Assembly (NCBI RefSeq): GCF_003311635.1
Contig: NZ_QEXL01000001.1
Coordinates: 236,900 to 300,899, forward strand
From: Novacetimonas cocois
GTDB taxonomy: Bacteria > Pseudomonadota > Alphaproteobacteria > Acetobacterales > Acetobacteraceae
Reading direction: 5' to 3'
Length of the DNA: 64,000 nucleotides
A program made the translations under genes and the position numbers. Each line of letters opens with the position of its first letter. Position 1 is the first letter of the stretch. Below the pieces are notes generated by a model, which was not told where the DNA came from, ran no database searches, and saw only the letters and a list, made by a program, of their open reading frames with translations. Positions 1-64,000 of this stretch are shown piece after piece.

Positions 1-91
1 GTCATGGGTCAGCTGGAAATGGGGCAGGGGAACGGGTTGGCGACAGCCTGCCCCGGCGCATTGCGCAGGGGACAGGAAACGCCAGCGCCGG
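1..91. other. window edge, no gene recognised
   Basis: These 91 bases lie downstream of the minus-strand DUF4142 gene. I see no coding signal I can support and no clear terminator. They may hold the end of a feature that begins outside the window. Confidence 0.4.
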
Positions 92-643
92 TCAGTGGGT
101 CGCGGTCGGCTTTTTCGCACCCAGCTTGAGCGCTGCGTTCAGGTGCGCCTGCGTCGCGTCCGCCGTGGCGGAGGCATAGGCCTTCAGGTCGGGATCGGAC
201 GCGGACTCCGCCTCGTTCTGGAACATGGCGAGCGCGTCGCTGTGGGCCTGCGCCTCGATATCGAGGTAGTCGCGGTCGAACTTGTGACCCTTTTCGGTCT
301 TCAGCCGGTCGATGATCTGCTGTTCATCGGTGCTCATGTCCTTGTTCAGTTCAAGACCATGCTGCAGGGCCATGGCGGACAGCTTGTTCTGGTTTTCGGT
401 ATGTTGCTTGACCAGGTCGGCGGCCATGTCCTTTACCTTGCCGCGCTTCGCCTGGGTCGTGGCGAGCTGCGAAATCTCGATTTCGAACGTGTTCACCTCG
501 GTGGCGTTCTCGGCAAAGGTCGTGTCCGAATCAGTGAAAGGCGGCGGTGCCGGGGGGGCTGCGGTTTTCGGGGCACGTGCAAAGGAAGTGACAGGCAGCA
601 CTGCGACCGAAGCGCAGAGAAACCAGGCAGCGTATTTTTTCAT
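92..643 (-). CDS. DUF4142 family exported protein
   Basis: A 183-residue protein. A basic N-terminus and a hydrophobic stretch (about residues 5-21) end near SFARA, which fits a Sec signal peptide. A Pro/Ala-rich linker follows, then a helical domain (about residues 37-175) rich in Gln, Lys and Glu with the pattern of DUF4142, a ferritin-like four-helix fold found in exported proteins. An AGGAAAC Shine-Dalgarno sequence sits just upstream of the ATG. The molecular function of DUF4142 is not established. It stands alone, with a gap of about 380 bp before the next gene. Confidence 0.8.
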   Translation of the reverse strand: MKKYAAWFLCASVAVLPVTSFARAPKTAAPPAPPPFTDSDTTFAENATEVNTFEIEISQLATTQAKRGKVKDMAADLVKQHTENQNKLSAMALQHGLELNKDMSTDEQQIIDRLKTEKGHKFDRDYLDIEAQAHSDALAMFQNEAESASDPDLKAYASATADATQAHLNAALKLGAKKPTATH

Positions 644-1026
644 GTATCAGTTTCCTAATGAGAAATATTCGGACGACCCGCTGAACGTGTGGGAAAGTCT
701 AGCAGTTTTGCCCCTGCCGACAAACCCGCATTAAAGGTTTTATCGGTATTTTCGTCATCTTCGCGATCATGGCAGACCCGGGCGCGGGGAAAGCGTGCGG
801 GGCCGGCGGCCCGCGCCGGGCGGGACATACATGGCGGGATGAACGGGATGGACAGGCCGGCGCGTGGACGCGACGATGCCCGCGCCTGCGACGGTCCCAT
901 GCAGGCGCGACATGGAACATGGCGTCGTGACCTGTATGGGCCATGCGTGGTTTATGGGTTACATGATCGCGCGATACGCGGATCCTTTCCTCCGTGCCCC
1001 CTGTATTCCCTGTCGTGGATGCCCCG
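644..1026. other. 383-bp intergenic region
   Basis: This gap separates the divergent DUF4142 and DUF423 genes and should hold both promoters. The part next to DUF4142 is AT-richer (650-760), as expected of a promoter for that gene. Open frames that cross it have shadow-type composition (Arg/Pro/Ala-rich) and no start signal. I see no RNA gene or repeat. Confidence 0.5.
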
Positions 1027-1404
1027 ATGCCGACTGTCATTCGCTTTTTACTGTCCCTTGCCGCCTTTGCCGCGCTGACTGGTGTGATCGCGGGCGCGTT
1101 TGTCGCGCATCTGCCGGACCATTTCTTTGGCGCGGGCGGGCGGGACATGGCGCGACAGGCCATACAGATGGAAATGTGGCACGCCCTGGCGCTGCTGGCG
1201 ATCGGGGTCATCATGATGCAGGTCGGCTGCCGGTGGCTGGTGTCGCTGGCGGGATGCACCATGGCGGCGGGGATGTGCATATTCTGCGGGGCGGTCTATT
1301 TCACGGCCTTTACCGGGGTGCATCTGGGCGCGGTGGCGCCCACCGGCGGCAGCCTGCTGATGCTGTCGTGGCTGCTGCTGGCGGTCGGGATCATCCGTTC
1401 ATGA
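1027..1404 (+). CDS. DUF423 (YgdD-like) small membrane protein
   Basis: A 125-residue integral membrane protein with about four hydrophobic helices. Family-like features are an early GAF motif after the first helix (GVIAGAFVAH) and QMEMWHALALL, which fits the YQTAxxYHxxHAL region of DUF423/YgdD proteins. The start at 1027 places the first helix at the N-terminus; an in-frame ATG at 994 would add 11 residues. The stop overlaps the next start (ATGA at 1401-1404), so the two genes are probably translationally coupled. Function unknown. Confidence 0.75.
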   Translation: MPTVIRFLLSLAAFAALTGVIAGAFVAHLPDHFFGAGGRDMARQAIQMEMWHALALLAIGVIMMQVGCRWLVSLAGCTMAAGMCIFCGAVYFTAFTGVHLGAVAPTGGSLLMLSWLLLAVGIIRS

Positions 1405-2390
1405 CCGGCGGTGAAGGCGCCCCACGCATGCCCGCAACGTCCGGCGCGGTGGCAGGGGACATGCCGGTTGCTGCGGCGTACCTTGCCGCGCCGGGGTTCG
1501 AGGCGCCGCTGGAACACGAACTGCATCGGCAGGGCGTGGATGTCGTCTGGCACGGTCGCCTTGCGCTGACGTCCGCACCGCCGGTGCGCAGCGCCTGGGC
1601 GCTGGAGACATGGACCGCGCCACGGATATGCGACGTGCCCTCCATCAAGGGGGCGGCGCGTGACCTGCGCGCGATACAGCGCAACTGGGCCGGGTATGCG
1701 CCGGACCTGCATCGCCGCTCCGCGCTGATTGCGCAGAACCTGCCCCCGCTGAGCGCACGGCCGCTGGTTTTTCCCTCCCTCCCGCCGCAGGGGCATCTCG
1801 GGGCATGGACGCTGCTGTCCGCCGACAGGATGCTGCTGTCGCCGCGCAAGACCTCGCCCTTCGTCAATGGGGAGGTCCATTTCGTGGAGGACCGGCAGGG
1901 GCCGCCATCGCGCGCCTATCTCAAGCTGTGGGAGGCCTTCACGCGTCTGGGGCGCTGGCCCGGGAAGGGGGAGACGTGCCTTGATCTTGGCGCTTCGCCG
2001 GGGGGATGGACGTGGGTGGCCGCGCGGTGCGGGGCGGAGGTGATCGCGGTGGATCGCGCCGATCTCGACCCGCGCGTCGCGGCGATGCCGGGGGTGAGCA
2101 CACGTCGCGAAAGCGCCTTCGGCCTTGATCCCGCGACGCTTCCGCCCGTGGACTGGCTGCTGTCGGACATCATCGCCTATCCCGCGCGCCTGCTGGGGCT
2201 GGCGCGGCGCTGGATCGAAAGCGGCCGGGCCGCGCGGATGGTCCTGACCATAAAGTTCCAGGGCGAAACCGACCATGACACGGCGGAGCAGTTCGCGGCC
2301 CTGCCGGGCGGCACGGTGCGGCATCTGTGGAACAACAAGCACGAACTGACATTCTTCTGGACGCGCGAAGGCACGCCGCAGGTCACATAG
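1401..2390 (+). CDS. RlmM-like 23S rRNA 2'-O-methyltransferase
   Basis: A 329-residue SAM-dependent methyltransferase of the FtsJ/RrmJ fold with an N-terminal extension, as in RlmM, which methylates the 2'-O of C2498 in 23S rRNA. The SAM-binding loop is DLGASPGGWTW (195-205). The K-D-K-E catalytic tetrad can be read: K175 in AYLKLWEA, D256 in LLSDII, K285 in LTIKFQ and E315 in NKHELTFF. The ATG at 1401 overlaps the stop of the DUF423 gene by four bases, which decides the start; the much longer upstream open frame is not needed. The substrate assignment is by family resemblance only. Confidence 0.8.
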   Translation: MTGGEGAPRMPATSGAVAGDMPVAAAYLAAPGFEAPLEHELHRQGVDVVWHGRLALTSAPPVRSAWALETWTAPRICDVPSIKGAARDLRAIQRNWAGYAPDLHRRSALIAQNLPPLSARPLVFPSLPPQGHLGAWTLLSADRMLLSPRKTSPFVNGEVHFVEDRQGPPSRAYLKLWEAFTRLGRWPGKGETCLDLGASPGGWTWVAARCGAEVIAVDRADLDPRVAAMPGVSTRRESAFGLDPATLPPVDWLLSDIIAYPARLLGLARRWIESGRAARMVLTIKFQGETDHDTAEQFAALPGGTVRHLWNNKHELTFFWTREGTPQVT

Positions 2391-2406
2391 GCGCCGCGCG
2401 GGCGGA

Positions 2407-2724
2407 TCAGGACGGGGGGGCGCGACGACGGCGCCAACGTTCGATCAGGTATTCGCCCGCATGGACGATCCCGATGGCGATCACGCAGCAGACAAGGGCG
2501 ACGGCCATGATGATGGTGCGTTCGCGATCGGTCTCGTCCGCCGCGCCCGTCAGGCGATAGACCATCAGCCACATGTCCGATCCTGCGATGCGGTCGACAA
2601 GGGCCGCGACCGTGGCGCTGTAGCGCAGGCTGGCCATCAGCAGGACCGTCAGCACCAGAACACAGCCTGTTTTCAGCAATGTGCGCGTCAGGGGAACACC
2701 GGAAGTTGCGTCGTCATTCTTCAT
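2407..2724 (-). CDS. small two-helix membrane protein
   Basis: A 105-residue protein. Hydrophobic segments at about residues 16-33 and 70-92 suggest two transmembrane helices, followed by a very basic tail (ERWRRRRAPPS). No family recognised. It is convergent with the RlmM-like gene (16-bp gap) and divergent from the thioredoxin-like gene. The overall pattern resembles the small inner-membrane proteins of acetic acid bacteria, but no function can be read from the sequence. Confidence 0.6.
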   Translation of the reverse strand: MKNDDATSGVPLTRTLLKTGCVLVLTVLLMASLRYSATVAALVDRIAGSDMWLMVYRLTGAADETDRERTIIMAVALVCCVIAIGIVHAGEYLIERWRRRRAPPS

Positions 2725-2797
2725 GCGGCTAGGCTACCTTGCTTTCGGGACCCCAGGGTGGGCAACCGGGAAAATGGCAGGATGGGGACAGGCTGGC

Positions 2798-3337
2798 ATG
2801 AATAATCCGTCGGGACGTGTGTCACGCGCCATCAGGCATACGGGCCTGCTGGCGGGCGCGGCGGTGGCAATGGTGTCATGGGTCACGCATCTGGCCCGGG
2901 CGGATACCCCGCCGCAGGTGGGCGACCTCAGGCCCACAGTCCCGGCGCAGCCTTACGGACCGGCCGCCGGGGCGCAGGACCAGATATCAAAGGCCTTTGA
3001 GGAGGCGCGGGCCACAGGGCGCAAGGTGCTGCTGGACTTTGGCGGGAACTGGTGTCCCGACTGCCGGATCCTGTCGGGCCTGATGGAGGATCCCGCCGTC
3101 GCCCCGTGGATCGCGCGGCATTTCGTGGTGGCGATGATCAATGTCGAACGCATGAATACCAATCTGGAGTTCCTGACGCAACGCGGCCTTCACATAGAGG
3201 CGGTGCCCACGGTCCTGATCCTGACGGCGCAGGGAAAACTGCTCAATGCCGACGGACTGACGGCGCTGGGGGATGCGCGTTCCATGTCCTCGCAGGCGGT
3301 AATCGACCTGCTGGCCAGCTGGGACGCGCGCACCTGA
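2798..3337 (+). CDS. exported thioredoxin-like protein (CPDC)
   Basis: A 179-residue protein with an N-terminal hydrophobic segment (about 14-34, ending HLARA), so it is probably periplasmic or membrane-anchored. A thioredoxin fold follows: VLLDFGGNWCPDCRIL carries the redox pair C86/C89 in a CPDC motif, and IEAVPTVLIL supplies the cis-proline. Likely a thiol-disulphide oxidoreductase; the partner is unknown. The start at 2798 was chosen because it places the signal segment directly at the N-terminus; an earlier in-frame start would overlap the divergent gene. Confidence 0.8.
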   Translation: MNNPSGRVSRAIRHTGLLAGAAVAMVSWVTHLARADTPPQVGDLRPTVPAQPYGPAAGAQDQISKAFEEARATGRKVLLDFGGNWCPDCRILSGLMEDPAVAPWIARHFVVAMINVERMNTNLEFLTQRGLHIEAVPTVLILTAQGKLLNADGLTALGDARSMSSQAVIDLLASWDART

Positions 3338-3358
3338 CGCGACGCAGGGGGCTTTTCC

Positions 3359-5047
3359 TTATTCCCCCGGCAGCGCGATGTTGAGGTAACGCGCGGCCTC
3401 GCGCACCGTTTCCTCCAGCGCGCCGGGCTGGAATGGGGAGGTCAGGCCCGCCTGGCGCACCAGGTCGGTAAAGGGGGCGGACCCGCCGCGTTCGCACAGG
3501 GCCACGTAATCGCGCAGCGCCCGGTCCTGATCGACGCGGCTGCGTTGCCAGAACTGCAGCGCGCAGCACAGCGCCAGCGCGTAATCGATGTAATAGAAGG
3601 GCGAGCGGTAGATATGCCCCTGCGCCTGCCACCGGCCACCGGCCGACGGATGGGCGATTCCACCATAATCGCGCCATGGCAGGTAACGACGCTCCATCTC
3701 GCGCCACAGTTCGTGGCGCTGGGCCGGGGTCATGTCCGGGTGGGCATAGATTTCATGCTGGAAATGATCCACGCACACGCCATAGGGCAGGAAGGAGAGC
3801 GAACCGATCAGGTGCATCTGCCGGTAACGTTCCGCCTCGCCCTGCGCGACCATCAGGTCCATGTGGGGCCATGTCAGGAATTCCAGCGCCATGGAATTGA
3901 TTTCCGCCGCATCCATCGTCGGCCACAACAGGTCCACCGCAGGCAGCCCGCGACTTTTCCAGTTCTGGTAGGCATGGCCCATTTCATGGGTGAACACGTT
4001 GATGTCGTGCTGCGTCCCGTTGAAATTGGCAAAGATGAAGGGCATCCCCACCGTGGGGAAGGAGGTGCAGAACCCGCCGCCCGCCTTGCCTTCGCGGTTC
4101 TGCAGGTCAAGGAACCCGCCTTCGCGCATCTGGCGGTAGAACGGACCCAGATCGCCGCCCATGCGGTCAAACATCACCTGCGCCTGCTGCACCAGCACGT
4201 CATGGCCGCCAATGGGGCGTGGATTTCCCATGGGGTCAATCAGCGGCTCGTCCCATGAATACAGGCATTCCCACCCCATCGTGGCGCGGCGGCGTTCAAG
4301 GATGCGCTGCACCAGCGGGACGACATGCGTGCGGACTTCCTCGCGAAAGCGGGCGACATCCTGCGGGCCGTAATCCACCCGCCGCATCCGGCGATAGGCC
4401 AGCGCGGTATAGGCGTCATAGCCAAGGGCGGTGGCCATGTCGGCGCGGACATGCACCAGACGGTCGAACAGCGTGTCGAGCTGCGTCCCGTTCGTGGCGA
4501 AGAATTCCCATCGCACCCGCTCCGCCTGTTCGCGGGTGGCGCGGTCAGTGCTTTCGGCATAGGGGGCAAGGCCGGACAGGTTGACGGTTTCCCCCCCGAT
4601 CGACAGCCGGGCAGAGGCGATCAGCGCGGTATATTCCCCGCTCAGCCGGGCTTCCTCCTCCAGCGCGTCGGCGATTCGCGAATCAAATGTCGTGATGTCC
4701 GTCCGCCACAGCTCCAGCGTATGTGGACTGAGCGCGGCGCCCACGGCCTGCTGGTCCGGATCATCAAGCAGCCGCCGCTTGATCGCGACCTCGAACGCCG
4801 TGACATAGGGCGTCAGGGAATCCGCGTAATCACGTTCCCCCTTATTGGCGGCGGAAGTCGTATCCTGCGAAAAACGCAGGTCCGTCATCGCGGACCAGCT
4901 TTCGTAATCCCGCCGGATCGTATCGAACAGCGTCAGCGCGTCGGCGCGCCGGTCCTGATCTAGAAGGGTGGAAACCTGTCCGAATCTGAGGGCAAGCCTT
5001 TCCCTGGTCGGGCGGGGGAAATCAAGTTCGCTGAATCGTAATGCCAT
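3359..5047 (-). CDS. M3 family oligoendopeptidase
   Basis: A 562-residue zinc metallopeptidase of family M3 (oligoendopeptidase F-like, non-PepF branch). The zinc site HEMGH is at 354-358 (FTHEMGHAYQ), and the third ligand is probably E382 in DAAEINSMALEF. Length and the long helical N-terminal half are normal for the family. No signal peptide is seen, so it should degrade short peptides in the cytoplasm. It is followed on the same strand by an OPT transporter gene about 115 bp upstream, which suggests linked peptide uptake and breakdown. Confidence 0.9.
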   Translation of the reverse strand: MALRFSELDFPRPTRERLALRFGQVSTLLDQDRRADALTLFDTIRRDYESWSAMTDLRFSQDTTSAANKGERDYADSLTPYVTAFEVAIKRRLLDDPDQQAVGAALSPHTLELWRTDITTFDSRIADALEEEARLSGEYTALIASARLSIGGETVNLSGLAPYAESTDRATREQAERVRWEFFATNGTQLDTLFDRLVHVRADMATALGYDAYTALAYRRMRRVDYGPQDVARFREEVRTHVVPLVQRILERRRATMGWECLYSWDEPLIDPMGNPRPIGGHDVLVQQAQVMFDRMGGDLGPFYRQMREGGFLDLQNREGKAGGGFCTSFPTVGMPFIFANFNGTQHDINVFTHEMGHAYQNWKSRGLPAVDLLWPTMDAAEINSMALEFLTWPHMDLMVAQGEAERYRQMHLIGSLSFLPYGVCVDHFQHEIYAHPDMTPAQRHELWREMERRYLPWRDYGGIAHPSAGGRWQAQGHIYRSPFYYIDYALALCCALQFWQRSRVDQDRALRDYVALCERGGSAPFTDLVRQAGLTSPFQPGALEETVREAARYLNIALPGE

Positions 5048-5161
5048 GCCCTGATGCTGCCATCATAAGACGTCGAGGTCTATCGCCCGGAATCGGACGA
5101 ATGCTGCGTCCCGACCGTCGCCATCCGGAGCACAGATGGCGGCGCAGGGCGAGTCGGCTAC

Positions 5162-7099
5162 CTATCGCGCACGCAGGACATAGCGGATAAACCACACGCA
5201 CATCCCTGCGAAAACCACCGCGCCGGCCATTCCCGGCACGATGGGGGGAACGCCCGCTGGCAGGATCGACAGCGCGCTGTCCCGCCCGGCGAATCCCGCG
5301 ACAGCCGACAGCGCGACTCCCATCAGGCTTTCACCCACGATCAGCCCGGACGCCAGCATCGTGCCAACCTGCGAGGACCCGGTGGCGGAGGGGACGCGGC
5401 GTCGGTTGCATATCCATCCCACCAGCGCGCCCACCGCCAGGGTGACGGTCACGGCCGGCGGCAGGTAGATGCCGATCCCCACCGCCAGCGGCGGCAGCGA
5501 ACGGCCCCGGCGGCGCAGCAGCAGGTCGGTCGCGATGGTCACGACGGCAAGCACCCCGCCAATGGCAAGCATGTTCCAGTCCAGCTGATGGAGGAAGATG
5601 CCCGATGCGATCATCATCAGCAGTGCGGGCTGCGGGGCTGCCAGCGCGCGTGTCGGGTCCATGCCCGGATGCGGCAGGTACCCGACAAAGCCATAGGTCT
5701 GGTAAAGGATGTTCAGCACCGGCGGGATCACCAGCGCGCCGGTCGCGCATCCGATCAGCAGCGCGACCTGCTGGCGCCATGGCGTGGCGCCCACCAGCTG
5801 TCCTGTCTTGAGGTCCTGCAGGTTGTCGTTGGAAATCGCGGCGGACGCGATCAGCGCCGACAGGATGTACAGGCAGAACGCGATGCCGCCATGTTCGCCA
5901 ACCGATGCGGGAAACAGTCCCAGCGCGCGCATGCCGATGAAGAGCGAGGCGATGAGGATCACCGCCACGATGGCGATGCCCGAAATGGGGGAGGAGGAGG
6001 ACCCCACGATTCCCGCCATGTATCCACACGTCGCCGCCACGAGGAAGCCGATCAGCATGCAGCAGGCCATTCCCGTCAGCGCCAGCCCGATGGTTCCCGC
6101 GGTCACGCCGCCAAACGGCGCAAGGAAGGCGATGAACATGCCCGTCAGGACGATGCTGATCCCCGCCGCCAGCAGCCCCACCTGCCGCAAGGGCAGGTCG
6201 CCGCCGTCATCGTGCCTGCCGCCGGCAGGCGCCGCGCGCAGGCTGGCGCGGATGCCGCCGATGATCGGTCCCATCATGCATCCCAGCGTCCAGATGGAGG
6301 CGATGGCAATCATGCCCGCCCCGATGAAGCGCACGTCATGCATCCATACGCTGGTGGCGTGCGCGTCAGGGCCAAGGTTCGCGGGGTTCGCCTCATGTGC
6401 CGTCAGGAACGGCACGAAGCCCCCCCACGCCAGCACCGCGCCCAGCAGCATCGCAAGCCCGCCCTCGATTCCCACCAGATAGCCCGCGCCCAGCATCGCC
6501 AGCGAAAAGCCGCATGATCCGCGAAAGATCGCATGTCCCCATGACAGCGTCACGGATGCCTCGTCCGCCAGCAGCCGCAGCCCCCCGGATACGAAGGTGA
6601 CGACCGCCGCGATCACGCCCCCGCCCGTCAACGCCCGCAGGGCCACGGGACTGGTGTCCTTTTCCCCGGCCTTGAGGATTTCGGCCGCCGCTACCCCCTC
6701 GGGATAGGGCAGGGCGCTTTCCGTCACCATGGCGCGGCGCAGGGGAATGGTGAACAGCACCCCCGTCATGCCGCCCGCAGCCGACAGGAGGGCGGTTTCG
6801 ATGAACGGAAAATGCTGCCAGTAGCCGACCATGATCAGCGCGGGGAGGGAGGCGAACACGCATGACAGCGTCCCCGCGGCGGAGGCCTGCGTCTGGACGA
6901 TGTTGTTTTCAAGGATGCTGGAACCGCCCATCGCGCGCAGGACCGCCATCGAAATGACGGCGGCGGGAATGGAGGACGCGACGGTCAGCCCCACCTTCAG
7001 CCCGAGATAGATGTTCGATGCGGTAAAGACGAGGGTGATGAGCGCCCCGAGGATGATGCCGCGCAGCGACAGTTCCCGGGCTCTGCGCGTCGCGTTCAT
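5162..7099 (-). CDS. OPT family oligopeptide transporter
   Basis: A 645-residue polytopic membrane protein with some 15 hydrophobic stretches. N-terminal sequences such as LTVASSIPAAVISMAVLR and NIVQTQASAAG, and later SSSPISGIAIVAVI, are typical of prokaryotic OPT (oligopeptide transporter) proteins. These are proton-coupled importers of small peptides or metal chelates. The M3 peptidase gene lies downstream on the same strand. The true substrate cannot be read from the sequence. Confidence 0.88.
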   Translation of the reverse strand: MNATRRARELSLRGIILGALITLVFTASNIYLGLKVGLTVASSIPAAVISMAVLRAMGGSSILENNIVQTQASAAGTLSCVFASLPALIMVGYWQHFPFIETALLSAAGGMTGVLFTIPLRRAMVTESALPYPEGVAAAEILKAGEKDTSPVALRALTGGGVIAAVVTFVSGGLRLLADEASVTLSWGHAIFRGSCGFSLAMLGAGYLVGIEGGLAMLLGAVLAWGGFVPFLTAHEANPANLGPDAHATSVWMHDVRFIGAGMIAIASIWTLGCMMGPIIGGIRASLRAAPAGGRHDDGGDLPLRQVGLLAAGISIVLTGMFIAFLAPFGGVTAGTIGLALTGMACCMLIGFLVAATCGYMAGIVGSSSSPISGIAIVAVILIASLFIGMRALGLFPASVGEHGGIAFCLYILSALIASAAISNDNLQDLKTGQLVGATPWRQQVALLIGCATGALVIPPVLNILYQTYGFVGYLPHPGMDPTRALAAPQPALLMMIASGIFLHQLDWNMLAIGGVLAVVTIATDLLLRRRGRSLPPLAVGIGIYLPPAVTVTLAVGALVGWICNRRRVPSATGSSQVGTMLASGLIVGESLMGVALSAVAGFAGRDSALSILPAGVPPIVPGMAGAVVFAGMCVWFIRYVLRAR

Positions 7100-7225
7100 G
7101 CGGATGGCTGGCCTGCTTGCTGTGGAAGGGGGATATCCGTCATGCCATGCCCGGACGGGAAGGCACGCAGCCCCGCCGCGCGATGCGGGCGGCGGGGGCG
7201 TATCTGTCGGGGCGGCAACGGGGGA

Positions 7226-7819
7226 TCAGAGCTTGTGGAACGTGGGCATCACGAGATGCGCGCGGTTGAAGTCAAGCTGCGCCTGCGTCAGCTGGAAGCC
7301 GATTTCGATATGGTACTGGTCGCTGTGGATGCGCCGTGAAATCGGCAGCGTGATGGGAATGTTGCGCGTGCTGGTGATTTTCTGAAGCTCGCCCCCGTCG
7401 AATTCGATGTGGGCGATGAATTCCTTCTTGCTCTTGATTTCGCCGTTATAGACCACCGCCACGAAATACGGGATGTTGACGAAATTGACCTTCGACGCCG
7501 GACCGCGCACGACATGCAGGCCGACCTGCATGTTGGTGACGACCGTCCTGTGGGCCCCGTCCGCGCATGAGCCGACGACTTCGCGCAGGGCGGAGCGCAC
7601 CACGAGGTGCGACAGGTCATGCTCGCTGCCGGTGTACTGATAGTAATCAGCCGCCTCGCCAGGAATCTCCACGACAGGGCAGGCCGGGGCGAAGGCGATC
7701 GAATCCGACTGGGTCTGGCAACCGCTCGCCAGAAGCGGAAGGGCGAGCAGGGCGGCCGCGCGCGTGAAGGTGGCTGAACGGAACGAAAGAAACACGCGGG
7801 AAAGGGAATGGGGAATCAT
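7226..7819 (-). CDS. putative lipoprotein, unknown function
   Basis: A 197-residue protein. A basic N-terminus and a hydrophobic core (AAALLALPLLASGC) end in a lipobox with the lipidated cysteine at C34. The mature part contains an even, beta-rich sequence without motifs I recognise. It looks like a conserved acetic-acid-bacterial lipoprotein. The gene stands alone between the OPT transporter and ispH, and the ispH start lies about 275 bp away in divergent orientation. Confidence 0.7.
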   Translation of the reverse strand: MIPHSLSRVFLSFRSATFTRAAALLALPLLASGCQTQSDSIAFAPACPVVEIPGEAADYYQYTGSEHDLSHLVVRSALREVVGSCADGAHRTVVTNMQVGLHVVRGPASKVNFVNIPYFVAVVYNGEIKSKKEFIAHIEFDGGELQKITSTRNIPITLPISRRIHSDQYHIEIGFQLTQAQLDFNRAHLVMPTFHKL

Positions 7820-8093
7820 GCGGGGGTCCGGGCTTTCGTACTCGACATGGAATGACTGGATAATGGCGGTTGAAAGGGGCGAAAGGCAATCGGGTAACCA
7901 GAAGAAGGATATGTGGATGCCCCGTCATGGCGGGGAGGACATATATAGGAGAATAGGCTAGAATGAACGGGAAATGGCTTGCGCCATCGCCATGCTTTGC
8001 GTAGGGCCGGATCATTGCATCGGGATGCGGGACCGGACTTCAGCAGATCATGGCCCGTATCCTATACCGCCCGCCGGATGTTTGGGGAACACC

Positions 8094-9095
8094 ATGCCCG
8101 ACCAGATGATTCAGACACCAGATGCCCTCGCCCCCGTTGACGCATCGCCCCGCCTGCTCAAGGTCCTGCTCGCGGGGCCACGCGGCTTCTGCGCGGGGGT
8201 CGATCGCGCGATCCGCGTGGTTGAAGAGGCGATCCGCCGTTATGGCGCGCCCGTCTATGTGCGTCATGAAATCGTCCACAACCGCACGGTCGTGGAGGCG
8301 CTGGAGGCGCAGGGCGCGATTTTCGTGGAAGAGCTGGACGAGGTTCCGTCGGACGGACACGTGGTCTTTTCCGCCCATGGCGTGCCCAAGACCGTCCCGG
8401 CGGAAGCCATGCGCCGCAACCTGCTGTATCTGGATGCGACCTGCCCCCTCGTCTCCAAGGTGCACCGGGAGGCGGAACGCCATTTTGCCGATGGTGGCCC
8501 TGAAAGCCGCCATATCCTGATGATCGGCCATGCCGGCCATCCGGAGGTCGTCGGCACGATGGGGCAGCTGCCCGCCGGGGCGGTCACCCTGATCAACGAC
8601 GCGGAAGAGGCCCGCACGGTACAGCCGGCCGATCCCACGCGCCTTGCCTTCATCACCCAGACGACGCTGTCGGTCGATGACACGGCGGAAATCGTCGATA
8701 TCCTGCGCGACCGCTTCCCCCTGATCGAGGGGCCGAAGCGCGAGGACATCTGCTATGCCACCACAAACCGGCAGGAAGCGGTCAAGGCGATCGCGCCGGG
8801 ATGTGACCTGGTGATCGTGATCGGATCGCCCAACTCCTCCAACTCCCAGCGGCTGCGGGAAGTGGCCGAACGCAGTGGCGCGCCGCGCGCCCTGCTGGTG
8901 CCGCGCCTCAACGCGCTGGACTGGTCGGTGCTGGACGGGGTGGAAACGCTGGGCATCACGGCCGGGGCGTCCGCGCCTGAATCGCTGGTGCAGGAAATGG
9001 TCGCGGCCCTTGCCAAGCGCTTCACGCTTGAAATCGAGGAACGTACGGTCAAGGAAGAAAACGTGACCTTCCGCCTGCCTGCGCCGCTCGGCTGA
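8094..9095 (+). CDS. ispH: IspH, HMBPP reductase (LytB)
   Basis: A 333-residue 4-hydroxy-3-methylbut-2-enyl diphosphate reductase, the last step of the MEP isoprenoid pathway. The three cluster cysteines are C33 ([13 protein letters not shown]), C117 (DATCPLVSK) and C220 ([10 protein letters not shown]), and the catalytic glutamate is E151 in [11 protein letters not shown]. The ATG at 8094 follows GGGGAA at a good distance; a longer frame from 7974 adds only non-homologous residues. thrB and rnhA follow closely in an ispH-thrB-rnhA order common in alphaproteobacteria. The [4Fe-4S] enzyme depends on Fe-S assembly such as the SUF system at 50 kb. Confidence 0.97.
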
Positions 9096-9113
9096 TTTTT
9101 CGCAGCCGATACG

Positions 9114-10082
9114 ATGGCGGTCTATACGGACGTCCCCCCCGACGAACTGTCCCGGTTTCTGGGCGGATATGACATTGGCGAACCTGTTTCATGCCACGGC
9201 ATCGCCGAAGGCGTGGAAAACAGCAACTTCCTGCTGCGCACCACACGCGCGGACTACATCTTGACGCTGTATGAGCGCAGGGTGGTGCCGGGGGAGCTGC
9301 CATGGTTCCTGGGCCTGATGCTCTATCTCGCGCAGCGTGGGCTGTCATGTCCGCGTCCCGTGGCCGACCGCGCCGGAAGCACGCTGGGGCATCTGGCGGG
9401 ACGTCCCGCCGCCATCACCACCTTCCTTCAGGGAACATGGCCCCGCCAGATCACCCCATCGCATTGCGAGGCGGTGGGCGCGGCCATGGCGCGACTGCAT
9501 CAGGACGGGCAGGGATACACGGCGGAGCGGCGTAACGGCCTGGGGCCGGCGGCATGGCCGCCGCTGCTGGAATCCTGCCGTGCCCAGGGCGATCAGGTCC
9601 AGCCGGGACTGGTCGCGGAAATCGACGCCGCCCTTGCCACCGTGCTGCCGTCATGGCCGGGGCAGGGGGGGCATCCCGCCCTGCCGCGTGGACAGATCCA
9701 TGCGGACCTGTTTCCTGACAACGTATTTTTCATTGATGATCGCCTGTCGGGACTGATCGATTTCTATTTCGCCTGCACCGACTGGCTGGCCTATGACCTC
9801 GCCATCGCCCTCAATGCATGGTGTTTCGACGAAAGCGCCGCCTTCTGTCCCGCGCGTGCGCAGGCGATGGTGCGGGGATATGAAAGCGTGCGCATCCTGA
9901 CGGAGGATGAGCGCAGGGCGTTGCCGGTGCTTGCGACCGGGGCGTCCGTGCGGTTCACGCTGACGCGGCTGTATGACTGGATCAACACGCCGCCCGATGC
10001 GCTGGTCACGCCCAAGGACCCGCTGGATTACCTTGCGCGGCTGCGGTTCTTCCGCGCGCATCCCGCCATGGAGTGGCTGTAA
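9114..10082 (+). CDS. thrB: homoserine kinase (ThrB, APH-like type)
   Basis: A 322-residue homoserine kinase of the aminoglycoside-phosphotransferase-like class used by alphaproteobacteria, not the GHMP class of E. coli. The start MAVYTDVP, the GVENSNFLL segment and the kinase core motif GQIHADLFPDNVFF (catalytic Asp in HADLFPDN) with LIDFYFACTDWLAYDLA (metal-binding Asp) are characteristic. It phosphorylates L-homoserine in threonine synthesis. It sits 18 bp after ispH, and its stop TAA overlaps the rnhA ATG by one base (TAATG). Confidence 0.93.
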   Translation: MAVYTDVPPDELSRFLGGYDIGEPVSCHGIAEGVENSNFLLRTTRADYILTLYERRVVPGELPWFLGLMLYLAQRGLSCPRPVADRAGSTLGHLAGRPAAITTFLQGTWPRQITPSHCEAVGAAMARLHQDGQGYTAERRNGLGPAAWPPLLESCRAQGDQVQPGLVAEIDAALATVLPSWPGQGGHPALPRGQIHADLFPDNVFFIDDRLSGLIDFYFACTDWLAYDLAIALNAWCFDESAAFCPARAQAMVRGYESVRILTEDERRALPVLATGASVRFTLTRLYDWINTPPDALVTPKDPLDYLARLRFFRAHPAMEWL

Positions 10083-10576
10083 TGGAAGAAACGGCGCCCG
10101 ACGTCACGGTGGATGACGATGACGTTGTGCGGATCTGGACCGATGGCGGGTGCAAGCCCAATCCCGGCCCTGGCGGCTGGGCCGCGCTGCTGCAGTTTCG
10201 CGGGCAGGAGCGCGAGATCACGGGCGGCGAGGTGGAGACGACCAACAACCGCATGGAACTGACTGCCGTGGCCGAGGCGCTGTCGGTCCTCAGGCGTCCG
10301 TGCCGGGTGGTGCTGCACAGTGACAGCCAGTACGTGTGCAACGGCATGACGCGCTGGTCCACGGGGTGGGTGCGGCGCCGGTGGCGCAATGCCTCGGGCG
10401 ATCCGGTCGCGAACATGGACCTGTGGCAGCGCCTGCTTGACATCGCACCCCGGCATCAGATCACATGGCAGTGGGTGCGTGGCCATGCGGGCGATGAAAA
10501 CAACGAACGCGTCGATGTCCTTGCGACCCGGGCGCGGGATGCGCTGGGCGTGGCCTATCCCGTCCGGCGGAAATGA
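10082..10576 (+). CDS. rnhA: ribonuclease HI
   Basis: A 164-residue RNase HI, which removes RNA from RNA-DNA hybrids. The active-site residues are all visible: D21 in WTDGGCKPNPGPGGWA, E59 in NNRMELTAV, D81 in LHSDSQYV, H135 in VRGHAGDENNERVD and D145. The start at 10082 overlaps the thrB stop by one base. A GTG three codons earlier is possible but offers no gain. The stop overlaps the ATG of the ABC transporter gene (ATGA). Confidence 0.96.
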   Translation: MEETAPDVTVDDDDVVRIWTDGGCKPNPGPGGWAALLQFRGQEREITGGEVETTNNRMELTAVAEALSVLRRPCRVVLHSDSQYVCNGMTRWSTGWVRRRWRNASGDPVANMDLWQRLLDIAPRHQITWQWVRGHAGDENNERVDVLATRARDALGVAYPVRRK

Positions 10577-11319
10577 CGACGTCCGCAATGACCGGCCGTG
10601 CCCCCGCGATCACCCTGCGGGGACTGGGCCTGTCGATGGACGGGCAATGGGTTTTCAGAAATCTGGAGGGGCTTTTTCCCGCAGGACGGCTGACGGTCCT
10701 GCTGGGGGGGAGCGGTATTGGCAAGACCACCCTGCTGCGCCTGATGGCGGGGCTGCTTTCCCCCACGACCGGGGAGGTCGCTGCCGATGACGGGCTGCCC
10801 CTGACGGGCCGTGTGGGCTGGATGGGGCAGAATGACATGCTGCTGCCCTGGGCGCGGGTGGAGGACAATGTCATGCTGGGCAGCCGCCTGCGGGGGGAGG
10901 CACCGGATCGTGCGCGGGCACGCGGCCTGCTGGAACAGGTGGGGCTGGCGCAGTCGCGCGCCGCTCTGCCGGCGTCGCTGTCGGGGGGGATGCGCCAGCG
11001 CGTGGCCCTTGCCCGCGTGCTTTACGAAGGTCGACCGGTGGTCCTGATGGATGAACCCTTTTCGGCACTGGACAGCGTGACGCGCCTGCGGATGCATGAA
11101 CTCGCGGCGCGGATGCTGTCGGGGTGTACGACCATCCTGATTACCCATGACCCGCTGGAGGCCTGCCGCATGGGACAGGCGCTGTTCATGATGGGCGGGG
11201 ACCCGGTACGCCTGTCGGCCCTGCCGGTGCCGGGGGATGCCGCGATCCCGCGCGCGGTTGATGATCCGGCGCTGTTGGCGGCACAGGCCGATCTGTGGCG
11301 GCGGATGATGGCGGCATGA
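10573..11319 (+). CDS. ABC transporter ATP-binding protein
   Basis: A 248-residue ABC ATPase with Walker A GGSGIGKTT (45-53), signature LSGGMRQR (136-143), Walker B VVLMDEPFSALD and switch histidine in LITHDPLEA. It belongs by pattern to the nitrate/sulfonate/taurine/hydroxymethylpyrimidine importer class (SsuB/TauB/ThiZ). Both ends overlap its neighbours by four bases (ATGA with rnhA and with the permease), so it is co-translated. No substrate-binding protein gene is nearby, and the substrate cannot be assigned. Confidence 0.87.
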   Translation: MTTSAMTGRAPAITLRGLGLSMDGQWVFRNLEGLFPAGRLTVLLGGSGIGKTTLLRLMAGLLSPTTGEVAADDGLPLTGRVGWMGQNDMLLPWARVEDNVMLGSRLRGEAPDRARARGLLEQVGLAQSRAALPASLSGGMRQRVALARVLYEGRPVVLMDEPFSALDSVTRLRMHELAARMLSGCTTILITHDPLEACRMGQALFMMGGDPVRLSALPVPGDAAIPRAVDDPALLAAQADLWRRMMAA

Positions 11320-12077
11320 CGATGGCGGCAAGGATCGGCCGCCCCCTGATAACGCTGCTGGGGCTGGTGTGCGTGTGGTGGGGAATCGCCCGCTGGGGAC
11401 ACGTGCCGCCATATCTGCTGCCCGCGCCCGACGCCGTGGGACGGGCATTGTGGCGGCAGCGGGCGTTGCTGGGCGACTCCGCGCTGACGACATTGACCGA
11501 GACGCTGTGCGGGCTGGCGCTGGGTGTGTGCGGGGGCGCGGTGCTGGCGCTGCTGATGGCGCTGTCGCCGGGGGTGCGGCGATGGACCATGCCCCTGATC
11601 CTGCTCAGCCAGGCCATTCCGGTCTTTGCCCTCGCGCCGCTGCTGGTGCTGTGGTTCGGCTTTGGCATGGCCTCGAAAATCGTGATGGCGGTGCTGGTCA
11701 TCTTCTTTCCCGTGACATCGGCCTTTTCCGACGGCCTGCGCCAGACGCCGCCGGACTGGGTCGATCTTGCGCGCACGATGGGGGCGTCACGCTGGCGCCT
11801 GCTGTTTCTGGTGCGCCTGCCCGCGGCCCTGCCGGCGATGGCGTCGGGCATCCGCGTTGCTGCCGCCATCGCGCCCATCGGGGCAGTGGTAGGGGAGTGG
11901 GTCGGCGCGGCGTCGGGGCTGGGTTTTCTGATGCAGACGGCCAATACCCGGTTCGAAACCGACCTGATGTTCGCCGCCCTGCTGGTGCTGGCGGTCATGA
12001 CGATCCTGCTGTGGTGGGTCGTGGACCTTTGCCTGACGCGGGCGTTGTACTGGGTGCCGGTCCAGCATGCGCAATGA
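11316..12077 (+). CDS. ABC transporter permease (SsuC/ThiX-like)
   Basis: A 253-residue inner-membrane protein with about six helices. The cytoplasmic coupling motif of binding-protein-dependent importers is seen as ARTMGASRWRLLFLVRLPAA. The region GAVVGEWVGAASGLGFLM is typical of the SsuC/TauC/ThiX permease family. The ATG at 11316 overlaps the ATPase stop. Together they form the membrane core of an importer; a periplasmic binding protein must be encoded elsewhere or is lost. Candidate substrates are pyrimidine precursors or sulfonates, inferred from the family only. Confidence 0.85.
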   Translation: MTMAARIGRPLITLLGLVCVWWGIARWGHVPPYLLPAPDAVGRALWRQRALLGDSALTTLTETLCGLALGVCGGAVLALLMALSPGVRRWTMPLILLSQAIPVFALAPLLVLWFGFGMASKIVMAVLVIFFPVTSAFSDGLRQTPPDWVDLARTMGASRWRLLFLVRLPAALPAMASGIRVAAAIAPIGAVVGEWVGAASGLGFLMQTANTRFETDLMFAALLVLAVMTILLWWVVDLCLTRALYWVPVQHAQ

Positions 12078-12191
12078 TTTTCTTACCGTCCCATCGGAAT
12101 GGGGCATATGCGTGGCAGATGTTGACGGATGCGACGCAAGGGGCCACCACAACCCACAGATGATATTCGTGAACAAGACGGAAGCCGTGAC

Positions 12192-13073
12192 ATGACCCGT
12201 CCCCTTCTTCTGGACCTGACTGGCGCGCCGCAGGATATGGTGGCGCTCGTAATGGCGATGCAGGTTCCCGACATGCTCAATCCGATCGCTGTTACGACGG
12301 GGGGGCACGGGGCGCAGGCCCGTCAGGCCGCCGATCTGGCACGCACGGTGCTGCACAGGGCGGGACGGCCGGATATTCCCGTTCACGCCGGCAGCGGCCT
12401 TGCGCTGTTTCCGGCGCCCGGCGCGGTCATGGCGCAGGCGCGCGTGGCACGGGGGGAGTGTGAATTCCCCGCCCCCGCGATCATCCGCCATGTCATGGCC
12501 CATCCCGCAGACAGCGTCAGCATCTGCTGCACCGGCGCATTGACCAACGTGGCGCTGGCGCTGCTGCAGGAACCGCGTCTGGGTGCCCATCTGCATGGGA
12601 TCGTGATCCTGGCGGATGCCGGTGGGGGAGAGGGGCGGGACCGCAACATCCATGCGGACCCCGAGGCCGCGGCCATTGTCCTTGCCTCCGGCGTGCCGGT
12701 GACGGTGCTGCCGCGTTCGTGTGTCGCGCGGGTCACGGCGGATGCCATCTGGATGGAACGTCTGGCGCTGCTTGCCGGCCGGGGCTGTGTCGGCGGGCTG
12801 GCGCATCAGCTCCTGCGCGATGGCGGGACGGTGGACGCGCCACTGGCCGCTGCGGTCGCGGTCATTTCCCTGCTGTGTCCGCAGCTGTTCGGTGGCCGTC
12901 TGGCGCATCTGGCGGTGGAATGTCGCGGTGAACTGACCCGTGGCATGCTGGTGTCGGCCGATGGTGGTGCCGATAATATCGCCCCCAATGCCTTTATGCT
13001 GCATGGGGTCAACGTGGATGCCTGCCGCGAAGTGGCGCGCGACCTGCTGCTGCACGCCGCAGGCATGGCATGA
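12192..13073 (+). CDS. nucleoside-hydrolase-like protein, altered site
   Basis: A 293-residue protein of the inosine-uridine nucleoside hydrolase fold. Retained family features are CTGALTNVALALL (T118 near the calcium site), RNIHADPEAA (N152) and GVPVTVLP. The N-terminal metal and ribose signature DxDPGxDD is changed to DLTGAPQD: D8 and D15 remain, but the positions of Asp10 and Asp14 in the Crithidia enzyme are T10 and Q14. The usual His-Asp pair near the C-terminus reads VD (V214, D215). Activity is therefore doubtful. It lies 114 bp after the ABC permease, perhaps functionally linked. Confidence 0.75.
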   Translation: MTRPLLLDLTGAPQDMVALVMAMQVPDMLNPIAVTTGGHGAQARQAADLARTVLHRAGRPDIPVHAGSGLALFPAPGAVMAQARVARGECEFPAPAIIRHVMAHPADSVSICCTGALTNVALALLQEPRLGAHLHGIVILADAGGGEGRDRNIHADPEAAAIVLASGVPVTVLPRSCVARVTADAIWMERLALLAGRGCVGGLAHQLLRDGGTVDAPLAAAVAVISLLCPQLFGGRLAHLAVECRGELTRGMLVSADGGADNIAPNAFMLHGVNVDACREVARDLLLHAAGMA

Positions 13074-13123
13074 GCGCAACGGCGCGGGCGCGAAATATAC
13101 CGCACCGGGGAAAAATACCCCTC

Positions 13124-13141
13124 ATGACGCCCCCATGACGG
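13124..13141 (-). promoter_or_regulatory. candidate Pho box, reverse oriented
   Basis: Read on the minus strand this 18-bp site is CCGTCAT-GGGG-GCGTCAT. That is two 7-bp half-sites spaced 11 bp apart, close to the PhoB consensus CTGTCAT-N4-CTGTCAT. It lies about 125 bp upstream of pstC. Pho boxes usually point toward the gene they activate, and this one points away, so the role is uncertain. Confidence 0.35.
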
Positions 13142-13264
13142 TTGCAGGATGGATGGCCGGTCCAGTAATGGTCCGGGCAGGGAACGCGCCCCGCGGGTAC
13201 CGTGCCTGCGTGGGGGTGGTGCCATGGATATGACGGAGCGCCGGATACGGCTGGGGTCTTCTGT

Positions 13265-14227
13265 ATGGATCAGTCTATGACATCCTCTGATTCGCTGACG
13301 GGGGATACGCGCGGAAAAGGGGATGCGGTCTTCGCCGCGATCGTCCGTTGCAGCGCCCTGCTGATTCTGCTGGGACTGGGCGGCATGATCGCGGTCATGG
13401 CGTGGGGCGCGCGCGGGGCGTTCGCGACGTTTGGTCCCGGCTTTGTCCTTGATCCCGCATGGAACCCGGTCACACAGCATTTTGGCGCGGCGGCCCCGGT
13501 GTTCGGCACGCTTGTCACGGCGCTGGTGTCCATCGTGATCGCCGTGCCTCTGGCGTTCGGCATCGCCTTCTGGCTGACGGAAATCGCGTCGGCCCGGCTG
13601 GCCAGTGTCATCGGGACCGCGATCCAGCTGCTGGCGGCGGTCCCTTCGATCATTTTCGGCATGTGGGGCTTTACCGTCATCGTGCCCCTGATGGCGCGGT
13701 ATGTGGAACCGGCGGCGTCGCATACGCTCGGGCGCGTGCCGGGGGTGGGGGCGCTGTTTCGCGGCGCGCCGTACGGAACCGGCTTCCTGACGGGGGGCAT
13801 CATACTCGCGGTCATGATCACGCCCTTCATCTCGGCCGTCATGCGCGATGTCTTTACCTCCATGCCCGCCGTGCTGAAGGAAAGCGCCTACGGGCTCGGC
13901 ATGACCCGGTGGGAGGTGATGCGCCGCATCGTGCTGCCATGGTCGCGCACGGCGGTGGTCGGCGGCATCATGCTGGGGCTGGGCCGCGCGCTGGGCGAGA
14001 CGATGGCCATCACCTTCGTCATCGGCAACGCCAATCATATCGGCTGGTCGCTGTTTTCGCCGGGCAACACCATCGCGTCGCTGATCGCGCTGGAGTTTCC
14101 CGAAAGCGCGATGGGCAGCCTCAAATTCTCCTCCCTGATGGCGGCGGGTTTCCTGCTGATGGTAATTTCATTCACGACGCTGGTCTGTTCGCGCTGGCTG
14201 CTGCGTTCCGCGCGGGTGGCCAAGTAA
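13265..14227 (+). CDS. pstC: phosphate ABC transporter permease PstC
   Basis: A 320-residue permease of the high-affinity phosphate importer, with about six membrane helices. PstC-type features are AAVPSIIFGMWGF, TPFISAVMRDVF followed by LKESAYGLGMTRWEV (the EAA coupling loop), and GRALGETMAI. The ATG at 13265 was chosen, with another 12 bases downstream; the longer frame from 13202 is unsupported. pstA starts immediately after its stop. No pstS lies in front, unlike the usual pstSCAB order. Confidence 0.93.
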   Translation: MDQSMTSSDSLTGDTRGKGDAVFAAIVRCSALLILLGLGGMIAVMAWGARGAFATFGPGFVLDPAWNPVTQHFGAAAPVFGTLVTALVSIVIAVPLAFGIAFWLTEIASARLASVIGTAIQLLAAVPSIIFGMWGFTVIVPLMARYVEPAASHTLGRVPGVGALFRGAPYGTGFLTGGIILAVMITPFISAVMRDVFTSMPAVLKESAYGLGMTRWEVMRRIVLPWSRTAVVGGIMLGLGRALGETMAITFVIGNANHIGWSLFSPGNTIASLIALEFPESAMGSLKFSSLMAAGFLLMVISFTTLVCSRWLLRSARVAK

Positions 14228-15133
14228 ATGGCCGCGCGCGAAACATCCGCCCGCGTGGACGCACCGTGTAGCGGCGCGGGCTGGCGGCGCGACAGCGCGT
14301 CGGATGCCCGCAGGCGGCTTGCCGACCGTATCGCGACGGGGTTCTGCTATGTCACCACGGCGCTCGTGCTGCTGATGCTGACCTCCATCCTGTATGTGCT
14401 GCTGCGCAACGGGCTGGCGGGCATTTCGTGGCGGACCTTTACCCATGTCACCCTTGCACCGGGACATGGCGGGGGGCTTGCCAATGCCATCGTCGGCAGC
14501 CTGATCCAGACGGGGCTCGCCGTGCTGATCGGCGCGCCCGCCGGGCTGCTGGCGGGGATTTACCTTGCGGAATTCTCCGCCACGGACGGGCGGCTTCTGG
14601 GGGCGGTGCGGTTCGTCTCCGACCTGCTGCTGTCCGCGCCCTCCATCCTGGTCGGGCTGTTCATTTATATGATCATCGTGGTGCCGTCGGGGCATTTTTC
14701 CGGTATTGCCGGGGCGCTTGCGCTGGCGATGCTGGTGGTGCCGGTGGTGGTGCGCACGACGGAGGACATGCTGCGCCTTGTCCCCGTCGCCATGCGTGAG
14801 GCCGCGTTCGCGCTGGGCGCGCCGCGCTGGCGGGTGGTCCTGTTCATCTGCCTGCGTGCCGCGCGTGATGGCGTCGCGACCGGCATCCTGCTGGCGCTGG
14901 CGCGCGTGTCGGGCGAAACCGCGCCGCTGCTGTTTACCTCGCTGGGGAACATGAACTGGTCCGTGCGCCCGGATGCGCCCATGGCCAGCCTGCCGATCGC
15001 CATCTATCAATATGCCGGGTCGGCCTATCCCGACTGGACCCAGATGGCATGGACAGGGGCGCTCCTGATTACGACAGGGATACTGATGATAAATATCGCC
15101 GTGCGCGTTGGGCTGGGGCGTGACAGGAAATGA
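14228..15133 (+). CDS. pstA: phosphate ABC transporter permease PstA
   Basis: A 301-residue permease partner of PstC with about six helices. Diagnostic segments are [28 protein letters not shown] with [15 protein letters not shown] (EAA loop), and [15 protein letters not shown]. The start codon abuts the pstC stop (TAA ATG). The stop overlaps the pstB start (ATGA), so the three transporter genes form one tightly coupled unit. Confidence 0.93.
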
Positions 15134-15921
15134 ACGTGGAAAACGTGGAAGATGCACGCCAGGCGTCCGGGGTCGCCATTTCGGTCCGCAACCTCGATTT
15201 CTATTATGGCGCGCACCATGCGCTGAAGAATATCTCGATCGACTTCCCCGACCGTCAGGTCACGGGCATGATCGGCCCGTCGGGCTGTGGTAAATCGACG
15301 CTGCTACGGGTGCTCAACCGCATGTACGACCTCTATCCAGGGCAGCGCGCCACGGGGGAGGTCATTTTTGATGGATGCAACATCCTCGGGCCGGGCGTGG
15401 ACCTTAATGTCCTGCGCGCGCGCGTGGGCATGGTGTTCCAGAAGCCCACGCCATTCCCGATGTCCATCTATGACAACATCGCCTTTGGCGTGCGGCTGCA
15501 TGAACGCATCTCCCGCGCGGACATGGACATGCGCGTCGAGGACGTGCTGCGTCGCGTCGCCCTGTGGCCGGAGGTCAAGGACCGCCTTGGCGCGTCGGCC
15601 GCCGCCCTGTCGGGCGGGCAGCAGCAGCGCCTGTGCATCGCGCGCACCATCGCCACCCGGCCGGAGGTCGTGCTGCTGGATGAGCCGACAAGTGCGCTTG
15701 ATCCCGTATCCACCGCGCGGATCGAGGAGCTTCTGGATGAACTCAAGGCGGATTTCACCATTGCCATCGTGACGCACAACCTTCAGCAGGCCGCCCGCTG
15801 CGCCGATCAGGTCGCCTTTTTCTATATGGGGGAGGTCGTGGAGGTCGAAAGCGCGGATCGCATGTTCACCGCCCCGCGACAGCGCCGGACGCAGGATTAC
15901 ATCACCGGCCGGTTTGGCTGA
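15130..15921 (+). CDS. pstB: phosphate ABC transporter ATPase PstB
   Basis: A 263-residue ATPase driving phosphate import. Walker A is GPSGCGKST (49-57), the Q-loop lies in [17 protein letters not shown] (a PstB hallmark), the signature is [14 protein letters not shown], and Walker B is [13 protein letters not shown]. The start overlaps pstA by four bases. phoU follows after 66 bp. Confidence 0.96.
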
Positions 15922-15987
15922 GGCGACGGGACGACGCGCGGCACGCGCGGGGATTTTTGCATACGGACAGCAGGGGAGCGCGGGGCC

Positions 15988-16686
15988 ATGCCCGTCGGCG
16001 GCCATACGGTCACAAGTTACGAGCAGGAACTGATATCCCTGCGCCACATGATGAACGAAATGGGTGGGCTGGTGGTCCGTCAGACCGAACTGGCCATCCG
16101 CGCGATCATCGGGGCCGATCCCGACGCGGCGGCGCAGGCCCGCGCGCTCGATCCGCAGGTCGATACGCTGGAGCGTGATGTGGAGGCGCTGGCCATACGT
16201 CTGCTGGCGCTGCGTTCGCCGATGGCCGGGGACCTGCGCGAAATCGTCTCCGCCCTGAAGGTCACGGGGGATCTGGAACGGATTGGCGATTATGCCGCCA
16301 GCATCGCCAAGCGTACGCTGCGCCTCGGGACGTTCATGACCGAAATCCCGTCCGCCGGGTTGCGCAGGATGGCGCAGCTCGTGCTGGAAAACCTGCGCGA
16401 TGCGGTTGCGGCCCTTTCCACCCATGACAGCGATACGGCGATGCGGGTCTGGCGGGCGGATCCGGCGATCGATGAGATTTATACCGCGATGTTCCGTGAA
16501 TTCGTCACATACATGATGGAAGATCCGCGCCAGATCGGCGCATGCACGAACCTGCTGTTCATCGCCAAGAATTTCGAGCGTATCGGCGACCACGCCACCA
16601 ATATTGCCGAACGGGTTCATTATGTCGTGACGGGGGAGGTGCTGCCCACCGAACGCCCGCGCGGGACCGCGTCGCCGCAGGCATGA
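15988..16686 (+). CDS. phoU: phosphate signalling protein PhoU
   Basis: A 232-residue helical protein with the two repeated PhoU domains (about 20-105 and 120-215). The repeated patterns RPMAGDLREIV-like (here SPMAGDLREIVSALK) with DLERIGDYAASIA, and later LLFIAKNFERIGDHATNIAE, are the metal-binding ERxGD motifs. In enteric bacteria PhoU links Pst to the PhoR kinase. No phoB or phoR gene follows here, so that pair must be elsewhere. GGGGAG precedes the start. Confidence 0.94.
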   Translation: MPVGGHTVTSYEQELISLRHMMNEMGGLVVRQTELAIRAIIGADPDAAAQARALDPQVDTLERDVEALAIRLLALRSPMAGDLREIVSALKVTGDLERIGDYAASIAKRTLRLGTFMTEIPSAGLRRMAQLVLENLRDAVAALSTHDSDTAMRVWRADPAIDEIYTAMFREFVTYMMEDPRQIGACTNLLFIAKNFERIGDHATNIAERVHYVVTGEVLPTERPRGTASPQA

Positions 16687-16848
16687 GCCGCCCCTTGGGC
16701 GCGGCCGGTTTTCTTACATTTTGTATCAAGAAGGCACGCTTCATCCCCTGCGGGATAACGTACCCTGCGGTTGTGGCCCCCTTGTCGTACACCGGGAGTC
16801 GGTGCAGGTTATGGGGGAAGTGTTATTACAACAGAGTGGAAGAATGCG

Positions 16849-17337
16849 ATGATCAAGAAGATGATTCTGGCTGCAACCATCGTGGGCGGCATCGCCGGCA
16901 TGGGCGCGGAAAGCTCGGCCGCGGTTGCCGCGCCCCCGCCGCCGCCGCCGTCCTGCCATGGCGCCCCCGGTGGCATGCCCTTCCTCGGCCAGGTCAGCCT
17001 GACGAAGGCGCAGCGCAAGAAGATCGATGCGATCCTGAAGGCCGACCACCCGGATTTCCATGCCGACATGGAAAAGGAATCCGGCCTGCATCACCAGATC
17101 CAGGACCTGCTGGCAACGCCGGGCAAGGTGGACGAGGCCCAGATCGTGTCGCTGCAGCAGCAGATCGCCAGCATCCATCAGGCGCATGAGGCCGAACGCC
17201 TGCAGACCGCCATCCGCATCCATGATGTCCTGACCGCCGACCAGCTGACGCAGATCAAGGCCGCGCAGGACAAGGCCGACAGCCTGCATGCGCAGCTGCG
17301 CGCCCTGATGGCGCCGCCGGCATCCCCCGCGCCCTGA
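16849..17337 (+). CDS. Spy/CpxP-like periplasmic protein
   Basis: A 162-residue exported protein with a signal peptide (MIKKMILAATIVGGIAGMG, cleavage near SSAAVA), a run of prolines (APPPPPPS), and a helical domain. The domain carries two LTxxQ-type motifs, LTKAQRKKIDAIL and LTADQLTQIKAA, as in Spy/CpxP periplasmic chaperones and metal-resistance proteins. GTGGAAGAA precedes the ATG at 16849; the longer frame from 16771 would bury the signal peptide. Probably an envelope stress or metal-response protein; it stands alone between phoU and ffh. Confidence 0.72.
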   Translation: MIKKMILAATIVGGIAGMGAESSAAVAAPPPPPPSCHGAPGGMPFLGQVSLTKAQRKKIDAILKADHPDFHADMEKESGLHHQIQDLLATPGKVDEAQIVSLQQQIASIHQAHEAERLQTAIRIHDVLTADQLTQIKAAQDKADSLHAQLRALMAPPASPAP

Positions 17338-17405
17338 TTTCCACGCCTTTTCCACGTCCGTCCATCCGGGCGTGACATGCCTGCGCCGGTCCCGTCATGT
17401 AACCC

Positions 17406-17434
17406 TTGACAGGGCCTGCGCAGGAAAGTTATAT
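17406..17434 (+). promoter_or_regulatory. sigma-70-type promoter for ffh operon
   Basis: TTGACA (17406-17411), a 17-bp spacer and TTATAT (17429-17434), 71 bp before the ffh start. The -35 box is perfect and the -10 box matches TATAAT closely, making this one of the best promoter matches in the window. It should drive ffh-rpsP-rimM-trmD-rplS. Confidence 0.7.
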
Positions 17435-17505
17435 CCACCACACTATCAGGCACGTCACTTCGCGAAGGCTCGCGCAGTGGCGCGTATTCTTTTGGGGAAA
17501 AACCT

Positions 17506-18900
17506 TTGTTCGAGACGCTGTCAGGCAAGCTCTCCGGTGTGTTCGATGGCCTCGCCAAGCGCGGGGCGCTGTCGGAGGCCGACGTCACCGAAGCCATGCG
17601 CGAGGTGCGTCTGGCGATGCTGGATGCCGACGTCGCGCTTCCGGTCGTCAAGGATTTCGTCAACAAGGTGCGCGAACGTGCCGTCGGGCACGAGGTGCTG
17701 GACAGCATCTCCCCCGGTCAGGCGGTCGCCAAGATCGTCAATGACGCGCTGATCGACGCGCTGGGCGGCGCGGGCGCGGTCCCGCTGAACCTCAGCGCCG
17801 TCCCGCCCGTGCCCATCCTGATGGTCGGACTTCAGGGATCGGGCAAGACGACGACGTCTGGCAAGATCGCGCTGCGGCTGGCGACACGCGAACGGCGCAA
17901 GGTCCTGCTCGCCAGTCTTGATACGCAGCGCCCGGCGGCCCAGCTGCAGCTGCAGCAGCTGGCCGAACGCGCGGGCGTTGCCTCGCTGCCGATCGTGGCG
18001 GGGCAGTCGCCGGTGGAAATCGCCCGTCGCGCGATGGATGTCGGACGTCGCGAGGGATATGACGTCGTCATCCTCGATACCGCCGGCCGCCTGTCGATCG
18101 ACGAGGCCCTGATGGACGAGGTGCGGGCCATCCGCGCCGAAACCAGCCCGGCGGAGACGCTGCTGGTTGTCGATGCGATGACCGGGCAGGACGCGGTCAA
18201 CACCGCCAAGGCCTTCAACGAGGCCGTGGGCGTCACCGGCGTGGTCATGACCCGTATGGATGGCGACGCGCGCGGGGGCGCCGCGCTGTCGATGCGCGCG
18301 ATCACCGGCGCGCCCATCAAGCTGACGGGCTCGGGCGAGAAGCTCGACGCGCTGGAGGAATTCCATCCCGAACGTGTCGCGGGCCGTATCCTCGGCCTTG
18401 GCGATATCGCGGGACTGGTCGAAAAGGCCGCCGATACGCTCGACCACGAGGAGAGCGAGAAGATTGCAGCCAAGATGCTGCAGGGCAAGTTCGACCTTGA
18501 CGATTACGCGGCCCAGATCCGGCAGATCAACAAGATGGGGTCCATTTCGGGCATCCTGAACATGCTGCCGGGCATGGGCAAGCTGAAGGAGGCGATGGGC
18601 GACAAGGAGATCGATACCTCGATCCTTGCGCGCCATCAGGCCATCATTTCATCCATGACCAAGGCGGAGCGCAAGACGCCCGCCATCATCAAGGCATCGC
18701 GCAAGAAGCGCATTGCCGCAGGGTCAGGAACAACCGTGCAGGAAGTGAACCGGCTGCTCAAGCAGTACGACACGATGTCCTCAATGATGAAGCGGTTGAA
18801 CAAGTTGGGGGTAAAGGGACTGATGCGTCAGGGCCTTTCCGCGCTGATGCCCGGCGGGGGACGTCCCCCCGGCGGCGGTGGCCGTCCGCCGTTTGGCTGA
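17506..18900 (+). CDS. ffh: signal recognition particle protein Ffh
   Basis: A 464-residue SRP54 GTPase that, with 4.5S RNA, targets membrane proteins to the translocon. The helical N domain is residues 1-90, and the G domain has GLQGSGKTTTSGK (P-loop), DTQRPAA, DTAGR and TRMDGDARGG. The methionine-rich M domain includes ILNMLPGMGKLKEAM and MMKRLNKLG, and a Gly/Pro-rich tail (PGGGRPPGGGG) closes it. The start is TTG at 17506, preceded by GGGGAAA at a good distance. It is the first gene of a translation operon. Confidence 0.96.
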   Translation: MFETLSGKLSGVFDGLAKRGALSEADVTEAMREVRLAMLDADVALPVVKDFVNKVRERAVGHEVLDSISPGQAVAKIVNDALIDALGGAGAVPLNLSAVPPVPILMVGLQGSGKTTTSGKIALRLATRERRKVLLASLDTQRPAAQLQLQQLAERAGVASLPIVAGQSPVEIARRAMDVGRREGYDVVILDTAGRLSIDEALMDEVRAIRAETSPAETLLVVDAMTGQDAVNTAKAFNEAVGVTGVVMTRMDGDARGGAALSMRAITGAPIKLTGSGEKLDALEEFHPERVAGRILGLGDIAGLVEKAADTLDHEESEKIAAKMLQGKFDLDDYAAQIRQINKMGSISGILNMLPGMGKLKEAMGDKEIDTSILARHQAIISSMTKAERKTPAIIKASRKKRIAAGSGTTVQEVNRLLKQYDTMSSMMKRLNKLGVKGLMRQGLSALMPGGGRPPGGGGRPPFG

Positions 18901-18959
18901 TGGCGCGTCACGTTTCCCTGTGTCTGTGTGTTTTACGAGTTATTTGTGGAGAAGTCTGA

Positions 18960-19304
18960 ATGAGCCTCAAGATCCGCCTTGCACGCGCTGGTGCGAAGAA
19001 GCGTCCCTACTACCACATCGTCGTGGCTGACAGCCGTTCGCCCCGCGATGGCCGCTTTATCGAAAAGGTCGGTTCCTACAACCCGATGCTGCCGTCCGAC
19101 CATGCCGACCGCGTGCGTCTGGTGGGTGAGCGCATCACCCACTGGCTGTCCAACGGCGCGCTGCCGACCGACCGCGTCGCCCGCTTCCTGGGCAATGCCG
19201 GCCTGGCGCCGAAGCCGACCTGGAACGAGCAGCCGAAGAAGTCCGCGCCGAAGAAGCGCGCGCAGGAACGCGCTGCTGCTGCGGCCGCGGCTGCCGCGGC
19301 CTGA
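18960..19304 (+). CDS. rpsP: 30S ribosomal protein S16
   Basis: A 114-residue S16. The N-terminal [20 protein letters not shown] and [13 protein letters not shown] are canonical for this assembly protein. The C-terminus is extended by a Lys-rich segment and about ten consecutive alanines, a lineage-type tail absent from E. coli S16. GGAGA precedes the ATG. It lies 59 bp after ffh and before rimM, whose product matures the same 30S particle. Confidence 0.97.
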
Positions 19305-19344
19305 GGCCCGGCGGTAGACAGGCAGGCACGATAGAAGGCAGGCG

Positions 19345-19902
19345 ATGGATCGCGATCGTATCCTGATGGGCGTGGTGGGACGGCCGCATGGCGTGCGTGG
19401 GCTTGTGCATGTGCACAGCTATGCCGCCGTGCCCGAAGACCTTGCCCGTTACGGTGCGGTGCGTGATGAACACGGGAATGTCTGGCATCTGTCATGGCGG
19501 GGGAAAGGGATTGCCGAACTGCGTGACGCGGCGGGGCAGGCCATTTCCAGCCGTGAGGATGCGCAGAGGCTGGTCAACCGCAAACTGTATGTGGATCGTG
19601 CGGAACTGCCCGAACCTGAGGAAGACGAATTCTATGTCGCCGACCTTGTCGGGCTGCATGTGAGCGAACAGGGAACGGTGCCGCCGCGTGATCTGGGCCA
19701 GGTTCGCTTGGTCCATGATTATGGCGCGGGCGTCAGCCTGGAAATTGTCGGGCCGCAGGGCATGATCCTGCTGCCGTTCACGCGGGCCTGCGTGCCCGTG
19801 GTGGACATGGCGGCGCGCCGGATCGAGGTCGTGCTGCCCGACGAGATCGAGGTCCCGGCCGAGTTCTTCCCCGGCGATGGCGCGGCGGAGTCCGTGGCAT
19901 GA
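19345..19902 (+). CDS. rimM: 16S rRNA processing protein RimM
   Basis: A 185-residue RimM, a 30S maturation factor that binds S19. The N-terminal RimM barrel starts [17 protein letters not shown]. The second, PRC-barrel-like domain contains [14 protein letters not shown] and [19 protein letters not shown]. The stop overlaps the trmD start (ATGA), as expected for this operon. Confidence 0.94.
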
Positions 19903-20648
19903 CGACGTGGCAGGTGACGGCCCTGACGCTGTTCCCCGAGATGTTTCCCGGTTCGCTCGGCTGTTCGCTGGCGGGACGGGCGCTGCGGGAGGGGATCTGG
20001 TCGATGGAAACGCAGGACCTGCGCAACCATGGGCTGGGCCGGCATCGCAACATCGACGATACGCCATTCGGCGGCGGGGCCGGCATGGTCATGCGGCCCG
20101 ATGTCGTATCGGCGGCGCTGAAGGATGTCGATCCTGCCGGGCGTCCCGTGATCTACCCCACCCCGCGTGGCCGCACCCTGACACAGTCGGACGTGCGGCG
20201 GTATGCGTCGGGGCCGGGGGTCGTCGTGCTGTGTGGCCGGTATGAAGGCGTGGACGAACGGGTGCTGGAGGCACGCGATATCGAACAGGTCTCCATCGGT
20301 GACTATATCCTGTCGGGAGGCGAGGTCGCGGCCCTTGTGCTGCTTGATGCCTGCGTGCGGCTGCTGCCGGGCGTCATGGGATCGGACAGCAGCGCGACTG
20401 AGGAAAGCTTTTCCGGCGGTCTGCTTGAATACCCGCATTATACCAGGCCGGCACGGTGGGAGGGGCATGACGTGCCCGATGTCCTGCTGTCCGGTGATCA
20501 TGGCGCCGTTGCCCGGTGGCGTCATGAAATGGCCGAGATGGCAACGCGGCAGCGGCGTCCCGACCTGTGGGCCGCCTATGTGGCGCGTGCTGGCGAAGAT
20601 ATCTCCCGACCTGTCGGCGTGCATGCCGGCGTGGATCGGCTGAACTGA
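19899..20648 (+). CDS. trmD: tRNA (guanine-37-N1)-methyltransferase TrmD
   Basis: A 249-residue SPOUT-class enzyme making m1G37 in tRNAs that read CNN and related codons, which prevents +1 frameshifting. Characteristic segments are [35 protein letters not shown] (trefoil-knot SAM site) and [12 protein letters not shown]-like [15 protein letters not shown]. tRNA-Pro(GGG) at 34.5 kb and tRNA-Leu(UAG) at 61.8 kb, both with G37, are natural substrates. It overlaps rimM by four bases. Confidence 0.96.
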
Positions 20649-20677
20649 ATACAAACCAATCAACCAAGGACCCGATC

Positions 20678-21076
20678 ATGAACATCATCCAGAAATACGA
20701 GGCGGAAGAAATCGCCCGTCTGACCGCGACCCGCGCGGTTCCGGAATTTGCCCCGGGCGACACGGTGCGCGTCGGCGTGCATGTGGTCGAAGGTTCGCGC
20801 AAGCGTGTGCAGGCCTATGAAGGCGTGGTGATCGCGCGTTCGAACAAGGGCCTGAACAGCAACTTCACCGTGCGCAAGATTTCCAATGGTGAAGGCGTGG
20901 AGCGCGTGTTCCCGCTGTATTCCCCCGCCATCGCCGACATCACGGTGGTCCGTCGCGGCATGGTCCGCCGTGCGAAGCTGTATTACCTGCGTGGCCGTCG
21001 CGGCAAGTCCGCCCGTATCGCGGAACGTCCCCGCGACACGACGCCCGCAGCCACCACGGAAGCGGCGGCGAACTGA
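20678..21076 (+). CDS. rplS: 50S ribosomal protein L19
   Basis: A 132-residue L19, at the 30S-50S interface. It begins [15 protein letters not shown]; the core has [16 protein letters not shown] and [14 protein letters not shown], and the conserved end is [15 protein letters not shown]. An Ala/Thr-rich tail follows. AAGGA precedes the ATG at 20678; a longer overlapping frame inside trmD is not used. A terminator hairpin follows. Confidence 0.97.
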
Positions 21077-21092
21077 TCCGCGACCCTGCCGT

Positions 21093-21138
21093 CCGTCCTG
21101 TCGCATGCTGGCGCGTCAGGACGGATGGCGCTTTTTTT
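21093..21138 (+). terminator. rho-independent terminator after rplS
   Basis: The 8-bp stem CCGTCCTG (21093-21100) pairs with CAGGACGG (21117-21124), and a run of T follows at 21132-21138. It closes the ffh-rplS operon before leuC. Confidence 0.75.
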
Positions 21139-21227
21139 CGATTGCAAGGCCGGCACCGTTCGTATCTGCCATGATGCAGCCAACGAACCACGGATCCGGC
21201 ATGTCGTATGCTGGGGGATAGGAACTG

Positions 21228-22631
21228 ATGGCTGCACGTACGCTGTTCGACAAGATTTGGGACAGTCATGTCGTGGAACGTCTCCCGGACAGTACGGCCA
21301 TCCTTTATATCGACCGTCACCTTATCCATGAGGTGACAAGCCCGCAGGCGTTCGAGGGGCTGCGGATGACCGGGCGGCGTCTGCGCCATCCGGAAGCCAT
21401 GATCGCGGTGGTCGATCACAACGTCCCGACATCCGACCGCACATTGCCGATCGAGGAGGCGGAAAGCCGCAACCAGATCGAGACGCTGGAACGTAACGTC
21501 GCGGAATTCGGCGTGCCGTATTTCCCGCTGCTGTCGGAACGTCAGGGCATCGTGCATGTCGTCGGGCCGGAACAGGGGATTTCCCTGCCGGGCATGACCA
21601 TCGTGTGCGGCGACAGCCATACCTCCACCCATGGCGCGCTGGGCGCGCTGGCGTTCGGGATCGGCACGTCCGAGGTCGAGCACGTCATGGCGACGCAGAC
21701 CCTGCTGCAGAAACCCGCCAGGAACATGAAGGTCGCGGTGGAGGGCAAGGTCGGTCCGGGCGTCAGCGCCAAGGACATCATGCTGGCGATCATCGGCAGG
21801 CTCGGCACGGCCGGGGGGACCGGCTACATCATCGAATTCACCGGCTCCGCGATCCGGGCGCTCGACATGGCGGGGCGCATGACGATCTGCAACATGTCGA
21901 TCGAGGCCGGGGCGCGCGCCGGGCTTGTCGCCCCGGACGAGACGACGTTCGAATATGTGCGCGGCCGTCCCTTCGCCCCCAAGGGCGAAGCGTTCGAACA
22001 GGCCGTTGCCTACTGGAAGACCCTCGTCTCCGACGAGGGTGCGCATTACGACAAGGTGGTGGAACTGCGGGCCGAGGAGATTTCGCCCGTCCTGACATGG
22101 GGCACCAGCCCGGAAACCGTCATTCCCGTGACCGGGAACGTACCGGACCCCGCCGATGAACCGGACATGGCGCGCAGGGCGCAGATGCAGCGCATGCTCG
22201 ACTACATGGGGCTGAGCGCCGGGCAGAAGATCGCGGGCACGCCCGTTGATGTCGTCTTCATCGGGTCCTGCACCAACAGCCGGATCGAGGACCTGCGCGC
22301 CGCGGCCGCCATCGTGGCGGGACGGCACGTCGCCGAAGGCGTGCGCGCGATGGTCGTGCCGGGATCGGGGATCGTGAAGGCGCAGGCGGAGCAGGAGGGG
22401 CTGGACCGCATTTTCCTCGATGCCGGGTTTGAATGGCGCGAGGCGGGATGTTCGATGTGCCTTGGCATGAACCCGGACAAGCTGACGCCGGGGCAGCGTT
22501 GCGCCTCGACATCCAACCGTAATTTCGAGGGACGGCAGGGACCCGGTGGCCGCACCCACCTGCTGTCGCCCGCGATGGCGGCCGCGGCGGCTGTCACGGG
22601 ATGTCTGACCGATGTGCGGGAGCTGATCTGA
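21228..22631 (+). CDS. leuC: isopropylmalate isomerase large subunit LeuC
   Basis: A 467-residue aconitase-family subunit which, with LeuD, converts 2- to 3-isopropylmalate in leucine synthesis. It carries a [4Fe-4S] cluster; the ligating cysteines are in [12 protein letters not shown] and the pair [10 protein letters not shown]. Other signatures are [20 protein letters not shown] and [13 protein letters not shown]. The ATG at 21228 follows GGGGGATAGGA. leuD starts two bases after the stop. Confidence 0.97.
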
Positions 22632-22632
22632 A

Positions 22633-23256
22633 ATGGATAAATTCACGGTCCTGACGGGCACTGCCGCTCCGCTGCCGCAGGAAAACATCGACACGGACAA
22701 GATCATTCCCGCGCGGTTCCTCAAGACCACAAAGCGTTCCGGGCTTGGCGTGCATGCGTTCGACAGCATGCGCTACAACGTCGATGGTTCGGAAAACCCC
22801 GATTTCATCCTGAACCAGGCGCCGTATCGCAAATCGCAGATCCTGATCACCCATGACAATCTGGGCTGTGGCTCATCGCGCGAACATGCGCCATGGGCCC
22901 TGCTGGATTTCGGGATCCGCTGCGTCATCGCGCCGTCATTCGCGGATATCTTTTTCAACAACTGTTTCAAGAACGGCATCCTGCCGATCGCCCTGCCGCG
23001 CGAGATATGCGACGAACTGATGGCCGATTCCCGCATGGGGGAAAACGCCCGCATCACCATCGACCTGCAACGCCAGGTGGTCGTTCGCCCGGATGGCACC
23101 GAAATTCCGTTCGAGGTTGATCCCCTGCGCAGGCACCTGCTGCTGGAGGGACTGGACGATATCGGCCAGACGCTGCAGCACGAGGACGCGATCGAGACAT
23201 TCGAGGCGCGCCGCAGGCGGGACGAACCATGGATGCCTTCCATCACCATCGACTGA
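22633..23256 (+). CDS. leuD: isopropylmalate isomerase small subunit LeuD
   Basis: A 207-residue small subunit of isopropylmalate isomerase. Signatures include [16 protein letters not shown] and [19 protein letters not shown]. It follows leuC after one base and precedes leuB by 46 bp, giving a leuCDB operon. leuA is not in the window. Confidence 0.96.
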
Positions 23257-23302
23257 ACGTCGCGGCGCCAGCAGGGGTCAGTTTTTTCAGCAGGGAGCTG
23301 TC

Positions 23303-24418
23303 ATGTCCGAAACCAAGAAACTTCTGATCCTTCCTGGTGATGGAATCGGTCCCGAAATCATGCGCGAGGTGGCGCGCATCATGGCGTGGATGAGCCGCGC
23401 GCGCGGGATCAATTTCGACATTACCGAGGACCTGGTGGGCGGCGCGTCGCTGGCGGTGCATGGGGTGCCCATCCGTCAGGAAGTCATTGACAAGGCCCGG
23501 GCCGTCGATGCGGTGCTGTTCGGTTCGGTGGGGGACCCGAAATGGGTGTCCGCCGGATTTGACCGGCGTCCCGAAATCGCGATCCTCAAGCTGCGGCAGG
23601 AACTTGGCCTGTTTGCCAACCTGCGCCCGGCAAAGGTGTTCGACGCCCTGGCCGAGGCCAGCACGCTGAAGCCCGAGGTGGTACGCGGGCTGGACATCAT
23701 GATCGTGCGCGAAACGGTGGGCGGGATCTATTTCGGCAATCCGCGTGGCATTGAAACCCTGCCGGACGGTTCGCGGCGCGGCATCAATACCGAAGTCTAT
23801 ACGACGCCGGAAATCGAACGCGTGGCCCGCGTTGCGTTCGACCTTGCGCGCAAGCGTGGCAATCGCGTCTGTTCGGTCGAGAAGTGCAACGTGATGGAAA
23901 GCGGCCTGTTGTGGAAAGAGGTCGTGACCGACCTGCATGCACGTGAATACGCCCGTGTCGAACTGACGCACATGCTGGCGGACAACTGCGCCATGCAGCT
24001 GGTGCGCAATCCGCGCCAGTTCGACGTGATCGTCACGGGGAACCTGTTTGGTGACTTGCTGTCGGATCTTGCCTCCATGCTGACCGGCAGCCTTGGCATG
24101 CTGCCTTCGGCCACGCTAGGCGCCGTGGATGCCAACGGGAAGCGTCCCGCCCTGTATGAACCGATCCACGGCAGCGCGCCCGATATCGCGGGCAAGGGGC
24201 AGGCCAATCCGCTGGCGCAGATCCTCTCCTTCGCGATGCTGCTGCGGTATTCGTTCGACATGCATGAAGATGCGGCCCTGATCGAAACCGCGGTGGCAAA
24301 CGTGCTGGCCAGCGGTCTGCGGACGGCCGATATCATGAGCCCCGGCATGGCCGTCGTGGGCACCGAGGTCATGGGAGAGGCCGTGGTGCGCGAACTCGAC
24401 AAGCTGCAGCAGGGCTGA
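23303..24418 (+). CDS. leuB: 3-isopropylmalate dehydrogenase LeuB
   Basis: A 371-residue NAD-dependent dehydrogenase that oxidatively decarboxylates 3-isopropylmalate. It opens [16 protein letters not shown]. Substrate-contacting segments are [27 protein letters not shown] and [14 protein letters not shown], and [15 protein letters not shown] binds NAD. The ATG at 23303 follows CAGGGA. Two strong hairpins follow the gene. Confidence 0.97.
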
Positions 24419-24429
24419 TCACGCCATCC

Positions 24430-24491
24430 GCATGGCGGGCGGCCCCCTGTCCGTCCGCCATGCTGCCTGATCCCCGATGGCAGGGATCAGG
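24430..24491 (+). terminator. two tandem hairpins after leuB
   Basis: Hairpin 1 pairs GCATGGCGG (24430-24438) with CCGCCATGC (24455-24463). Hairpin 2 pairs CCTGATCCC (24466-24474) with GGGATCAGG (24483-24491). Neither has a U-run, so they may be weak terminators or 3'-end stabilisers of the leuCDB mRNA. Confidence 0.5.
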
Positions 24492-24517
24492 ACGATCCGG
24501 TCCGCCTTTCGAAAGTT

Positions 24518-24658
24518 GTCTGAAAAGGCAGGGCCACCAATAATCTGAATTTATAGAAGTTTTTGGTGAAGCTTTTTGCAAAAAGCTTCATGAAGACGTC
24601 GCCTTTTGGGGAAAGGGTGACACCCGGAAACTCCGTTGTTTTTCAAACAGCCTCTTAC
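24518..24658 (+). repeat. dispersed double-hairpin element, copy 1
   Basis: An approximately 140-bp AT-rich intergenic element between leuB and the OmpR-type gene. It starts GTCTGAAAAGGC (24518) and contains a perfect 24-bp palindrome at 24567-24590 (TGAAGCTTTTT arms). A second, imperfect hairpin follows (GTCGCCTTT near 24598 with AAAGGGTGAC). The outer arms GTTTTTGGTG and CACCCGGAAAC enclose both. It ends near TTTTTCAAACAG (24639-24650). Related copies lie at 44353-44480 (inverted) and 56348-56500. Confidence 0.8.
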
Positions 24659-25398
24659 AGGCCAGGCTTGAGGACATATCCCTTGCCCCGTACCGTCTGG
24701 AGGAAGCGCGGCTCCCTCGGGTCGGGTTCGATACGGCGGCGCAGGCGCGTCACCTGCACGTCAACGGCGCGTTCGCCGATCTCGTCCATCTCCAGCGTCT
24801 GGGCGATTTCAAGGCGTGAGAGCACTTCGTTGGGATGGCGCGCCAGAACCGCCAGCAGCGCGGATTCCCCGCCTGTCAGGTGAACCGTACCGTCCTTGCC
24901 GCTCAGCAGGCTACGGGCCGGGTCGAATTCCAGTTCGCCCAGCCGGACGATCCGCAGGTTGTTGGTCGGCGGCGGCGGTGCGAAACGCCGCAGGTGCGCC
25001 TTGAGCCGCAGCAGGAGCTCGCGGGGTTCGAAGGGCTTGCCAAGGTAATCGTCCGCGCCGGCTTCCAGACCGATGATCCTGTCTTCGGGCTCTCCGCGCG
25101 CGGTCAGCAGCAGGATGGGGAAATCCAGCCCTTCGTTACGCAGGTCCCGTGTCAGTTCCAGCCCATTTTCGCCCGGCATCGTGATGTCCAGCACCAGCGC
25201 GTCGGGCTGCATGAAGCCAAGGACCTGACGTGCCTCCTGCGCGGATGCGGCGATGCTGACGCGGAATCCCTGTTCCGTCAGATAGCGCTGCAGCAGCCGG
25301 CGCAGGCGCGGATCGTCATCAACCACCACGATATGCGCGTCGAGCGCGGCGGGTTCACGCAGCGCGGGGGAGGCGGCGGGACGGGGGGACCTGTTCAT
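24655..25398 (-). CDS. OmpR-family response regulator (PetR-like)
   Basis: A 247-residue response regulator. The receiver domain (22-140) has acidic pair D28/D29, phosphorylated D71 in LVLDITMPG, T99 and K121 in LGKPFEPRE. The C-terminal winged helix ends in AVDVQVTRLRRRIEPDP and VRGKGYVL. The ATG overlaps the stop of the MarR-type gene, an order like petP-petR of Rhodobacter capsulatus. The likely kinase partner is the EnvZ-like protein at 27.7 kb. Its target genes cannot be read here. Confidence 0.9.
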   Translation of the reverse strand: MNRSPRPAASPALREPAALDAHIVVVDDDPRLRRLLQRYLTEQGFRVSIAASAQEARQVLGFMQPDALVLDITMPGENGLELTRDLRNEGLDFPILLLTARGEPEDRIIGLEAGADDYLGKPFEPRELLLRLKAHLRRFAPPPPTNNLRIVRLGELEFDPARSLLSGKDGTVHLTGGESALLAVLARHPNEVLSRLEIAQTLEMDEIGERAVDVQVTRLRRRIEPDPREPRFLQTVRGKGYVLKPGL

Positions 25399-25937
25399 TC
25401 ACGACTCCGTTGTGTCTGACCGGGCGCTACGGCATCGCGGTGGTGTGCCACGCGATTCGATTCGTCAATCAGCCCCTGCATGACCCGACGGAATCCCTCG
25501 ACAGCCGGACCGCCCGCATCGCGATAGACGCGCAACAGGACTTCACGCTGTTTTTCGAACAGGCGACGCTCCATCTCGCATCCTGCCTCGGTCAGGCGCA
25601 GCAGGCGCATGCGCCGGTCGCGCGGGCTGGTGCGTTGATGGATCAGTCCGCGCCGCAGCAGGTCGTGCAGGGCACGCGCCATGCTTTGCTTGGTAATGGC
25701 CAGAATGTCCAGAAGCGCGCCCACGGAAATATCGGGTTCGTTTTTTACAAACTGTAAGATTCGCTGATGGGCATGCCCGATCTGCATTTCCTCCAGCAGG
25801 GGATCCAGCAGGCTTCCAAAACTCCGGCAGGCCAGCGTCATCAGGATCTGCGCCTGACGCATGTCCTCGTCGCGCAGGAACAGGAGTTCCACGCCCGCAC
25901 GGGCGCGTGCGCGGGGGGGAATCGGGGGAGGGGGCAA
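25395..25937 (-). CDS. MarR-family regulator (PetP-like)
   Basis: A 180-residue MarR-type winged-helix protein. The DNA-binding region (about 55-125) includes AHQRILQFVKNEPDISVGALL, then LAITKQSMARALHDLLRRGLI (recognition helix) and the wing RTSPRDRRMRLLRLTEAG. Its stop overlaps the start of the response-regulator gene by four bases, so the two are co-translated. The paired MarR/OmpR arrangement resembles petP/petR. The ligand is unknown. Confidence 0.87.
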   Translation of the reverse strand: MPPPPIPPRARARAGVELLFLRDEDMRQAQILMTLACRSFGSLLDPLLEEMQIGHAHQRILQFVKNEPDISVGALLDILAITKQSMARALHDLLRRGLIHQRTSPRDRRMRLLRLTEAGCEMERRLFEKQREVLLRVYRDAGGPAVEGFRRVMQGLIDESNRVAHHRDAVAPGQTQRSRE

Positions 25938-25980
25938 TCGCTGCTCGGTCAGGGAAAGGGGGAAAGGGGAGAGGGGCGTA

Positions 25981-26598
25981 TCAGAAGGGCCGGCCCATCA
26001 GGCGGTTCTTCAGGCGGGTGATGCGCGCGATATCCGCCAGCCTGCGGTCGAGGAATTCTTCCACCGCGGCCATGTTGCCGCCACGCGCCAGCCAGAACAG
26101 CAGGGTGGAGACATAGATCCCCGTCAGCGAAATGCGTTTGGTCGCGTGGGTAAAACCCTGCGAATCGTCGCCGGCCGCCGTCCAGATGGCATTGACCGTG
26201 CGCGCGATGGTGCGTGCCAGGATATGGGCATGTCCCGGCATCATCAGCACCGCCAGGGCATGGCGCACGGCGGGGCGGTGGGGGACTGCCTGTTCAAGGC
26301 GGAACATGATCGCGGCACGGACCCGGCGGCTCAGTTTACGGGAATGGAAACCGTGCGCTGCGGCCAGCATGTCGCGATCGGCCAGGTCGAAGCTGGCTTC
26401 GGCCACGTCGGCGATGCCGCCGGGAAACAGCAGGTCGGCATTGTTGCCCGCCACCTGCCGCACGATGGCCATGGACCATTCCCGATGTCCCACCCCGGAC
26501 ATCATCTGGCGGATGGCGGCGTCGCGGGCGGGGGAATGATCGACGGGCGGGGGAGTGAGGCATGATGCGGCCGACGCCGTGATGAAGGATCCGATCAT
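25981..26598 (-). CDS. COQ9 family protein (ubiquinone synthesis)
   Basis: A 205-residue protein. The C-terminal half, with KRISLTGIYVSTLLFWLA and FLDRRLADIARI, matches the COQ9 family, lipid-binding TetR-like proteins that support ubiquinone ring hydroxylation. The start at 26598 overlaps the stop of the deformylase gene (ATGA), so the pair is co-translated. Acetic acid bacteria rely on ubiquinone for their periplasmic oxidases, which fits. The N-terminal 25 residues are low in family signal. Confidence 0.75.
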   Translation of the reverse strand: MIGSFITASAASCLTPPPVDHSPARDAAIRQMMSGVGHREWSMAIVRQVAGNNADLLFPGGIADVAEASFDLADRDMLAAAHGFHSRKLSRRVRAAIMFRLEQAVPHRPAVRHALAVLMMPGHAHILARTIARTVNAIWTAAGDDSQGFTHATKRISLTGIYVSTLLFWLARGGNMAAVEEFLDRRLADIARITRLKNRLMGRPF

Positions 26599-27131
26599 GC
26601 CTGCTGTGCTCCGTAACGTGCCATTTCAGTGTCAAACCCCATCAGTCGGAGATCGTTCATTCGCATCGGGTACAATATGCCGTCGAGGTGATCATATTCA
26701 TGTTGCATCACATTCGCCAGAAAACCCGACGCGGTGCCCGCGACAGGCTGTCCCTGCGCATCAAGGCCACTATAGCCGATGCGGGCATGGCGCGGCACCC
26801 ATCCCCGCATTCCCGGAATCGACAGGCATCCCTCCAGCCGCAGGACGGTTTCTTCATCCAGCGGGGTGATCTGCGGATTTATCAGCACTGACGGCCCGCA
26901 GGGCTGGTCATCCTCGGCGCCGGTGTTACGTGCCTGCGGCACACGATAGACAAATATCCGGCATGAACGGTGGATCTGCGGCGCGGCAAGGCCGACGCCA
27001 CCCGCATCCTCCATCGTTTCGATCATGTCGGCCACCAGCTGGCGGATGTCGGGATGGGTGGGGTCCGTGACCTCATCGGCGCGACGTAGCAGCACGGGAT
27101 GGCCCATGCGTGCGATCTTGAGCAGGGTCAT
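26595..27131 (-). CDS. def: peptide deformylase
   Basis: A 178-residue deformylase that removes the formyl group from nascent proteins. All three motifs are present: GVGLAAPQI, EGCLSIPG (metal Cys) and HEYDHLDG (metal His pair and catalytic Glu-type region; here HEYDH). The start at 27131 (MTLLKIARMGHPVLL) matches family N-termini and has AAAGGA about 12 bases upstream. An ATG at 27152 would add seven residues but lacks a good SD. The COQ9 gene overlaps its 3' end. Confidence 0.94.
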   Translation of the reverse strand: MTLLKIARMGHPVLLRRADEVTDPTHPDIRQLVADMIETMEDAGGVGLAAPQIHRSCRIFVYRVPQARNTGAEDDQPCGPSVLINPQITPLDEETVLRLEGCLSIPGMRGWVPRHARIGYSGLDAQGQPVAGTASGFLANVMQHEYDHLDGILYPMRMNDLRLMGFDTEMARYGAQQA

Positions 27132-27240
27132 GACGGCGTTGATCCTTTGCATCGGGTGGTAAAACGCGTCGCCTGCGTTTCATGCATGGGACGGTCGTGA
27201 AATAACCTGTCCCGGCGCGATATAAAACCACCGGAAATAT

Positions 27241-27270
27241 TTGTGTTGGCCGATCGGGCTGTGATATAGG
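27241..27270 (+). promoter_or_regulatory. candidate promoter for rpsU
   Basis: TTGTGT (27241-27246) is followed 16 bp later by GATATA (27263-27268) inside TGTGATATAGG. It lies about 115 bp before rpsU in the divergent gap with def. The -10 region is reasonable and the -35 moderate. Confidence 0.4.
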
Positions 27271-27382
27271 TGCGGCCCGTTTGGGAATCGCACGCAGGGA
27301 ATGGCCTCGGGCGGTCATCCCCCATTACAGATACCCATCGCCGCCGGCGCAAGTGACGGCTAAAGCAGGAGTTGACGACCCA

Positions 27383-27586
27383 GTGCAGGTTCTCGTTCGT
27401 GATAATAACGTCGATCAGGCTCTCAAGGCCCTCAAGAAGAAGATGCAGCGTGAAGGCATCTTCCGGGAAATGAAGCTGCGTCGGCACTATGAAAAGCCGT
27501 CTGAGCGCAAGGCGCGCGAAGCTGCAGAAGCCGTGCGCCGTGCGCGCAAGATGGAGCGCAAGCGTCTGGAACGCGAAGGGTTCTGA
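27383..27586 (+). CDS. rpsU: 30S ribosomal protein S21
   Basis: A 67-residue S21 with the canonical sequence [20 protein letters not shown] and a basic C-terminus ([14 protein letters not shown]). The start is GTG at 27383, with AGGAG 11 bases upstream. The same frame is open further upstream to 27281, but those residues do not belong to S21. A terminator follows, and the sensor-kinase gene starts 88 bp downstream. Confidence 0.96.
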
Positions 27587-27618
27587 TCTGTTTTCAGATA
27601 CCGGGCACCGCCCGTGGG

Positions 27619-27652
27619 AAAGGCCGGCTTCCGCATGGGGTCGGCTTTTTTT
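27619..27652 (+). terminator. rho-independent terminator after rpsU
   Basis: Stem GCCGGC (27623-27628) with GTCGGC (27640-27645), one G-U pair, extended by flanking A/T, then seven T (27646-27652). It separates rpsU from the kinase gene. Confidence 0.75.
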
Positions 27653-27674
27653 ATGTCGGGCGGCTGGATAGGGC

Positions 27675-29063
27675 ATGACGCAGCGTAAAGATCCCCCGTC
27701 GCCGGTCGCGGGCCGATCCGCCATCGGCGCCCGCGCCGACCGTCTGGTGCGGCGCGTCCTGCCGCGTTCGCTGCTGGGGCGCATGCTGCTGATCGGGTTC
27801 ATTCCCCTGCTGGTGACGCAGGGGATTTCGCTGGAACTGTTTTACGGAAATTACCTGAAAATCGTCTCGCGCCGTCTGTCGGCGGGTGTGGTGAACAATA
27901 TCGCCATGACCATCGACATGATGGAACGTTATCCCGCGCCGGCGGACCGTGCATGGATCCTGGACGATGTCCATCAGCGCGCGCAGCTGCTGATGACCTG
28001 GCGGGAGGGGGAAAACCTTGCGCGGGTCGGAACGAACCACGTGCTGGGGCCGGTGGATGACGACCTTGTCCGCGATCTGCGCGGCGCCATCGGGCGGCCG
28101 ACCTTCGTGGACTGGAAAAGCGACCGCCATATCGTGTCGGTCTTCATCCAGATGCCGGACGGTGTCCTGCGCGTCGATACCCCGCGCAAGCGGCTGGACG
28201 TGGCGCCGGTGTGGCTGTTTGTCGCGTGGGCGACCGGCAGCGCCCTGCTGCTGTTCTGCATCGCGGCGTTTTTCATGCGCAACCAGGTGCGCGCCATACG
28301 GCGGCTGGCCCGCGCGGCGGAACTGTTCGGGCTGGGGCGCGACATCGACCCGATCCAGCCCGAAGGGGCGCAGGAAATCCGCAAGGCGGCGGTGGCGTTC
28401 AACCGCATGCGCGATCGCATCTTCCGCTTTGTGGAGCAGCGGACGTCAGTGCTGGCGGGGGTGTCCCACGATCTGCGCACCCCGCTGACGCGCCTGCGCC
28501 TGACGCTGGCAATGCTGCCGAGGGAGGGGGACATCCGGGGGGAAGACCTCAGGCCGGATATCGAGGACATGATCGCCGACGTGGGCGAGATGGAGCATAT
28601 GATCGAAGGCTACCTCTCCTTCGCCCGGGGGGAAGGGGCCGAGGTTCCGTCACAGGTGGATGTCCGCGATCTTCTTGATGAGGTTGCGGCGGGGGTGCGG
28701 CGTATCGGCATGCACGAAGTCACGGTCAGCGTGCCGCGCCGGATGGAGATTGTGGTGCGGGTGGCGGCATTCCGGCGCGTGCTGTCCAATATTGTCGAAA
28801 ATGCGCGACGGCATGCCACGCACATCTGGCTGAGCGCCCGGCAGAAGCGCAACAGCACCGTCATCTATATCGATGATGACGGCTGCGGCATTGACGAATC
28901 CCGTCGTGAAAGCGTCTTCCGCCCGTTCGAAAGCGGGCGCGACGGGGGGACAGGCCTTGGGCTTGCCATCGCGCGCGACATCATTCACGCCCATGGCGGC
29001 GAAATCAGGCTGGAAAGCAGCCCGTCCGGCGGGCTGCGTGTCAGGATCATCGTCCCGAACTGA
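27675..29063 (+). CDS. EnvZ-like sensor histidine kinase
   Basis: A 462-residue membrane kinase. TM1 is about residues 34-56, a periplasmic domain spans 57-177, and TM2 is 178-201, followed by a HAMP linker (202-254). The H-box GVSHDLRTPLTRLRL carries H265, then come N-box NIVENARRHA, G1 DDDGCGID, F-box VFRPFESG and G2 GGTGLGLAIARDI. The proline after the H-box DLRTP is typical of OmpR-partner kinases. The probable partner is the response regulator at 24.7-25.4 kb, four genes away on the other strand. The signal is unknown. Confidence 0.9.
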   Translation: MTQRKDPPSPVAGRSAIGARADRLVRRVLPRSLLGRMLLIGFIPLLVTQGISLELFYGNYLKIVSRRLSAGVVNNIAMTIDMMERYPAPADRAWILDDVHQRAQLLMTWREGENLARVGTNHVLGPVDDDLVRDLRGAIGRPTFVDWKSDRHIVSVFIQMPDGVLRVDTPRKRLDVAPVWLFVAWATGSALLLFCIAAFFMRNQVRAIRRLARAAELFGLGRDIDPIQPEGAQEIRKAAVAFNRMRDRIFRFVEQRTSVLAGVSHDLRTPLTRLRLTLAMLPREGDIRGEDLRPDIEDMIADVGEMEHMIEGYLSFARGEGAEVPSQVDVRDLLDEVAAGVRRIGMHEVTVSVPRRMEIVVRVAAFRRVLSNIVENARRHATHIWLSARQKRNSTVIYIDDDGCGIDESRRESVFRPFESGRDGGTGLGLAIARDIIHAHGGEIRLESSPSGGLRVRIIVPN

Positions 29064-29068
29064 TGGGA

Positions 29069-29644
29069 TCAGGGCAGGCTGTTGCCTGCGCCGCCATGAC
29101 CCGGACCGCCATTCATGCTGTTCATCGGGCCCGTGCTGCCGCCATAGGCGCTGTTGGACATCATCTGGCTCATGGGGTTGTAGCGTCCGACATTGCCCAG
29201 GATCTGCTGCATGACGTTGATCTTGGTGCCCGGCGTCGGCGTGCTGCCTGCCGCCATGCTGACGTAACGGGCGTCATCCTTGTTCAGCGTCCGCAGGTTG
29301 CGCAGGATGCCCCCGTCGTCAAAGGTCAGGACCACCACCTGCTGTTTTTCGATGTTCGGGAAGCTGATGGGGACCAGCTTCTGCTTCATGGAGATATAGA
29401 TCCACGTATTGTCGTCAAAGGTCGCGCGGCTGGTGGGGGAGCCGAGGAGGTCCATCACGTCGGATCGCGAACTGGTCCCTGTCTTCAGCTGTTTGTAATC
29501 ATCCGGCTGCACCAGGGAGCCACGCTGGATCACGCTGGGCTTGAACACGGCGCATCCCGACAGCGACAGGCCAACCCCGATGACAGCGCACGAAAACAGG
29601 CGTAAGGAACGGGGGCGGGAAAAGATGTGCTGCGGTGACCTCAT
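29069..29644 (-). CDS. bamE: BamE/SmpA-like outer-membrane lipoprotein
   Basis: A 191-residue lipoprotein with a signal peptide ending GLSLSGC (lipidated C31). The BamE (SmpA/OmlA) domain shows QPDDYKQLKTGTSSRSDVMDLLG-type features, including LKTGTSSRSDVMDLLGSPT and TWIYIS. A Gly/Met/Asn-rich tail follows (beyond residue 150) that is longer than in E. coli BamE. It should be part of the beta-barrel assembly machine. It converges on the kinase gene and is divergent from the YceD-rpmF cluster. Confidence 0.85.
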   Translation of the reverse strand: MRSPQHIFSRPRSLRLFSCAVIGVGLSLSGCAVFKPSVIQRGSLVQPDDYKQLKTGTSSRSDVMDLLGSPTSRATFDDNTWIYISMKQKLVPISFPNIEKQQVVVLTFDDGGILRNLRTLNKDDARYVSMAAGSTPTPGTKINVMQQILGNVGRYNPMSQMMSNSAYGGSTGPMNSMNGGPGHGGAGNSLP

Positions 29645-29851
29645 GATCGGGTAAAGCGTCCTGATAAGATGCGGCAGATAGACAATCCGTCATTCCGGGT
29701 GCCTTATTGGCGAAATGAAGTCAATTGCAGATCGGACGCAAGGCGGAAAAACACATCCGGCGGCGGCCCGATGGCGGTAAGCATCGCGTTGGATCCCCTC
29801 CCGGCCGGGTCGGCGTGGCGGCCTGTCGGAACAGCAGGAGAAGATACGAAC

Positions 29852-30388
29852 ATGGAGCCAGAATTTTCCCGCCGCGTCCCGGTGGGGCGCATCGCGCTCA
29901 AGGGAATGGAAACCTCCATCGAGGCCACGCCCGACGAATGCGCCGCCCTCGCGCGGCGTTTCAGGATTCCCGCGATCCGCGATCTCGCCTGCCGCTATCG
30001 CCTTGTCCCCGGCCCGCAGGGGGAGGTCATGGCCGAAGGGTGGCTGACGGCGCACGTGACGCAGGAATGCGTCATCAGCCTTGAGCCGTTCGAGGACGCG
30101 ATCGCCGAATCCTTTACCGTGCGCTGCATCCCCGCGGAACGTTTCCGCGAGGATGACGAGGTCGATCCGTTCAGCATCGACGAGGTGCCCTATGAACGCG
30201 AGAGCATCGATATCGGCGAGCTGGCGGCGGAGGAGCTTTCGCTGGGTCTCGACCCCTATCCGCACAAGCCCGGAAGCGTGATCCCGGCCGAACTTCTGGA
30301 CGGGGAAGACGACGACGGGGAGGAGGACGAGGAACCCCGGCGACAGCCTTTCGCGGCCCTTGCGGACCTGAAGAAAAAGCATAACTGA
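29852..30388 (+). CDS. YceD/DUF177 family protein
   Basis: A 178-residue acidic protein of the YceD (DUF177) family, almost always found upstream of rpmF, as here. Visible family segments are GWLTAHVTQECVISLEPFE, then SIDIGELAAEELSLGLDPYP. The C-terminus is a very acidic run (GEDDDGEEDEEP). AGGAG precedes the ATG at 29852; an in-frame start at 29669 adds residues without family match. In plants and E. coli relatives it affects 23S rRNA maturation; the exact role is unresolved. Confidence 0.87.
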   Translation: MEPEFSRRVPVGRIALKGMETSIEATPDECAALARRFRIPAIRDLACRYRLVPGPQGEVMAEGWLTAHVTQECVISLEPFEDAIAESFTVRCIPAERFREDDEVDPFSIDEVPYERESIDIGELAAEELSLGLDPYPHKPGSVIPAELLDGEDDDGEEDEEPRRQPFAALADLKKKHN

Positions 30389-30444
30389 AGGGCCGGAACC
30401 ACGCGCGGGGGCGGCGGCGGACCGGCAGATCGCAAGATCGTCTC

Positions 30445-30473
30445 TTGCGGAATGTCATATGGTCTGCTAGAGT
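30445..30473 (+). promoter_or_regulatory. candidate promoter for rpmF-plsX-fabH
   Basis: TTGCGG (30445-30450), a 17-bp spacer and TAGAGT (30468-30473) preceded by TGC. Each box matches four of six consensus bases. It lies 85 bp before rpmF. Confidence 0.45.
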
Positions 30474-30558
30474 GCCCCCCTCAATTGTTGATAACTGACC
30501 GGGTGATGCCTGACTGGCCTTGCCGGGTTGTGATCCCAGATCGGAGGGGCCCAGGCCC

Positions 30559-30762
30559 ATGGCTGTACCTAAGAGAAAAACTTCGCCGTCCCGTCGTGGC
30601 ATGCGTCGCAGCCATGCTGCGCTGCCGGTGCAGGCGCACGCGGAATGCTCCAACTGTGGCGAACTGAAGCGCCCCCATCATGTATGCAGCCATTGCGGGC
30701 ATTATGACGGCCGTGAAGTCGCATCCGCAGGCAAGGCGCTGAAAACTGCGGTCCGCGCCTGA
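30559..30762 (+). CDS. rpmF: 50S ribosomal protein L32
   Basis: A 67-residue L32. It begins [17 protein letters not shown] and carries a zinc-ribbon set of four cysteines, CSNC and CSHC (AECSNCGEL and [10 protein letters not shown]), so it is the C+ (zinc-binding) form. GGAGGGG precedes the start. The order YceD-rpmF-plsX-fabH is the classic link between ribosome and phospholipid synthesis. Confidence 0.97.
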
Positions 30763-30930
30763 CAGCTTCCGGCGCGGCAATCTGTCGGGACGGGGGGAGC
30801 CATTGATGTGGCGCGGGAGTGGTAGTCAGATACATCCCGACCCGTCCGGATCGCGCAGGGAGATATCCGGCAGGGGAAAGCTTCCCCGTTGCCACTTGCG
30901 CGTTTTATCTTCACCCGGCACAAGACGAGC

Positions 30931-32028
30931 ATGACCGAGACAGGTTCCTCTTTTTCCGCGACACAGTCCTACACTCTGGCCATTGATGGAATGGGTGGGG
31001 ATGGCGGTCCGGAAGTCGTGGTGGCCGGACTGGCGATTGCCGCTGACCGACATCCATCCGCCAGAATTCTTCTGATTGGCGACGAAAACCGGTTGCGCAC
31101 CCTTCTGGCGCAGTATCCGCAGGCGGCCGCGATATGCACCGTCCGCCCCGCCGGTTCCGCCATTTCCATGGAAATGAAACCCACGGCCGCATTGCGGGTG
31201 CGCGATTCCTCGCTGCGCCTGTCGATGGACGCCGTCTCCAACGGGGAGGCGATGGGCGTGGTTTCCGCTGGAAACAGCGGCGCGATGCTTGCCCTTGCCA
31301 AGATCGTGATAAAGACGCTGCCGGGGATTTCCCGTCCCGCCATGGCCGCCATCAGCCCCACGACAAAGGGCGACGTGGTCATGCTCGACCTCGGCGCGAA
31401 CGTGGCGTGCGACTGGCGCAACCTGGTGGAATTCGCCGTGATGGGCGAAGCCTTCGCCAAGGCCGTGCTGGGCCTGCCCGCGCCGACCATCGGGCTTCTC
31501 AATGTCGGGTCGGAGGAACTCAAGGGCGACGAGCGGCTGCGTCAGGCGGCCGAAGTGCTGCGTGGCAGCCCGCTTGCGCGTCAGTTCCACGGGTTTGTCG
31601 AAGGTCATGACATCACCGCCGGCACCACCGACGTGGTGGTCACGGACGGCTTTACCGGCAATGTCGCGCTCAAGACCGGGGAAGGGGCGCTGAAGATGGC
31701 CTTTACCCTGCTGCGTCAGGTCTTCAGTTCCGGCCTGCTTGGCCGGATCGGCTACCTGCTGGTGCGGCCCGGGCTGGAACGCATGAAGGAATGGCTGGAT
31801 CCGCGTCGTTATAACGGCGCGGTATTCGTCGGACTGAACGGCGTGGTGGTGAAGTCGCATGGGGGCACCGACGCCGAAGGGTTCGCCTCTGCCGTGGATG
31901 TGGCGATCGACATGGTCACCCATGATTTCAATGCCGGTATCCGTGACCAGCTTGCCCGCATGGGAAGCCTGACGGCCAGCAGGTTCAGTAACGAAAAGGA
32001 GTCGACGCAGGCGGTTTCGGCTTCCTGA
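30931..32028 (+). CDS. plsX: phosphate acyltransferase PlsX
   Basis: A 365-residue PlsX, which converts acyl-ACP to acyl-phosphate for glycerol-3-phosphate acylation by PlsY. Family segments are LAIDGMGGDGGPEVVV, MGVVSAGNSGAMLALA, VVTDGFTGNVALKTGEG and GLNGVVVKSHG. The start at 30931 (MTETGSSF) was preferred to an in-frame one 14 codons earlier because it fits the family N-terminus. fabH follows after 86 bp. Confidence 0.94.
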   Translation: MTETGSSFSATQSYTLAIDGMGGDGGPEVVVAGLAIAADRHPSARILLIGDENRLRTLLAQYPQAAAICTVRPAGSAISMEMKPTAALRVRDSSLRLSMDAVSNGEAMGVVSAGNSGAMLALAKIVIKTLPGISRPAMAAISPTTKGDVVMLDLGANVACDWRNLVEFAVMGEAFAKAVLGLPAPTIGLLNVGSEELKGDERLRQAAEVLRGSPLARQFHGFVEGHDITAGTTDVVVTDGFTGNVALKTGEGALKMAFTLLRQVFSSGLLGRIGYLLVRPGLERMKEWLDPRRYNGAVFVGLNGVVVKSHGGTDAEGFASAVDVAIDMVTHDFNAGIRDQLARMGSLTASRFSNEKESTQAVSAS

Positions 32029-32114
32029 GTCGCTGGGGTGGGCAAGGAAAGCCTCTCGTGCCTGTGGGGTGCGATACGTGCCGCCCTGCTCCCAACAGGT
32101 TTGGACAGACACGC

Positions 32115-33083
32115 ATGAAGGCGAGACACTCGCTGCTGAAGGGTTTCGGTGGTTATCTGCCGGACAGGATCGTGACCAACGATGAACTGGCCACCCGGCT
32201 GGAAACCTCGGACGAGTGGATTCGCGCCCGCACCGGAATCGCGCAGCGCCATGTCGCCGGGCCGGAAGACACCGCCGTCAGCATGGCGGCGCGGGCGGGA
32301 CAGCAGGCGCTGGATTATGCCAGGGTCAGCCCTGACGATGTCGATGCCATCATCGTGGCGACAAGCACGCCGGATCAGGCATTCCCCTCCACCGCAGTGA
32401 GGGTACAGGCGGAACTCGGCATTACGACCGGGTTCGGTTTTGATGTCGCGGCGGCCTGCTCGGGCTTCATTTATGCGCTTTCCACCGCCGATGCCCTGAT
32501 CCGCAGCGGGCAGGCGCGTTCTGCGCTGGTGATCGGCAGCGAGGTCTATTCGCGTATTCTCGACCCTGATGACCGTTCGACCTTTGTCCTGTTCGGCGAC
32601 GGTGCGGGTGCTGTCTTCATGCAGGCAACGGATGACGCGGACGGGCAGGGGATCCTGTCGACCCACCTCCATTCCGACGGTCGTTATGGCGACCTGCTGT
32701 ATGTCGATGGCGCGATCGGCCAGTCCGACAAAAGCGCCCACCTGAAAATGCAGGGACGCGACGTTTTCCGCCATGCGGTGGCCAAGCTGTCCTCCTCGGT
32801 GGATGAGGTCCTGGCGGCGAACGGCCTGCAGTACGAGGACGTGTCGTGGCTGGTGCCGCATCAGGCGAACCTGCGGATCATTGACGGCGTGGCGCGCAAG
32901 CTGCGCCTGCCGCCCGAACGGGTCGTGATCACGGTGGACCGGCATGCCAATACTTCTGCCGCGTCGATCCCGCTGGCCCTGAACGAGGCCGTGCGCGACG
33001 GGCGGATTCGCACCGGCGACCTCGTGCTGATGGAGGCGCTGGGCGGTGGCCTGACATGGGGGGCGGCGCTGGCGCGGATGTAG
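32115..33083 (+). CDS. fabH: beta-ketoacyl-ACP synthase III FabH
   Basis: A 322-residue KAS III that starts fatty-acid synthesis by condensing acetyl-CoA with malonyl-ACP. The Cys-His-Asn triad is C115 (AAACSGFIYAL), H249 (LVPHQANLRI) and N279 (RHANTSAAS). The GDGAGAV glycine loop is also present. The ATG at 32115 fits the family N-terminus. It lies directly before ihfA, a common alphaproteobacterial order. Confidence 0.96.
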   Translation: MKARHSLLKGFGGYLPDRIVTNDELATRLETSDEWIRARTGIAQRHVAGPEDTAVSMAARAGQQALDYARVSPDDVDAIIVATSTPDQAFPSTAVRVQAELGITTGFGFDVAAACSGFIYALSTADALIRSGQARSALVIGSEVYSRILDPDDRSTFVLFGDGAGAVFMQATDDADGQGILSTHLHSDGRYGDLLYVDGAIGQSDKSAHLKMQGRDVFRHAVAKLSSSVDEVLAANGLQYEDVSWLVPHQANLRIIDGVARKLRLPPERVVITVDRHANTSAASIPLALNEAVRDGRIRTGDLVLMEALGGGLTWGAALARM

Positions 33084-33188
33084 GCGGCCGGCGTGCGACC
33101 GTGTCCGGCGGAATGCGGACGCAAGAAAAAAACGAACCTGTCAACACATTGAATTGACGGTGGCTGATGGCATGCATAACGTTACCGC

Positions 33189-33506
33189 ATGAGCACAGTG
33201 ACCCGCGCCACTCTGGCAGAACAAATCTATAGTCAGGTTGGACTTTCCCGTCATGAGTCCGCCGATATCCTCGAACACGTCCTGGAAAAAGTGGCCCATG
33301 CACTCGAAACCGGGGACACCGTAAAGATCAGCGGATTCGGGACGTTTTCCGTCCGCAAGAAGGGGCGCCGCACGGGCCGCAACCCGAAAACCGGGGTTGA
33401 GGTGCCGATTCTGCCGCGTTCCGTCCTGGTCTTTCGGCCCAGTCAGCTGTTGCGGGCGCATGTGAACGGTACCACCGGCCATACGAACGCAGAGGACGAC
33501 GAATGA
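33189..33506 (+). CDS. ihfA: integration host factor alpha subunit
   Basis: A 105-residue HU/IHF-family DNA-bending protein. The core signature [21 protein letters not shown]-type is present as [20 protein letters not shown], with the intercalating proline in RNPKTG. Position after fabH and before a MerR-type gene favours IHF alpha over HU. Its last bases overlap the MerR gene start (ATGA). Confidence 0.93.
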
Positions 33507-34351
33507 ATGTCCAAGACCCCGCCCCGGATGGCATGAGGAACCTTTCCGCAGCATCTGCGGAAAGCAGCGACGACGCCCTGCCGATTTACGAGGTCGCGCG
33601 TCAGCTCGGGATCGCGCAGCATGTTCTACGCACGTGGGAAAACCGCTTTCCCCAGCTTCAGCCCATTCGTGGGCCAAGTGGCCGCCGTCTGTACCGGCCG
33701 GAGGACGTGGCGCTGCTGCGCCGGATTTCCGATATGCTGTATGTCCGCCATCTCTCCCTGGGGGAGGTGCAGCGCATCCTGACGGGACCGGACGAGGCCC
33801 GGGACGACACGCTCCATGTGGCCGCTCCTCCGGCTGCGTCCGCGCCGATGCCCGAAGCGGGTCCGGTTGTCGAAATTACCGACGTGCGGATCGAGGAAGT
33901 CACCATCGTGGAGGAGGTGCAGCAGGACGAAGCCGCGCCCGTATCCGGCGATGCGTCGGCTGAAGAAGATCAGGCCGTACCCGCGGAACCCGAGGCGATG
34001 GCGGATGCCCCGCTGATGGGGGATGGGGAAGACGGGGACGCCGCTGCCGCGTTGCGCGAATCGCAGGAACCGGATGCGCCGCCGGTTGGCGTGGCACAGT
34101 CGCACGATTGCGCCCCGGATGCGCAGCCTGAGGGGGTAGCCGAAGCATCCACGCAGGAAGATATTTCCGCGCAGGATGCGTCCGTGAATACGCCGATTGC
34201 GGAATCGGGGGAAGATGAGGACGAAGCCCCGCTGGAACAGCTTGTGATGCTGGAACTGGAACGGCTGCGCGCTGAAAATACGATACTGCGCGAAAACCTG
34301 CGCGGGATACTGGTCGAACTTCAGGCCTTGCGTGAAATGGTGCCGGTCTAG
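33503..34351 (+). CDS. MerR-type regulator with long acidic linker
   Basis: A 282-residue protein. A MerR winged helix (about 26-95) reads [19 protein letters not shown], then [17 protein letters not shown] long Glu/Asp/Ala/Pro-rich region (about 100-245) of low complexity follows, then a heptad-like helix ([20 protein letters not shown] and [10 protein letters not shown]) likely to form a coiled coil. The gene is coupled to ihfA by an ATGA overlap, a pairing seen in many alphaproteobacteria. The effector site of classical MerR proteins is not recognisable, and targets are unknown. Confidence 0.82.
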
Positions 34352-34373
34352 CGATCGGGGAGATACCGGGAAA

Positions 34374-34416
34374 GAAGGGGGCAGGGACCAGGCGTTCCTG
34401 CCCCCTTTGTGTTTTT
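34374..34416 (+). terminator. rho-independent terminator after MerR gene
   Basis: AAGGGGGCAGG (34375-34385) pairs with CCTGCCCCCTT (34397-34407) around an 11-base loop, followed by a T-rich tail (TTTGTGTTTTT). It ends the ihfA-merR transcript before tRNA-Pro. Confidence 0.8.
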
Positions 34417-34453
34417 ACGGGTTTAATTTTTGCTGTCAGATGAAGAAGATGGC

Positions 34454-34482
34454 TTGCAGCCCCCCGGTGGGCCTGCTACACG
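34454..34482 (+). promoter_or_regulatory. candidate promoter for tRNA-Pro
   Basis: TTGCAG (34454-34459), a 17-bp spacer and TACACG (34477-34482), about 20 bases before the mature tRNA 5' end. Confidence 0.4.
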
Positions 34483-34501
34483 ATGCGTCATCGCAGACAG
34501 G

Positions 34502-34575
34502 CGGGCAGTAGCGCAGCCTGGTAGCGCATCAGTCTGGGGGACTGGGGGTCGTGGGTTCGAATCCCGCCTGCCCGA
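34502..34575 (+). tRNA. tRNA-Pro (anticodon GGG)
   Basis: Acceptor CGGGCAG (34502-34508) pairs fully with CTGCCCG (34568-34574), with discriminator A at 34575. The D-arm has AGCCTGGTAGCGC, and the anticodon stem-loop TCAGT-CTGGGGG-ACTGG shows anticodon GGG. The T-arm is GTGGG-TTCGAAT-CCCGC. The 3' CCA is not encoded (TAT follows), so it must be added by CCA-adding enzyme. It reads CCC and CCU codons. G37 makes it a substrate for TrmD. Confidence 0.96.
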
Positions 34576-34653
34576 TATCCCTGTCTGCGATAAGATATCC
34601 CTGAAATCGTTGTTTTTATTCCATGCCCGTCAGGGGCATCCTGCGTCCGCCGT

Positions 34654-35799
34654 TCAGTCGCGGACGCGCGTCCAGTTGCGCCATATCATGTGCAGCACGG
34701 ACATGATGGCCGGCCCCATGAACAGCCCCAGCAGGTTCCAGCTTTCCGCGCCACCAAGGATGCCGGTCAGGACCCACAGGAACGGCAGTTGCGTCGATCC
34801 GCCGATCAGGGCAGGGCGCACAAGGTGGTCCGCCAGGAAAATGACAGCCAGCCCGATCAGCATGATGGCGATGGCGACCATGGCGCTGCCCTTGATCAGC
34901 AGGAGGATCGACACGATCCCTATGGCGATCGCGGCGCAGAATGGGATCATGGCGGCCACGGCGGTCACCACCCCGAACAGGAAGGGATGCGGCGCGCCCG
35001 CGATCAGGTAGGCAATGCCCATCAGCAGTCCTTCGCCCATCCCCACAAGGACCAGCCCCGCCACCGTGCCGTGGATGGAGGCGATGATCTGCAGCGCGAT
35101 CCTTTCCCCCCGTTTGCCAAAGGCGCGACGCGACACCACCAGACACTGCCGGATGACCGAATCCCCGTCCTTGAGCAGGAAGAACAGGGTCAGGATGGAA
35201 AAGATGAACAGGATGCCCCGGTGCATCACCTGGGAGCCCAGCTGCTGCGTCATCTTCACGCTCTGCCCGATCCGCAGGGAGCCCAGCAGGGCGGAAAAGT
35301 CATCAGGGTCCTGCAGGTGGCCTTCCCACCATGACCGCATGCTCTGCGCGCCGACGGGCAGGTGATCGACCCACGGCGGAACCGGCAGGCCCGAATGCCG
35401 CGCATTGTTCAGAAGGTGAAGGACGCTTTCGGCATCGCGCGCGGCCTCTATCCCGAACAGGGTCACAGGCACCAGGAAAATCAGCGCGATGCCCAGCGTA
35501 AAGGCCGCCGGCAGCAGAAGCTGGTGCGTGGCGGCATGCCAGCGGATGCGGGCACGGACATAAAGCGGCCATGACGCGATGGCAAAGATTCCCCCCCAGA
35601 TCAGCGACGGCAGGAAACCGCGAACCGTATAAAGCGCCATCGCGACGAAAAACAGCGCCAGCAGCCCCCGTGCGATCCGCTGCGCCCGCTGTGTTTCGCG
35701 AAAGGAACGGAAAGTGCGAAGTGACTGCCCGTTACCTTCCAGTCCGGGGTCCGGCAGGTGGGATTCGGCATCGGCGATCTTGTGATCCGGCATGGTCAT
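34654..35799 (-). CDS. AI-2E family (PerM-like) membrane protein
   Basis: A 381-residue protein with about eight hydrophobic helices in the pattern of the AI-2E/PerM transporter family. A two-helix pair at about 44-80 is followed by a long soluble segment and then a cluster of helices (about 200-370). The family signature SIHGTVAGLVLVGMGEGLLM is present. Some members act as Na+/H+ antiporters and others export autoinducer-2; the substrate cannot be deduced here. The gene lies alone, convergent with tRNA-Pro and upstream of oligopeptidase B on the same strand. Confidence 0.83.
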   Translation of the reverse strand: MTMPDHKIADAESHLPDPGLEGNGQSLRTFRSFRETQRAQRIARGLLALFFVAMALYTVRGFLPSLIWGGIFAIASWPLYVRARIRWHAATHQLLLPAAFTLGIALIFLVPVTLFGIEAARDAESVLHLLNNARHSGLPVPPWVDHLPVGAQSMRSWWEGHLQDPDDFSALLGSLRIGQSVKMTQQLGSQVMHRGILFIFSILTLFFLLKDGDSVIRQCLVVSRRAFGKRGERIALQIIASIHGTVAGLVLVGMGEGLLMGIAYLIAGAPHPFLFGVVTAVAAMIPFCAAIAIGIVSILLLIKGSAMVAIAIMLIGLAVIFLADHLVRPALIGGSTQLPFLWVLTGILGGAESWNLLGLFMGPAIMSVLHMIWRNWTRVRD

Positions 35800-35855
35800 C
35801 CTTGTGATGTCCCCCGTCCGGCCAACTGGGCCGGGCGGGGAGCGATGGGGCGGGG

Positions 35856-37931
35856 TCAGGCGGTTTCGATGGCCCAGATGGCAAAGGCATGGATCAGGGC
35901 CGCGTCCTTGAGGGAGTCGAAACGTCCCGTCGCGCCCCGGTGTCCCGCCTCCATGTTGGTGCGTAACATGACCGGGCGTGATGAAAGCGTATTTTCACGC
36001 AGGCGCGCCACCCATTTCGCGGGCTCCCAATAGGTCACGCGCGGGTCCGTCAGTCCCCCCATCGCCAGGATGGCGGGATAGTCACGCGGCCGCACCTGTT
36101 CATAGGCGGCATAGCTTTCGATCAGGTCATAGGCCGCCGCATCCTCCAGCGGGTTGCCCCATTCGGGCCATTCCGGCGGCGTCAGCGGCAGGGAGGCGTC
36201 GGACATGGTGTTGAGTTCATCGACGAACGGCACGACCGCCACGATTCCGGCGAACAGGTCGGGGCGCATGTTGGCGATGGCCCCCATGACCATCCCCCCG
36301 GCGGATCGGCCATCGGCCACGATTTTCCCCTTCGCCGCGAAACCCTGTCCGATCAGGTGTTCGGCGCAGGCGATGAAATCGGTAAAGCTGTTGACCTTGT
36401 TCCTGCCGCGCCCGCCAAGGAACCAGCCCCACCCTTTTTCCGAACCGCCGCGTACATGGGCGATGGCATGAAACCATCCCCGGTCGACAAGGCTGAGCGT
36501 GCGGGTGGAAAAATCAGGCTCGATCGCATACCCGTATGACCCGTACCCGTACAGGAGCAGCGGCGCGGACCCGTCGCGGGGCGTATCGTGGCGGCCAAGG
36601 ACGGTAATCGGCACCTCCTGCCCGTCAGGGGCGCGGGCCATCAGGCGCCAGCAGCGGTAATCGGCGGGATTGTGGCCGGAGGGGACATCCTGCTGTTTCA
36701 GCAGGCGGCGCGCGCGCTTTTGCATGTCATAGGCGAACCACTGCCGCGGCGTCGTGGGCGACTGATAGATGTAGCGCAGTTCGGTGGTGTCATATTCATA
36801 CCCCCCGGAGAGGGAGAGGTCATAGGCCGCTTCCCCTGATCCCAGCACATGACGTTCCCCCTGTCGCGTCTGCATGACGATACGGCAGTTGGCCTCATGC
36901 CGTTCCCGCCAGACCAGCCAGTCGGCGAAGGTGCAGCACGCGGTGATGTAGCGTCCGGGTTCATGGGGCACCAGTTCGCGCCAGTTCGCCCGCGCGGGGG
37001 CATCCTGCGGCGCCAGTTTCAGCGTGAAGTCAATGGCCCCGCCGGCATTGGTCAGGACGACGAAATCCGTCCCCCAGTGATGCAGGTCGTACATCACGCC
37101 CTCATGGCGTGGTTCGACGCATGCGGGCGGCGCGTCAGGGGTCGCGGCCGGGATCAGCCATGATTCAGAGGTATCGTGGTTGCCCGATGTAATGATGATC
37201 CACTGTCCCGACCGCGTGGCCGACACGCCGACGAAAAAGCCGGCGTCCTTTTCCTCATACACCAGCGTATCGGCATCCGATCCGATTTCGCGGCGATAGA
37301 CGCGCGCGGGGCGGCCATGGTCATCGCGCCAGATCCAGAACAGGTGGCGGCTGTCGGGGGCGAAGACGAAGGCCCCGCTGCAGTTTTCGATCGGTGCGCC
37401 CACGGTCGCGCCGGTGGCGATGTCATTGATCCGCACGCGATAGATTTCGGAGCCCTGCGTGTCCTCGGCATAGGCGAAAAGCCGGTGGTCGGGGCTGTGG
37501 GTCGCGGCGGCAACCGCGAAATATTCATGCCGGGCGGCGCACGCGTTCACATCCAGCAGCACCTGTTCGCGTTCCGGGGCATCGGCGGCATGGCGGGCAT
37601 GGACGGGATACTGCGCCCCCCGGTCATAGCGGGAGTAATAGTACCACGGCCCGTGGGGCACGGCGGGATAGGATTCCACCTCCTGCATCCGTCCCTTCAT
37701 TTCCGCGACCAGCTTTTCCTGAAGGTCCGTGGTGCCGGACAGCACCGCCGCCGTATAGGCGTTTTCCGCCCTCAGATGCTCTGCGATGTCTTCACGCAGG
37801 AGCGAGGGATCGCGCAGCACGGCCTGCCAGTTATCGTCCTTCATCCATGCGTATTCGTCCTCCCGCACGCGGCCAAGCTGCTCTATGCGGTGGAGAACCT
37901 TGCGCGCGACGGGGGGCGTGGTCATGGGCAT
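35856..37931 (-). CDS. ptrB: oligopeptidase B (S9A serine peptidase)
   Basis: A 691-residue serine peptidase of the prolyl oligopeptidase family. An N-terminal seven-bladed propeller domain is followed by the alpha/beta-hydrolase domain. The nucleophile is S543 in ADGRSAGGMVMG, the acid is in GGLTDPRVTYWEPAKW and the histidine in EAGHRGATGRF, all in the oligopeptidase B pattern, which cleaves after Arg/Lys. The start MPMTTPPVARK at 37931 matches the family; 53 residues of a longer frame upstream overlap the Nudix gene and are excluded. Probably cytoplasmic, as no signal is seen. Confidence 0.92.
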   Translation of the reverse strand: MPMTTPPVARKVLHRIEQLGRVREDEYAWMKDDNWQAVLRDPSLLREDIAEHLRAENAYTAAVLSGTTDLQEKLVAEMKGRMQEVESYPAVPHGPWYYYSRYDRGAQYPVHARHAADAPEREQVLLDVNACAARHEYFAVAAATHSPDHRLFAYAEDTQGSEIYRVRINDIATGATVGAPIENCSGAFVFAPDSRHLFWIWRDDHGRPARVYRREIGSDADTLVYEEKDAGFFVGVSATRSGQWIIITSGNHDTSESWLIPAATPDAPPACVEPRHEGVMYDLHHWGTDFVVLTNAGGAIDFTLKLAPQDAPARANWRELVPHEPGRYITACCTFADWLVWRERHEANCRIVMQTRQGERHVLGSGEAAYDLSLSGGYEYDTTELRYIYQSPTTPRQWFAYDMQKRARRLLKQQDVPSGHNPADYRCWRLMARAPDGQEVPITVLGRHDTPRDGSAPLLLYGYGSYGYAIEPDFSTRTLSLVDRGWFHAIAHVRGGSEKGWGWFLGGRGRNKVNSFTDFIACAEHLIGQGFAAKGKIVADGRSAGGMVMGAIANMRPDLFAGIVAVVPFVDELNTMSDASLPLTPPEWPEWGNPLEDAAAYDLIESYAAYEQVRPRDYPAILAMGGLTDPRVTYWEPAKWVARLRENTLSSRPVMLRTNMEAGHRGATGRFDSLKDAALIHAFAIWAIETA

Positions 37932-38031
37932 CGGTCTTTCGGGTCGGTGACAGGGGCGGAATGCGGCATGGCACGGGCCATGGCGGCATGTCCGGCGTGG
38001 AATGGCAATAACGAACTGTCGCGATGGCCGG

Positions 38032-38928
38032 TCATGTCGCGGGTGCGGAGGGCGTCGGCCCGGACGGGACATGGCCGGACCGCCCGGCAAAGAAACGCCA
38101 CCCGTCCAGTCCCGCGCGCAGGCGCTGGCCTTCCTCGGTCGCGGGATCGATCAGGCCCGTGCGCAGGAACAGGTCGATCAGGACAAGATTGACGTTGAAC
38201 TTGAAGGCATCGGTATCGCGCACCAGCCGGAAGGCTTCGGCCAGCGGGATCAGGGAAAATTCCTCCACCTCCCCATCGGCGGGGCGGGGGATGAAATCCT
38301 CGGGCAGCAGCAGCTCAAAACAGTGGAGGATATCGCGGCGCAGCCCCTCCGGCCGGTCAAGGGCATAACGTATGGTGACCGTGGGCGTTGCGCGCGCCAG
38401 CAGGCTGGCGGGCAGGCTGGCCTCTTCCGCCGCTTCCTTTTGCAGGGCCTGCGCCGGGGTGTGGCCCGCCGGGATGCCCCCCGCCACAAGGTGGTCCAGC
38501 TTGCCGGGGTCGAGCCGCTTGCTCATCGAGCGGCGCGCGATCCACAGGTGCAGCCCCTCCGCGCGGCGCACGAGGCCATTGAGGTGCACGCCCTGCGCCA
38601 TCAGCCCGAACAGGGGCAGCGCCCCGCGATCGATGCGCGCGATGGCGGGCTGGTCCACATCCGTGCGGACATCGAACAGTTCATGGTGGGAGCGGTAGAC
38701 GCCCTCGCGGGCCATCGCCTCGCCAATGCCTTCCAGCCGCGCGGGATCGGTCAGCGTCACGACGCCGCGATCATGCGTCATGCCGTGGTCCAGCAGGACA
38801 GGCAGCAGTTCCGGCGCGACCCAGCCCGCAGGTGCCCCGCCCAGGTGGAAGGCAATCCGCCGGCCGGGCAGGCTGGCCGTGTTGCAGGCGGCGATGTGAC
38901 GGAAAAAGGGAGTCAGGTCGGGGGACAT
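38032..38928 (-). CDS. Nudix hydrolase with DUF4743 domain
   Basis: A 298-residue protein. The N-terminal DUF4743 region (1-115) precedes a Nudix domain with the box GGIPAGHTPAQALQKEAAEE (a variant of GX5EX7REUXEEXGU, with Thr in place of the first Glu and Lys for Arg). Proteins of this layout resemble the Nudix part of plant and yeast thiamine-related phosphohydrolases, but the substrate is not known. It ends about 100 bp from oligopeptidase B on the same strand and is divergent from the ABC exporter. Confidence 0.83.
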   Translation of the reverse strand: MSPDLTPFFRHIAACNTASLPGRRIAFHLGGAPAGWVAPELLPVLLDHGMTHDRGVVTLTDPARLEGIGEAMAREGVYRSHHELFDVRTDVDQPAIARIDRGALPLFGLMAQGVHLNGLVRRAEGLHLWIARRSMSKRLDPGKLDHLVAGGIPAGHTPAQALQKEAAEEASLPASLLARATPTVTIRYALDRPEGLRRDILHCFELLLPEDFIPRPADGEVEEFSLIPLAEAFRLVRDTDAFKFNVNLVLIDLFLRTGLIDPATEEGQRLRAGLDGWRFFAGRSGHVPSGPTPSAPAT

Positions 38929-39136
38929 GGAACCATCATTTCCTGCTGGGGCGTTTCACGACCGGGGCATCTGTTGCCGGGGCATCGTTGCCATAACGGC
39001 TGGTCCCGGGGCTGACAATCCTTTGCGCGGATCAGGACGGCACGCGGCGGCCATGACAGGGAGCACCTTTCGCCTGACTGGTCCCCGGCCGGAAATATGG
39101 CTTGCAAATCACGAATGGCATGTCACATCCCAATTC

Positions 39137-40975
39137 ATGACCGCTTCCCGTGCTTCCGACCGCCGTGCCACGGCGACCAGAACTTCCGCCCTGACAACCC
39201 TGCGTGCCCTGCTGCCTTACCTGTGGCCGCCGCATGAACCGCGCGTGCGGCTGCGGGTGGCATGTGTCTGCGTGCTGCTCGTGCTGGCCAAGGTCGCGAC
39301 CATCTGCGTGCCCTATCTCTATAGCAGGGTGATCGACGCCCTGCATCCGGGGCCGTCGGCGGGGATGCTGCCGCTGCTGCTGATCGTGGGATATGGCGGG
39401 CTGCGGATGCTGGCGGCCGGGCTGGGGGAACTGCGTGACGCGCTGTTCGCGCCGCTGCGTTTCCGCATCAGCCGCATCGCCGCGATCCGCAGCTTTGAAC
39501 ATATGCACCAGCTTTCCCTGCGCTTTCACCTCAATCGCCAGTCCGGCAGCGTGACCCGCGCCATCGCGCGCGGCACCGAAGCGATCGAGACGCTGCTGCG
39601 GGTCGGTGTGTTCAACGTGGTGCCCACCCTGATCGAAGCACTGATGGTCATCATCGTGATATGGCGGCTGTTTGACTGGCGCTATGCCGCCATCATGCTG
39701 GTGGCGGTCGCGGCCTATGTGATCTTTACGGTGTCCTTTACCTCCTGGCGGATCGGCCTGCGCCGCCGCATGAACGAAATCAACAGCGAGGCCAGCTGGA
39801 AGGCGCTCGACAGCCTGCTCAATTACGAGACGGTCAAGTATTTCGGCAACGAAGCGCATGAGCGCGACAGGTACGAGGATGCGCAGATCCGTTATGAAAA
39901 GGCGGCCATAAGCACGCAGCTTTCGCTCAACGGACTGAATTTCGGGCAGGCGGCGATCATTGCCCTGGCCCTGATCGCGGTCATGCTGATGGCAGCACAC
40001 GATGTGGAGGCCGGACGCCTGAGCGTCGGGCATTTCGTGCTGGTCAACACCTACCTGATGCAGCTCTACCTGCCGCTGAACTTCCTTGGCAGTATCTATT
40101 CCTCGCTGCGCAATTCCCTGGTGGATCTCGAACATATGTTCGCGCTGATGGACGAACGTTCCGACGTGGTGGACCGTCCGGGCGCCCGCGTGCTGAAGGC
40201 CCGGCTGGATGAGGCCCCGGCCGCCGACGTGCGTTTCCGCCACGTGCGCTTTGGCTATCGCCCCGGGCGCGAAATCCTGCACGATATCAGTTTCCACGTG
40301 CGGGCCGGCAGCCGTGTCGCCATCGTCGGGCCGACGGGGGCGGGGAAATCCACCATCAGCCGTCTGCTGTTCCGCTTCTATGATGTCGATGCGGGCGTGA
40401 TCGAGGTCGACGGTCATGATGTCCGCGACTATTCGCAGGCCGCCCTGCGCGCCGCCATCGGCGTGGTGCCGCAGGACACCATCCTGTTCAACGATACCAT
40501 CGGCTACAATATCGGGTACGGCCGCCTTGGCGCGACGCAGGCCGAAATCGAGGAGGCGGCGAAGCTTGCGCAGATTCACGATTTCATCGTCTCGCTGCCG
40601 GAGGGATACGCCACGCGCGTCGGCGAACGGGGGCTGAAGCTGTCGGGCGGGGAAAAGCAGCGCGTGGCGATCGCGCGCACCATCCTCAAGAACCCGCGCA
40701 TCCTGCTGCTGGACGAGGCGACAAGCGCGCTCGACACCCGCACGGAACAGGAAATCCAGTCCGCGCTGCGCACGGTCGCGGCCCACCGGACGACCATCAT
40801 CATCGCCCACCGCCTCTCCACCGTGATTGATGCGGATGAAATCCTCGTGATGGAAAAGGGCGTGATACGCGAACGCGGGTGCCATCGCGCGCTGCTCGAA
40901 CTCGGGGGGCTGTATGCCACGATGTGGGCCGCGCAGGCGGAAGAGAACGCAAAGGCGCACGTGACGCAGGACTGA
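39137..40975 (+). CDS. ATM1-type ABC exporter
   Basis: A 612-residue half-transporter with six membrane helices (about 40-330) and a C-terminal ATPase. Walker A is GPTGAGKST, the Q-loop lies in GVVPQDTILFNDTIGYNIGYG, the signature is LSGGEKQRVAIAR, Walker B is ILLLDEATSALD and the switch His is in IAHRLSTV. The segment LNYETVKYFGNEAHE is characteristic of ATM1/HMT1 proteins, which export glutathione-linked sulfur or metal species. The ATG at 39137 gives a normal N-terminus. The window also holds the SUF operon, but the two are not adjacent. Confidence 0.9.
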   Translation: MTASRASDRRATATRTSALTTLRALLPYLWPPHEPRVRLRVACVCVLLVLAKVATICVPYLYSRVIDALHPGPSAGMLPLLLIVGYGGLRMLAAGLGELRDALFAPLRFRISRIAAIRSFEHMHQLSLRFHLNRQSGSVTRAIARGTEAIETLLRVGVFNVVPTLIEALMVIIVIWRLFDWRYAAIMLVAVAAYVIFTVSFTSWRIGLRRRMNEINSEASWKALDSLLNYETVKYFGNEAHERDRYEDAQIRYEKAAISTQLSLNGLNFGQAAIIALALIAVMLMAAHDVEAGRLSVGHFVLVNTYLMQLYLPLNFLGSIYSSLRNSLVDLEHMFALMDERSDVVDRPGARVLKARLDEAPAADVRFRHVRFGYRPGREILHDISFHVRAGSRVAIVGPTGAGKSTISRLLFRFYDVDAGVIEVDGHDVRDYSQAALRAAIGVVPQDTILFNDTIGYNIGYGRLGATQAEIEEAAKLAQIHDFIVSLPEGYATRVGERGLKLSGGEKQRVAIARTILKNPRILLLDEATSALDTRTEQEIQSALRTVAAHRTTIIIAHRLSTVIDADEILVMEKGVIRERGCHRALLELGGLYATMWAAQAEENAKAHVTQD

Positions 40976-41105
40976 ATGGCGGTCATGTCGCGCCACGCGG
41001 CCCGCGACGCTGTTCCGCGCGGCGCGTGGACGCCCTCTGGTCAGCGGCGCACCCAGGGTCCATATGAAAGGCACGAACCGATAGCCAAGAGGGAGCTTTC
41101 CTGAA

Positions 41106-41393
41106 ATGACGGATACAAAGAATACGCCCCATGACGCGGCGGGCGCGGAACAGGAAGGCGGGATCCCCGCGGAACTGAGCCATTGCGGCGCCGTGGTGGA
41201 CAAGGCGATTGAATACATGCTGGGTGAAAACCTGCCGCCGGTCGCCATTTCCTCCGCCCTGCTGGGTGGTGCGCTGGGCCTGCTGTCGCGGACCATGGGC
41301 AAGGAAACCATGCAGGCGATGCTTGAAAACGCGCTGCACAGCGTCCAGGCAGGAGAACTGCATCCCGATCATGATCGTGTCGCCAAGGGCTGA
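41106..41393 (+). CDS. small protein of unknown function
   Basis: A 95-residue protein with no family I recognise. The first 25 residues are hydrophilic and acidic; residues 40-85 form an amphipathic stretch (AISSALLGGALGLLS) that might be one buried or membrane-associated helix. It begins 130 bp after the ABC exporter gene. Its start has a plausible SD (GGGAG). Probably conserved in acetic acid bacteria, but I cannot verify this. Confidence 0.6.
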   Translation: MTDTKNTPHDAAGAEQEGGIPAELSHCGAVVDKAIEYMLGENLPPVAISSALLGGALGLLSRTMGKETMQAMLENALHSVQAGELHPDHDRVAKG

Positions 41394-41518
41394 TACGCAT
41401 TTTCACGGGCGGCTGGCATCATGGTGCCCTAGGCCATGAGGTTCCGCCCGAATCAGGGGAACAGAGGCTGAAAAACCCTGTTTTCAGACAAAAAACGCCG
41501 AATCATGGTATATCCGTC

Positions 41519-41547
41519 TTGACGGATCGCGGTGGTTTGGCGATAAG
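41519..41547 (+). promoter_or_regulatory. strong promoter for rpmB
   Basis: TTGACG (41519-41524), a 17-bp spacer and GATAAG (41542-41547), 72 bp before the rpmB start. The -35 box matches five of six bases. Confidence 0.55.
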
Positions 41548-41618
41548 CCGCGCCTAATCTAGAAGATCCTTAGCCGGGCATTAGTGCCTCGGCCCCAGTC
41601 TTATCCGAGGATGATACT

Positions 41619-41921
41619 ATGTCTCGCCGTTGCCAGATCACGGGCAAAGGCGTGCTGACAGGAAACAACGTCAGCCACGCCAACAACAAGTCCCGCCGCC
41701 GTTTCCTTCCGAACCTGCAGGAAACCTCGCTCCTGTCCGATATCCTGGGAACGCCGGTGCGCCTGCGCCTGAGCACCAACGGGATCCGCACGGTCGAGCA
41801 TAATGGCGGTCTGGACGCGTTCCTGCTGTCCACGCCCAATCGCAAGCTGACGCCCGAGGCGATGACCGTCAAGCGTCGCATCCTGCGCGTGCAGGGCCGC
41901 AAGGCCGCCGCAGCAGCCTGA
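41619..41921 (+). CDS. rpmB: 50S ribosomal protein L28
   Basis: A 100-residue L28 with the conserved N-terminus [20 protein letters not shown] and [15 protein letters not shown]. The C-terminus ends in five alanines. The gene is followed by a very strong inverted repeat (41933-41978) and then fusA. Confidence 0.97.
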
Positions 41922-41932
41922 TTTAGGGCGCG

Positions 41933-41978
41933 CATGACCCGCATTCCCGCCACGAACGGCGCGGGAATGCGGGTCATG
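41933..41978 (+). repeat. perfect 18-bp hairpin between rpmB and fusA
   Basis: CATGACCCGCATTCCCGC (41933-41950) is the exact complement of 41961-41978 across a 10-base loop. No U-run follows. It may act as an mRNA-end stabiliser, attenuator or factor-dependent terminator in front of fusA. Confidence 0.8.
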
Positions 41979-42133
41979 GCGTAAAGCCTGGCCGACGTCA
42001 GGTTCATTATTCCGTCGTGCCGGTCTGCATCGTCCAGCCCTTGCGGCCAGGGGCGGGGGCAGCTCACGGTCCCGGCAGGCGCGAAGGGCATGCAGTCCCG
42101 TTCGCGCCCACGTTGTCTTGTGGAGGTTCTCCC

Positions 42134-44221
42134 GTGTCCGACAAGTCTGATCTGTCCCTGATTCGCAATATCGGTATTACCGCGCATATCGACGCCGGTA
42201 AGACCACGACGACCGAACGTATCCTTTATTACACCGGTGTGTCGCACAAGATCGGTGAAGTCCATGAGGGCAACACCACCACCGACTACATGGCGCAGGA
42301 GCGTGAGCGCGGTATCACCATCACGTCCGCCGCCGTGACATGCGAATGGGAAGGCCATCGTATCAACATCATCGACACCCCGGGCCACATTGACTTCAAC
42401 ATCGAGGTCAACCGCTCGCTGCGCGTGCTCGATGGCGCGGTGTTCATCATCGAGGGCGTCGCCGGCGTGCAGCCGCAGTCGGAAACCAACTGGCGTCTGG
42501 CTGACCGCTATAACGTCCCGCGCATCATCTTCATCAACAAGCTCGACCGTACCGGCGCCGATTTCTATCACGCGTTCGACACGCTGAAGGAAAAGCTGGA
42601 TATCGTCGCGATCCCGCTGCAGCTGCCGATCGGCACGGAAGAGAATTTCGTCGGTGTCGTCGACCTGATCGAGATGAAGGCCATCGTCTGGGAAGGCGGC
42701 GAACTGGGCGCGAAGTTCCATGACGAGGAAATCCCCGCCGACCTGCTGGAAAAGGCGAAGGAAGCCCGTCAGAACCTGCTCGACACCGCGCTGGCCGTCG
42801 ATGACGCCGCGATGGAAGAATATTTCGACAAGGGTGATGTCGATGTCGCGACGCTGAAGCGCTGCATCAAGAAGGGCACCATCTCTGGCGAATTCCGTCC
42901 CGTCCTGTGCGGCACGGCGTTCAAGAACAAGGGCGTTCAGCCGCTGCTGGACGCGGTCATCGACTTCCTGCCCGCGCCTGACGACGTGGAAGGCATCCGC
43001 ATCGCGCCGCCGGAAGACGAGGAAGTTGACGAGAACAAGCTGCCGATCATCCCGGTCGATCCCGACGGGAAGTTCGCGGGCCTGGCGTTCAAGATCATCA
43101 ACGACAAGTATGGCACGCTGACCTTCGTGCGCGTCTATCGTGGCGTCCTGCGGACCGGTGACACCGTCCTGAACACCACGAAGGGCCACAAGGAACGTAT
43201 CGGCCGCATCTTCCAGATGCACGCTGACAAGCGTGAGGAACTCAAGGAAGTCCATGCCGGTGACATCGCGGCGTTCGTTGGCCTGAAGGACACCCAGACG
43301 GGTGATACGCTGGCCGATCCCGCCGATCCGGTGGTGCTGGAACGCATGACCTTCCCGGTTCCCGTCATCGACATCTCCGTCGAGCCGAAGACGAAGGACG
43401 CGGTGGAGAAGATGACGCTGGCGCTGCAGAAGCTGTCGGGCGAAGATCCCTCGCTGCGCCTGAAGACCGATCAGGAAACCGGCCAGACGATCCTGTCGGG
43501 CATGGGCGAACTGCATCTGGATATCATCATCGACCGCCTGCGCCGCGAATATGGCGTGGATGCGAACATCGGTGCGCCGCAGGTTGCGTATCGCGAGACG
43601 ATCACGCAGGCGCACACCGAAACCTATACCCACAAGAAGCAGTCGGGTGGTTCGGGTCAGTTCGCCGAAGTGAAGATCGAGTTCGCGCCGGTCGAGCGTA
43701 ACGAAGGCATCTCCTTCGAGAACAAGGTCGTCGGTGGCGCCGTGCCGAAGGAATATATCCCGGCGGTTGACAAGGGCATCATGGCGCAGGCCACGACCGG
43801 CGTCCTGGCGGGCTTCCCGACGGTGGACTTCAAGTTCACGCTGCTTGACGGCAAGTACCATGACGTCGACTCGTCCGCTCTGGCGTTCGAAATCGCGGCG
43901 AAGGCCTGCTTCCGTGAAGGCATGAAGAAGGCCGGTCCGGTCATCCTCGAGCCGATCATGGACGTGGAAATCACCACCCCGAACGACCATGTCGGTGATG
44001 TGGTGGGTGACCTGAACCGTCGTCGTGGCATGATCCAGAACCAGGAAAGCTCGGGCTCGACCGTCATGGTTCGCGCTCAGGTGCCGCTGAAGGAAATGTT
44101 CGGCTACATCTCGCACCTGCGTTCGATGACGAAGGGTCGTGCATCCTTCACGATGCAGTTCCATCACTATGATCCGGTGCCGCGCAACGTGGCCGAGGAA
44201 ATCATGTCCAAGTCCGCCTGA
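42134..44221 (+). CDS. fusA: elongation factor G
   Basis: A 695-residue EF-G, the GTPase that drives translocation. G motifs are [15 protein letters not shown] (P-loop), RGITITSAA (switch I), DTPGHIDF and NKLDRTGAD. Domain IV contains [13 protein letters not shown] and the C-terminus ends in MSKSA. The GTG at 42134 follows GGAGG at a good distance and matches the family N-terminus; the in-frame upstream extension to 42017 is non-homologous. It stands away from the str operon, as rpsL and rpsG are not nearby. A terminator follows. Confidence 0.97.
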
Positions 44222-44248
44222 TAAAGGCGCGCAACGACATACGGGAAT

Positions 44249-44278
44249 GGGCCGGCTCCTTCGGGGGCCGGCCTTTTT
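44249..44278 (+). terminator. rho-independent terminator after fusA
   Basis: GGCCGGCTCC (44250-44259) pairs with GGGGCCGGCC (44264-44273, one G-U pair) around a TTCG-type loop and is followed by five T (44274-44278). Confidence 0.85.
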
Positions 44279-44352
44279 CGTCTGGATGGATGGAAATGCG
44301 TGCCGGACCGGCCTGTTGCGGCGTATCCGCCGGGAAGATGCTGTCCAGAGAT

Positions 44353-44480
44353 GGTCTGAAAACAGCGCATTGATAAAAAAGGAGTAAAAGTTTTTGGGTG
44401 CCGCCTTTTTCAAAAAGACGGCGTCTTTCAAAGCTTTTTGGAAAAAAGCTTCACCAAAAACTTCTTTTTAAAGGCAGCCT
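44353..44480 (-). repeat. dispersed double-hairpin element, copy 2
   Basis: An inverted copy between fusA and the metallo-hydrolase gene. Read on the plus strand it starts GGTCTGAAAACAG (44353). The outer arm AAGTTTTTGGGTG (44388-44400) pairs with CACCAAAAACTT (44452-44463). In between lie hairpin B (GCCGCCTTTTT with AAAAAGACGGC, 44400-44422) and hairpin A (AAGCTTTTT with AAAAAAGCTT, 44432-44451). The far end shows AAAGGCAGCC, like the start of copy 1. Confidence 0.8.
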
Positions 44481-44489
44481 TTCGCGAGA

Positions 44490-45332
44490 TCAGGCCGGGG
44501 CCGCGGCCCAGCTGTCGCCCGTCTGGATGGCGCGGCCATCGTCGCGCAGTTTTTCAAGATGTGCCCGCAGGTTGAGCGTCGCCGCCCGTCGCAGGCCGGG
44601 GCGCAGCCGGAAATAGGCGGCATCGACGATCTGTTCCACCGTGCGCGGCTGTGGCCGCAGCAGGGCGGCGATGCTTTCGTGGCGTGCAAGGCGATGCGCC
44701 ATCAGTCCCCGCATGCAGGTTTCGGGCTGTTCAATGGCCGGGCCATGGGCGGACAGCAGCAGGCGCGAGCCACGCCCGATCAGCCGCTCCATGCTGTCGA
44801 GGAACAGCTGCACCGATCCATGCGGGGCAGGGGGCACCAGAGTCGTGGACCATCCCATGACATGATCGCCGGTGAAGATGATGCCATCCCCGGTTTCAAG
44901 GCAGATATGATCCGTGGCATGGCCGGGCGTGTACAGCACCCGCAGCCCCGCGACCTCGTCCAGGTCATGCAGGCCCACATCGGGGGAGAAGGTGGGCTCG
45001 GCGCTGCTGTGCCAGGCATGTATCGAGGCACCGCTGCGTTGCGACAGGGGGGCGGCGCCGTCCAGATGGTCGTGATGGGTATGGGTCAGGATGATATGGG
45101 TCAGCCTGCGCCCGTTCAGCGCGCGCTCCACCGCGTCCAGATGCGCCGCGTCCGTGACGCCGGGATCGATGACGGCGGCGCCCCCGTCATGATCCACGAT
45201 CCACGTATTGGTGCCATTTCCCGTCATGGGGCCGGGATTGTTGGCGACAACACGGCGTATGCCCGCAGTGACGGGCAGCGCCTGACCATAGGGGGGCGGC
45301 GGTTCGACGACGCGCCAGTCATGGCGGGACAT
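44490..45332 (-). CDS. metallo-beta-lactamase-fold hydrolase
   Basis: A 280-residue MBL-fold protein with the metal motif THTHHDHLDG (H84, H86, D88, H89), then TPGHATDHI and IFTGDHVMG as further metal ligands. A C-terminal winged-helix-like region (about 235-275) ends the protein, the layout of LACTB2-like hydrolases. The start at 45332 leaves a 4-base gap to the upstream stop; a start at 45356 would overlap the PEP-carboxylase-like gene by 20 bases. The substrate is unknown. Confidence 0.82.
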   Translation of the reverse strand: MSRHDWRVVEPPPPYGQALPVTAGIRRVVANNPGPMTGNGTNTWIVDHDGGAAVIDPGVTDAAHLDAVERALNGRRLTHIILTHTHHDHLDGAAPLSQRSGASIHAWHSSAEPTFSPDVGLHDLDEVAGLRVLYTPGHATDHICLETGDGIIFTGDHVMGWSTTLVPPAPHGSVQLFLDSMERLIGRGSRLLLSAHGPAIEQPETCMRGLMAHRLARHESIAALLRPQPRTVEQIVDAAYFRLRPGLRRAATLNLRAHLEKLRDDGRAIQTGDSWAAAPA

Positions 45333-45336
45333 GGGA

Positions 45337-48144
45337 TTAGCCGAAAGCCCCGACATGGTGCATCACGCCCGTGCTGATTTCACGCACCAGCGCGAACAGG
45401 CGCTGCATGGGTTCGAATATTTCCGTATATTCGCGGGTATAGGCGCCTTCGTCACGCGGGCCGTGCGGTTCATGGAAATCCAGGTCAAAGCTGCGATCGG
45501 CGCGATAGGGGAAAATCTGTTCCAGTTCCTTGAGGACGCCGGGAATTTCCAGGCACAGGACCTTGGCCGTCAGCACGTCGCGGGTAAAGGCGTTGCGAGG
45601 CGCGAAATAGGGGATTTTCGTTGACAGCATCCATATCTGCTCGATCACCGCGATGCGGATGGCGTGCAGCAGCATCTCGTCGGCCTCCATCCGGGGGGCG
45701 TTGGGCCATGCATTGCGTAACGCCAGATGGTCGGACTGGATTCGGCGGAACATGGATTGCGTACTGGCCCAGAAATCCAGCCGTTCCAGCCCATGCATCA
45801 GCGTCAGGCATGCCTCCTGACGTTTCGGGTCCTGCTGCGACGTGGCGCGCTGCAGCCACATGTCCGGATCCAGCAGGCGGATCACCCCGCGCAGGACGCC
45901 ATCGCAGGAATGGGCCAGCGCATGGGCCGCGAAATCCAGCGCCCGGCGGAAGCGCGGACTGTCGGTGAGGTAGCGTTCGAACGTATCGGGATGGCGGGTC
46001 GCCGCCGTCCCCAGCCCCTGAAGCGTATTGGCGCACCATGCCAGCTGCTGGAGGATGGCATTGTTGGGAATGGCGCGCAGCTGGCTGGGATGGCGGATGC
46101 GCGTGGTGATGGCCGCGGCATCGCTCTGCCGGGCGGAGGGACGCGATCCCGTCTTGTCGATCAGCGACGGCCCGAACGCGCCAAGCAGCGCGGCATAGCC
46201 CGGATCTTCCACCAGTCCCGTCATGCCCCGCGCGATGGTGGAAAAGAAATCGGCTGAAAAGTCCGGCTCGTCATAAACCGGGTCCTCGTCGATGGAGGTC
46301 GGGGCGAAGGCGTGCTCTGCGATCACGCTGACCGTCGCATCGGCCAGAGGCTGGGTCCCGAACAGCAGGTAGCCATCGCCCCCCTGGAACGCCGTTTCCT
46401 CCCGCAGGCGGATGCCCGCCTGAAGGAAGCGCATGCGCGCGTGCGGCGGGGAGAGGTAGTCGAAACGTTCGGCAAGGCTGTAGGGATGCGCGCCGCGTCC
46501 GATGCTTTCCCCATGCGTGTCGAACAGGATCACCTCAACAAAGGCGAGGTCCCACTGCCGCAGCAGGTCGCAGATCTTCAGCCGCAGGCGTTCGATCAGG
46601 TAGGTCGCGGCCAGCTGCCCCACGTAACGCCCCGAATCGGAAAAGCCGAACTGCAGGCTCAGCTTGCGCGTGCGCTGCAGGTAGGCCCGCCAGTGCGGGG
46701 AGCGCAGGGCCTCCTCGATGACATGTTCGCCTTTTTCAAGCGCCTCCTGCGTTTCGAACAGGGGGGAGATCTCGATCATGTCCTCCACCCCCAGCAGGCG
46801 CGCCAGCCACAGCGCGGTCAGCAGGGTGTATCCGGTTTCCGTCTCCGCGATCAGGAAGCGGATGGGGGTGGTGCGGTCGATATGATGCAGGATCTGGCGC
46901 ACCGTCATCATCAGCCGCCCCGCCGTCGACTGTTCCACCAGCAGGGAGCCGAAATCGATGTCGATGGGCTGTGTCGTGCCCAGTGCCTCGTCAATCTGGG
47001 CGATCAGGGCGCGGCGCTGCACGTGGATGTCGGGATTGTCGGTGATGCCAAGCCGCTGGCGCGCGACGTTATGCAGCTGCGTCGAATTGAGGCGGACATG
47101 CGTATGCGCGGCCGACAGGCCATGCGCCATGAACCCCGCGCGCGCGATGGACAGCGTCATCTTGTCATCGGGAAGGGCCGCGTCGATGGCTTCCCCAAAG
47201 GCGGGAAGCAGTTCGTTGCTGCTGATCAGGGCCTCATCCCGCCGGTCGATCAGCACGCCGGCGAAATCCGCGACCGCCTGCGGGTCGGGGCTGTCCGGAC
47301 AGGCGGCGATCTGTGCCTCCACCGCGTCGGCCGCGCGCATCACGCGTTCCAGCAGATCGTTCACGGGGGGCGAGGTGACGGATGCTATCTGCCCGCGCAG
47401 GCGCGTCAGCTGCATGTGCTTCATGCGCAGCCGCAGCCGCAGCGTGTCCCACCATCCGATATCCGTGCGGCCGTCCGTGTCGTATCCGACCCAGCTTGTC
47501 ATGATGACCGGGCGCGGGATCAGCGTCACCCACAGCTGCGGCCAGTGGGTCCGTGCCTCGGTCAGGAGGATGCGCGTCAGGCGGTCCAGCGCGTTGCGCC
47601 CGCGCAGGATGGCCTGCGTCGCAAGGGTAAATTCCTCGTTCAGCGTGGGCGGCGCGGCGCGGCGGTGCGTCAGGAAGGCGGGGATGTCGGCGGGGGGCTG
47701 CTGCGGATTGTGCGTCGCCATGTCGGCAAGGCATTCATAGACCGGGTTCGCCAGCGCGAAGGTCGGATGGGCGGTAAACACGGCGGCAAAGCGGCTGCGT
47801 TCGGTCGCGGCGCGGAACCGGGCGATGGGAACGGGGCTGTCATTGGGATCCGGCTGCACGATTCGCCGCGCCACGTCGCGCATCCGCTCCTCGATCACCG
47901 CGTCATCCACGCCCCCGACATAGGCGGCGATGTGGCAGGCGCGATGGCCAAAGGCGCGATCGCGCAGCTGACGCACCCATTCCTCCAGCGCGTCGATCGA
48001 CAGCACGCCCCTGTCGATCTGCTGTCCGATGCTGCGTGCCAGCATCATGACGGGGTTGTCCGAAAGGGCCGGGATCGCCACCAGCTCCCTGGCCTGCTGC
48101 TGCAGCATGTCTGTCGCATGAGGGGCAGAGGCCTGAGACATCAT
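45337..48144 (-). CDS. PEP-carboxylase-like protein, altered site
   Basis: A 935-residue protein of the phosphoenolpyruvate carboxylase family. Recognisable features are VFTAHPTFAL (H126, the equivalent of E. coli H138), ISPLFETQEAL, LQFGFSDSGRYVGQLAATY and DTHGESIGRGAHP. Several catalytic positions differ: the lysine of SDSAKDAG is R506; in a gap-free alignment the HGRGG core (H579, R581) becomes D542 and H544; only the second arginine (R550) remains. The C-terminal RNTG is absent. CAGGA six bases before 48144 decides the start. It may be a diverged paralogue or a non-carboxylating relative. Confidence 0.75.
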   Translation of the reverse strand: MMSQASAPHATDMLQQQARELVAIPALSDNPVMMLARSIGQQIDRGVLSIDALEEWVRQLRDRAFGHRACHIAAYVGGVDDAVIEERMRDVARRIVQPDPNDSPVPIARFRAATERSRFAAVFTAHPTFALANPVYECLADMATHNPQQPPADIPAFLTHRRAAPPTLNEEFTLATQAILRGRNALDRLTRILLTEARTHWPQLWVTLIPRPVIMTSWVGYDTDGRTDIGWWDTLRLRLRMKHMQLTRLRGQIASVTSPPVNDLLERVMRAADAVEAQIAACPDSPDPQAVADFAGVLIDRRDEALISSNELLPAFGEAIDAALPDDKMTLSIARAGFMAHGLSAAHTHVRLNSTQLHNVARQRLGITDNPDIHVQRRALIAQIDEALGTTQPIDIDFGSLLVEQSTAGRLMMTVRQILHHIDRTTPIRFLIAETETGYTLLTALWLARLLGVEDMIEISPLFETQEALEKGEHVIEEALRSPHWRAYLQRTRKLSLQFGFSDSGRYVGQLAATYLIERLRLKICDLLRQWDLAFVEVILFDTHGESIGRGAHPYSLAERFDYLSPPHARMRFLQAGIRLREETAFQGGDGYLLFGTQPLADATVSVIAEHAFAPTSIDEDPVYDEPDFSADFFSTIARGMTGLVEDPGYAALLGAFGPSLIDKTGSRPSARQSDAAAITTRIRHPSQLRAIPNNAILQQLAWCANTLQGLGTAATRHPDTFERYLTDSPRFRRALDFAAHALAHSCDGVLRGVIRLLDPDMWLQRATSQQDPKRQEACLTLMHGLERLDFWASTQSMFRRIQSDHLALRNAWPNAPRMEADEMLLHAIRIAVIEQIWMLSTKIPYFAPRNAFTRDVLTAKVLCLEIPGVLKELEQIFPYRADRSFDLDFHEPHGPRDEGAYTREYTEIFEPMQRLFALVREISTGVMHHVGAFG

Positions 48145-48292
48145 GAGGTCCTGTCGTGAAAATTGCATAATGTATTAGCGTCCCATGTTCGACACGGCTT
48201 CGCAATCGCCACGCGGTTGTGTTCACGTCTATTTGGACGATCCCTTGCCCGACACCTTGGGGATGGAGACACACAATGGTATCAAAAGGTTC

Positions 48293-49588
48293 ATGAACAA
48301 CATTCCACAGGCCGACAGGGATGCGTGGCGCGTCCTGCAACGTTACAAATGGTCGGCGACAGGGCTGTTGATCGGCATGGCCGGCCTGACGGTGGCGGGC
48401 TATGCCCTTCCGGCGTCGGGGGTGATGGCCGATCACGCGTGGCTCGACGTCCTGCGGTCGGGGGCAAAGGCCGGGGTGGTCGGCGGACTTGCGGACTGGT
48501 TCGCGGTCACCGCCCTGTTCCGCCGTCCCATGGGCCTGCCCATCCCGCATACCGCCATCCTGCCGGCGCAGCAGGAACGCCTGGCCCAGGCGCTGGGGCG
48601 GTTCGTCTCCACCAATGTCTTTACCGAAAAGGACGTGGCGGCGGCGATGCAGCGCATCGACCTGCCCAGCGTGATCGGGGACATCCTGCAGGACCCCGAA
48701 ACGGTGGCCACCGTAAACCGCGCGGTCATCGGCGCGGTGCCCCATGTCCTCGACCGGCTGGAGGACGGGCGGGCCAGCAACGCGATCTCGCGCCTGATCC
48801 CCAGCCTGCTGGGGGGGGAGGAAATCGCCCCGATCGTGATTCGCAGCATGCGCGCGCTGGTCGATGGGGACCGCCATCAGGAGGTCCTGTCCTTCCTGCT
48901 GCTGCGCCTCAAGGACGGGCTGAAATCCAAGGAGCAGTCGCTGCGCCAGATGATCGAGGAGCGGGTGCGCGAACAGGGCGGCCGCCTGCTGGGATGGGCG
49001 ATCGGCGGTTCCATCGCGACGAAGGTCCTGACCGCGGCGAGCGAGGAGCTCGATCGCATCGACCCGCAGAACTCCGACCTGCGCGAAGGTTTCACCACCT
49101 GGGTCCGTTCGGAGATCGACCGGATCGAACAGGACCCGCAACGCCGGCGGGAACTGACGGGCACGATCATGGGTGTCCTGTCGCATGACAGCATCCGGGG
49201 ATGGAGCGGCGACGTCTGGCATCGCCTGCGCCGGGTCATAGAGACCGATGTCGCGCGCGGAGAGGAAGGCTGGACCGCCTCCATCGTGCGCGACGCGCTG
49301 CATCGCCTGGCGGAACAGATGTATCATGATCCCCAGATGCGCCAGCGCGTGACCGGCACGGCCCAGCGCATGGTCAACGGCAGCCTGCCGTTCCTGCGTG
49401 ACAGCATGTCACGTTTTATTGCTTCGGTCGTGGCGGGGTGGGATGCCAACGCGCTCAGCGACCGGCTGGAACTGCGCGTGGGGCGCGATCTGCAGTATGT
49501 ACGCTTTAACGGAACGCTGGTCGGGTTTCTGGCCGGATGCGGCCTGTCCGTGTTACTACAACTGATATTCGGCACCGGCATCGGATAG
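48293..49588 (+). CDS. DUF445 domain membrane protein
   Basis: A 431-residue protein of the DUF445 (YjiN) family. TM1 is about residues 20-40 and another helix lies at the extreme C-terminus (FLAGCGLSVLLQLIFG). The signature GGLADWFAVTALFRRPMGLPIPHTAI-type is present as GGLADWFAVTALFRRPMGLP. The long middle region is helical. The ATG at 48293 with AAAAGG upstream was chosen. It is divergent from the PEP-carboxylase-like gene. The family's role is not known. Confidence 0.85.
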   Translation: MNNIPQADRDAWRVLQRYKWSATGLLIGMAGLTVAGYALPASGVMADHAWLDVLRSGAKAGVVGGLADWFAVTALFRRPMGLPIPHTAILPAQQERLAQALGRFVSTNVFTEKDVAAAMQRIDLPSVIGDILQDPETVATVNRAVIGAVPHVLDRLEDGRASNAISRLIPSLLGGEEIAPIVIRSMRALVDGDRHQEVLSFLLLRLKDGLKSKEQSLRQMIEERVREQGGRLLGWAIGGSIATKVLTAASEELDRIDPQNSDLREGFTTWVRSEIDRIEQDPQRRRELTGTIMGVLSHDSIRGWSGDVWHRLRRVIETDVARGEEGWTASIVRDALHRLAEQMYHDPQMRQRVTGTAQRMVNGSLPFLRDSMSRFIASVVAGWDANALSDRLELRVGRDLQYVRFNGTLVGFLAGCGLSVLLQLIFGTGIG

Positions 49589-49647
49589 GAAACGCATCAT
49601 GGCGTGGCAAATGAACTTGACGAACCGCGATGGGTGCCTCATCTGGA

Positions 49648-49686
49648 ACTGAGTAAATCAGTACCAGTCTGGTCCATTTATGGACC
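49648..49686 (+). promoter_or_regulatory. clustered palindromes before SUF regulator
   Basis: Three inverted repeats lie in 39 bases: ACTGA-N5-TCAGT (49648-49662), ACCAG-T-CTGGT (49663-49673) and GGTCCAT-TT-ATGGACC (49671-49686). They sit 22-60 bp upstream of the Rrf2-type gene, a likely autoregulatory operator zone for that [2Fe-2S] repressor. Confidence 0.6.
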
Positions 49687-49707
49687 GTGCCGGTACGGGG
49701 GAGCAGA

Positions 49708-50166
49708 ATGCTGAAACTTTCAAAGCTGACCGATTATGCCGTCGTGGCGCTGGTCCGTCTTGGACAGAAAGAGGAAGTCACGACCTCGCCCGTGCTGTCG
49801 CGTTCCACCGGCATTCCCGAACCGACCATCGCTAAGGTCCTGAAGGTGCTGGCCGCGCAGGGGATCGTCATTTCGCAGCGCGGCGCGCGGGGGGGATACC
49901 GCCTTGCCCGGCCACTGGAAAAGATATCGGTCGCGGCCGTCATACAGGCGATCGACGGTCCGATCTCGCTTACGACATGCGTGGATGGCGGCGAATGCGA
50001 TGCGCGTTCGACATGCGGACTGGTGGGGCAGTGGGACGCGGTCAACAGCGCCATCCTGGGCGCCCTGTCGGCCATTTCCCTGTCCGACATGCAGAATCAT
50101 ACCGTGACACCCCGGCGGGACCCCGGTTCCCCGTCCGCGGCCCTCGGCCCCCTGGCCACGGCCTGA
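49708..50166 (+). CDS. Rrf2-family SUF/Fe-S regulator
   Basis: A 152-residue Rrf2/IscR-type regulator. The winged-helix part (1-70) includes [15 protein letters not shown] and [20 protein letters not shown]. Three cysteines that can hold a [2Fe-2S] cluster are C91, C97 and C103 ([18 protein letters not shown]). It heads the SUF genes, and palindromes just upstream suggest self-repression when clusters are sufficient. GGGGGAG precedes the ATG at 49708; the in-frame start at 49687 adds seven residues. Confidence 0.92.
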
Positions 50167-50182
50167 AGGAGGAGTTGAAGAC

Positions 50183-51673
50183 ATGCCAGCAGTTGCCGAG
50201 ACCCGCAAGACCGTCGAGACGCTGGGCCAGAACACCTACAAATGGGGGTTCGAGACCGATATCGAGATGGATATCGCCCCCAAGGGTCTGAATGAAGATA
50301 TCATCCGGCTGATTTCCACCCGCAAGAACGAGCCGGAATGGATGCTGGAATGGCGGCTGAAGGCCTATCATTCATGGCTGGAAATGCGCGAGCCGACATG
50401 GGCGAAGGTCCATCATCCGCCCATCGATTACCAGGACGTGCATTACTACGCCGCGCCGAAGAAGAAGCCGGGCCCGAAATCGCTGGAGGAGGTCGACCCC
50501 GAACTCCTGCGCACATACGAAAAGCTGGGCATTCCGCTGCATGAACAGGCCCTGCTGGCTGGCGTGGAGATCCCGGAAGGGGAGGAAGCCCGCCCGCCGG
50601 TGGCAGTTGACGCCGTGTTCGACAGCGTGTCGGTCGCGACGACCTTCCGCAAGACCCTGTCCGAGGCCGGCGTGATCTTCTGCCCCATTTCGGAGGCCGT
50701 GCAGGAACATCCCGAACTGGTGCGGAAGTACCTCGGCTCCGTCGTGCCGGTGACCGACAATTTCTATGCCGCGCTGAACGCCGCCGTCTTTACCGACGGG
50801 TCGTTCGTGTACGTGCCGAAGGGCGTGCGCTGCCCGATGGAGCTTTCGACCTATTTCCGCATCAACGCCCGCAACACCGGGCAGTTCGAGCGCACCCTGA
50901 TCGTGGTGGAGGACGGCGCGTCCGTTTCCTATCTGGAGGGCTGCACCGCGCCGATGCGTGACGAGAACCAGCTTCATGCCGCCGTGGTCGAACTGGTGGC
51001 GATGGAGGATGCGTCGATCAAGTATTCCACGGTCCAGAACTGGTATCCGGGGGATGAAAACGGGCGCGGTGGCATCTACAACTTCGTGACCAAGCGCGGG
51101 GCGTGCCGTGGCGCGCGGTCCAAGATTTCGTGGACGCAGGTGGAAACCGGTTCCGCCATCACATGGAAATACCCCTCATGCATCCTGCAGGGCGAAGGCT
51201 CGGTGGGGGAGTTCTATTCCGTGGCGGTGACGAACAACCACCAGCAGGCGGATACGGGCACGAAGATGATCCATATCGGGCGCAACACGCGTTCGACGAT
51301 CATCGCCAAGACCATCAGCGCGGGACAGTCCGACAGCACCTATCGCGGGCTGGTGCGCATGATGCCCAAGGCATCGGGCGGGCGTAACTTCACGCAGTGC
51401 GACAGCCTGCTGATCGGCGACCGGTGCGGGGCACATACCGTGCCCTATATCGAAAGCCGCAACATGTCCGCCAGCATCGAACATGAAGCGACCACATCCA
51501 AGATTTCCGAGGATCAGCTGTTCTACTGCCGGCAGCGCGGCCTGTCGGAAGAAGACGCCGTTGGCCTGATCGTCAACGGATTCTGCAAGGATGTGCTCAA
51601 GGAACTGCCGATGGAATTCGCGGTGGAAGCGCAGAAGCTTCTGCAGATCAGCCTTGAAGGCAGCGTCGGTTGA
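50183..51673 (+). CDS. sufB: Fe-S assembly scaffold subunit SufB
   Basis: A 496-residue SufB, the scaffold of the SufBC2D complex on which clusters are built. Family hallmarks are [30 protein letters not shown] and [20 protein letters not shown], with the conserved C-terminal [22 protein letters not shown] precedes the ATG at 50183. It follows the Rrf2-type gene directly; sufC starts 15 bp after its stop. Confidence 0.96.
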
Positions 51674-51688
51674 ACAGGGATTAGAGAC

Positions 51689-52458
<770 letters not shown>

Positions 52459-52462
<4 letters not shown>

Positions 52463-53730
52463 ACGCCATCGCACCGGTCGGGATCAGTGCGGCAGCCTTC
52501 CTTGGCCGGGGGAAGCACGATACGCCCGAACGCCGCGCGGCGGCGGACGTCCTGACGCAGGCGGGCCTGCCCCGCGCGGGGGTGGAGGCATGGAAATATA
52601 CCTCCCTGCGCGCGCTGGCGGACGTGCCTTACGCCACGCCGCCCGCGCAGGTGGACGGGGCGGAGGTCGCGCGCCTGCTGGCGATGGTGGAAACCGTCTC
52701 CGGACTGGGGGATGGGGCGGGACGCGTCGTCCTTGTCAACGGGCGTTTCGACGCGGCGCTGTCGCGCCTGCCCGATGGCGTGCGGGTCGGAACCTTTGCG
52801 GCGGACCCCGTCTTTGCCGACTGGATCGATCCGCGTGGCGATGTCGGCACCGCGCTCAATACCCTGATGGCCGAGGATGGCGTCAGCCTGCATGTGGACA
52901 CGGACGTGGATGCGGGGACGATGCTGCTGGTCAGCATCGGCGTAAGCCATGACGACGCGCCCATCTCGTTCCATCCGCGCCATCGCATGACGCTGGCCCG
53001 TGGCGCGCGCCTTGCGGTGCTGGAGGCCACGGTCGGCACCGGCAATTACCTGCATAATCCCGTGTTCGAGGTCGATGTGGCCGACAGCGCGCACCTGACC
53101 CATGCCCGCCTGCAGGCGGAAGGGGAAAAGGCGTCGCAGATCGCGGTGACCCATGCGCGGGTGGCTTCGGCCGGCCTGTATGACAGTTTCAATCTGACGC
53201 TTGGCGCGGTGCTGAGCCGCCATGAAGTCCATGCCGCCCTGACGGGCGAGCGTGCCTGCGTGCATGTCAACGGGGCGCAGCTGCTCGACGGCCGCCAGCA
53301 TGGCGACCTGAGCAGCATCATCACACACGCGGCACCGGGCTGCGTGTCGCGCCAGACGGTCAAGAACGTGCTGGCGGGCCATGCGCGCGGGGTATTCCAG
53401 GGCAAGATCCATGTCGAGCGCATTGCGCAGCAGACCGATGGCTACCAGATGAATCAGGCGCTTCTGCTGTCGGATACGGCGGAAATCGATGCCAAGCCCG
53501 AACTTGAAATCTATGCCGATGACGTCAAGTGCAGCCATGGCGCCACGGTTGGGGCGATCGACCCTGATCAGCTTTTCTATCTGCGCAGTCGCGGCATCGC
53601 GCTGGCGGATGCACGTTCGATGCTGATCCGTGCCTTTCTGCATGATGTGGTGCATCTGCTGGAGGATACGCGACTGCGTGACAGCCTCGACCTTGCCGTC
53701 GAGGCATGGTGGAACCAGAGGAACGCGTAA
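52459..53730 (+). CDS. sufD: Fe-S assembly protein SufD
   Basis: A 423-residue SufD, partner of SufB and SufC. The N-terminus has GVEAWKYTSLRAL, and the beta-helical core ends with SDTAEIDAKPELEIYADDVK and CSHGATVGAIDPDQLFYL, the regions shared with SufB. The start is GTG, overlapping sufC. Its stop overlaps the sufS ATG by one base (TAATG). Confidence 0.95.
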
Positions 53731-54986
53731 TGGACAAGACCCTCGTGCAGAAACGGACGGTGGATGCGGCCGAGGCCCTGCGGCATCTCCGCGCCGATTT
53801 CCCGATCCTGTCGCAGCAGGTGCATGGCAAGCCGCTCGTCTTCCTCGACAGCGCGGCGTCGGCGCAGAAGCCGCGACAGGTCATCGACACGATGGCCGAC
53901 ACGATGCGCACCCAGTACGCCAACATCCATCGCGGCCTGTACTGGATGAGCGAACGCACGACCGAGGCGTACGAGGCCGTGCGCGATCAGGTCGCGGCCT
54001 TCATCAATGCTGCCGGGCGCGAGGAAATCGTCTTCACCCGCAACAGCACGGAGGCCATCAACCTCGTCGCGCAGTCCTATGGTTCGCTGCTGAAACCGGG
54101 ACAGGCTGTCGTGATTTCCGAAATGGAACATCACGCCAACCTCGTGCCGTGGCAGATGCTGCGTGACCGCGCCGGGATCGAACTGCGCGTCGCCGCCGTG
54201 ACCGACAGTGGCGAACTGGACATGGACTCGCTTGCCGCCCTGCTGGCGGACGGGAATGTCGCGCTGGTGGCGATCACCCACATGTCCAATGTCCTGGGCA
54301 CCATTACCGATGCCCGCGCCATTGCGGACATGGCGCATGCGGCCGGCGCGCGGGTGCTGTTCGACGGCAGCCAGCTTGCGGTGCATCGCCGGGTGGACGT
54401 GCAGGCGCTGGAGGCGGATTTCTATGTCGTGACCGGGCACAAGCTGTATGGTCCGACGGGGGTGGGTTTCCTGTGGGCACGGCGTGAGATCCTGGAACAG
54501 ATGCCGCCGTTCATGGGCGGGGGGGACATGATTTCCTCCGTCTCCTTCGAACGTTCCACATGGGCGCCTGTCCCGCACAAGTTCGAGGCCGGGACCCCCG
54601 CGATCGTGGAGGTCATCGGCCTTGGCGCGGCGCTGGCCTATATCGAATCCATCGGCTTTGACGCGATCGGCGCGCATGAGGCGGCGCTGACGGAACATGC
54701 GCTGGCGCGGCTGACGCAGGTGCCTGGCCTGAACCTCGTGGGGACCGCGCGTGACCGGGGCGGGGTGATTTCCTTTACGATGGATGATGTCCATCCCCAT
54801 GATATCGCGACCCTGCTGGACCGTAACGGCATCGCGGTGCGGGCGGGACATCACTGTGCCGAGCCGCTGATGCGCCGTCTGGGGCTGAGTGCGACGGCAC
54901 GGGCGAGTTTCGGGATCTACACCACGCGTGAGGAAATAGATTTTCTTGCGCAGACCCTTGAACAGATTCGTAAGTTCTTTGTGTAA
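53730..54986 (+). CDS. sufS: cysteine desulfurase SufS
   Basis: A 418-residue PLP-dependent group II desulfurase supplying sulfur to SufU. The PLP lysine is K238 in VVTGHKLYGPTG and the persulfide cysteine is C376 in RAGHHCAEPLMRR. Family segments FLDSAASAQKPRQVID and EMEHHANLVPWQ are present. The ATG at 53730 overlaps the sufD stop. sufU follows after seven bases. Confidence 0.96.
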   Translation: MDKTLVQKRTVDAAEALRHLRADFPILSQQVHGKPLVFLDSAASAQKPRQVIDTMADTMRTQYANIHRGLYWMSERTTEAYEAVRDQVAAFINAAGREEIVFTRNSTEAINLVAQSYGSLLKPGQAVVISEMEHHANLVPWQMLRDRAGIELRVAAVTDSGELDMDSLAALLADGNVALVAITHMSNVLGTITDARAIADMAHAAGARVLFDGSQLAVHRRVDVQALEADFYVVTGHKLYGPTGVGFLWARREILEQMPPFMGGGDMISSVSFERSTWAPVPHKFEAGTPAIVEVIGLGAALAYIESIGFDAIGAHEAALTEHALARLTQVPGLNLVGTARDRGGVISFTMDDVHPHDIATLLDRNGIAVRAGHHCAEPLMRRLGLSATARASFGIYTTREEIDFLAQTLEQIRKFFV

Positions 54987-54993
54987 GAACGTG

Positions 54994-55422
54994 ATGGAGC
55001 AGGGGGATCTTTATCGTCGTCTTGTGGTGGAGCGTGCACGTGATCCCCTGTTCGCGGGACAGGTCGCGGATGCACAGGCGCAGGGCGAGGGGACAAATCC
55101 CCTGTGTGGCGACCGGGTGCGGCTGACGGCGTCCATGACGCCCGCGGGTCATATCGACAGCATCCGCCATGAAACCCGTGGATGCGCGATCTGCGCGGCG
55201 TCGGCGGATCTGATGGCGGAACATGTCGCCGGATATGACGCGCAACAGGTGGCGGCCCTGTCCGAGGTGTTCGAAAGAATGCTGAAGACCGGGGAACCCG
55301 AAGCCGGGACAGGCGAACTGGCGGTTTTCGCGCCCCTGCACCAGCATCGTTCGCGCATCCGTTGCGCAACGCTGCCGTGGACCGCGCTGACTGCGATGCT
55401 GAATGATTTGAAAGACAGGTAA
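54994..55422 (+). CDS. sufU: SufU-type sulfur acceptor
   Basis: A 142-residue SufU, related to IscU and partner of SufS. Metal/sulfur ligands C38 with D40 (NPLCGDR), C64 (TRGCAICAAS, with C67) and C124 (RIRCATLPW) match the SufU/IscU pattern, where a zinc or cluster site accepts persulfide. The ATG at 54994 is close behind sufS. A GTG at 54991 is an alternative. Confidence 0.9.
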   Translation: MEQGDLYRRLVVERARDPLFAGQVADAQAQGEGTNPLCGDRVRLTASMTPAGHIDSIRHETRGCAICAASADLMAEHVAGYDAQQVAALSEVFERMLKTGEPEAGTGELAVFAPLHQHRSRIRCATLPWTALTAMLNDLKDR

Positions 55423-55428
55423 AGCGTC

Positions 55429-55896
55429 ATGGAAGTAAAATCCGACGATACGCGATCCGCATCCGGGCGGGAGGAAGCCGGGGAAAAGGCATCCTTTTCC
55501 CTTGAGGACGGACATGCCGCCGCCCCGGAGGGCGAGGCCCTTTCGGTCTGGACCCCTGATGGCGCGCAGCCCACGGCGCCCGCAGGTGACGGCATCGTGT
55601 CCGAAGACGCGGTGATCGAGGCCATCGCGACTGTCTATGATCCGGAAATCCCCGTTAACATCTATGAACTCGGGCTGATTTACGCGATCGACCTGCACGA
55701 TGACGGCAGCGTCAAGATTGAAATGACGCTGACCGCCCCCAACTGTCCCAGTGCGCAGGAACTTCCCGCGCAGGTGAAGGAAGCCGTGGAAAAGATCGAC
55801 ACGGTGACCTCCGCCACCGTCGAAATCGTGTGGGAACCGCCGTGGGACATGTCGCGCATGAGCGAGGATGCCCGCCTGACCCTGAACATGTTCTGA
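55429..55896 (+). CDS. sufT: SufT-type DUF59 (MIP18-like) protein
   Basis: A 155-residue protein. An acidic, low-complexity N-terminus (about 1-50) precedes a MIP18/DUF59 domain with DPEIPVNIYELGLIY and MTLTAPNCPSAQELP, including the conserved cysteine. SufT proteins help mature Fe-S proteins and are typically in SUF operons, as here. It lies six bases after sufU. The N-terminal extension is longer than in many relatives. Confidence 0.9.
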   Translation: MEVKSDDTRSASGREEAGEKASFSLEDGHAAAPEGEALSVWTPDGAQPTAPAGDGIVSEDAVIEAIATVYDPEIPVNIYELGLIYAIDLHDDGSVKIEMTLTAPNCPSAQELPAQVKEAVEKIDTVTSATVEIVWEPPWDMSRMSEDARLTLNMF

Positions 55897-55913
55897 CCCG
55901 CAGGGATATAGTG

Positions 55914-56315
55914 ATGACAACCAATACCGATGCCCCATCTTCCGTCACCAGCCCCGCTTCGGGTGCGGCGCCTGCCCGGCGGGAACTGCCGCCCCTGATG
56001 ACGCTGACGGACCGCGCGGCGAAACGTCTGGCAGAACTTTACGCTAGCGCCCATGCGGGACAGCTGCTGCGGATCGCCATTTCGACCAAGGGCTGTTCAG
56101 GCCACGCCTATGACATGACCTTCGTGAACGAGGCGGGGCCGGGCGATGAAGTCATCAGGGATCATGGCCTTACCCTGCTGGTGGACCGCAAGGCGACGCT
56201 GTTCCTGATCGGTTCCGTCATGGATTATGAGGTCAGGCAGCTCGAATCCGGCTTTACCTTTTCAAATCCCAATGAAAAGGGCCGCTGCGGCTGTGGCGAA
56301 AGCTTTCACGTCTGA
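55914..56315 (+). CDS. sufA: A-type Fe-S carrier SufA
   Basis: A 133-residue A-type carrier that passes clusters to target proteins. The three conserved cysteines are C61 (TKGCSGHAYDM), C125 and C127 (KGRCGCGESF). An extra disordered N-terminus of about 28 residues precedes the domain. CAGGGA lies upstream of the ATG at 55914. It is the last gene of the operon; a dispersed repeat follows. Confidence 0.93.
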   Translation: MTTNTDAPSSVTSPASGAAPARRELPPLMTLTDRAAKRLAELYASAHAGQLLRIAISTKGCSGHAYDMTFVNEAGPGDEVIRDHGLTLLVDRKATLFLIGSVMDYEVRQLESGFTFSNPNEKGRCGCGESFHV

Positions 56316-56347
56316 TCTTCGCCGGAAGGTAATTCCGGCAAGAGACC

Positions 56348-56500
56348 GGTTGAAAAGGCGGTCTCGATAATACCCTGAAATCATAAAAGTTTTCGGCGAA
56401 GCTTTTCCCAGGAAGCTTCGTAAGACGTCGCCTTTTTGAAAAAAGGCGGCCCCGAAAACTTATGTTGTTTTTTACCAACTGGGTGTTTCAGACAGTCCCT
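56348..56500 (+). repeat. dispersed double-hairpin element, copy 3
   Basis: The third copy, after sufA. The outer stem AAGTTTTCGG (56387-56396) and CCGAAAACTT (56452-56461) pairs perfectly. Inside are hairpin A (CGAAGCTT with AAGCTTCG, 56397-56420) and hairpin B (GTCGCCTTTTT with AAAAAGGCGGC, 56427-56450). The ends are GGTTGAAAAGGCG (56348) and TGTTTCAGAC (56484-56493), which resemble terminal inverted repeats. Confidence 0.82.
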
Positions 56501-56509
56501 AGGGAAACT

Positions 56510-57775
56510 TCAGCGCCGTCGCGGCGGGGGCGGCCGCGTGAACAGGCAGACGCTTTCAACCTCGGTTGACCACAGGAACTGGTCGATGACCGTCAGGCGC
56601 TCCAGCCGGTATCCCGCCTGCCGCAGGGCGGCGGCGTCACGGCGCAGCGCCGTGGGATTACAGCTGACATAGATGACGTGAAGCGGTTTGCCGTCGGTGA
56701 TCTGCGCAAGCTGCGCGCCCGCCCCCGCATGGGGCGGATCCAGCACCACGGCCCCTGCTTTTGCCAGCACGTTCGCCATTACGGGCTGCCGGTTCAGGTC
56801 CCGGTGGAACGCCTGCACGCGTGTGCCGCCGCAGGCCTGGCGGAGACAGTTGAACGCCGCCTCGTCCCCCTCATGGGCCATGACCCGTCCCCGCGTTGCA
56901 AGCGCGAAGGAAAGCGTGCCGCAACCGGCATAAAGTTCGATGATGTCGCCCTTGATCCGCTTTGCGGGCAGGGAATGCAGGACGGCCTGCCTGATGGCGT
57001 CCTCTCCACTCCGGCTGGGCTGCAGGAACGCGCCGGGGGGCGGGGCCGTGCGCACGCCAGAAAATTCGTGCCATACGGTTGCGGTCTGCGCCACGGTTTC
57101 CGGCACGTCGTGGGAAGCGGGCGGACGGTAGGAAATGCGCGGGATACGCTGTTCGCCAGCAAAGTGGGCAAGGATGCGACGATCATCGTTACCGGGTGGC
57201 CCGTCCGTCGCCAGCAGCAGGTCTGGCCCGCTGTCGAGCATGTTGATCTGAAGGTCGCCCCCGCGTCGTACCGCCGGCAGGGAATGCAGCATCTGCCGCA
57301 GGGGGGCGAGCAGCGCGAACAGCGCGGGTTCCAGCACGTGACATTCCGTCATGTCCACGACATCGCCACGTCTGCGGTGCAGTCCCAGCGCGATGCCCTG
57401 ATCCACGCGACGGAAGGCAAGGTCAACGCGCCGCCGCGTCCGGGGAAGGGCCTGCCACGGTGTCATGACCGGAACATCGGCGTAGCCTGCGGCCTGCAGG
57501 GCGCGGGTAACGATATCCACCTTCCACCGCAGCGACAGCGGCAGGGACATGTACTGCACCGAACACCCCCCGCACCGCCCGAACAGGGCGCAGACGGGAT
57601 CGACCCGATCGGGCGAGGGAGTAATGATTTCCTCCAGCAGTGCCTGGCCGCCCCCGGTGGGAAGGACCCGGACAGCCTCGCCCGGCAGCGCGCCGGGAAC
57701 GAAAAGCGTCCCGCCATCGGGCAGGCGCGCAAGGCCATGCCCTTCCGCGCCAAGGGCGTCGATATGAACCTGCAT
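56510..57775 (-). CDS. RlmD-like 23S rRNA m5U methyltransferase
   Basis: A 421-residue class I RNA m5U methyltransferase of the RlmD/RlmC/TrmA group. The TRAM domain is at the N-terminus (IDALGAEGHGLARL). The [4Fe-4S] cysteines are C62, C68 and C71 (DPVCALFGRCGGCSVQY) plus TECHVLEP. The SAM motif is ELYAGCGTLSFALA and the catalytic cysteine is in VIYVSCNPTALRRD. The ATG at 57775 was chosen; in-frame GTG and TTG codons lie 12 and 18 bases upstream. Exact target uridine unknown. The enzyme needs an Fe-S cluster, as SUF makes. Confidence 0.87.
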   Translation of the reverse strand: MQVHIDALGAEGHGLARLPDGGTLFVPGALPGEAVRVLPTGGGQALLEEIITPSPDRVDPVCALFGRCGGCSVQYMSLPLSLRWKVDIVTRALQAAGYADVPVMTPWQALPRTRRRVDLAFRRVDQGIALGLHRRRGDVVDMTECHVLEPALFALLAPLRQMLHSLPAVRRGGDLQINMLDSGPDLLLATDGPPGNDDRRILAHFAGEQRIPRISYRPPASHDVPETVAQTATVWHEFSGVRTAPPPGAFLQPSRSGEDAIRQAVLHSLPAKRIKGDIIELYAGCGTLSFALATRGRVMAHEGDEAAFNCLRQACGGTRVQAFHRDLNRQPVMANVLAKAGAVVLDPPHAGAGAQLAQITDGKPLHVIYVSCNPTALRRDAAALRQAGYRLERLTVIDQFLWSTEVESVCLFTRPPPPRRR

Positions 57776-57816
57776 GATTTCAGACACGGGCAAAGTCTTT
57801 CGGGTCGGCCTGTGGA

Positions 57817-59313
57817 TCAGTCCGACCGGTTTTCATCCTCGGCCGAGGGAATGACGGGGGCCAGCCGACGCGGCAGCAGCATGAAGGCCGGGACATCCCC
57901 GCCAAAGCCCGTCTGCGGGCCTTCCGTGGCGGGATGCTCTTCGCGCGGGGTGATCGCGGCCTTGCGCGGCGGGGTGGCCTTGCGCGATTCGGCAGGGCGC
58001 GATTCCGTAGGACGCGATTCTGCGGGCCGCGATTCGGCGGATGCCTTGCGCGGGGCTGGCGCGGCAGTGCGTTCGGTCGACTTGCCCGTGCGCTTGCGAC
58101 CGCGTGGGCGGGGTTCGTCAGACCATTCGGCCTGATCGATTCCCTTGACCTCCAGCCGTTCTATCGGCTTGCCGGTCAGCTTCTCGATCGCTTCGGCCAG
58201 AGCCTGCTCATAAGGGGTGGCTAGGCTGTAGGCATGACCGGTACGTCCCGCGCGCCCTGTCCGGCCGATGCGATGGACATAATCCTCCGCATGGAATGGC
58301 AGGTCGAAATTGAAGACATGCGACAGGCCGCCGATATCAATGCCGCGCGCCGCGATGTCGGAGCAGACCAGCAGCTTCAGCTCGCCCGACTTGAAGGCTT
58401 CCAGCGTGGAAAAGCGGACCGACTGCGGCAGGTCGCCATGCAGCGCGCCTACGGAAAAGCCGTGCTTGACCAGTGATTTGCACAGGATATCGACGTCGCG
58501 CTTGCGATTGCAGAAAATGATGGCGTTCTGCATGTCGCTGTCGCGCAGCAGCTTGCGCAGGGCGCGCCGCTTGTCGTCTTCCTCCACGATCACCAGCCCC
58601 GTCTCGATGGTCGAAGCGACGGAGGAGGGGCGGCTGACGGTGATTTCCTTGGGATTTTGCAGGAACATATCCGCCAGGCGCCGGATCTCCGGCGCCATCG
58701 TGGCGGAGAAAAAGAGCGTCTGGCGCAGCGGCGACAGCATGCCCACGATCTTCTCGATATCGGGGATGAATCCCATGTCGAGCATGCGGTCCGCCTCGTC
58801 GATGACCAGCAGCTTCGTCTGCGTCAGCAGCAGGCCGCCGCGTTCGAACAGGTCGATCAGGCGCCCCGGCGTCGCGATCAGCACGTCAACGCCACGGTTG
58901 AGCACCTCTTTCTGCTCGGCCATGCTTTCGCCGCCGATCAGCAGCGCATGGTTCAGCTTGAGGTATTTGCCATAATTGACGAAATTTTCCGCGACCTGCA
59001 GGGCGAGTTCCCGCGTCGGCTCAAGGATGAGCGAACGCGGCATGCGTGCGCGGGCGCGTGATCCCGACAGGATCTCCAGCATCGGCAGGGTGAACGACGC
59101 GGTCTTGCCCGTGCCGGTCTGCGCCACGCCAAGGACGTCGCGTCCCATCAGCACATAGGGGATCGCCTGCGCCTGGATGGGCGTCGGGTGACGGTATCCC
59201 ATCTCGTCGATCGCCTTCTGGATCGGCGCGGAAAGGCCCAGTTCGGAAAAGAGGGGCTGTGGCGCGTCTTCCGTTTCCGGCGGGGTAACGATTTCAATAT
59301 CGGAGATCGGCAT
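57817..59313 (-). CDS. DEAD-box RNA helicase (RhlE-like)
   Basis: A 498-residue ATP-dependent RNA helicase. Motifs in order are Q-motif HPTPIQAQAIPY, AQTGTGKT (I), PTRELA (Ia), TPGRL (Ib), VIDEADRM (II), SAT (III) and HRIGRTGRAGR (VI). The tail is basic and holds four near-identical ESRPA-type repeats. The ATG at 59313 has AGGCGA upstream; a TTG at 59397 would add 28 Ala/Lys-rich residues. Such helicases act in ribosome assembly, RNA decay and cold adaptation. Confidence 0.9.
   Translation of the reverse strand: MPISDIEIVTPPETEDAPQPLFSELGLSAPIQKAIDEMGYRHPTPIQAQAIPYVLMGRDVLGVAQTGTGKTASFTLPMLEILSGSRARARMPRSLILEPTRELALQVAENFVNYGKYLKLNHALLIGGESMAEQKEVLNRGVDVLIATPGRLIDLFERGGLLLTQTKLLVIDEADRMLDMGFIPDIEKIVGMLSPLRQTLFFSATMAPEIRRLADMFLQNPKEITVSRPSSVASTIETGLVIVEEDDKRRALRKLLRDSDMQNAIIFCNRKRDVDILCKSLVKHGFSVGALHGDLPQSVRFSTLEAFKSGELKLLVCSDIAARGIDIGGLSHVFNFDLPFHAEDYVHRIGRTGRAGRTGHAYSLATPYEQALAEAIEKLTGKPIERLEVKGIDQAEWSDEPRPRGRKRTGKSTERTAAPAPRKASAESRPAESRPTESRPAESRKATPPRKAAITPREEHPATEGPQTGFGGDVPAFMLLPRRLAPVIPSAEDENRSD
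57983..58042 (-). repeat. 15-bp tandem repeat in helicase tail
   Basis: CGCGATTC recurs exactly every 15 bp at 57983, 57998, 58013 and 58028. The repeat encodes four tandem ESRPA/ESRPT-type pentapeptides in the disordered C-terminal tail of the DEAD-box helicase. Confidence 0.85.
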
Positions 59314-59565
59314 GATTTCGCCTGCCGTTGCGGCAGCGCGCTGTCCCGCCTTGGCGGAACCGGCCCGGGCGGATGCTGTGTTCTTTTTGGCGCTCAAAAT
59401 TCTCTCGAACGTGTCAGTGGTGAGGTCCCGTCCGGATTGCTACCATACCGCCTATCAGGTTACCGCGCCTGATCGCCTGCAGCAACGCAGGGGCCTGTGG
59501 ACCAAAGGCGAATCCCTCGATTCCACACGCCTCCTGCCTATCTGTATCCCGTATGAAAATCAAGG

Positions 59566-59598
59566 ATGCCTGTGAGGGGGTGCATCAATCACAGGCAT
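59566..59598 (-). terminator. candidate terminator after CopD-like gene
   Basis: ATGCCTGTGA (59566-59575) pairs perfectly with TCACAGGCAT (59589-59598). On the minus strand a T-rich stretch (GATTTTCAT) follows some five bases later. It lies just past the stop of the CopD-like gene and before the helicase gene. Confidence 0.6.
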
Positions 59599-59608
59599 TT
59601 TCATGCGT

Positions 59609-60061
59609 TCAGAAAGGATGGGCAAGCGACGCCGCCACGATTGTCACAACACCCAGCCCGATATTCACCAGGATCTGCGCGCGGATCGAATCGAAGATGG
59701 AGGGCTGGGGACGCAGCGCCCGCCGGGCCTTCTGATAGGGGCCGAAATAGATCCGCGCGAAAATCAGCGCCATCACAAGGCCGAGAAGCTGCATCAGGTT
59801 GATCTGCCATCCGACGGTGGCAAAGCCCCCTTCGTGGAAGATCATCAGCCAGCCGGTCACCAGCACCATCGGCATGCTGTGCCACACGATCCGGAAGAAA
59901 CGGCTGAGCGTCTGCAGGTGGACGGACGCGCGCTGCGTCGGGTCAAGCAGGCTGAGACTCGGTTTGAGGACAAAAACGGCATACATCATGCCGCCCACCC
60001 ATGCGGCCATGCCAATCAGGTGAACGGCGAGCACAAGGCTCCAGAGCGGGGAGTGGGACAT
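59609..60061 (-). CDS. CopD-like four-helix membrane protein
   Basis: A 150-residue membrane protein with four hydrophobic helices (about 7-30, 55-75, 82-103 and 128-147). The first helix has HLIGMAAWVGGMMYAVFVL, with the His and Trp-Val-Gly-Gly pattern of the CopD/HemJ-related family; a further conserved His lies in WHSMPMVLVTG. Some members bind haem or copper. The exact role is unknown. It is divergent from nnr. Confidence 0.72.
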   Translation of the reverse strand: MSHSPLWSLVLAVHLIGMAAWVGGMMYAVFVLKPSLSLLDPTQRASVHLQTLSRFFRIVWHSMPMVLVTGWLMIFHEGGFATVGWQINLMQLLGLVMALIFARIYFGPYQKARRALRPQPSIFDSIRAQILVNIGLGVVTIVAASLAHPF

Positions 60062-60215
60062 GACGCCTCCGGTTCTTGGAAAACGATGGGATGGGCGAAT
60101 GCGCCGTCAGCATGGCGCCCGCCAGTAAAAGGATGGTGGGTTGTTTCCCGATTCTCCATCCATAATGCAAGATATTGCATGCCACTGGCCGTGTTTTGGC
60201 AAAGGAGATCCGATT

Positions 60216-61688
60216 ATGAACGATGCCGAATGTCAGCTGCTTCTGCCCGATCCGCACCAGATGGGGCAGATCGATGCCCTTGCCGCGCGGCAGGTCCCGA
60301 TTCGCACGCTGATGGAAAATGCGGGCCGGGCGGTGGCGCGCGCGGTGCGTCGTCACATGCGGCCCTGTCGCGTCGTGGTCCTGTGCGGTCCGGGCAATAA
60401 CGGCGGCGATGGCTATGTCGCCGCCCGCAGGCTGGCGGAAGCGGGATGGGCCGTCAGCGTCGCGGCCCTTGCCCCGCCGCATCCGGGCGGGGACGCGGCT
60501 GACGTCGCGGCCCTGTGGACGGGGCCGCGCGTGCCGTTCACGGCGGAAGAGGTCGCGCGTTATGACCTTGTGATCGACGCGGTCTTCGGCGCGGGGCTGT
60601 CGCGCCCGGTCGGGGAGGACGTGGCCGCCGTCCTGCGTGCGGGCCGCCGGATCGTCGCCATCGACATGCCAACAGGGGTGGATGGCGCCACCGGGTCCGT
60701 GTGGGGATATGCGGTGCCGGCGGAACTGACGGTGACGTTCTGCCGTCTCAAGCCGGGGCACCTGCTGCTGCCGGGACGGGAGCTGTGCGGCCGTAGCGAA
60801 CTGGCGGATATCGGGATTCCCGAAAGCGTGATCGCGCCGGCGCAGGTGCGGACATGGCGCAACGCGCCCGGCCTGTGGCAGGTGCCGCATTGCGGGGTGG
60901 AAAGCTATAAATACAGCCGCGGGGTCGTCAGCATCTGTGGCGGCGGGCAGATGCCCGGTGCGGCCCGCCTGTCGGCCGCGGGCGCGCGGGGCAGCGGCGC
61001 AGGGCTGGTGCGGCTGGCGGCGGGACCTGCGGCGGACCTGTACCGCATGCAGGCCCCGGCGGGACTGATTGTCGATTCCGCGCCGCTGGAGGATCTGCTG
61101 CATGACGCGCGCCGCAAGGTCTGGATCTGCGGGCCCGGCCTGACGGTGGACGAGGTTGCCGCCACATTTTCCACTCTTGTGGCGGCGGGTCGGCAGGTCG
61201 TGGCCGATGCCGGGGCATTTTCCATGGCGGCGGGACAGCCCGACCGCCTGCGCGGGGCGACGGTGATCACGCCCCACGCGGGGGAGTTCGCCCGCGTGTT
61301 CGGCCATCCCGGCGCGGACCGCCCGGCTGCCGCGCGCCAAGCGGCGGTCCGGACCGGCGCGGTCGTGGTGATGAAGGGGCCTGACACCATCATCGCCTCG
61401 CCCGACGGGCGCGTCGCCATCAACGATCATGCCACGCCTGCGCTGGGCACGGCGGGGTCGGGCGATACGCTGACCGGCATTGTCGGCGCCATGCTGGCGG
61501 CCGGGATGCCCGCGTGGGAAGGGGCCTGTGCTGCCGTGTGGCTGCATGGGGAGGCCGCGATGCGCGCCGGCCCGTGGCCCATCGCGGAACAGTTCGACCT
61601 GCATCTGGGCGCGGCACGCGCGAAAGCCGAGGCACTGGGCAAGGAAACGCCGGGGAAGAAAATGCCAGGCGGGAAAATGCAGGGATGA
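60216..61688 (+). CDS. nnr: bifunctional NAD(P)HX epimerase/dehydratase
   Basis: A 490-residue fusion that repairs hydrated NADH and NADPH. The N-terminal epimerase (YjeF_N, about 1-215) has LMENAGRAVARAV, CGPGNNGGDGYVAARRLAEAG and AIDMPTGVDGATG. The C-terminal ADP-dependent dehydratase (about 230-475) has TPHAGEFARVFG and TAGSGDTLTGIVGAMLAAG. AAAGGAG precedes the ATG at 60216. A short Lys/Gly/Met-rich tail ends the protein (GKETPGKKMPGGKMQG). Confidence 0.93.
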   Translation: MNDAECQLLLPDPHQMGQIDALAARQVPIRTLMENAGRAVARAVRRHMRPCRVVVLCGPGNNGGDGYVAARRLAEAGWAVSVAALAPPHPGGDAADVAALWTGPRVPFTAEEVARYDLVIDAVFGAGLSRPVGEDVAAVLRAGRRIVAIDMPTGVDGATGSVWGYAVPAELTVTFCRLKPGHLLLPGRELCGRSELADIGIPESVIAPAQVRTWRNAPGLWQVPHCGVESYKYSRGVVSICGGGQMPGAARLSAAGARGSGAGLVRLAAGPAADLYRMQAPAGLIVDSAPLEDLLHDARRKVWICGPGLTVDEVAATFSTLVAAGRQVVADAGAFSMAAGQPDRLRGATVITPHAGEFARVFGHPGADRPAAARQAAVRTGAVVVMKGPDTIIASPDGRVAINDHATPALGTAGSGDTLTGIVGAMLAAGMPAWEGACAAVWLHGEAAMRAGPWPIAEQFDLHLGAARAKAEALGKETPGKKMPGGKMQG

Positions 61689-61712
61689 CAGGGCGGCGTT
61701 GCGGTTCACGTC

Positions 61713-61741
61713 TTGCCCCGATGGCTACTCTGCGCTAAAGC
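61713..61741 (+). promoter_or_regulatory. candidate promoter for tRNA-Leu
   Basis: TTGCCC (61713-61718), a 17-bp spacer and TAAAGC (61736-61741), about 25 bases before the mature tRNA 5' end. Confidence 0.4.
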
Positions 61742-61766
61742 CGCGCGCTTGTAGCTTGGGCAATGT

Positions 61767-61851
<85 letters not shown>

Positions 61852-61947
61852 TAAAACCCGGCAATTCGCGTTATGCGAGCAGACGTGGTGGCCCAACCGG
61901 CCTCTTGCGTTCTTTGACACGTTCTGACCGAGAGGATGGCCTGGCAG

Positions 61948-63285
61948 ATGCAGGTTACTGAAACGCTTTCCGATGGCCTGAAGCGCGGGTTTACCGTCAC
62001 GGTTCCGGCGCAGGAAATTGAAAGCAAGCGCAGCGCGCGCCTGAAAGAAGTTGGACAGTCCATGAAGCTGCCGGGGTTCCGTCCCGGCAAGGTGCCGCTG
62101 AGCATCGTCAAGCAGCGTTTCGGGACCGAAGTCCAGGGAGAGATCCTGGAGCAGGTCGTCGGCGACGCGACGCGCAAGCTTCTGGACGAGCGCGGGCTGC
62201 GCCCGGCGATGCAGCCGAAGGTTGACATCGTCTCCGGCGGGGAACCCGACAGCAAGTCCGACCTTGAATTCAAGGTCGAGTTCGAGGTGCTGCCGGAAAT
62301 TCCGGTGCCTGACCTGTCGAGCCTGTCGCTGACGCGGCTGAAGTCCGCGGTCAACGCCGAGACGGTGGACAAGGCGCTGAAGGAAATCGCCGGCCGCCAG
62401 CGTGAGTTCGAGACCATCACCGAAGACCGCCCCGCCGCAAAGGGCGATGTCCTGACGGTGGATTTCGTGGGCAAGATCGATGGCGTCGCCTTTGACGGCG
62501 GTTCCGCCGACGATGTGAACGTGGAAATCGGCGGCGCCGGCTTCATCCCCGGCTTTGCCGAGCAGCTCGAGGGCATGAAGGCCGGTGACGAAAAGGTGAT
62601 CACCGTCACGTTCCCCGCCGATTACCAGGCGGAGAACCTTGCGGGCAAGGAAGCCACCTTCGACATCAAGGGCAAGGCGCTGAAGCGTCCGGTCGAAGTC
62701 AAGATCGATGACGAACTGGCCAAGAAGCTCGGCTTCGAGGGGCTGGATCAGGTGCGCGAACTGATCACCAAGCAGGTCGAGCAGGAATACGAGCAGCTGT
62801 CGCGCCTGCGCCTGAAGCGCGACCTTCTGGACCAGCTGGCCGAGAAGACCGCGTTCGAGGCGCCCCCGGGCATGGTGGACGCGGAGTTCGCCCAGATCTG
62901 GAACCGCATCGAGGAAGACCGCAAGGCCGGTCGCCTTGATGACGAGGACAAGGACAAGGACGAGGAAACGCTGCGCGCGGATTATCGCAAGATCGCCGAA
63001 CGCCGCGTGAAGCTGGGGCTGCTGCTGGCTGAAATCGGACGCGTCAACAACATCACCGTCACCCAGGACGAGATGCTGCAGGCCATCCGCGCCGAAGCCA
63101 TGCGCTATCCCGGTCAGGAACAGGCCGTGTTTGAATTTTTCGGGAAGAACCCGCAGGCCGCCGACAGCCTGCGTGGCCCGATCTTTGAAAACAAGGTCAT
63201 CGACTATATCGTCGAGCTTGCGAAGGTCGAAGACAAGGAAGTCACGCCCGAGGAACTGGCGGAAATGCCGGAAGCCACCGTCTGA
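61948..63285 (+). CDS. tig: trigger factor
   Basis: A 445-residue ribosome-bound chaperone and peptidyl-prolyl isomerase. The N-terminal ribosome-binding loop has the GFRxGKxP signature as GFRPGKVP. The FKBP-type domain includes GDVLTVDFVGKIDG and FIPGFAEQLEGMKAGDEK. The long helical C-terminal arms follow. The start MQVTETLSDGLKRGF matches the family; an in-frame ATG at 61936 would add four residues. clpP follows after about 270 bp, the standard tig-clpP order. Confidence 0.96.
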   Translation: MQVTETLSDGLKRGFTVTVPAQEIESKRSARLKEVGQSMKLPGFRPGKVPLSIVKQRFGTEVQGEILEQVVGDATRKLLDERGLRPAMQPKVDIVSGGEPDSKSDLEFKVEFEVLPEIPVPDLSSLSLTRLKSAVNAETVDKALKEIAGRQREFETITEDRPAAKGDVLTVDFVGKIDGVAFDGGSADDVNVEIGGAGFIPGFAEQLEGMKAGDEKVITVTFPADYQAENLAGKEATFDIKGKALKRPVEVKIDDELAKKLGFEGLDQVRELITKQVEQEYEQLSRLRLKRDLLDQLAEKTAFEAPPGMVDAEFAQIWNRIEEDRKAGRLDDEDKDKDEETLRADYRKIAERRVKLGLLLAEIGRVNNITVTQDEMLQAIRAEAMRYPGQEQAVFEFFGKNPQAADSLRGPIFENKVIDYIVELAKVEDKEVTPEELAEMPEATV

Positions 63286-63554
63286 GGGCACGATTCCAGG
63301 CCTTGACGCACAACCGGGTGGGGCATGGGAACTTCTGCGGGTTTCCGTGCCTTCCCCGTTCGTCGTGACCGGGCCAGACAGGCCATGTTCGCATCATATT
63401 GTCTAAAATGACGGCAATGGGGTGGTATCTGGCGTGTTTGTCTCTATTTTGTCATAAGTAACCGGGGAAAGTCCGGCTGCTCCGTTTTGATGGCGCGCCT
63501 GTGCGTGCCGGAAAATCAGGGCGGGTCGGGCTTTTGCTTTTCAGGATCGGGAAT

Positions 63555-64000
63555 ATGGCTATGAGGGATCGCAATCCCGTAGAGATCTTCAATAATGCTC
63601 TTGTGCCGATGGTGGTCGAACAGACCTCTCGCGGGGAGCGGGCATTCGATATTTATTCCCGCCTGCTGCAGGAGCGCATCATCTTTCTGACCGGGCCGGT
63701 CTATGATCAGGTTTCGGCGGTCGTGTCCGCGCAGCTTCTGTATCTGGAAAGCGTGAACCCGACCAAGGAAATCTCGTTCTACATCAACAGCCCGGGCGGG
63801 GTGGTGTCGGCTGGTCTCGCGATTTACGACACGATGCAGTACATCCGCAGCCCCGTCAGCACCGTGTGTATCGGTCAGGCGGCGTCGATGGGTTCGCTGC
63901 TGCTGGCGGGTGGGGAAAAGGGACGTCGCTTTGCCCTGCCGAATTCGCGGGTGATGGTGCACCAGCCCTCCGGCGGCGCGCAGGGACAGGCAAGTGACAT
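63555..64000 (+). CDS. clpP: ClpP protease subunit, 3' end off window
   Basis: The 5' part (148 codons) of the ATP-dependent serine protease subunit ClpP. Reading from the ATG at 63555 gives [20 protein letters not shown], then [20 protein letters not shown]. The catalytic serine is in [14 protein letters not shown] and the histidine in [14 protein letters not shown]; the aspartate lies beyond the window edge. An ATG six bases later is an alternative start. The frame is open to the edge. clpX would be expected next. Confidence 0.95.

Follow-up and report, generated by a model that had tools for sequence, protein, structure and literature searches.

The HGRGG loop and the lysine of the SDSxK motif are regarded as signatures of PEP carboxylase (PEPC), an enzyme that was reportedly purified from Acetobacter aceti in 1979. 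In the mechanism as outlined in the available text of two sources, a glutamate and an aspartate hold the metal, bicarbonate attacks, a conserved histidine acts on carboxyphosphate, and the enolate captures CO2 (PMC10176493, PMC8100219); the histidine of the carboxyphosphate step is described in the first of these (PMC10176493), and the second, a review of 2020, distinguishes four main types of the enzyme (PMC8100219).

For acetic acid bacteria, Benziman (1969) is cited for PEP carboxylation in A. xylinum, and a purified commercial Acetobacter PEPC is described as inhibited by aspartate and malate, its source gene not being given there (both in the available text of PMC5259782); PEPC activity was also measured by kit in Gluconacetobacter xylinus CGMCC 2955 (PMC4047042). 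In A. pasteurianus 386B, malic enzyme and PEPC are listed as the two anaplerotic enzymes, and the PEPC gene is a frameshifted pseudogene in the NCBI annotation of 2017 (PMC6915089), which argues against PEPC being indispensable in that strain. In Gluconobacter oxydans, the expression of ppc (GOX0102) is low, and PPC may not matter in the wild type (PMC6191907). The available portions of these reports link none of the activities to a sequence of the family described below, and a non-exhaustive literature search over titles and the starts of abstracts returned no description of this subfamily and no activity assigned to its genes.

The gene considered here lies in a window of 64,000 nucleotides from Novacetimonas cocois, where it overlaps a downstream neighbor:

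45337..48168, minus strand: non-canonical PEP carboxylase gene; 943 residues as open reading frame, 935 from the probable ATG at 48144

44490..45356, minus strand: metallo-β-lactamase-fold hydrolase gene, downstream, with a 20-nt overlap with the PEPC-like frame; a lineage-limited neighbor

The gene and its place in the PEPC superfamily

The frame of 943 residues runs without interruption. The ATG at 48144 (Met9 of the frame) is a likelier start than the first codon, because the open frame starts only at residue 6 in 12 of 13 Komagataeibacter loci and an AGGA is located 4 nt upstream of this ATG. All residues are numbered here on the 943-residue frame; the numbering of the original prediction is lower by 8, its R506, D542 and H544 being R514, D550 and H552. 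With either start the protein is longer than usual, as had been proposed (943 or 935 residues versus 883 for E. coli Ppc).

PF00311 is the sole Pfam match (E 1.4e-13) and covers residues 418-562 only; its score of 50.2 bits, above the gathering score of 22.4, places the protein in the PEPC superfamily. It stands outside the canonical family, whose defining motifs were tested and are lacking. Against NF000584, the curated PEPC equivalog model, it scores 55.2 bits, below the cut-off of 815. All 30 of 30 family members match this model at 1e-3, with a best E of 6.3e-30.

The PEPC fold is predicted to span the whole protein. An AlphaFold2 model built with 40 family sequences (mean pLDDT 82, pTM 0.86) finds its best solved-structure match in canonical PEPC (EC 4.1.1.31), with which the fold is shared over the whole length, both in the maize enzyme (5vyj; Z 27.8, rmsd 4.3, 757 aligned) and in E. 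coli Ppc (1jqn; Z 27.5, rmsd 4.8, 758 aligned). Archaeal-type PEPC (PF14010; 3odm) matches the model in part (Z 14.8, rmsd 3.7, 459 residues); it has 525 residues versus 943 here, and the window protein has no PF14010 match. Pyruvate kinases come next, at Z 12.3 and below. Foldseek gives a looser overlay (TM 0.56, rmsd about 10, 16-17% identity; E 7e-18, TM 0.56 and 17% identity for 1jqn). The pLDDT falls below 50 at residues 230-236, 674-689 and 699-705, among others, and since the second of these stretches contains R676 and R680, the model cannot fix the geometry of the active site.

The nearest named records, from Novacetimonas hansenii, N. maltaceti and Gluconacetobacter entanii, are 91-92% identical, in a search that may omit records very near the window. 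Full-length homologues are present in named genomes, and there are no internal stops among the matches listed for the window protein. The dN/dS ratio is 0.077-0.105 to three near relatives, 0.18 to one Komagataeibacter and 0.30 to Gluconacetobacter diazotrophicus (dS near 0.73); the gene is thus under purifying selection.

A fast maximum-likelihood tree was built from 61 proteins (36 of the family, 17 canonical, 8 other PEPC-like). In it the 36 family rows lie on one side of a branch with an SH-aLRT of 100, and the 17 canonical rows are likewise grouped with an SH-aLRT of 100; the branch parting the family from the remaining rows measures 2.76 changes per column. This topology sets the family apart as a separate branch among PEPCs, and not as a one-off. 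The eight other PEPC-like rows, which come from seven alphaproteobacterial genomes, fall outside the family, most of them on long branches; their placement is unsure, as the branches between groups are very long.

Replaced and retained residues of the active site

The reference for residue numbers is E. coli Ppc from NC_000913, with its numbering checked, and the catalytic roles of the numbered residues are those of the E. coli and maize PEPC literature: H138 and R587 are catalytic and linked to the carboxyphosphate step, and R396, R699 and R713 are substrate arginines. In the following features the counts refer to a class-wide set of 72 family proteins and to 31 canonical PEPCs:

47758..47775, minus strand: TAHPTF, residues 132-137; H138 kept as H134 (His 72/72), E141 replaced by F137 (Phe 72/72; canonical Glu 31/31)

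47092..47094, minus strand: R359, corresponding to E. coli R396, kept (72/72)

46750..46767, minus strand: SPLFET, residues 468-473; E472 corresponds to metal ligand E506, kept (72/72)

46627..46641, minus strand: SDSGR, residues 510-514; D511 corresponds to metal ligand D543 (72/72), R514 replaces K546 (72/72; canonical Lys 31/31)

46492..46524, minus strand: FDTHGESIGRG, residues 549-559, for FHGRGGSIGRG; D550, T551, H552 and E554 for H579, G580, R581 and G583; R558 corresponds to R587, kept (72/72)

46129..46149, minus strand: GSRPSAR, residues 674-680; R676 corresponds to R699 and R680 to R703, each kept (72/72)

46075..46077, minus strand: R698 in LRAIP, corresponding to E. coli R713, kept (72/72)

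45340..45342, minus strand: terminal Gly943, kept (Gly 72/72), the preceding RNT lost

The alignment with E. coli Ppc thus bears out the individual replacements that had been predicted, namely arginine for the catalytic lysine, DTHGE for HGRGG (with aspartate for H579 and histidine for R581) and TAHPTF for TAHPTE, and with them the general proposal of a PEPC-like protein with altered catalytic motifs. The claim that most catalytic signatures are replaced is overstated, H138, R396, E506, D543, R587, R699, R703 and R713 being kept. The RNTG end reported as missing has lost its RNT, the C-terminus reading GAFG; the terminal glycine itself aligns.

Conservation was followed in two alignments. The first comprises 106 distinct sequences, the window protein and 105 others; it omits L002 (a copy of the window), L116, L118, L120 and L121 (repeats), L030 (partial) and identical sequences. 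Its canonical entries from L112 and L114 are in wrong reading frames and were left unused. The class-wide set comprises the window protein, 57 loci of the class Alphaproteobacteria and 14 of Acetobacteraceae. The 57 class loci represent 57 of the 66 genomes that are assigned to the family besides its own; the nine outside the alignment were placed by score, G061, G172, G384 and G193 with more than 1000 bits against the family profile, G043 with 408 bits against the window protein, and G248, G250, G381 and G390 by the pattern of PF00311 scores alone. The canonical comparison consists of E. coli Ppc and 30 alphaproteobacterial PEPCs, sampled from 30 of 39 canonical genomes, two of the proteins being cut short.

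In the first set, K546→R, G580→T, R581→H, G583→E and E141→F are each found in 106/106 sequences, the H579 position is D in 105 and N in one, and every kept residue is present in 106/106. Across the class, K546→R, G580→T, R581→H and E141→F are equally invariant (72/72 each), and the other replaced positions vary little in kind: G583 is E in 71 and D in one, H579 is D in 52, N in 19 and S in one, and D394 is H in 69 and Q in three. H138, R396, E506, D543, R587, R699, R703, R713 and the terminal glycine are kept in 72/72. The canonical PEPCs have the canonical residue at all replaced positions, HGRGG included (31/31), and the family's set of replacements occurs in none of the 31. Their C-terminus is RNSG, RNTG or KNTG, with the terminal glycine visible, in 29/31, the other two being those cut short; that of the window protein and of the commonest family members is GAFG or similar. 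Among the columns conserved in both groups (at least 97% of family and 93% of canonical sequences), 39 carry the same residue and 19 a different one. Judged from these alignments, the recurrence of the replacements is far from chance.

At the aspartate site, Lys773 is a lysine in 0/106 and 0/72 family sequences. The R832 column is Arg in 98/106 sequences of one alignment and Asp in 67/72 of the other, the last alignment columns being unsteady. The eight other PEPC-like proteins resemble the family in keeping H138, E506, D543, R587, R699 and R713 (8/8); unlike the family, none of them has Thr-His at the 580-581 columns.

Distribution, neighbors and other carboxylating enzymes

Within the class, PF00311 matches occur in 113/387 genomes: 67 probably carry the family type (28 taxonomic families) and 39 canonical PEPC (25 taxonomic families), with G278 counted in both and G367 a fragment; other PEPC-like types occur in 7, and G177 has a broken-looking canonical gene. 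The family profile at 1e-10 finds matches in 142/397 genomes of the phylum, of which 31 score above 800 bits, every one from the class to which the window belongs; the remaining 111 score at most 61.5 bits. The 200 Acetobacteraceae genomes were classed by score on the matches listed, not individually read. By this measure 146/200 have the family type (142 as the only type, four together with canonical PEPC), four have canonical PEPC only and 50 neither; 146 of the 150 with PF00311 thus have the family type, which is the sole PF00311 protein in 142/150. In genus g17, by score, three members have the family type and a fourth has canonical PEPC. As PF00311-bearing Acetobacteraceae nearly always have the family type, the PEPC activities published for acetic acid bacteria may be linked to it.

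The metallo-β-lactamase-fold gene adjoins the family gene in Novacetimonas, Komagataeibacter, most loci of the Gluconacetobacter group and a few others. It is matched in 36/171 loci, a total that includes repeats and short loci, and in one of these (L090) it is not adjacent; a function deduced from an operon was rejected because of this limited occurrence. None of the five window neighbors looked for across the loci is a general partner. A divergent DUF445 gene is a neighbor in more acetic acid bacteria than the metallo-β-lactamase-fold gene.

In the organism's own genome, a draft of 75 contigs with completeness 100, the PF00311 search returns this gene only; a canonical ppc elsewhere in the genome, which the original prediction had suggested looking for, is thereby rejected, and the paralogue it envisaged stands as a separate branch of the PEPC family, not as a second copy beside a canonical gene. 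An archaeal-type PEPC as a hidden carboxylase was likewise rejected, there being no PF14010 match at 1e-3. Pyruvate carboxylase has no match at 1e-200 (two weaker matches reach only 1e-158), ATP-PEPCK none at 1e-20 and isocitrate lyase none; malic enzyme has two matches. ATP-PEPCK is found in 122/200 Acetobacteraceae genomes, including two of the three sampled from the window's own genus, so that the gene is not everywhere the sole enzyme between PEP and oxaloacetate.

Full-length pyruvate carboxylase occurs in 65/387 class genomes. Two genomes have it together with the family type (expected 11.3, Fisher p=1.9e-4), and one has the family type together with canonical PEPC (expected 6.8, Fisher p=0.004), both values ignoring phylogeny; in the control, canonical PEPC and pyruvate carboxylase occur together in four (expected 6.6, p=0.18) and are not significantly exclusive. 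Lacking other carboxylases is not rare, since 223/387 class genomes have neither family PEPC nor canonical PEPC nor pyruvate carboxylase. In seven taxonomic families some sampled genomes have the family type and others the canonical one, with zero double holders; in an eighth, f63, both types occur together in the only holder that the class sample contains. Among the 200 Acetobacteraceae genomes, nine have pyruvate carboxylase at 1e-200 (one split, below the cut-off), namely 3/146 holders of the family type versus 6/54 non-holders (p 0.013, uncorrected for ancestry). That the family type alternates with canonical PEPC and seldom co-occurs with pyruvate carboxylase suggests a shared task, the making of oxaloacetate; the pattern is supportive of this role, not decisive. 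The PEPCK count, the double holder in f63 and the control touch the physiological role more than the activity.

Probable reaction and role of the protein

From the above we infer a reaction, a role for each residue and a physiological role. The protein most likely works like a PEPC: the retained metal site, histidine and arginines, together with replacements that are nearly fixed elsewhere, indicate a working, rewired enzyme. Mg2+ on E472 and D511 would hold PEP; R359, R698, R676, R680 and R514 (in place of K546) would handle its phosphate and carboxylate, R581 now being H552; bicarbonate would attack the phosphate, H134 and R558 would assist the breakdown of carboxyphosphate, and the pyruvate enolate would capture CO2 to give oxaloacetate. 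The full reading, that of a competent PEPC of a separate deep branch which has a rewired active site and serves as the oxaloacetate-supplying carboxylase of this organism, is given a probability of about two in three. It is supported by the invariant metal ligands, histidine, R396, R587, R699, R703 and R713, by purifying selection and by the whole-length match of the AlphaFold2 model, as well as by the lack of matches in the genome to the alternatives looked for, the low class-wide overlap and the seven alternating families; this occurrence pattern and the activities reported for acetic acid bacteria, as far as the available text of the reports goes, favor the usual carboxylation of PEP, carried out by a rewired site. 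Counting against competence, K546, H579 and R581 are all replaced at once, and Lys773 is absent from the family, yet the commercial Acetobacter PEPC is described as inhibited by aspartate and malate. Counting against the role as oxaloacetate supplier are the ATP-PEPCK of relatives, the organism's own malic enzymes, the double holder in f63, and the accounts of A. pasteurianus 386B and G. oxydans.

The replacements are concentrated in the HGRGG loop and in SDSxK, where they are nearly fixed, which also agrees with an active enzyme of altered chemistry or with a new substrate, the latter raised by the original prediction: the half of the site that serves Mg and the enolate would be kept, and the phosphate and bicarbonate half (K546, H579, R581, G583) rebuilt for another acceptor or enol phosphate. 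The family could then be a separate PEPC-fold type across much of the Alphaproteobacteria, whose DTHGE loop and arginine might serve, for example, another activation of bicarbonate or another enol-phosphate substrate. The long branch of 2.76 changes per column and the presence of both PEPC types in four Acetobacteraceae genomes and one other genome of the class fit such a divergence; the invariance of H138 and R587, the alternation with canonical PEPC in seven families, the rarity of overlap with pyruvate carboxylase and the lack of a general partner among the five neighbors speak against it, leaving it a tentative second choice. A pseudoenzyme that has no catalysis and serves regulation or structure, the regulatory form of which the original prediction had raised, would account for the loss of three canonical active-site residues (K546, H579, R581), but is disfavored and quite improbable, as the catalytic histidine, the two metal ligands and five key arginines never vary (72/72), and a partner PEPC is found neither in the own genome nor, by score, in 142/146 Acetobacteraceae holders. 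Decay or a sequencing artefact, suggested by the odd motifs and by the one published frameshifted copy, that of A. pasteurianus 386B, can practically be dismissed, as it had been at the outset, given the intact frame, the full-length homologues, the lack of internal stops among the matches listed and a dN/dS of 0.077-0.105.

Many genomes of one class thus carry a conserved and apparently working relative of PEPC that does without HGRGG and the SDSxK lysine. Relative to canonical PEPC, the family combines the shared E506 and D543 metal ligands, H138, R396, R587, R699, R703, R713 and terminal glycine with K546→R, H579→D/N/S, G580→T, R581→H, G583→E/D, E141→F, D394→H/Q and the loss of the RNTG end, and in this respect lets natural variation show which residues of the active site are needed for the carboxyphosphate mechanism. 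It would add a further type to the four main types of PEPC distinguished in the available text of the 2020 review (PMC8100219), and it matters for modelling the metabolism of acetic acid bacteria, in which the sole PF00311 protein is usually of this type.

Genes flanking the PEPC-like ORF

48185-49588, (+): DUF445 gene, divergent from the PEPC-like ORF
44490-45356, (-): metallo-beta-lactamase-fold hydrolase gene with a BLACT_WH domain

Only 16 nt separate the PEPC-like ORF from the start of the DUF445 gene, and locus comparison finds the same head-to-head layout in many acetic acid bacteria. On the other side, the last 20 nt of the PEPC-like gene are shared with the hydrolase gene; in the same kind of comparison, this pair is common to Novacetimonas, Komagataeibacter and most loci of the Gluconacetobacter group, and is not general.

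Other non-canonical PEPC-like proteins

Locus L167 of genome G365, 2086-5412 and 5514-8987, (-): two adjoining PEPC-like genes of another divergent type

The open frames of this tandem comprise 1109 and 1158 aa, and neither HGRGG nor DTHGE was found in the two proteins. Further PEPC-like proteins, most of them on long branches, are found at L114, L183, L207, L208, L209 and L210. In the alignment, H138, E506, D543 and R587 (E. coli numbering) are kept in all eight proteins, the L167 pair included, and the positions of K546 and H579 are variable. Additional non-canonical PEPC types seem to exist beyond the DTHGE-type.

Canonical PEPC and its co-occurrence with the DTHGE-type

Genome G177, contig 22, 1471-2279: canonical-looking ppc with a PF00311 match, in three adjoining pieces

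The three PF00311 pieces are spread over at least two open frames, possibly through decay or an assembly error. By score, the Acetobacteraceae genomes with a canonical PEPC include G488, G440, G481, G524 and G559. In G488 it stands in place of the DTHGE-type shown by three other members of its genus (g17); G440, G481, G524 and G559 hold both types, and are well suited to testing the redundancy of the two.
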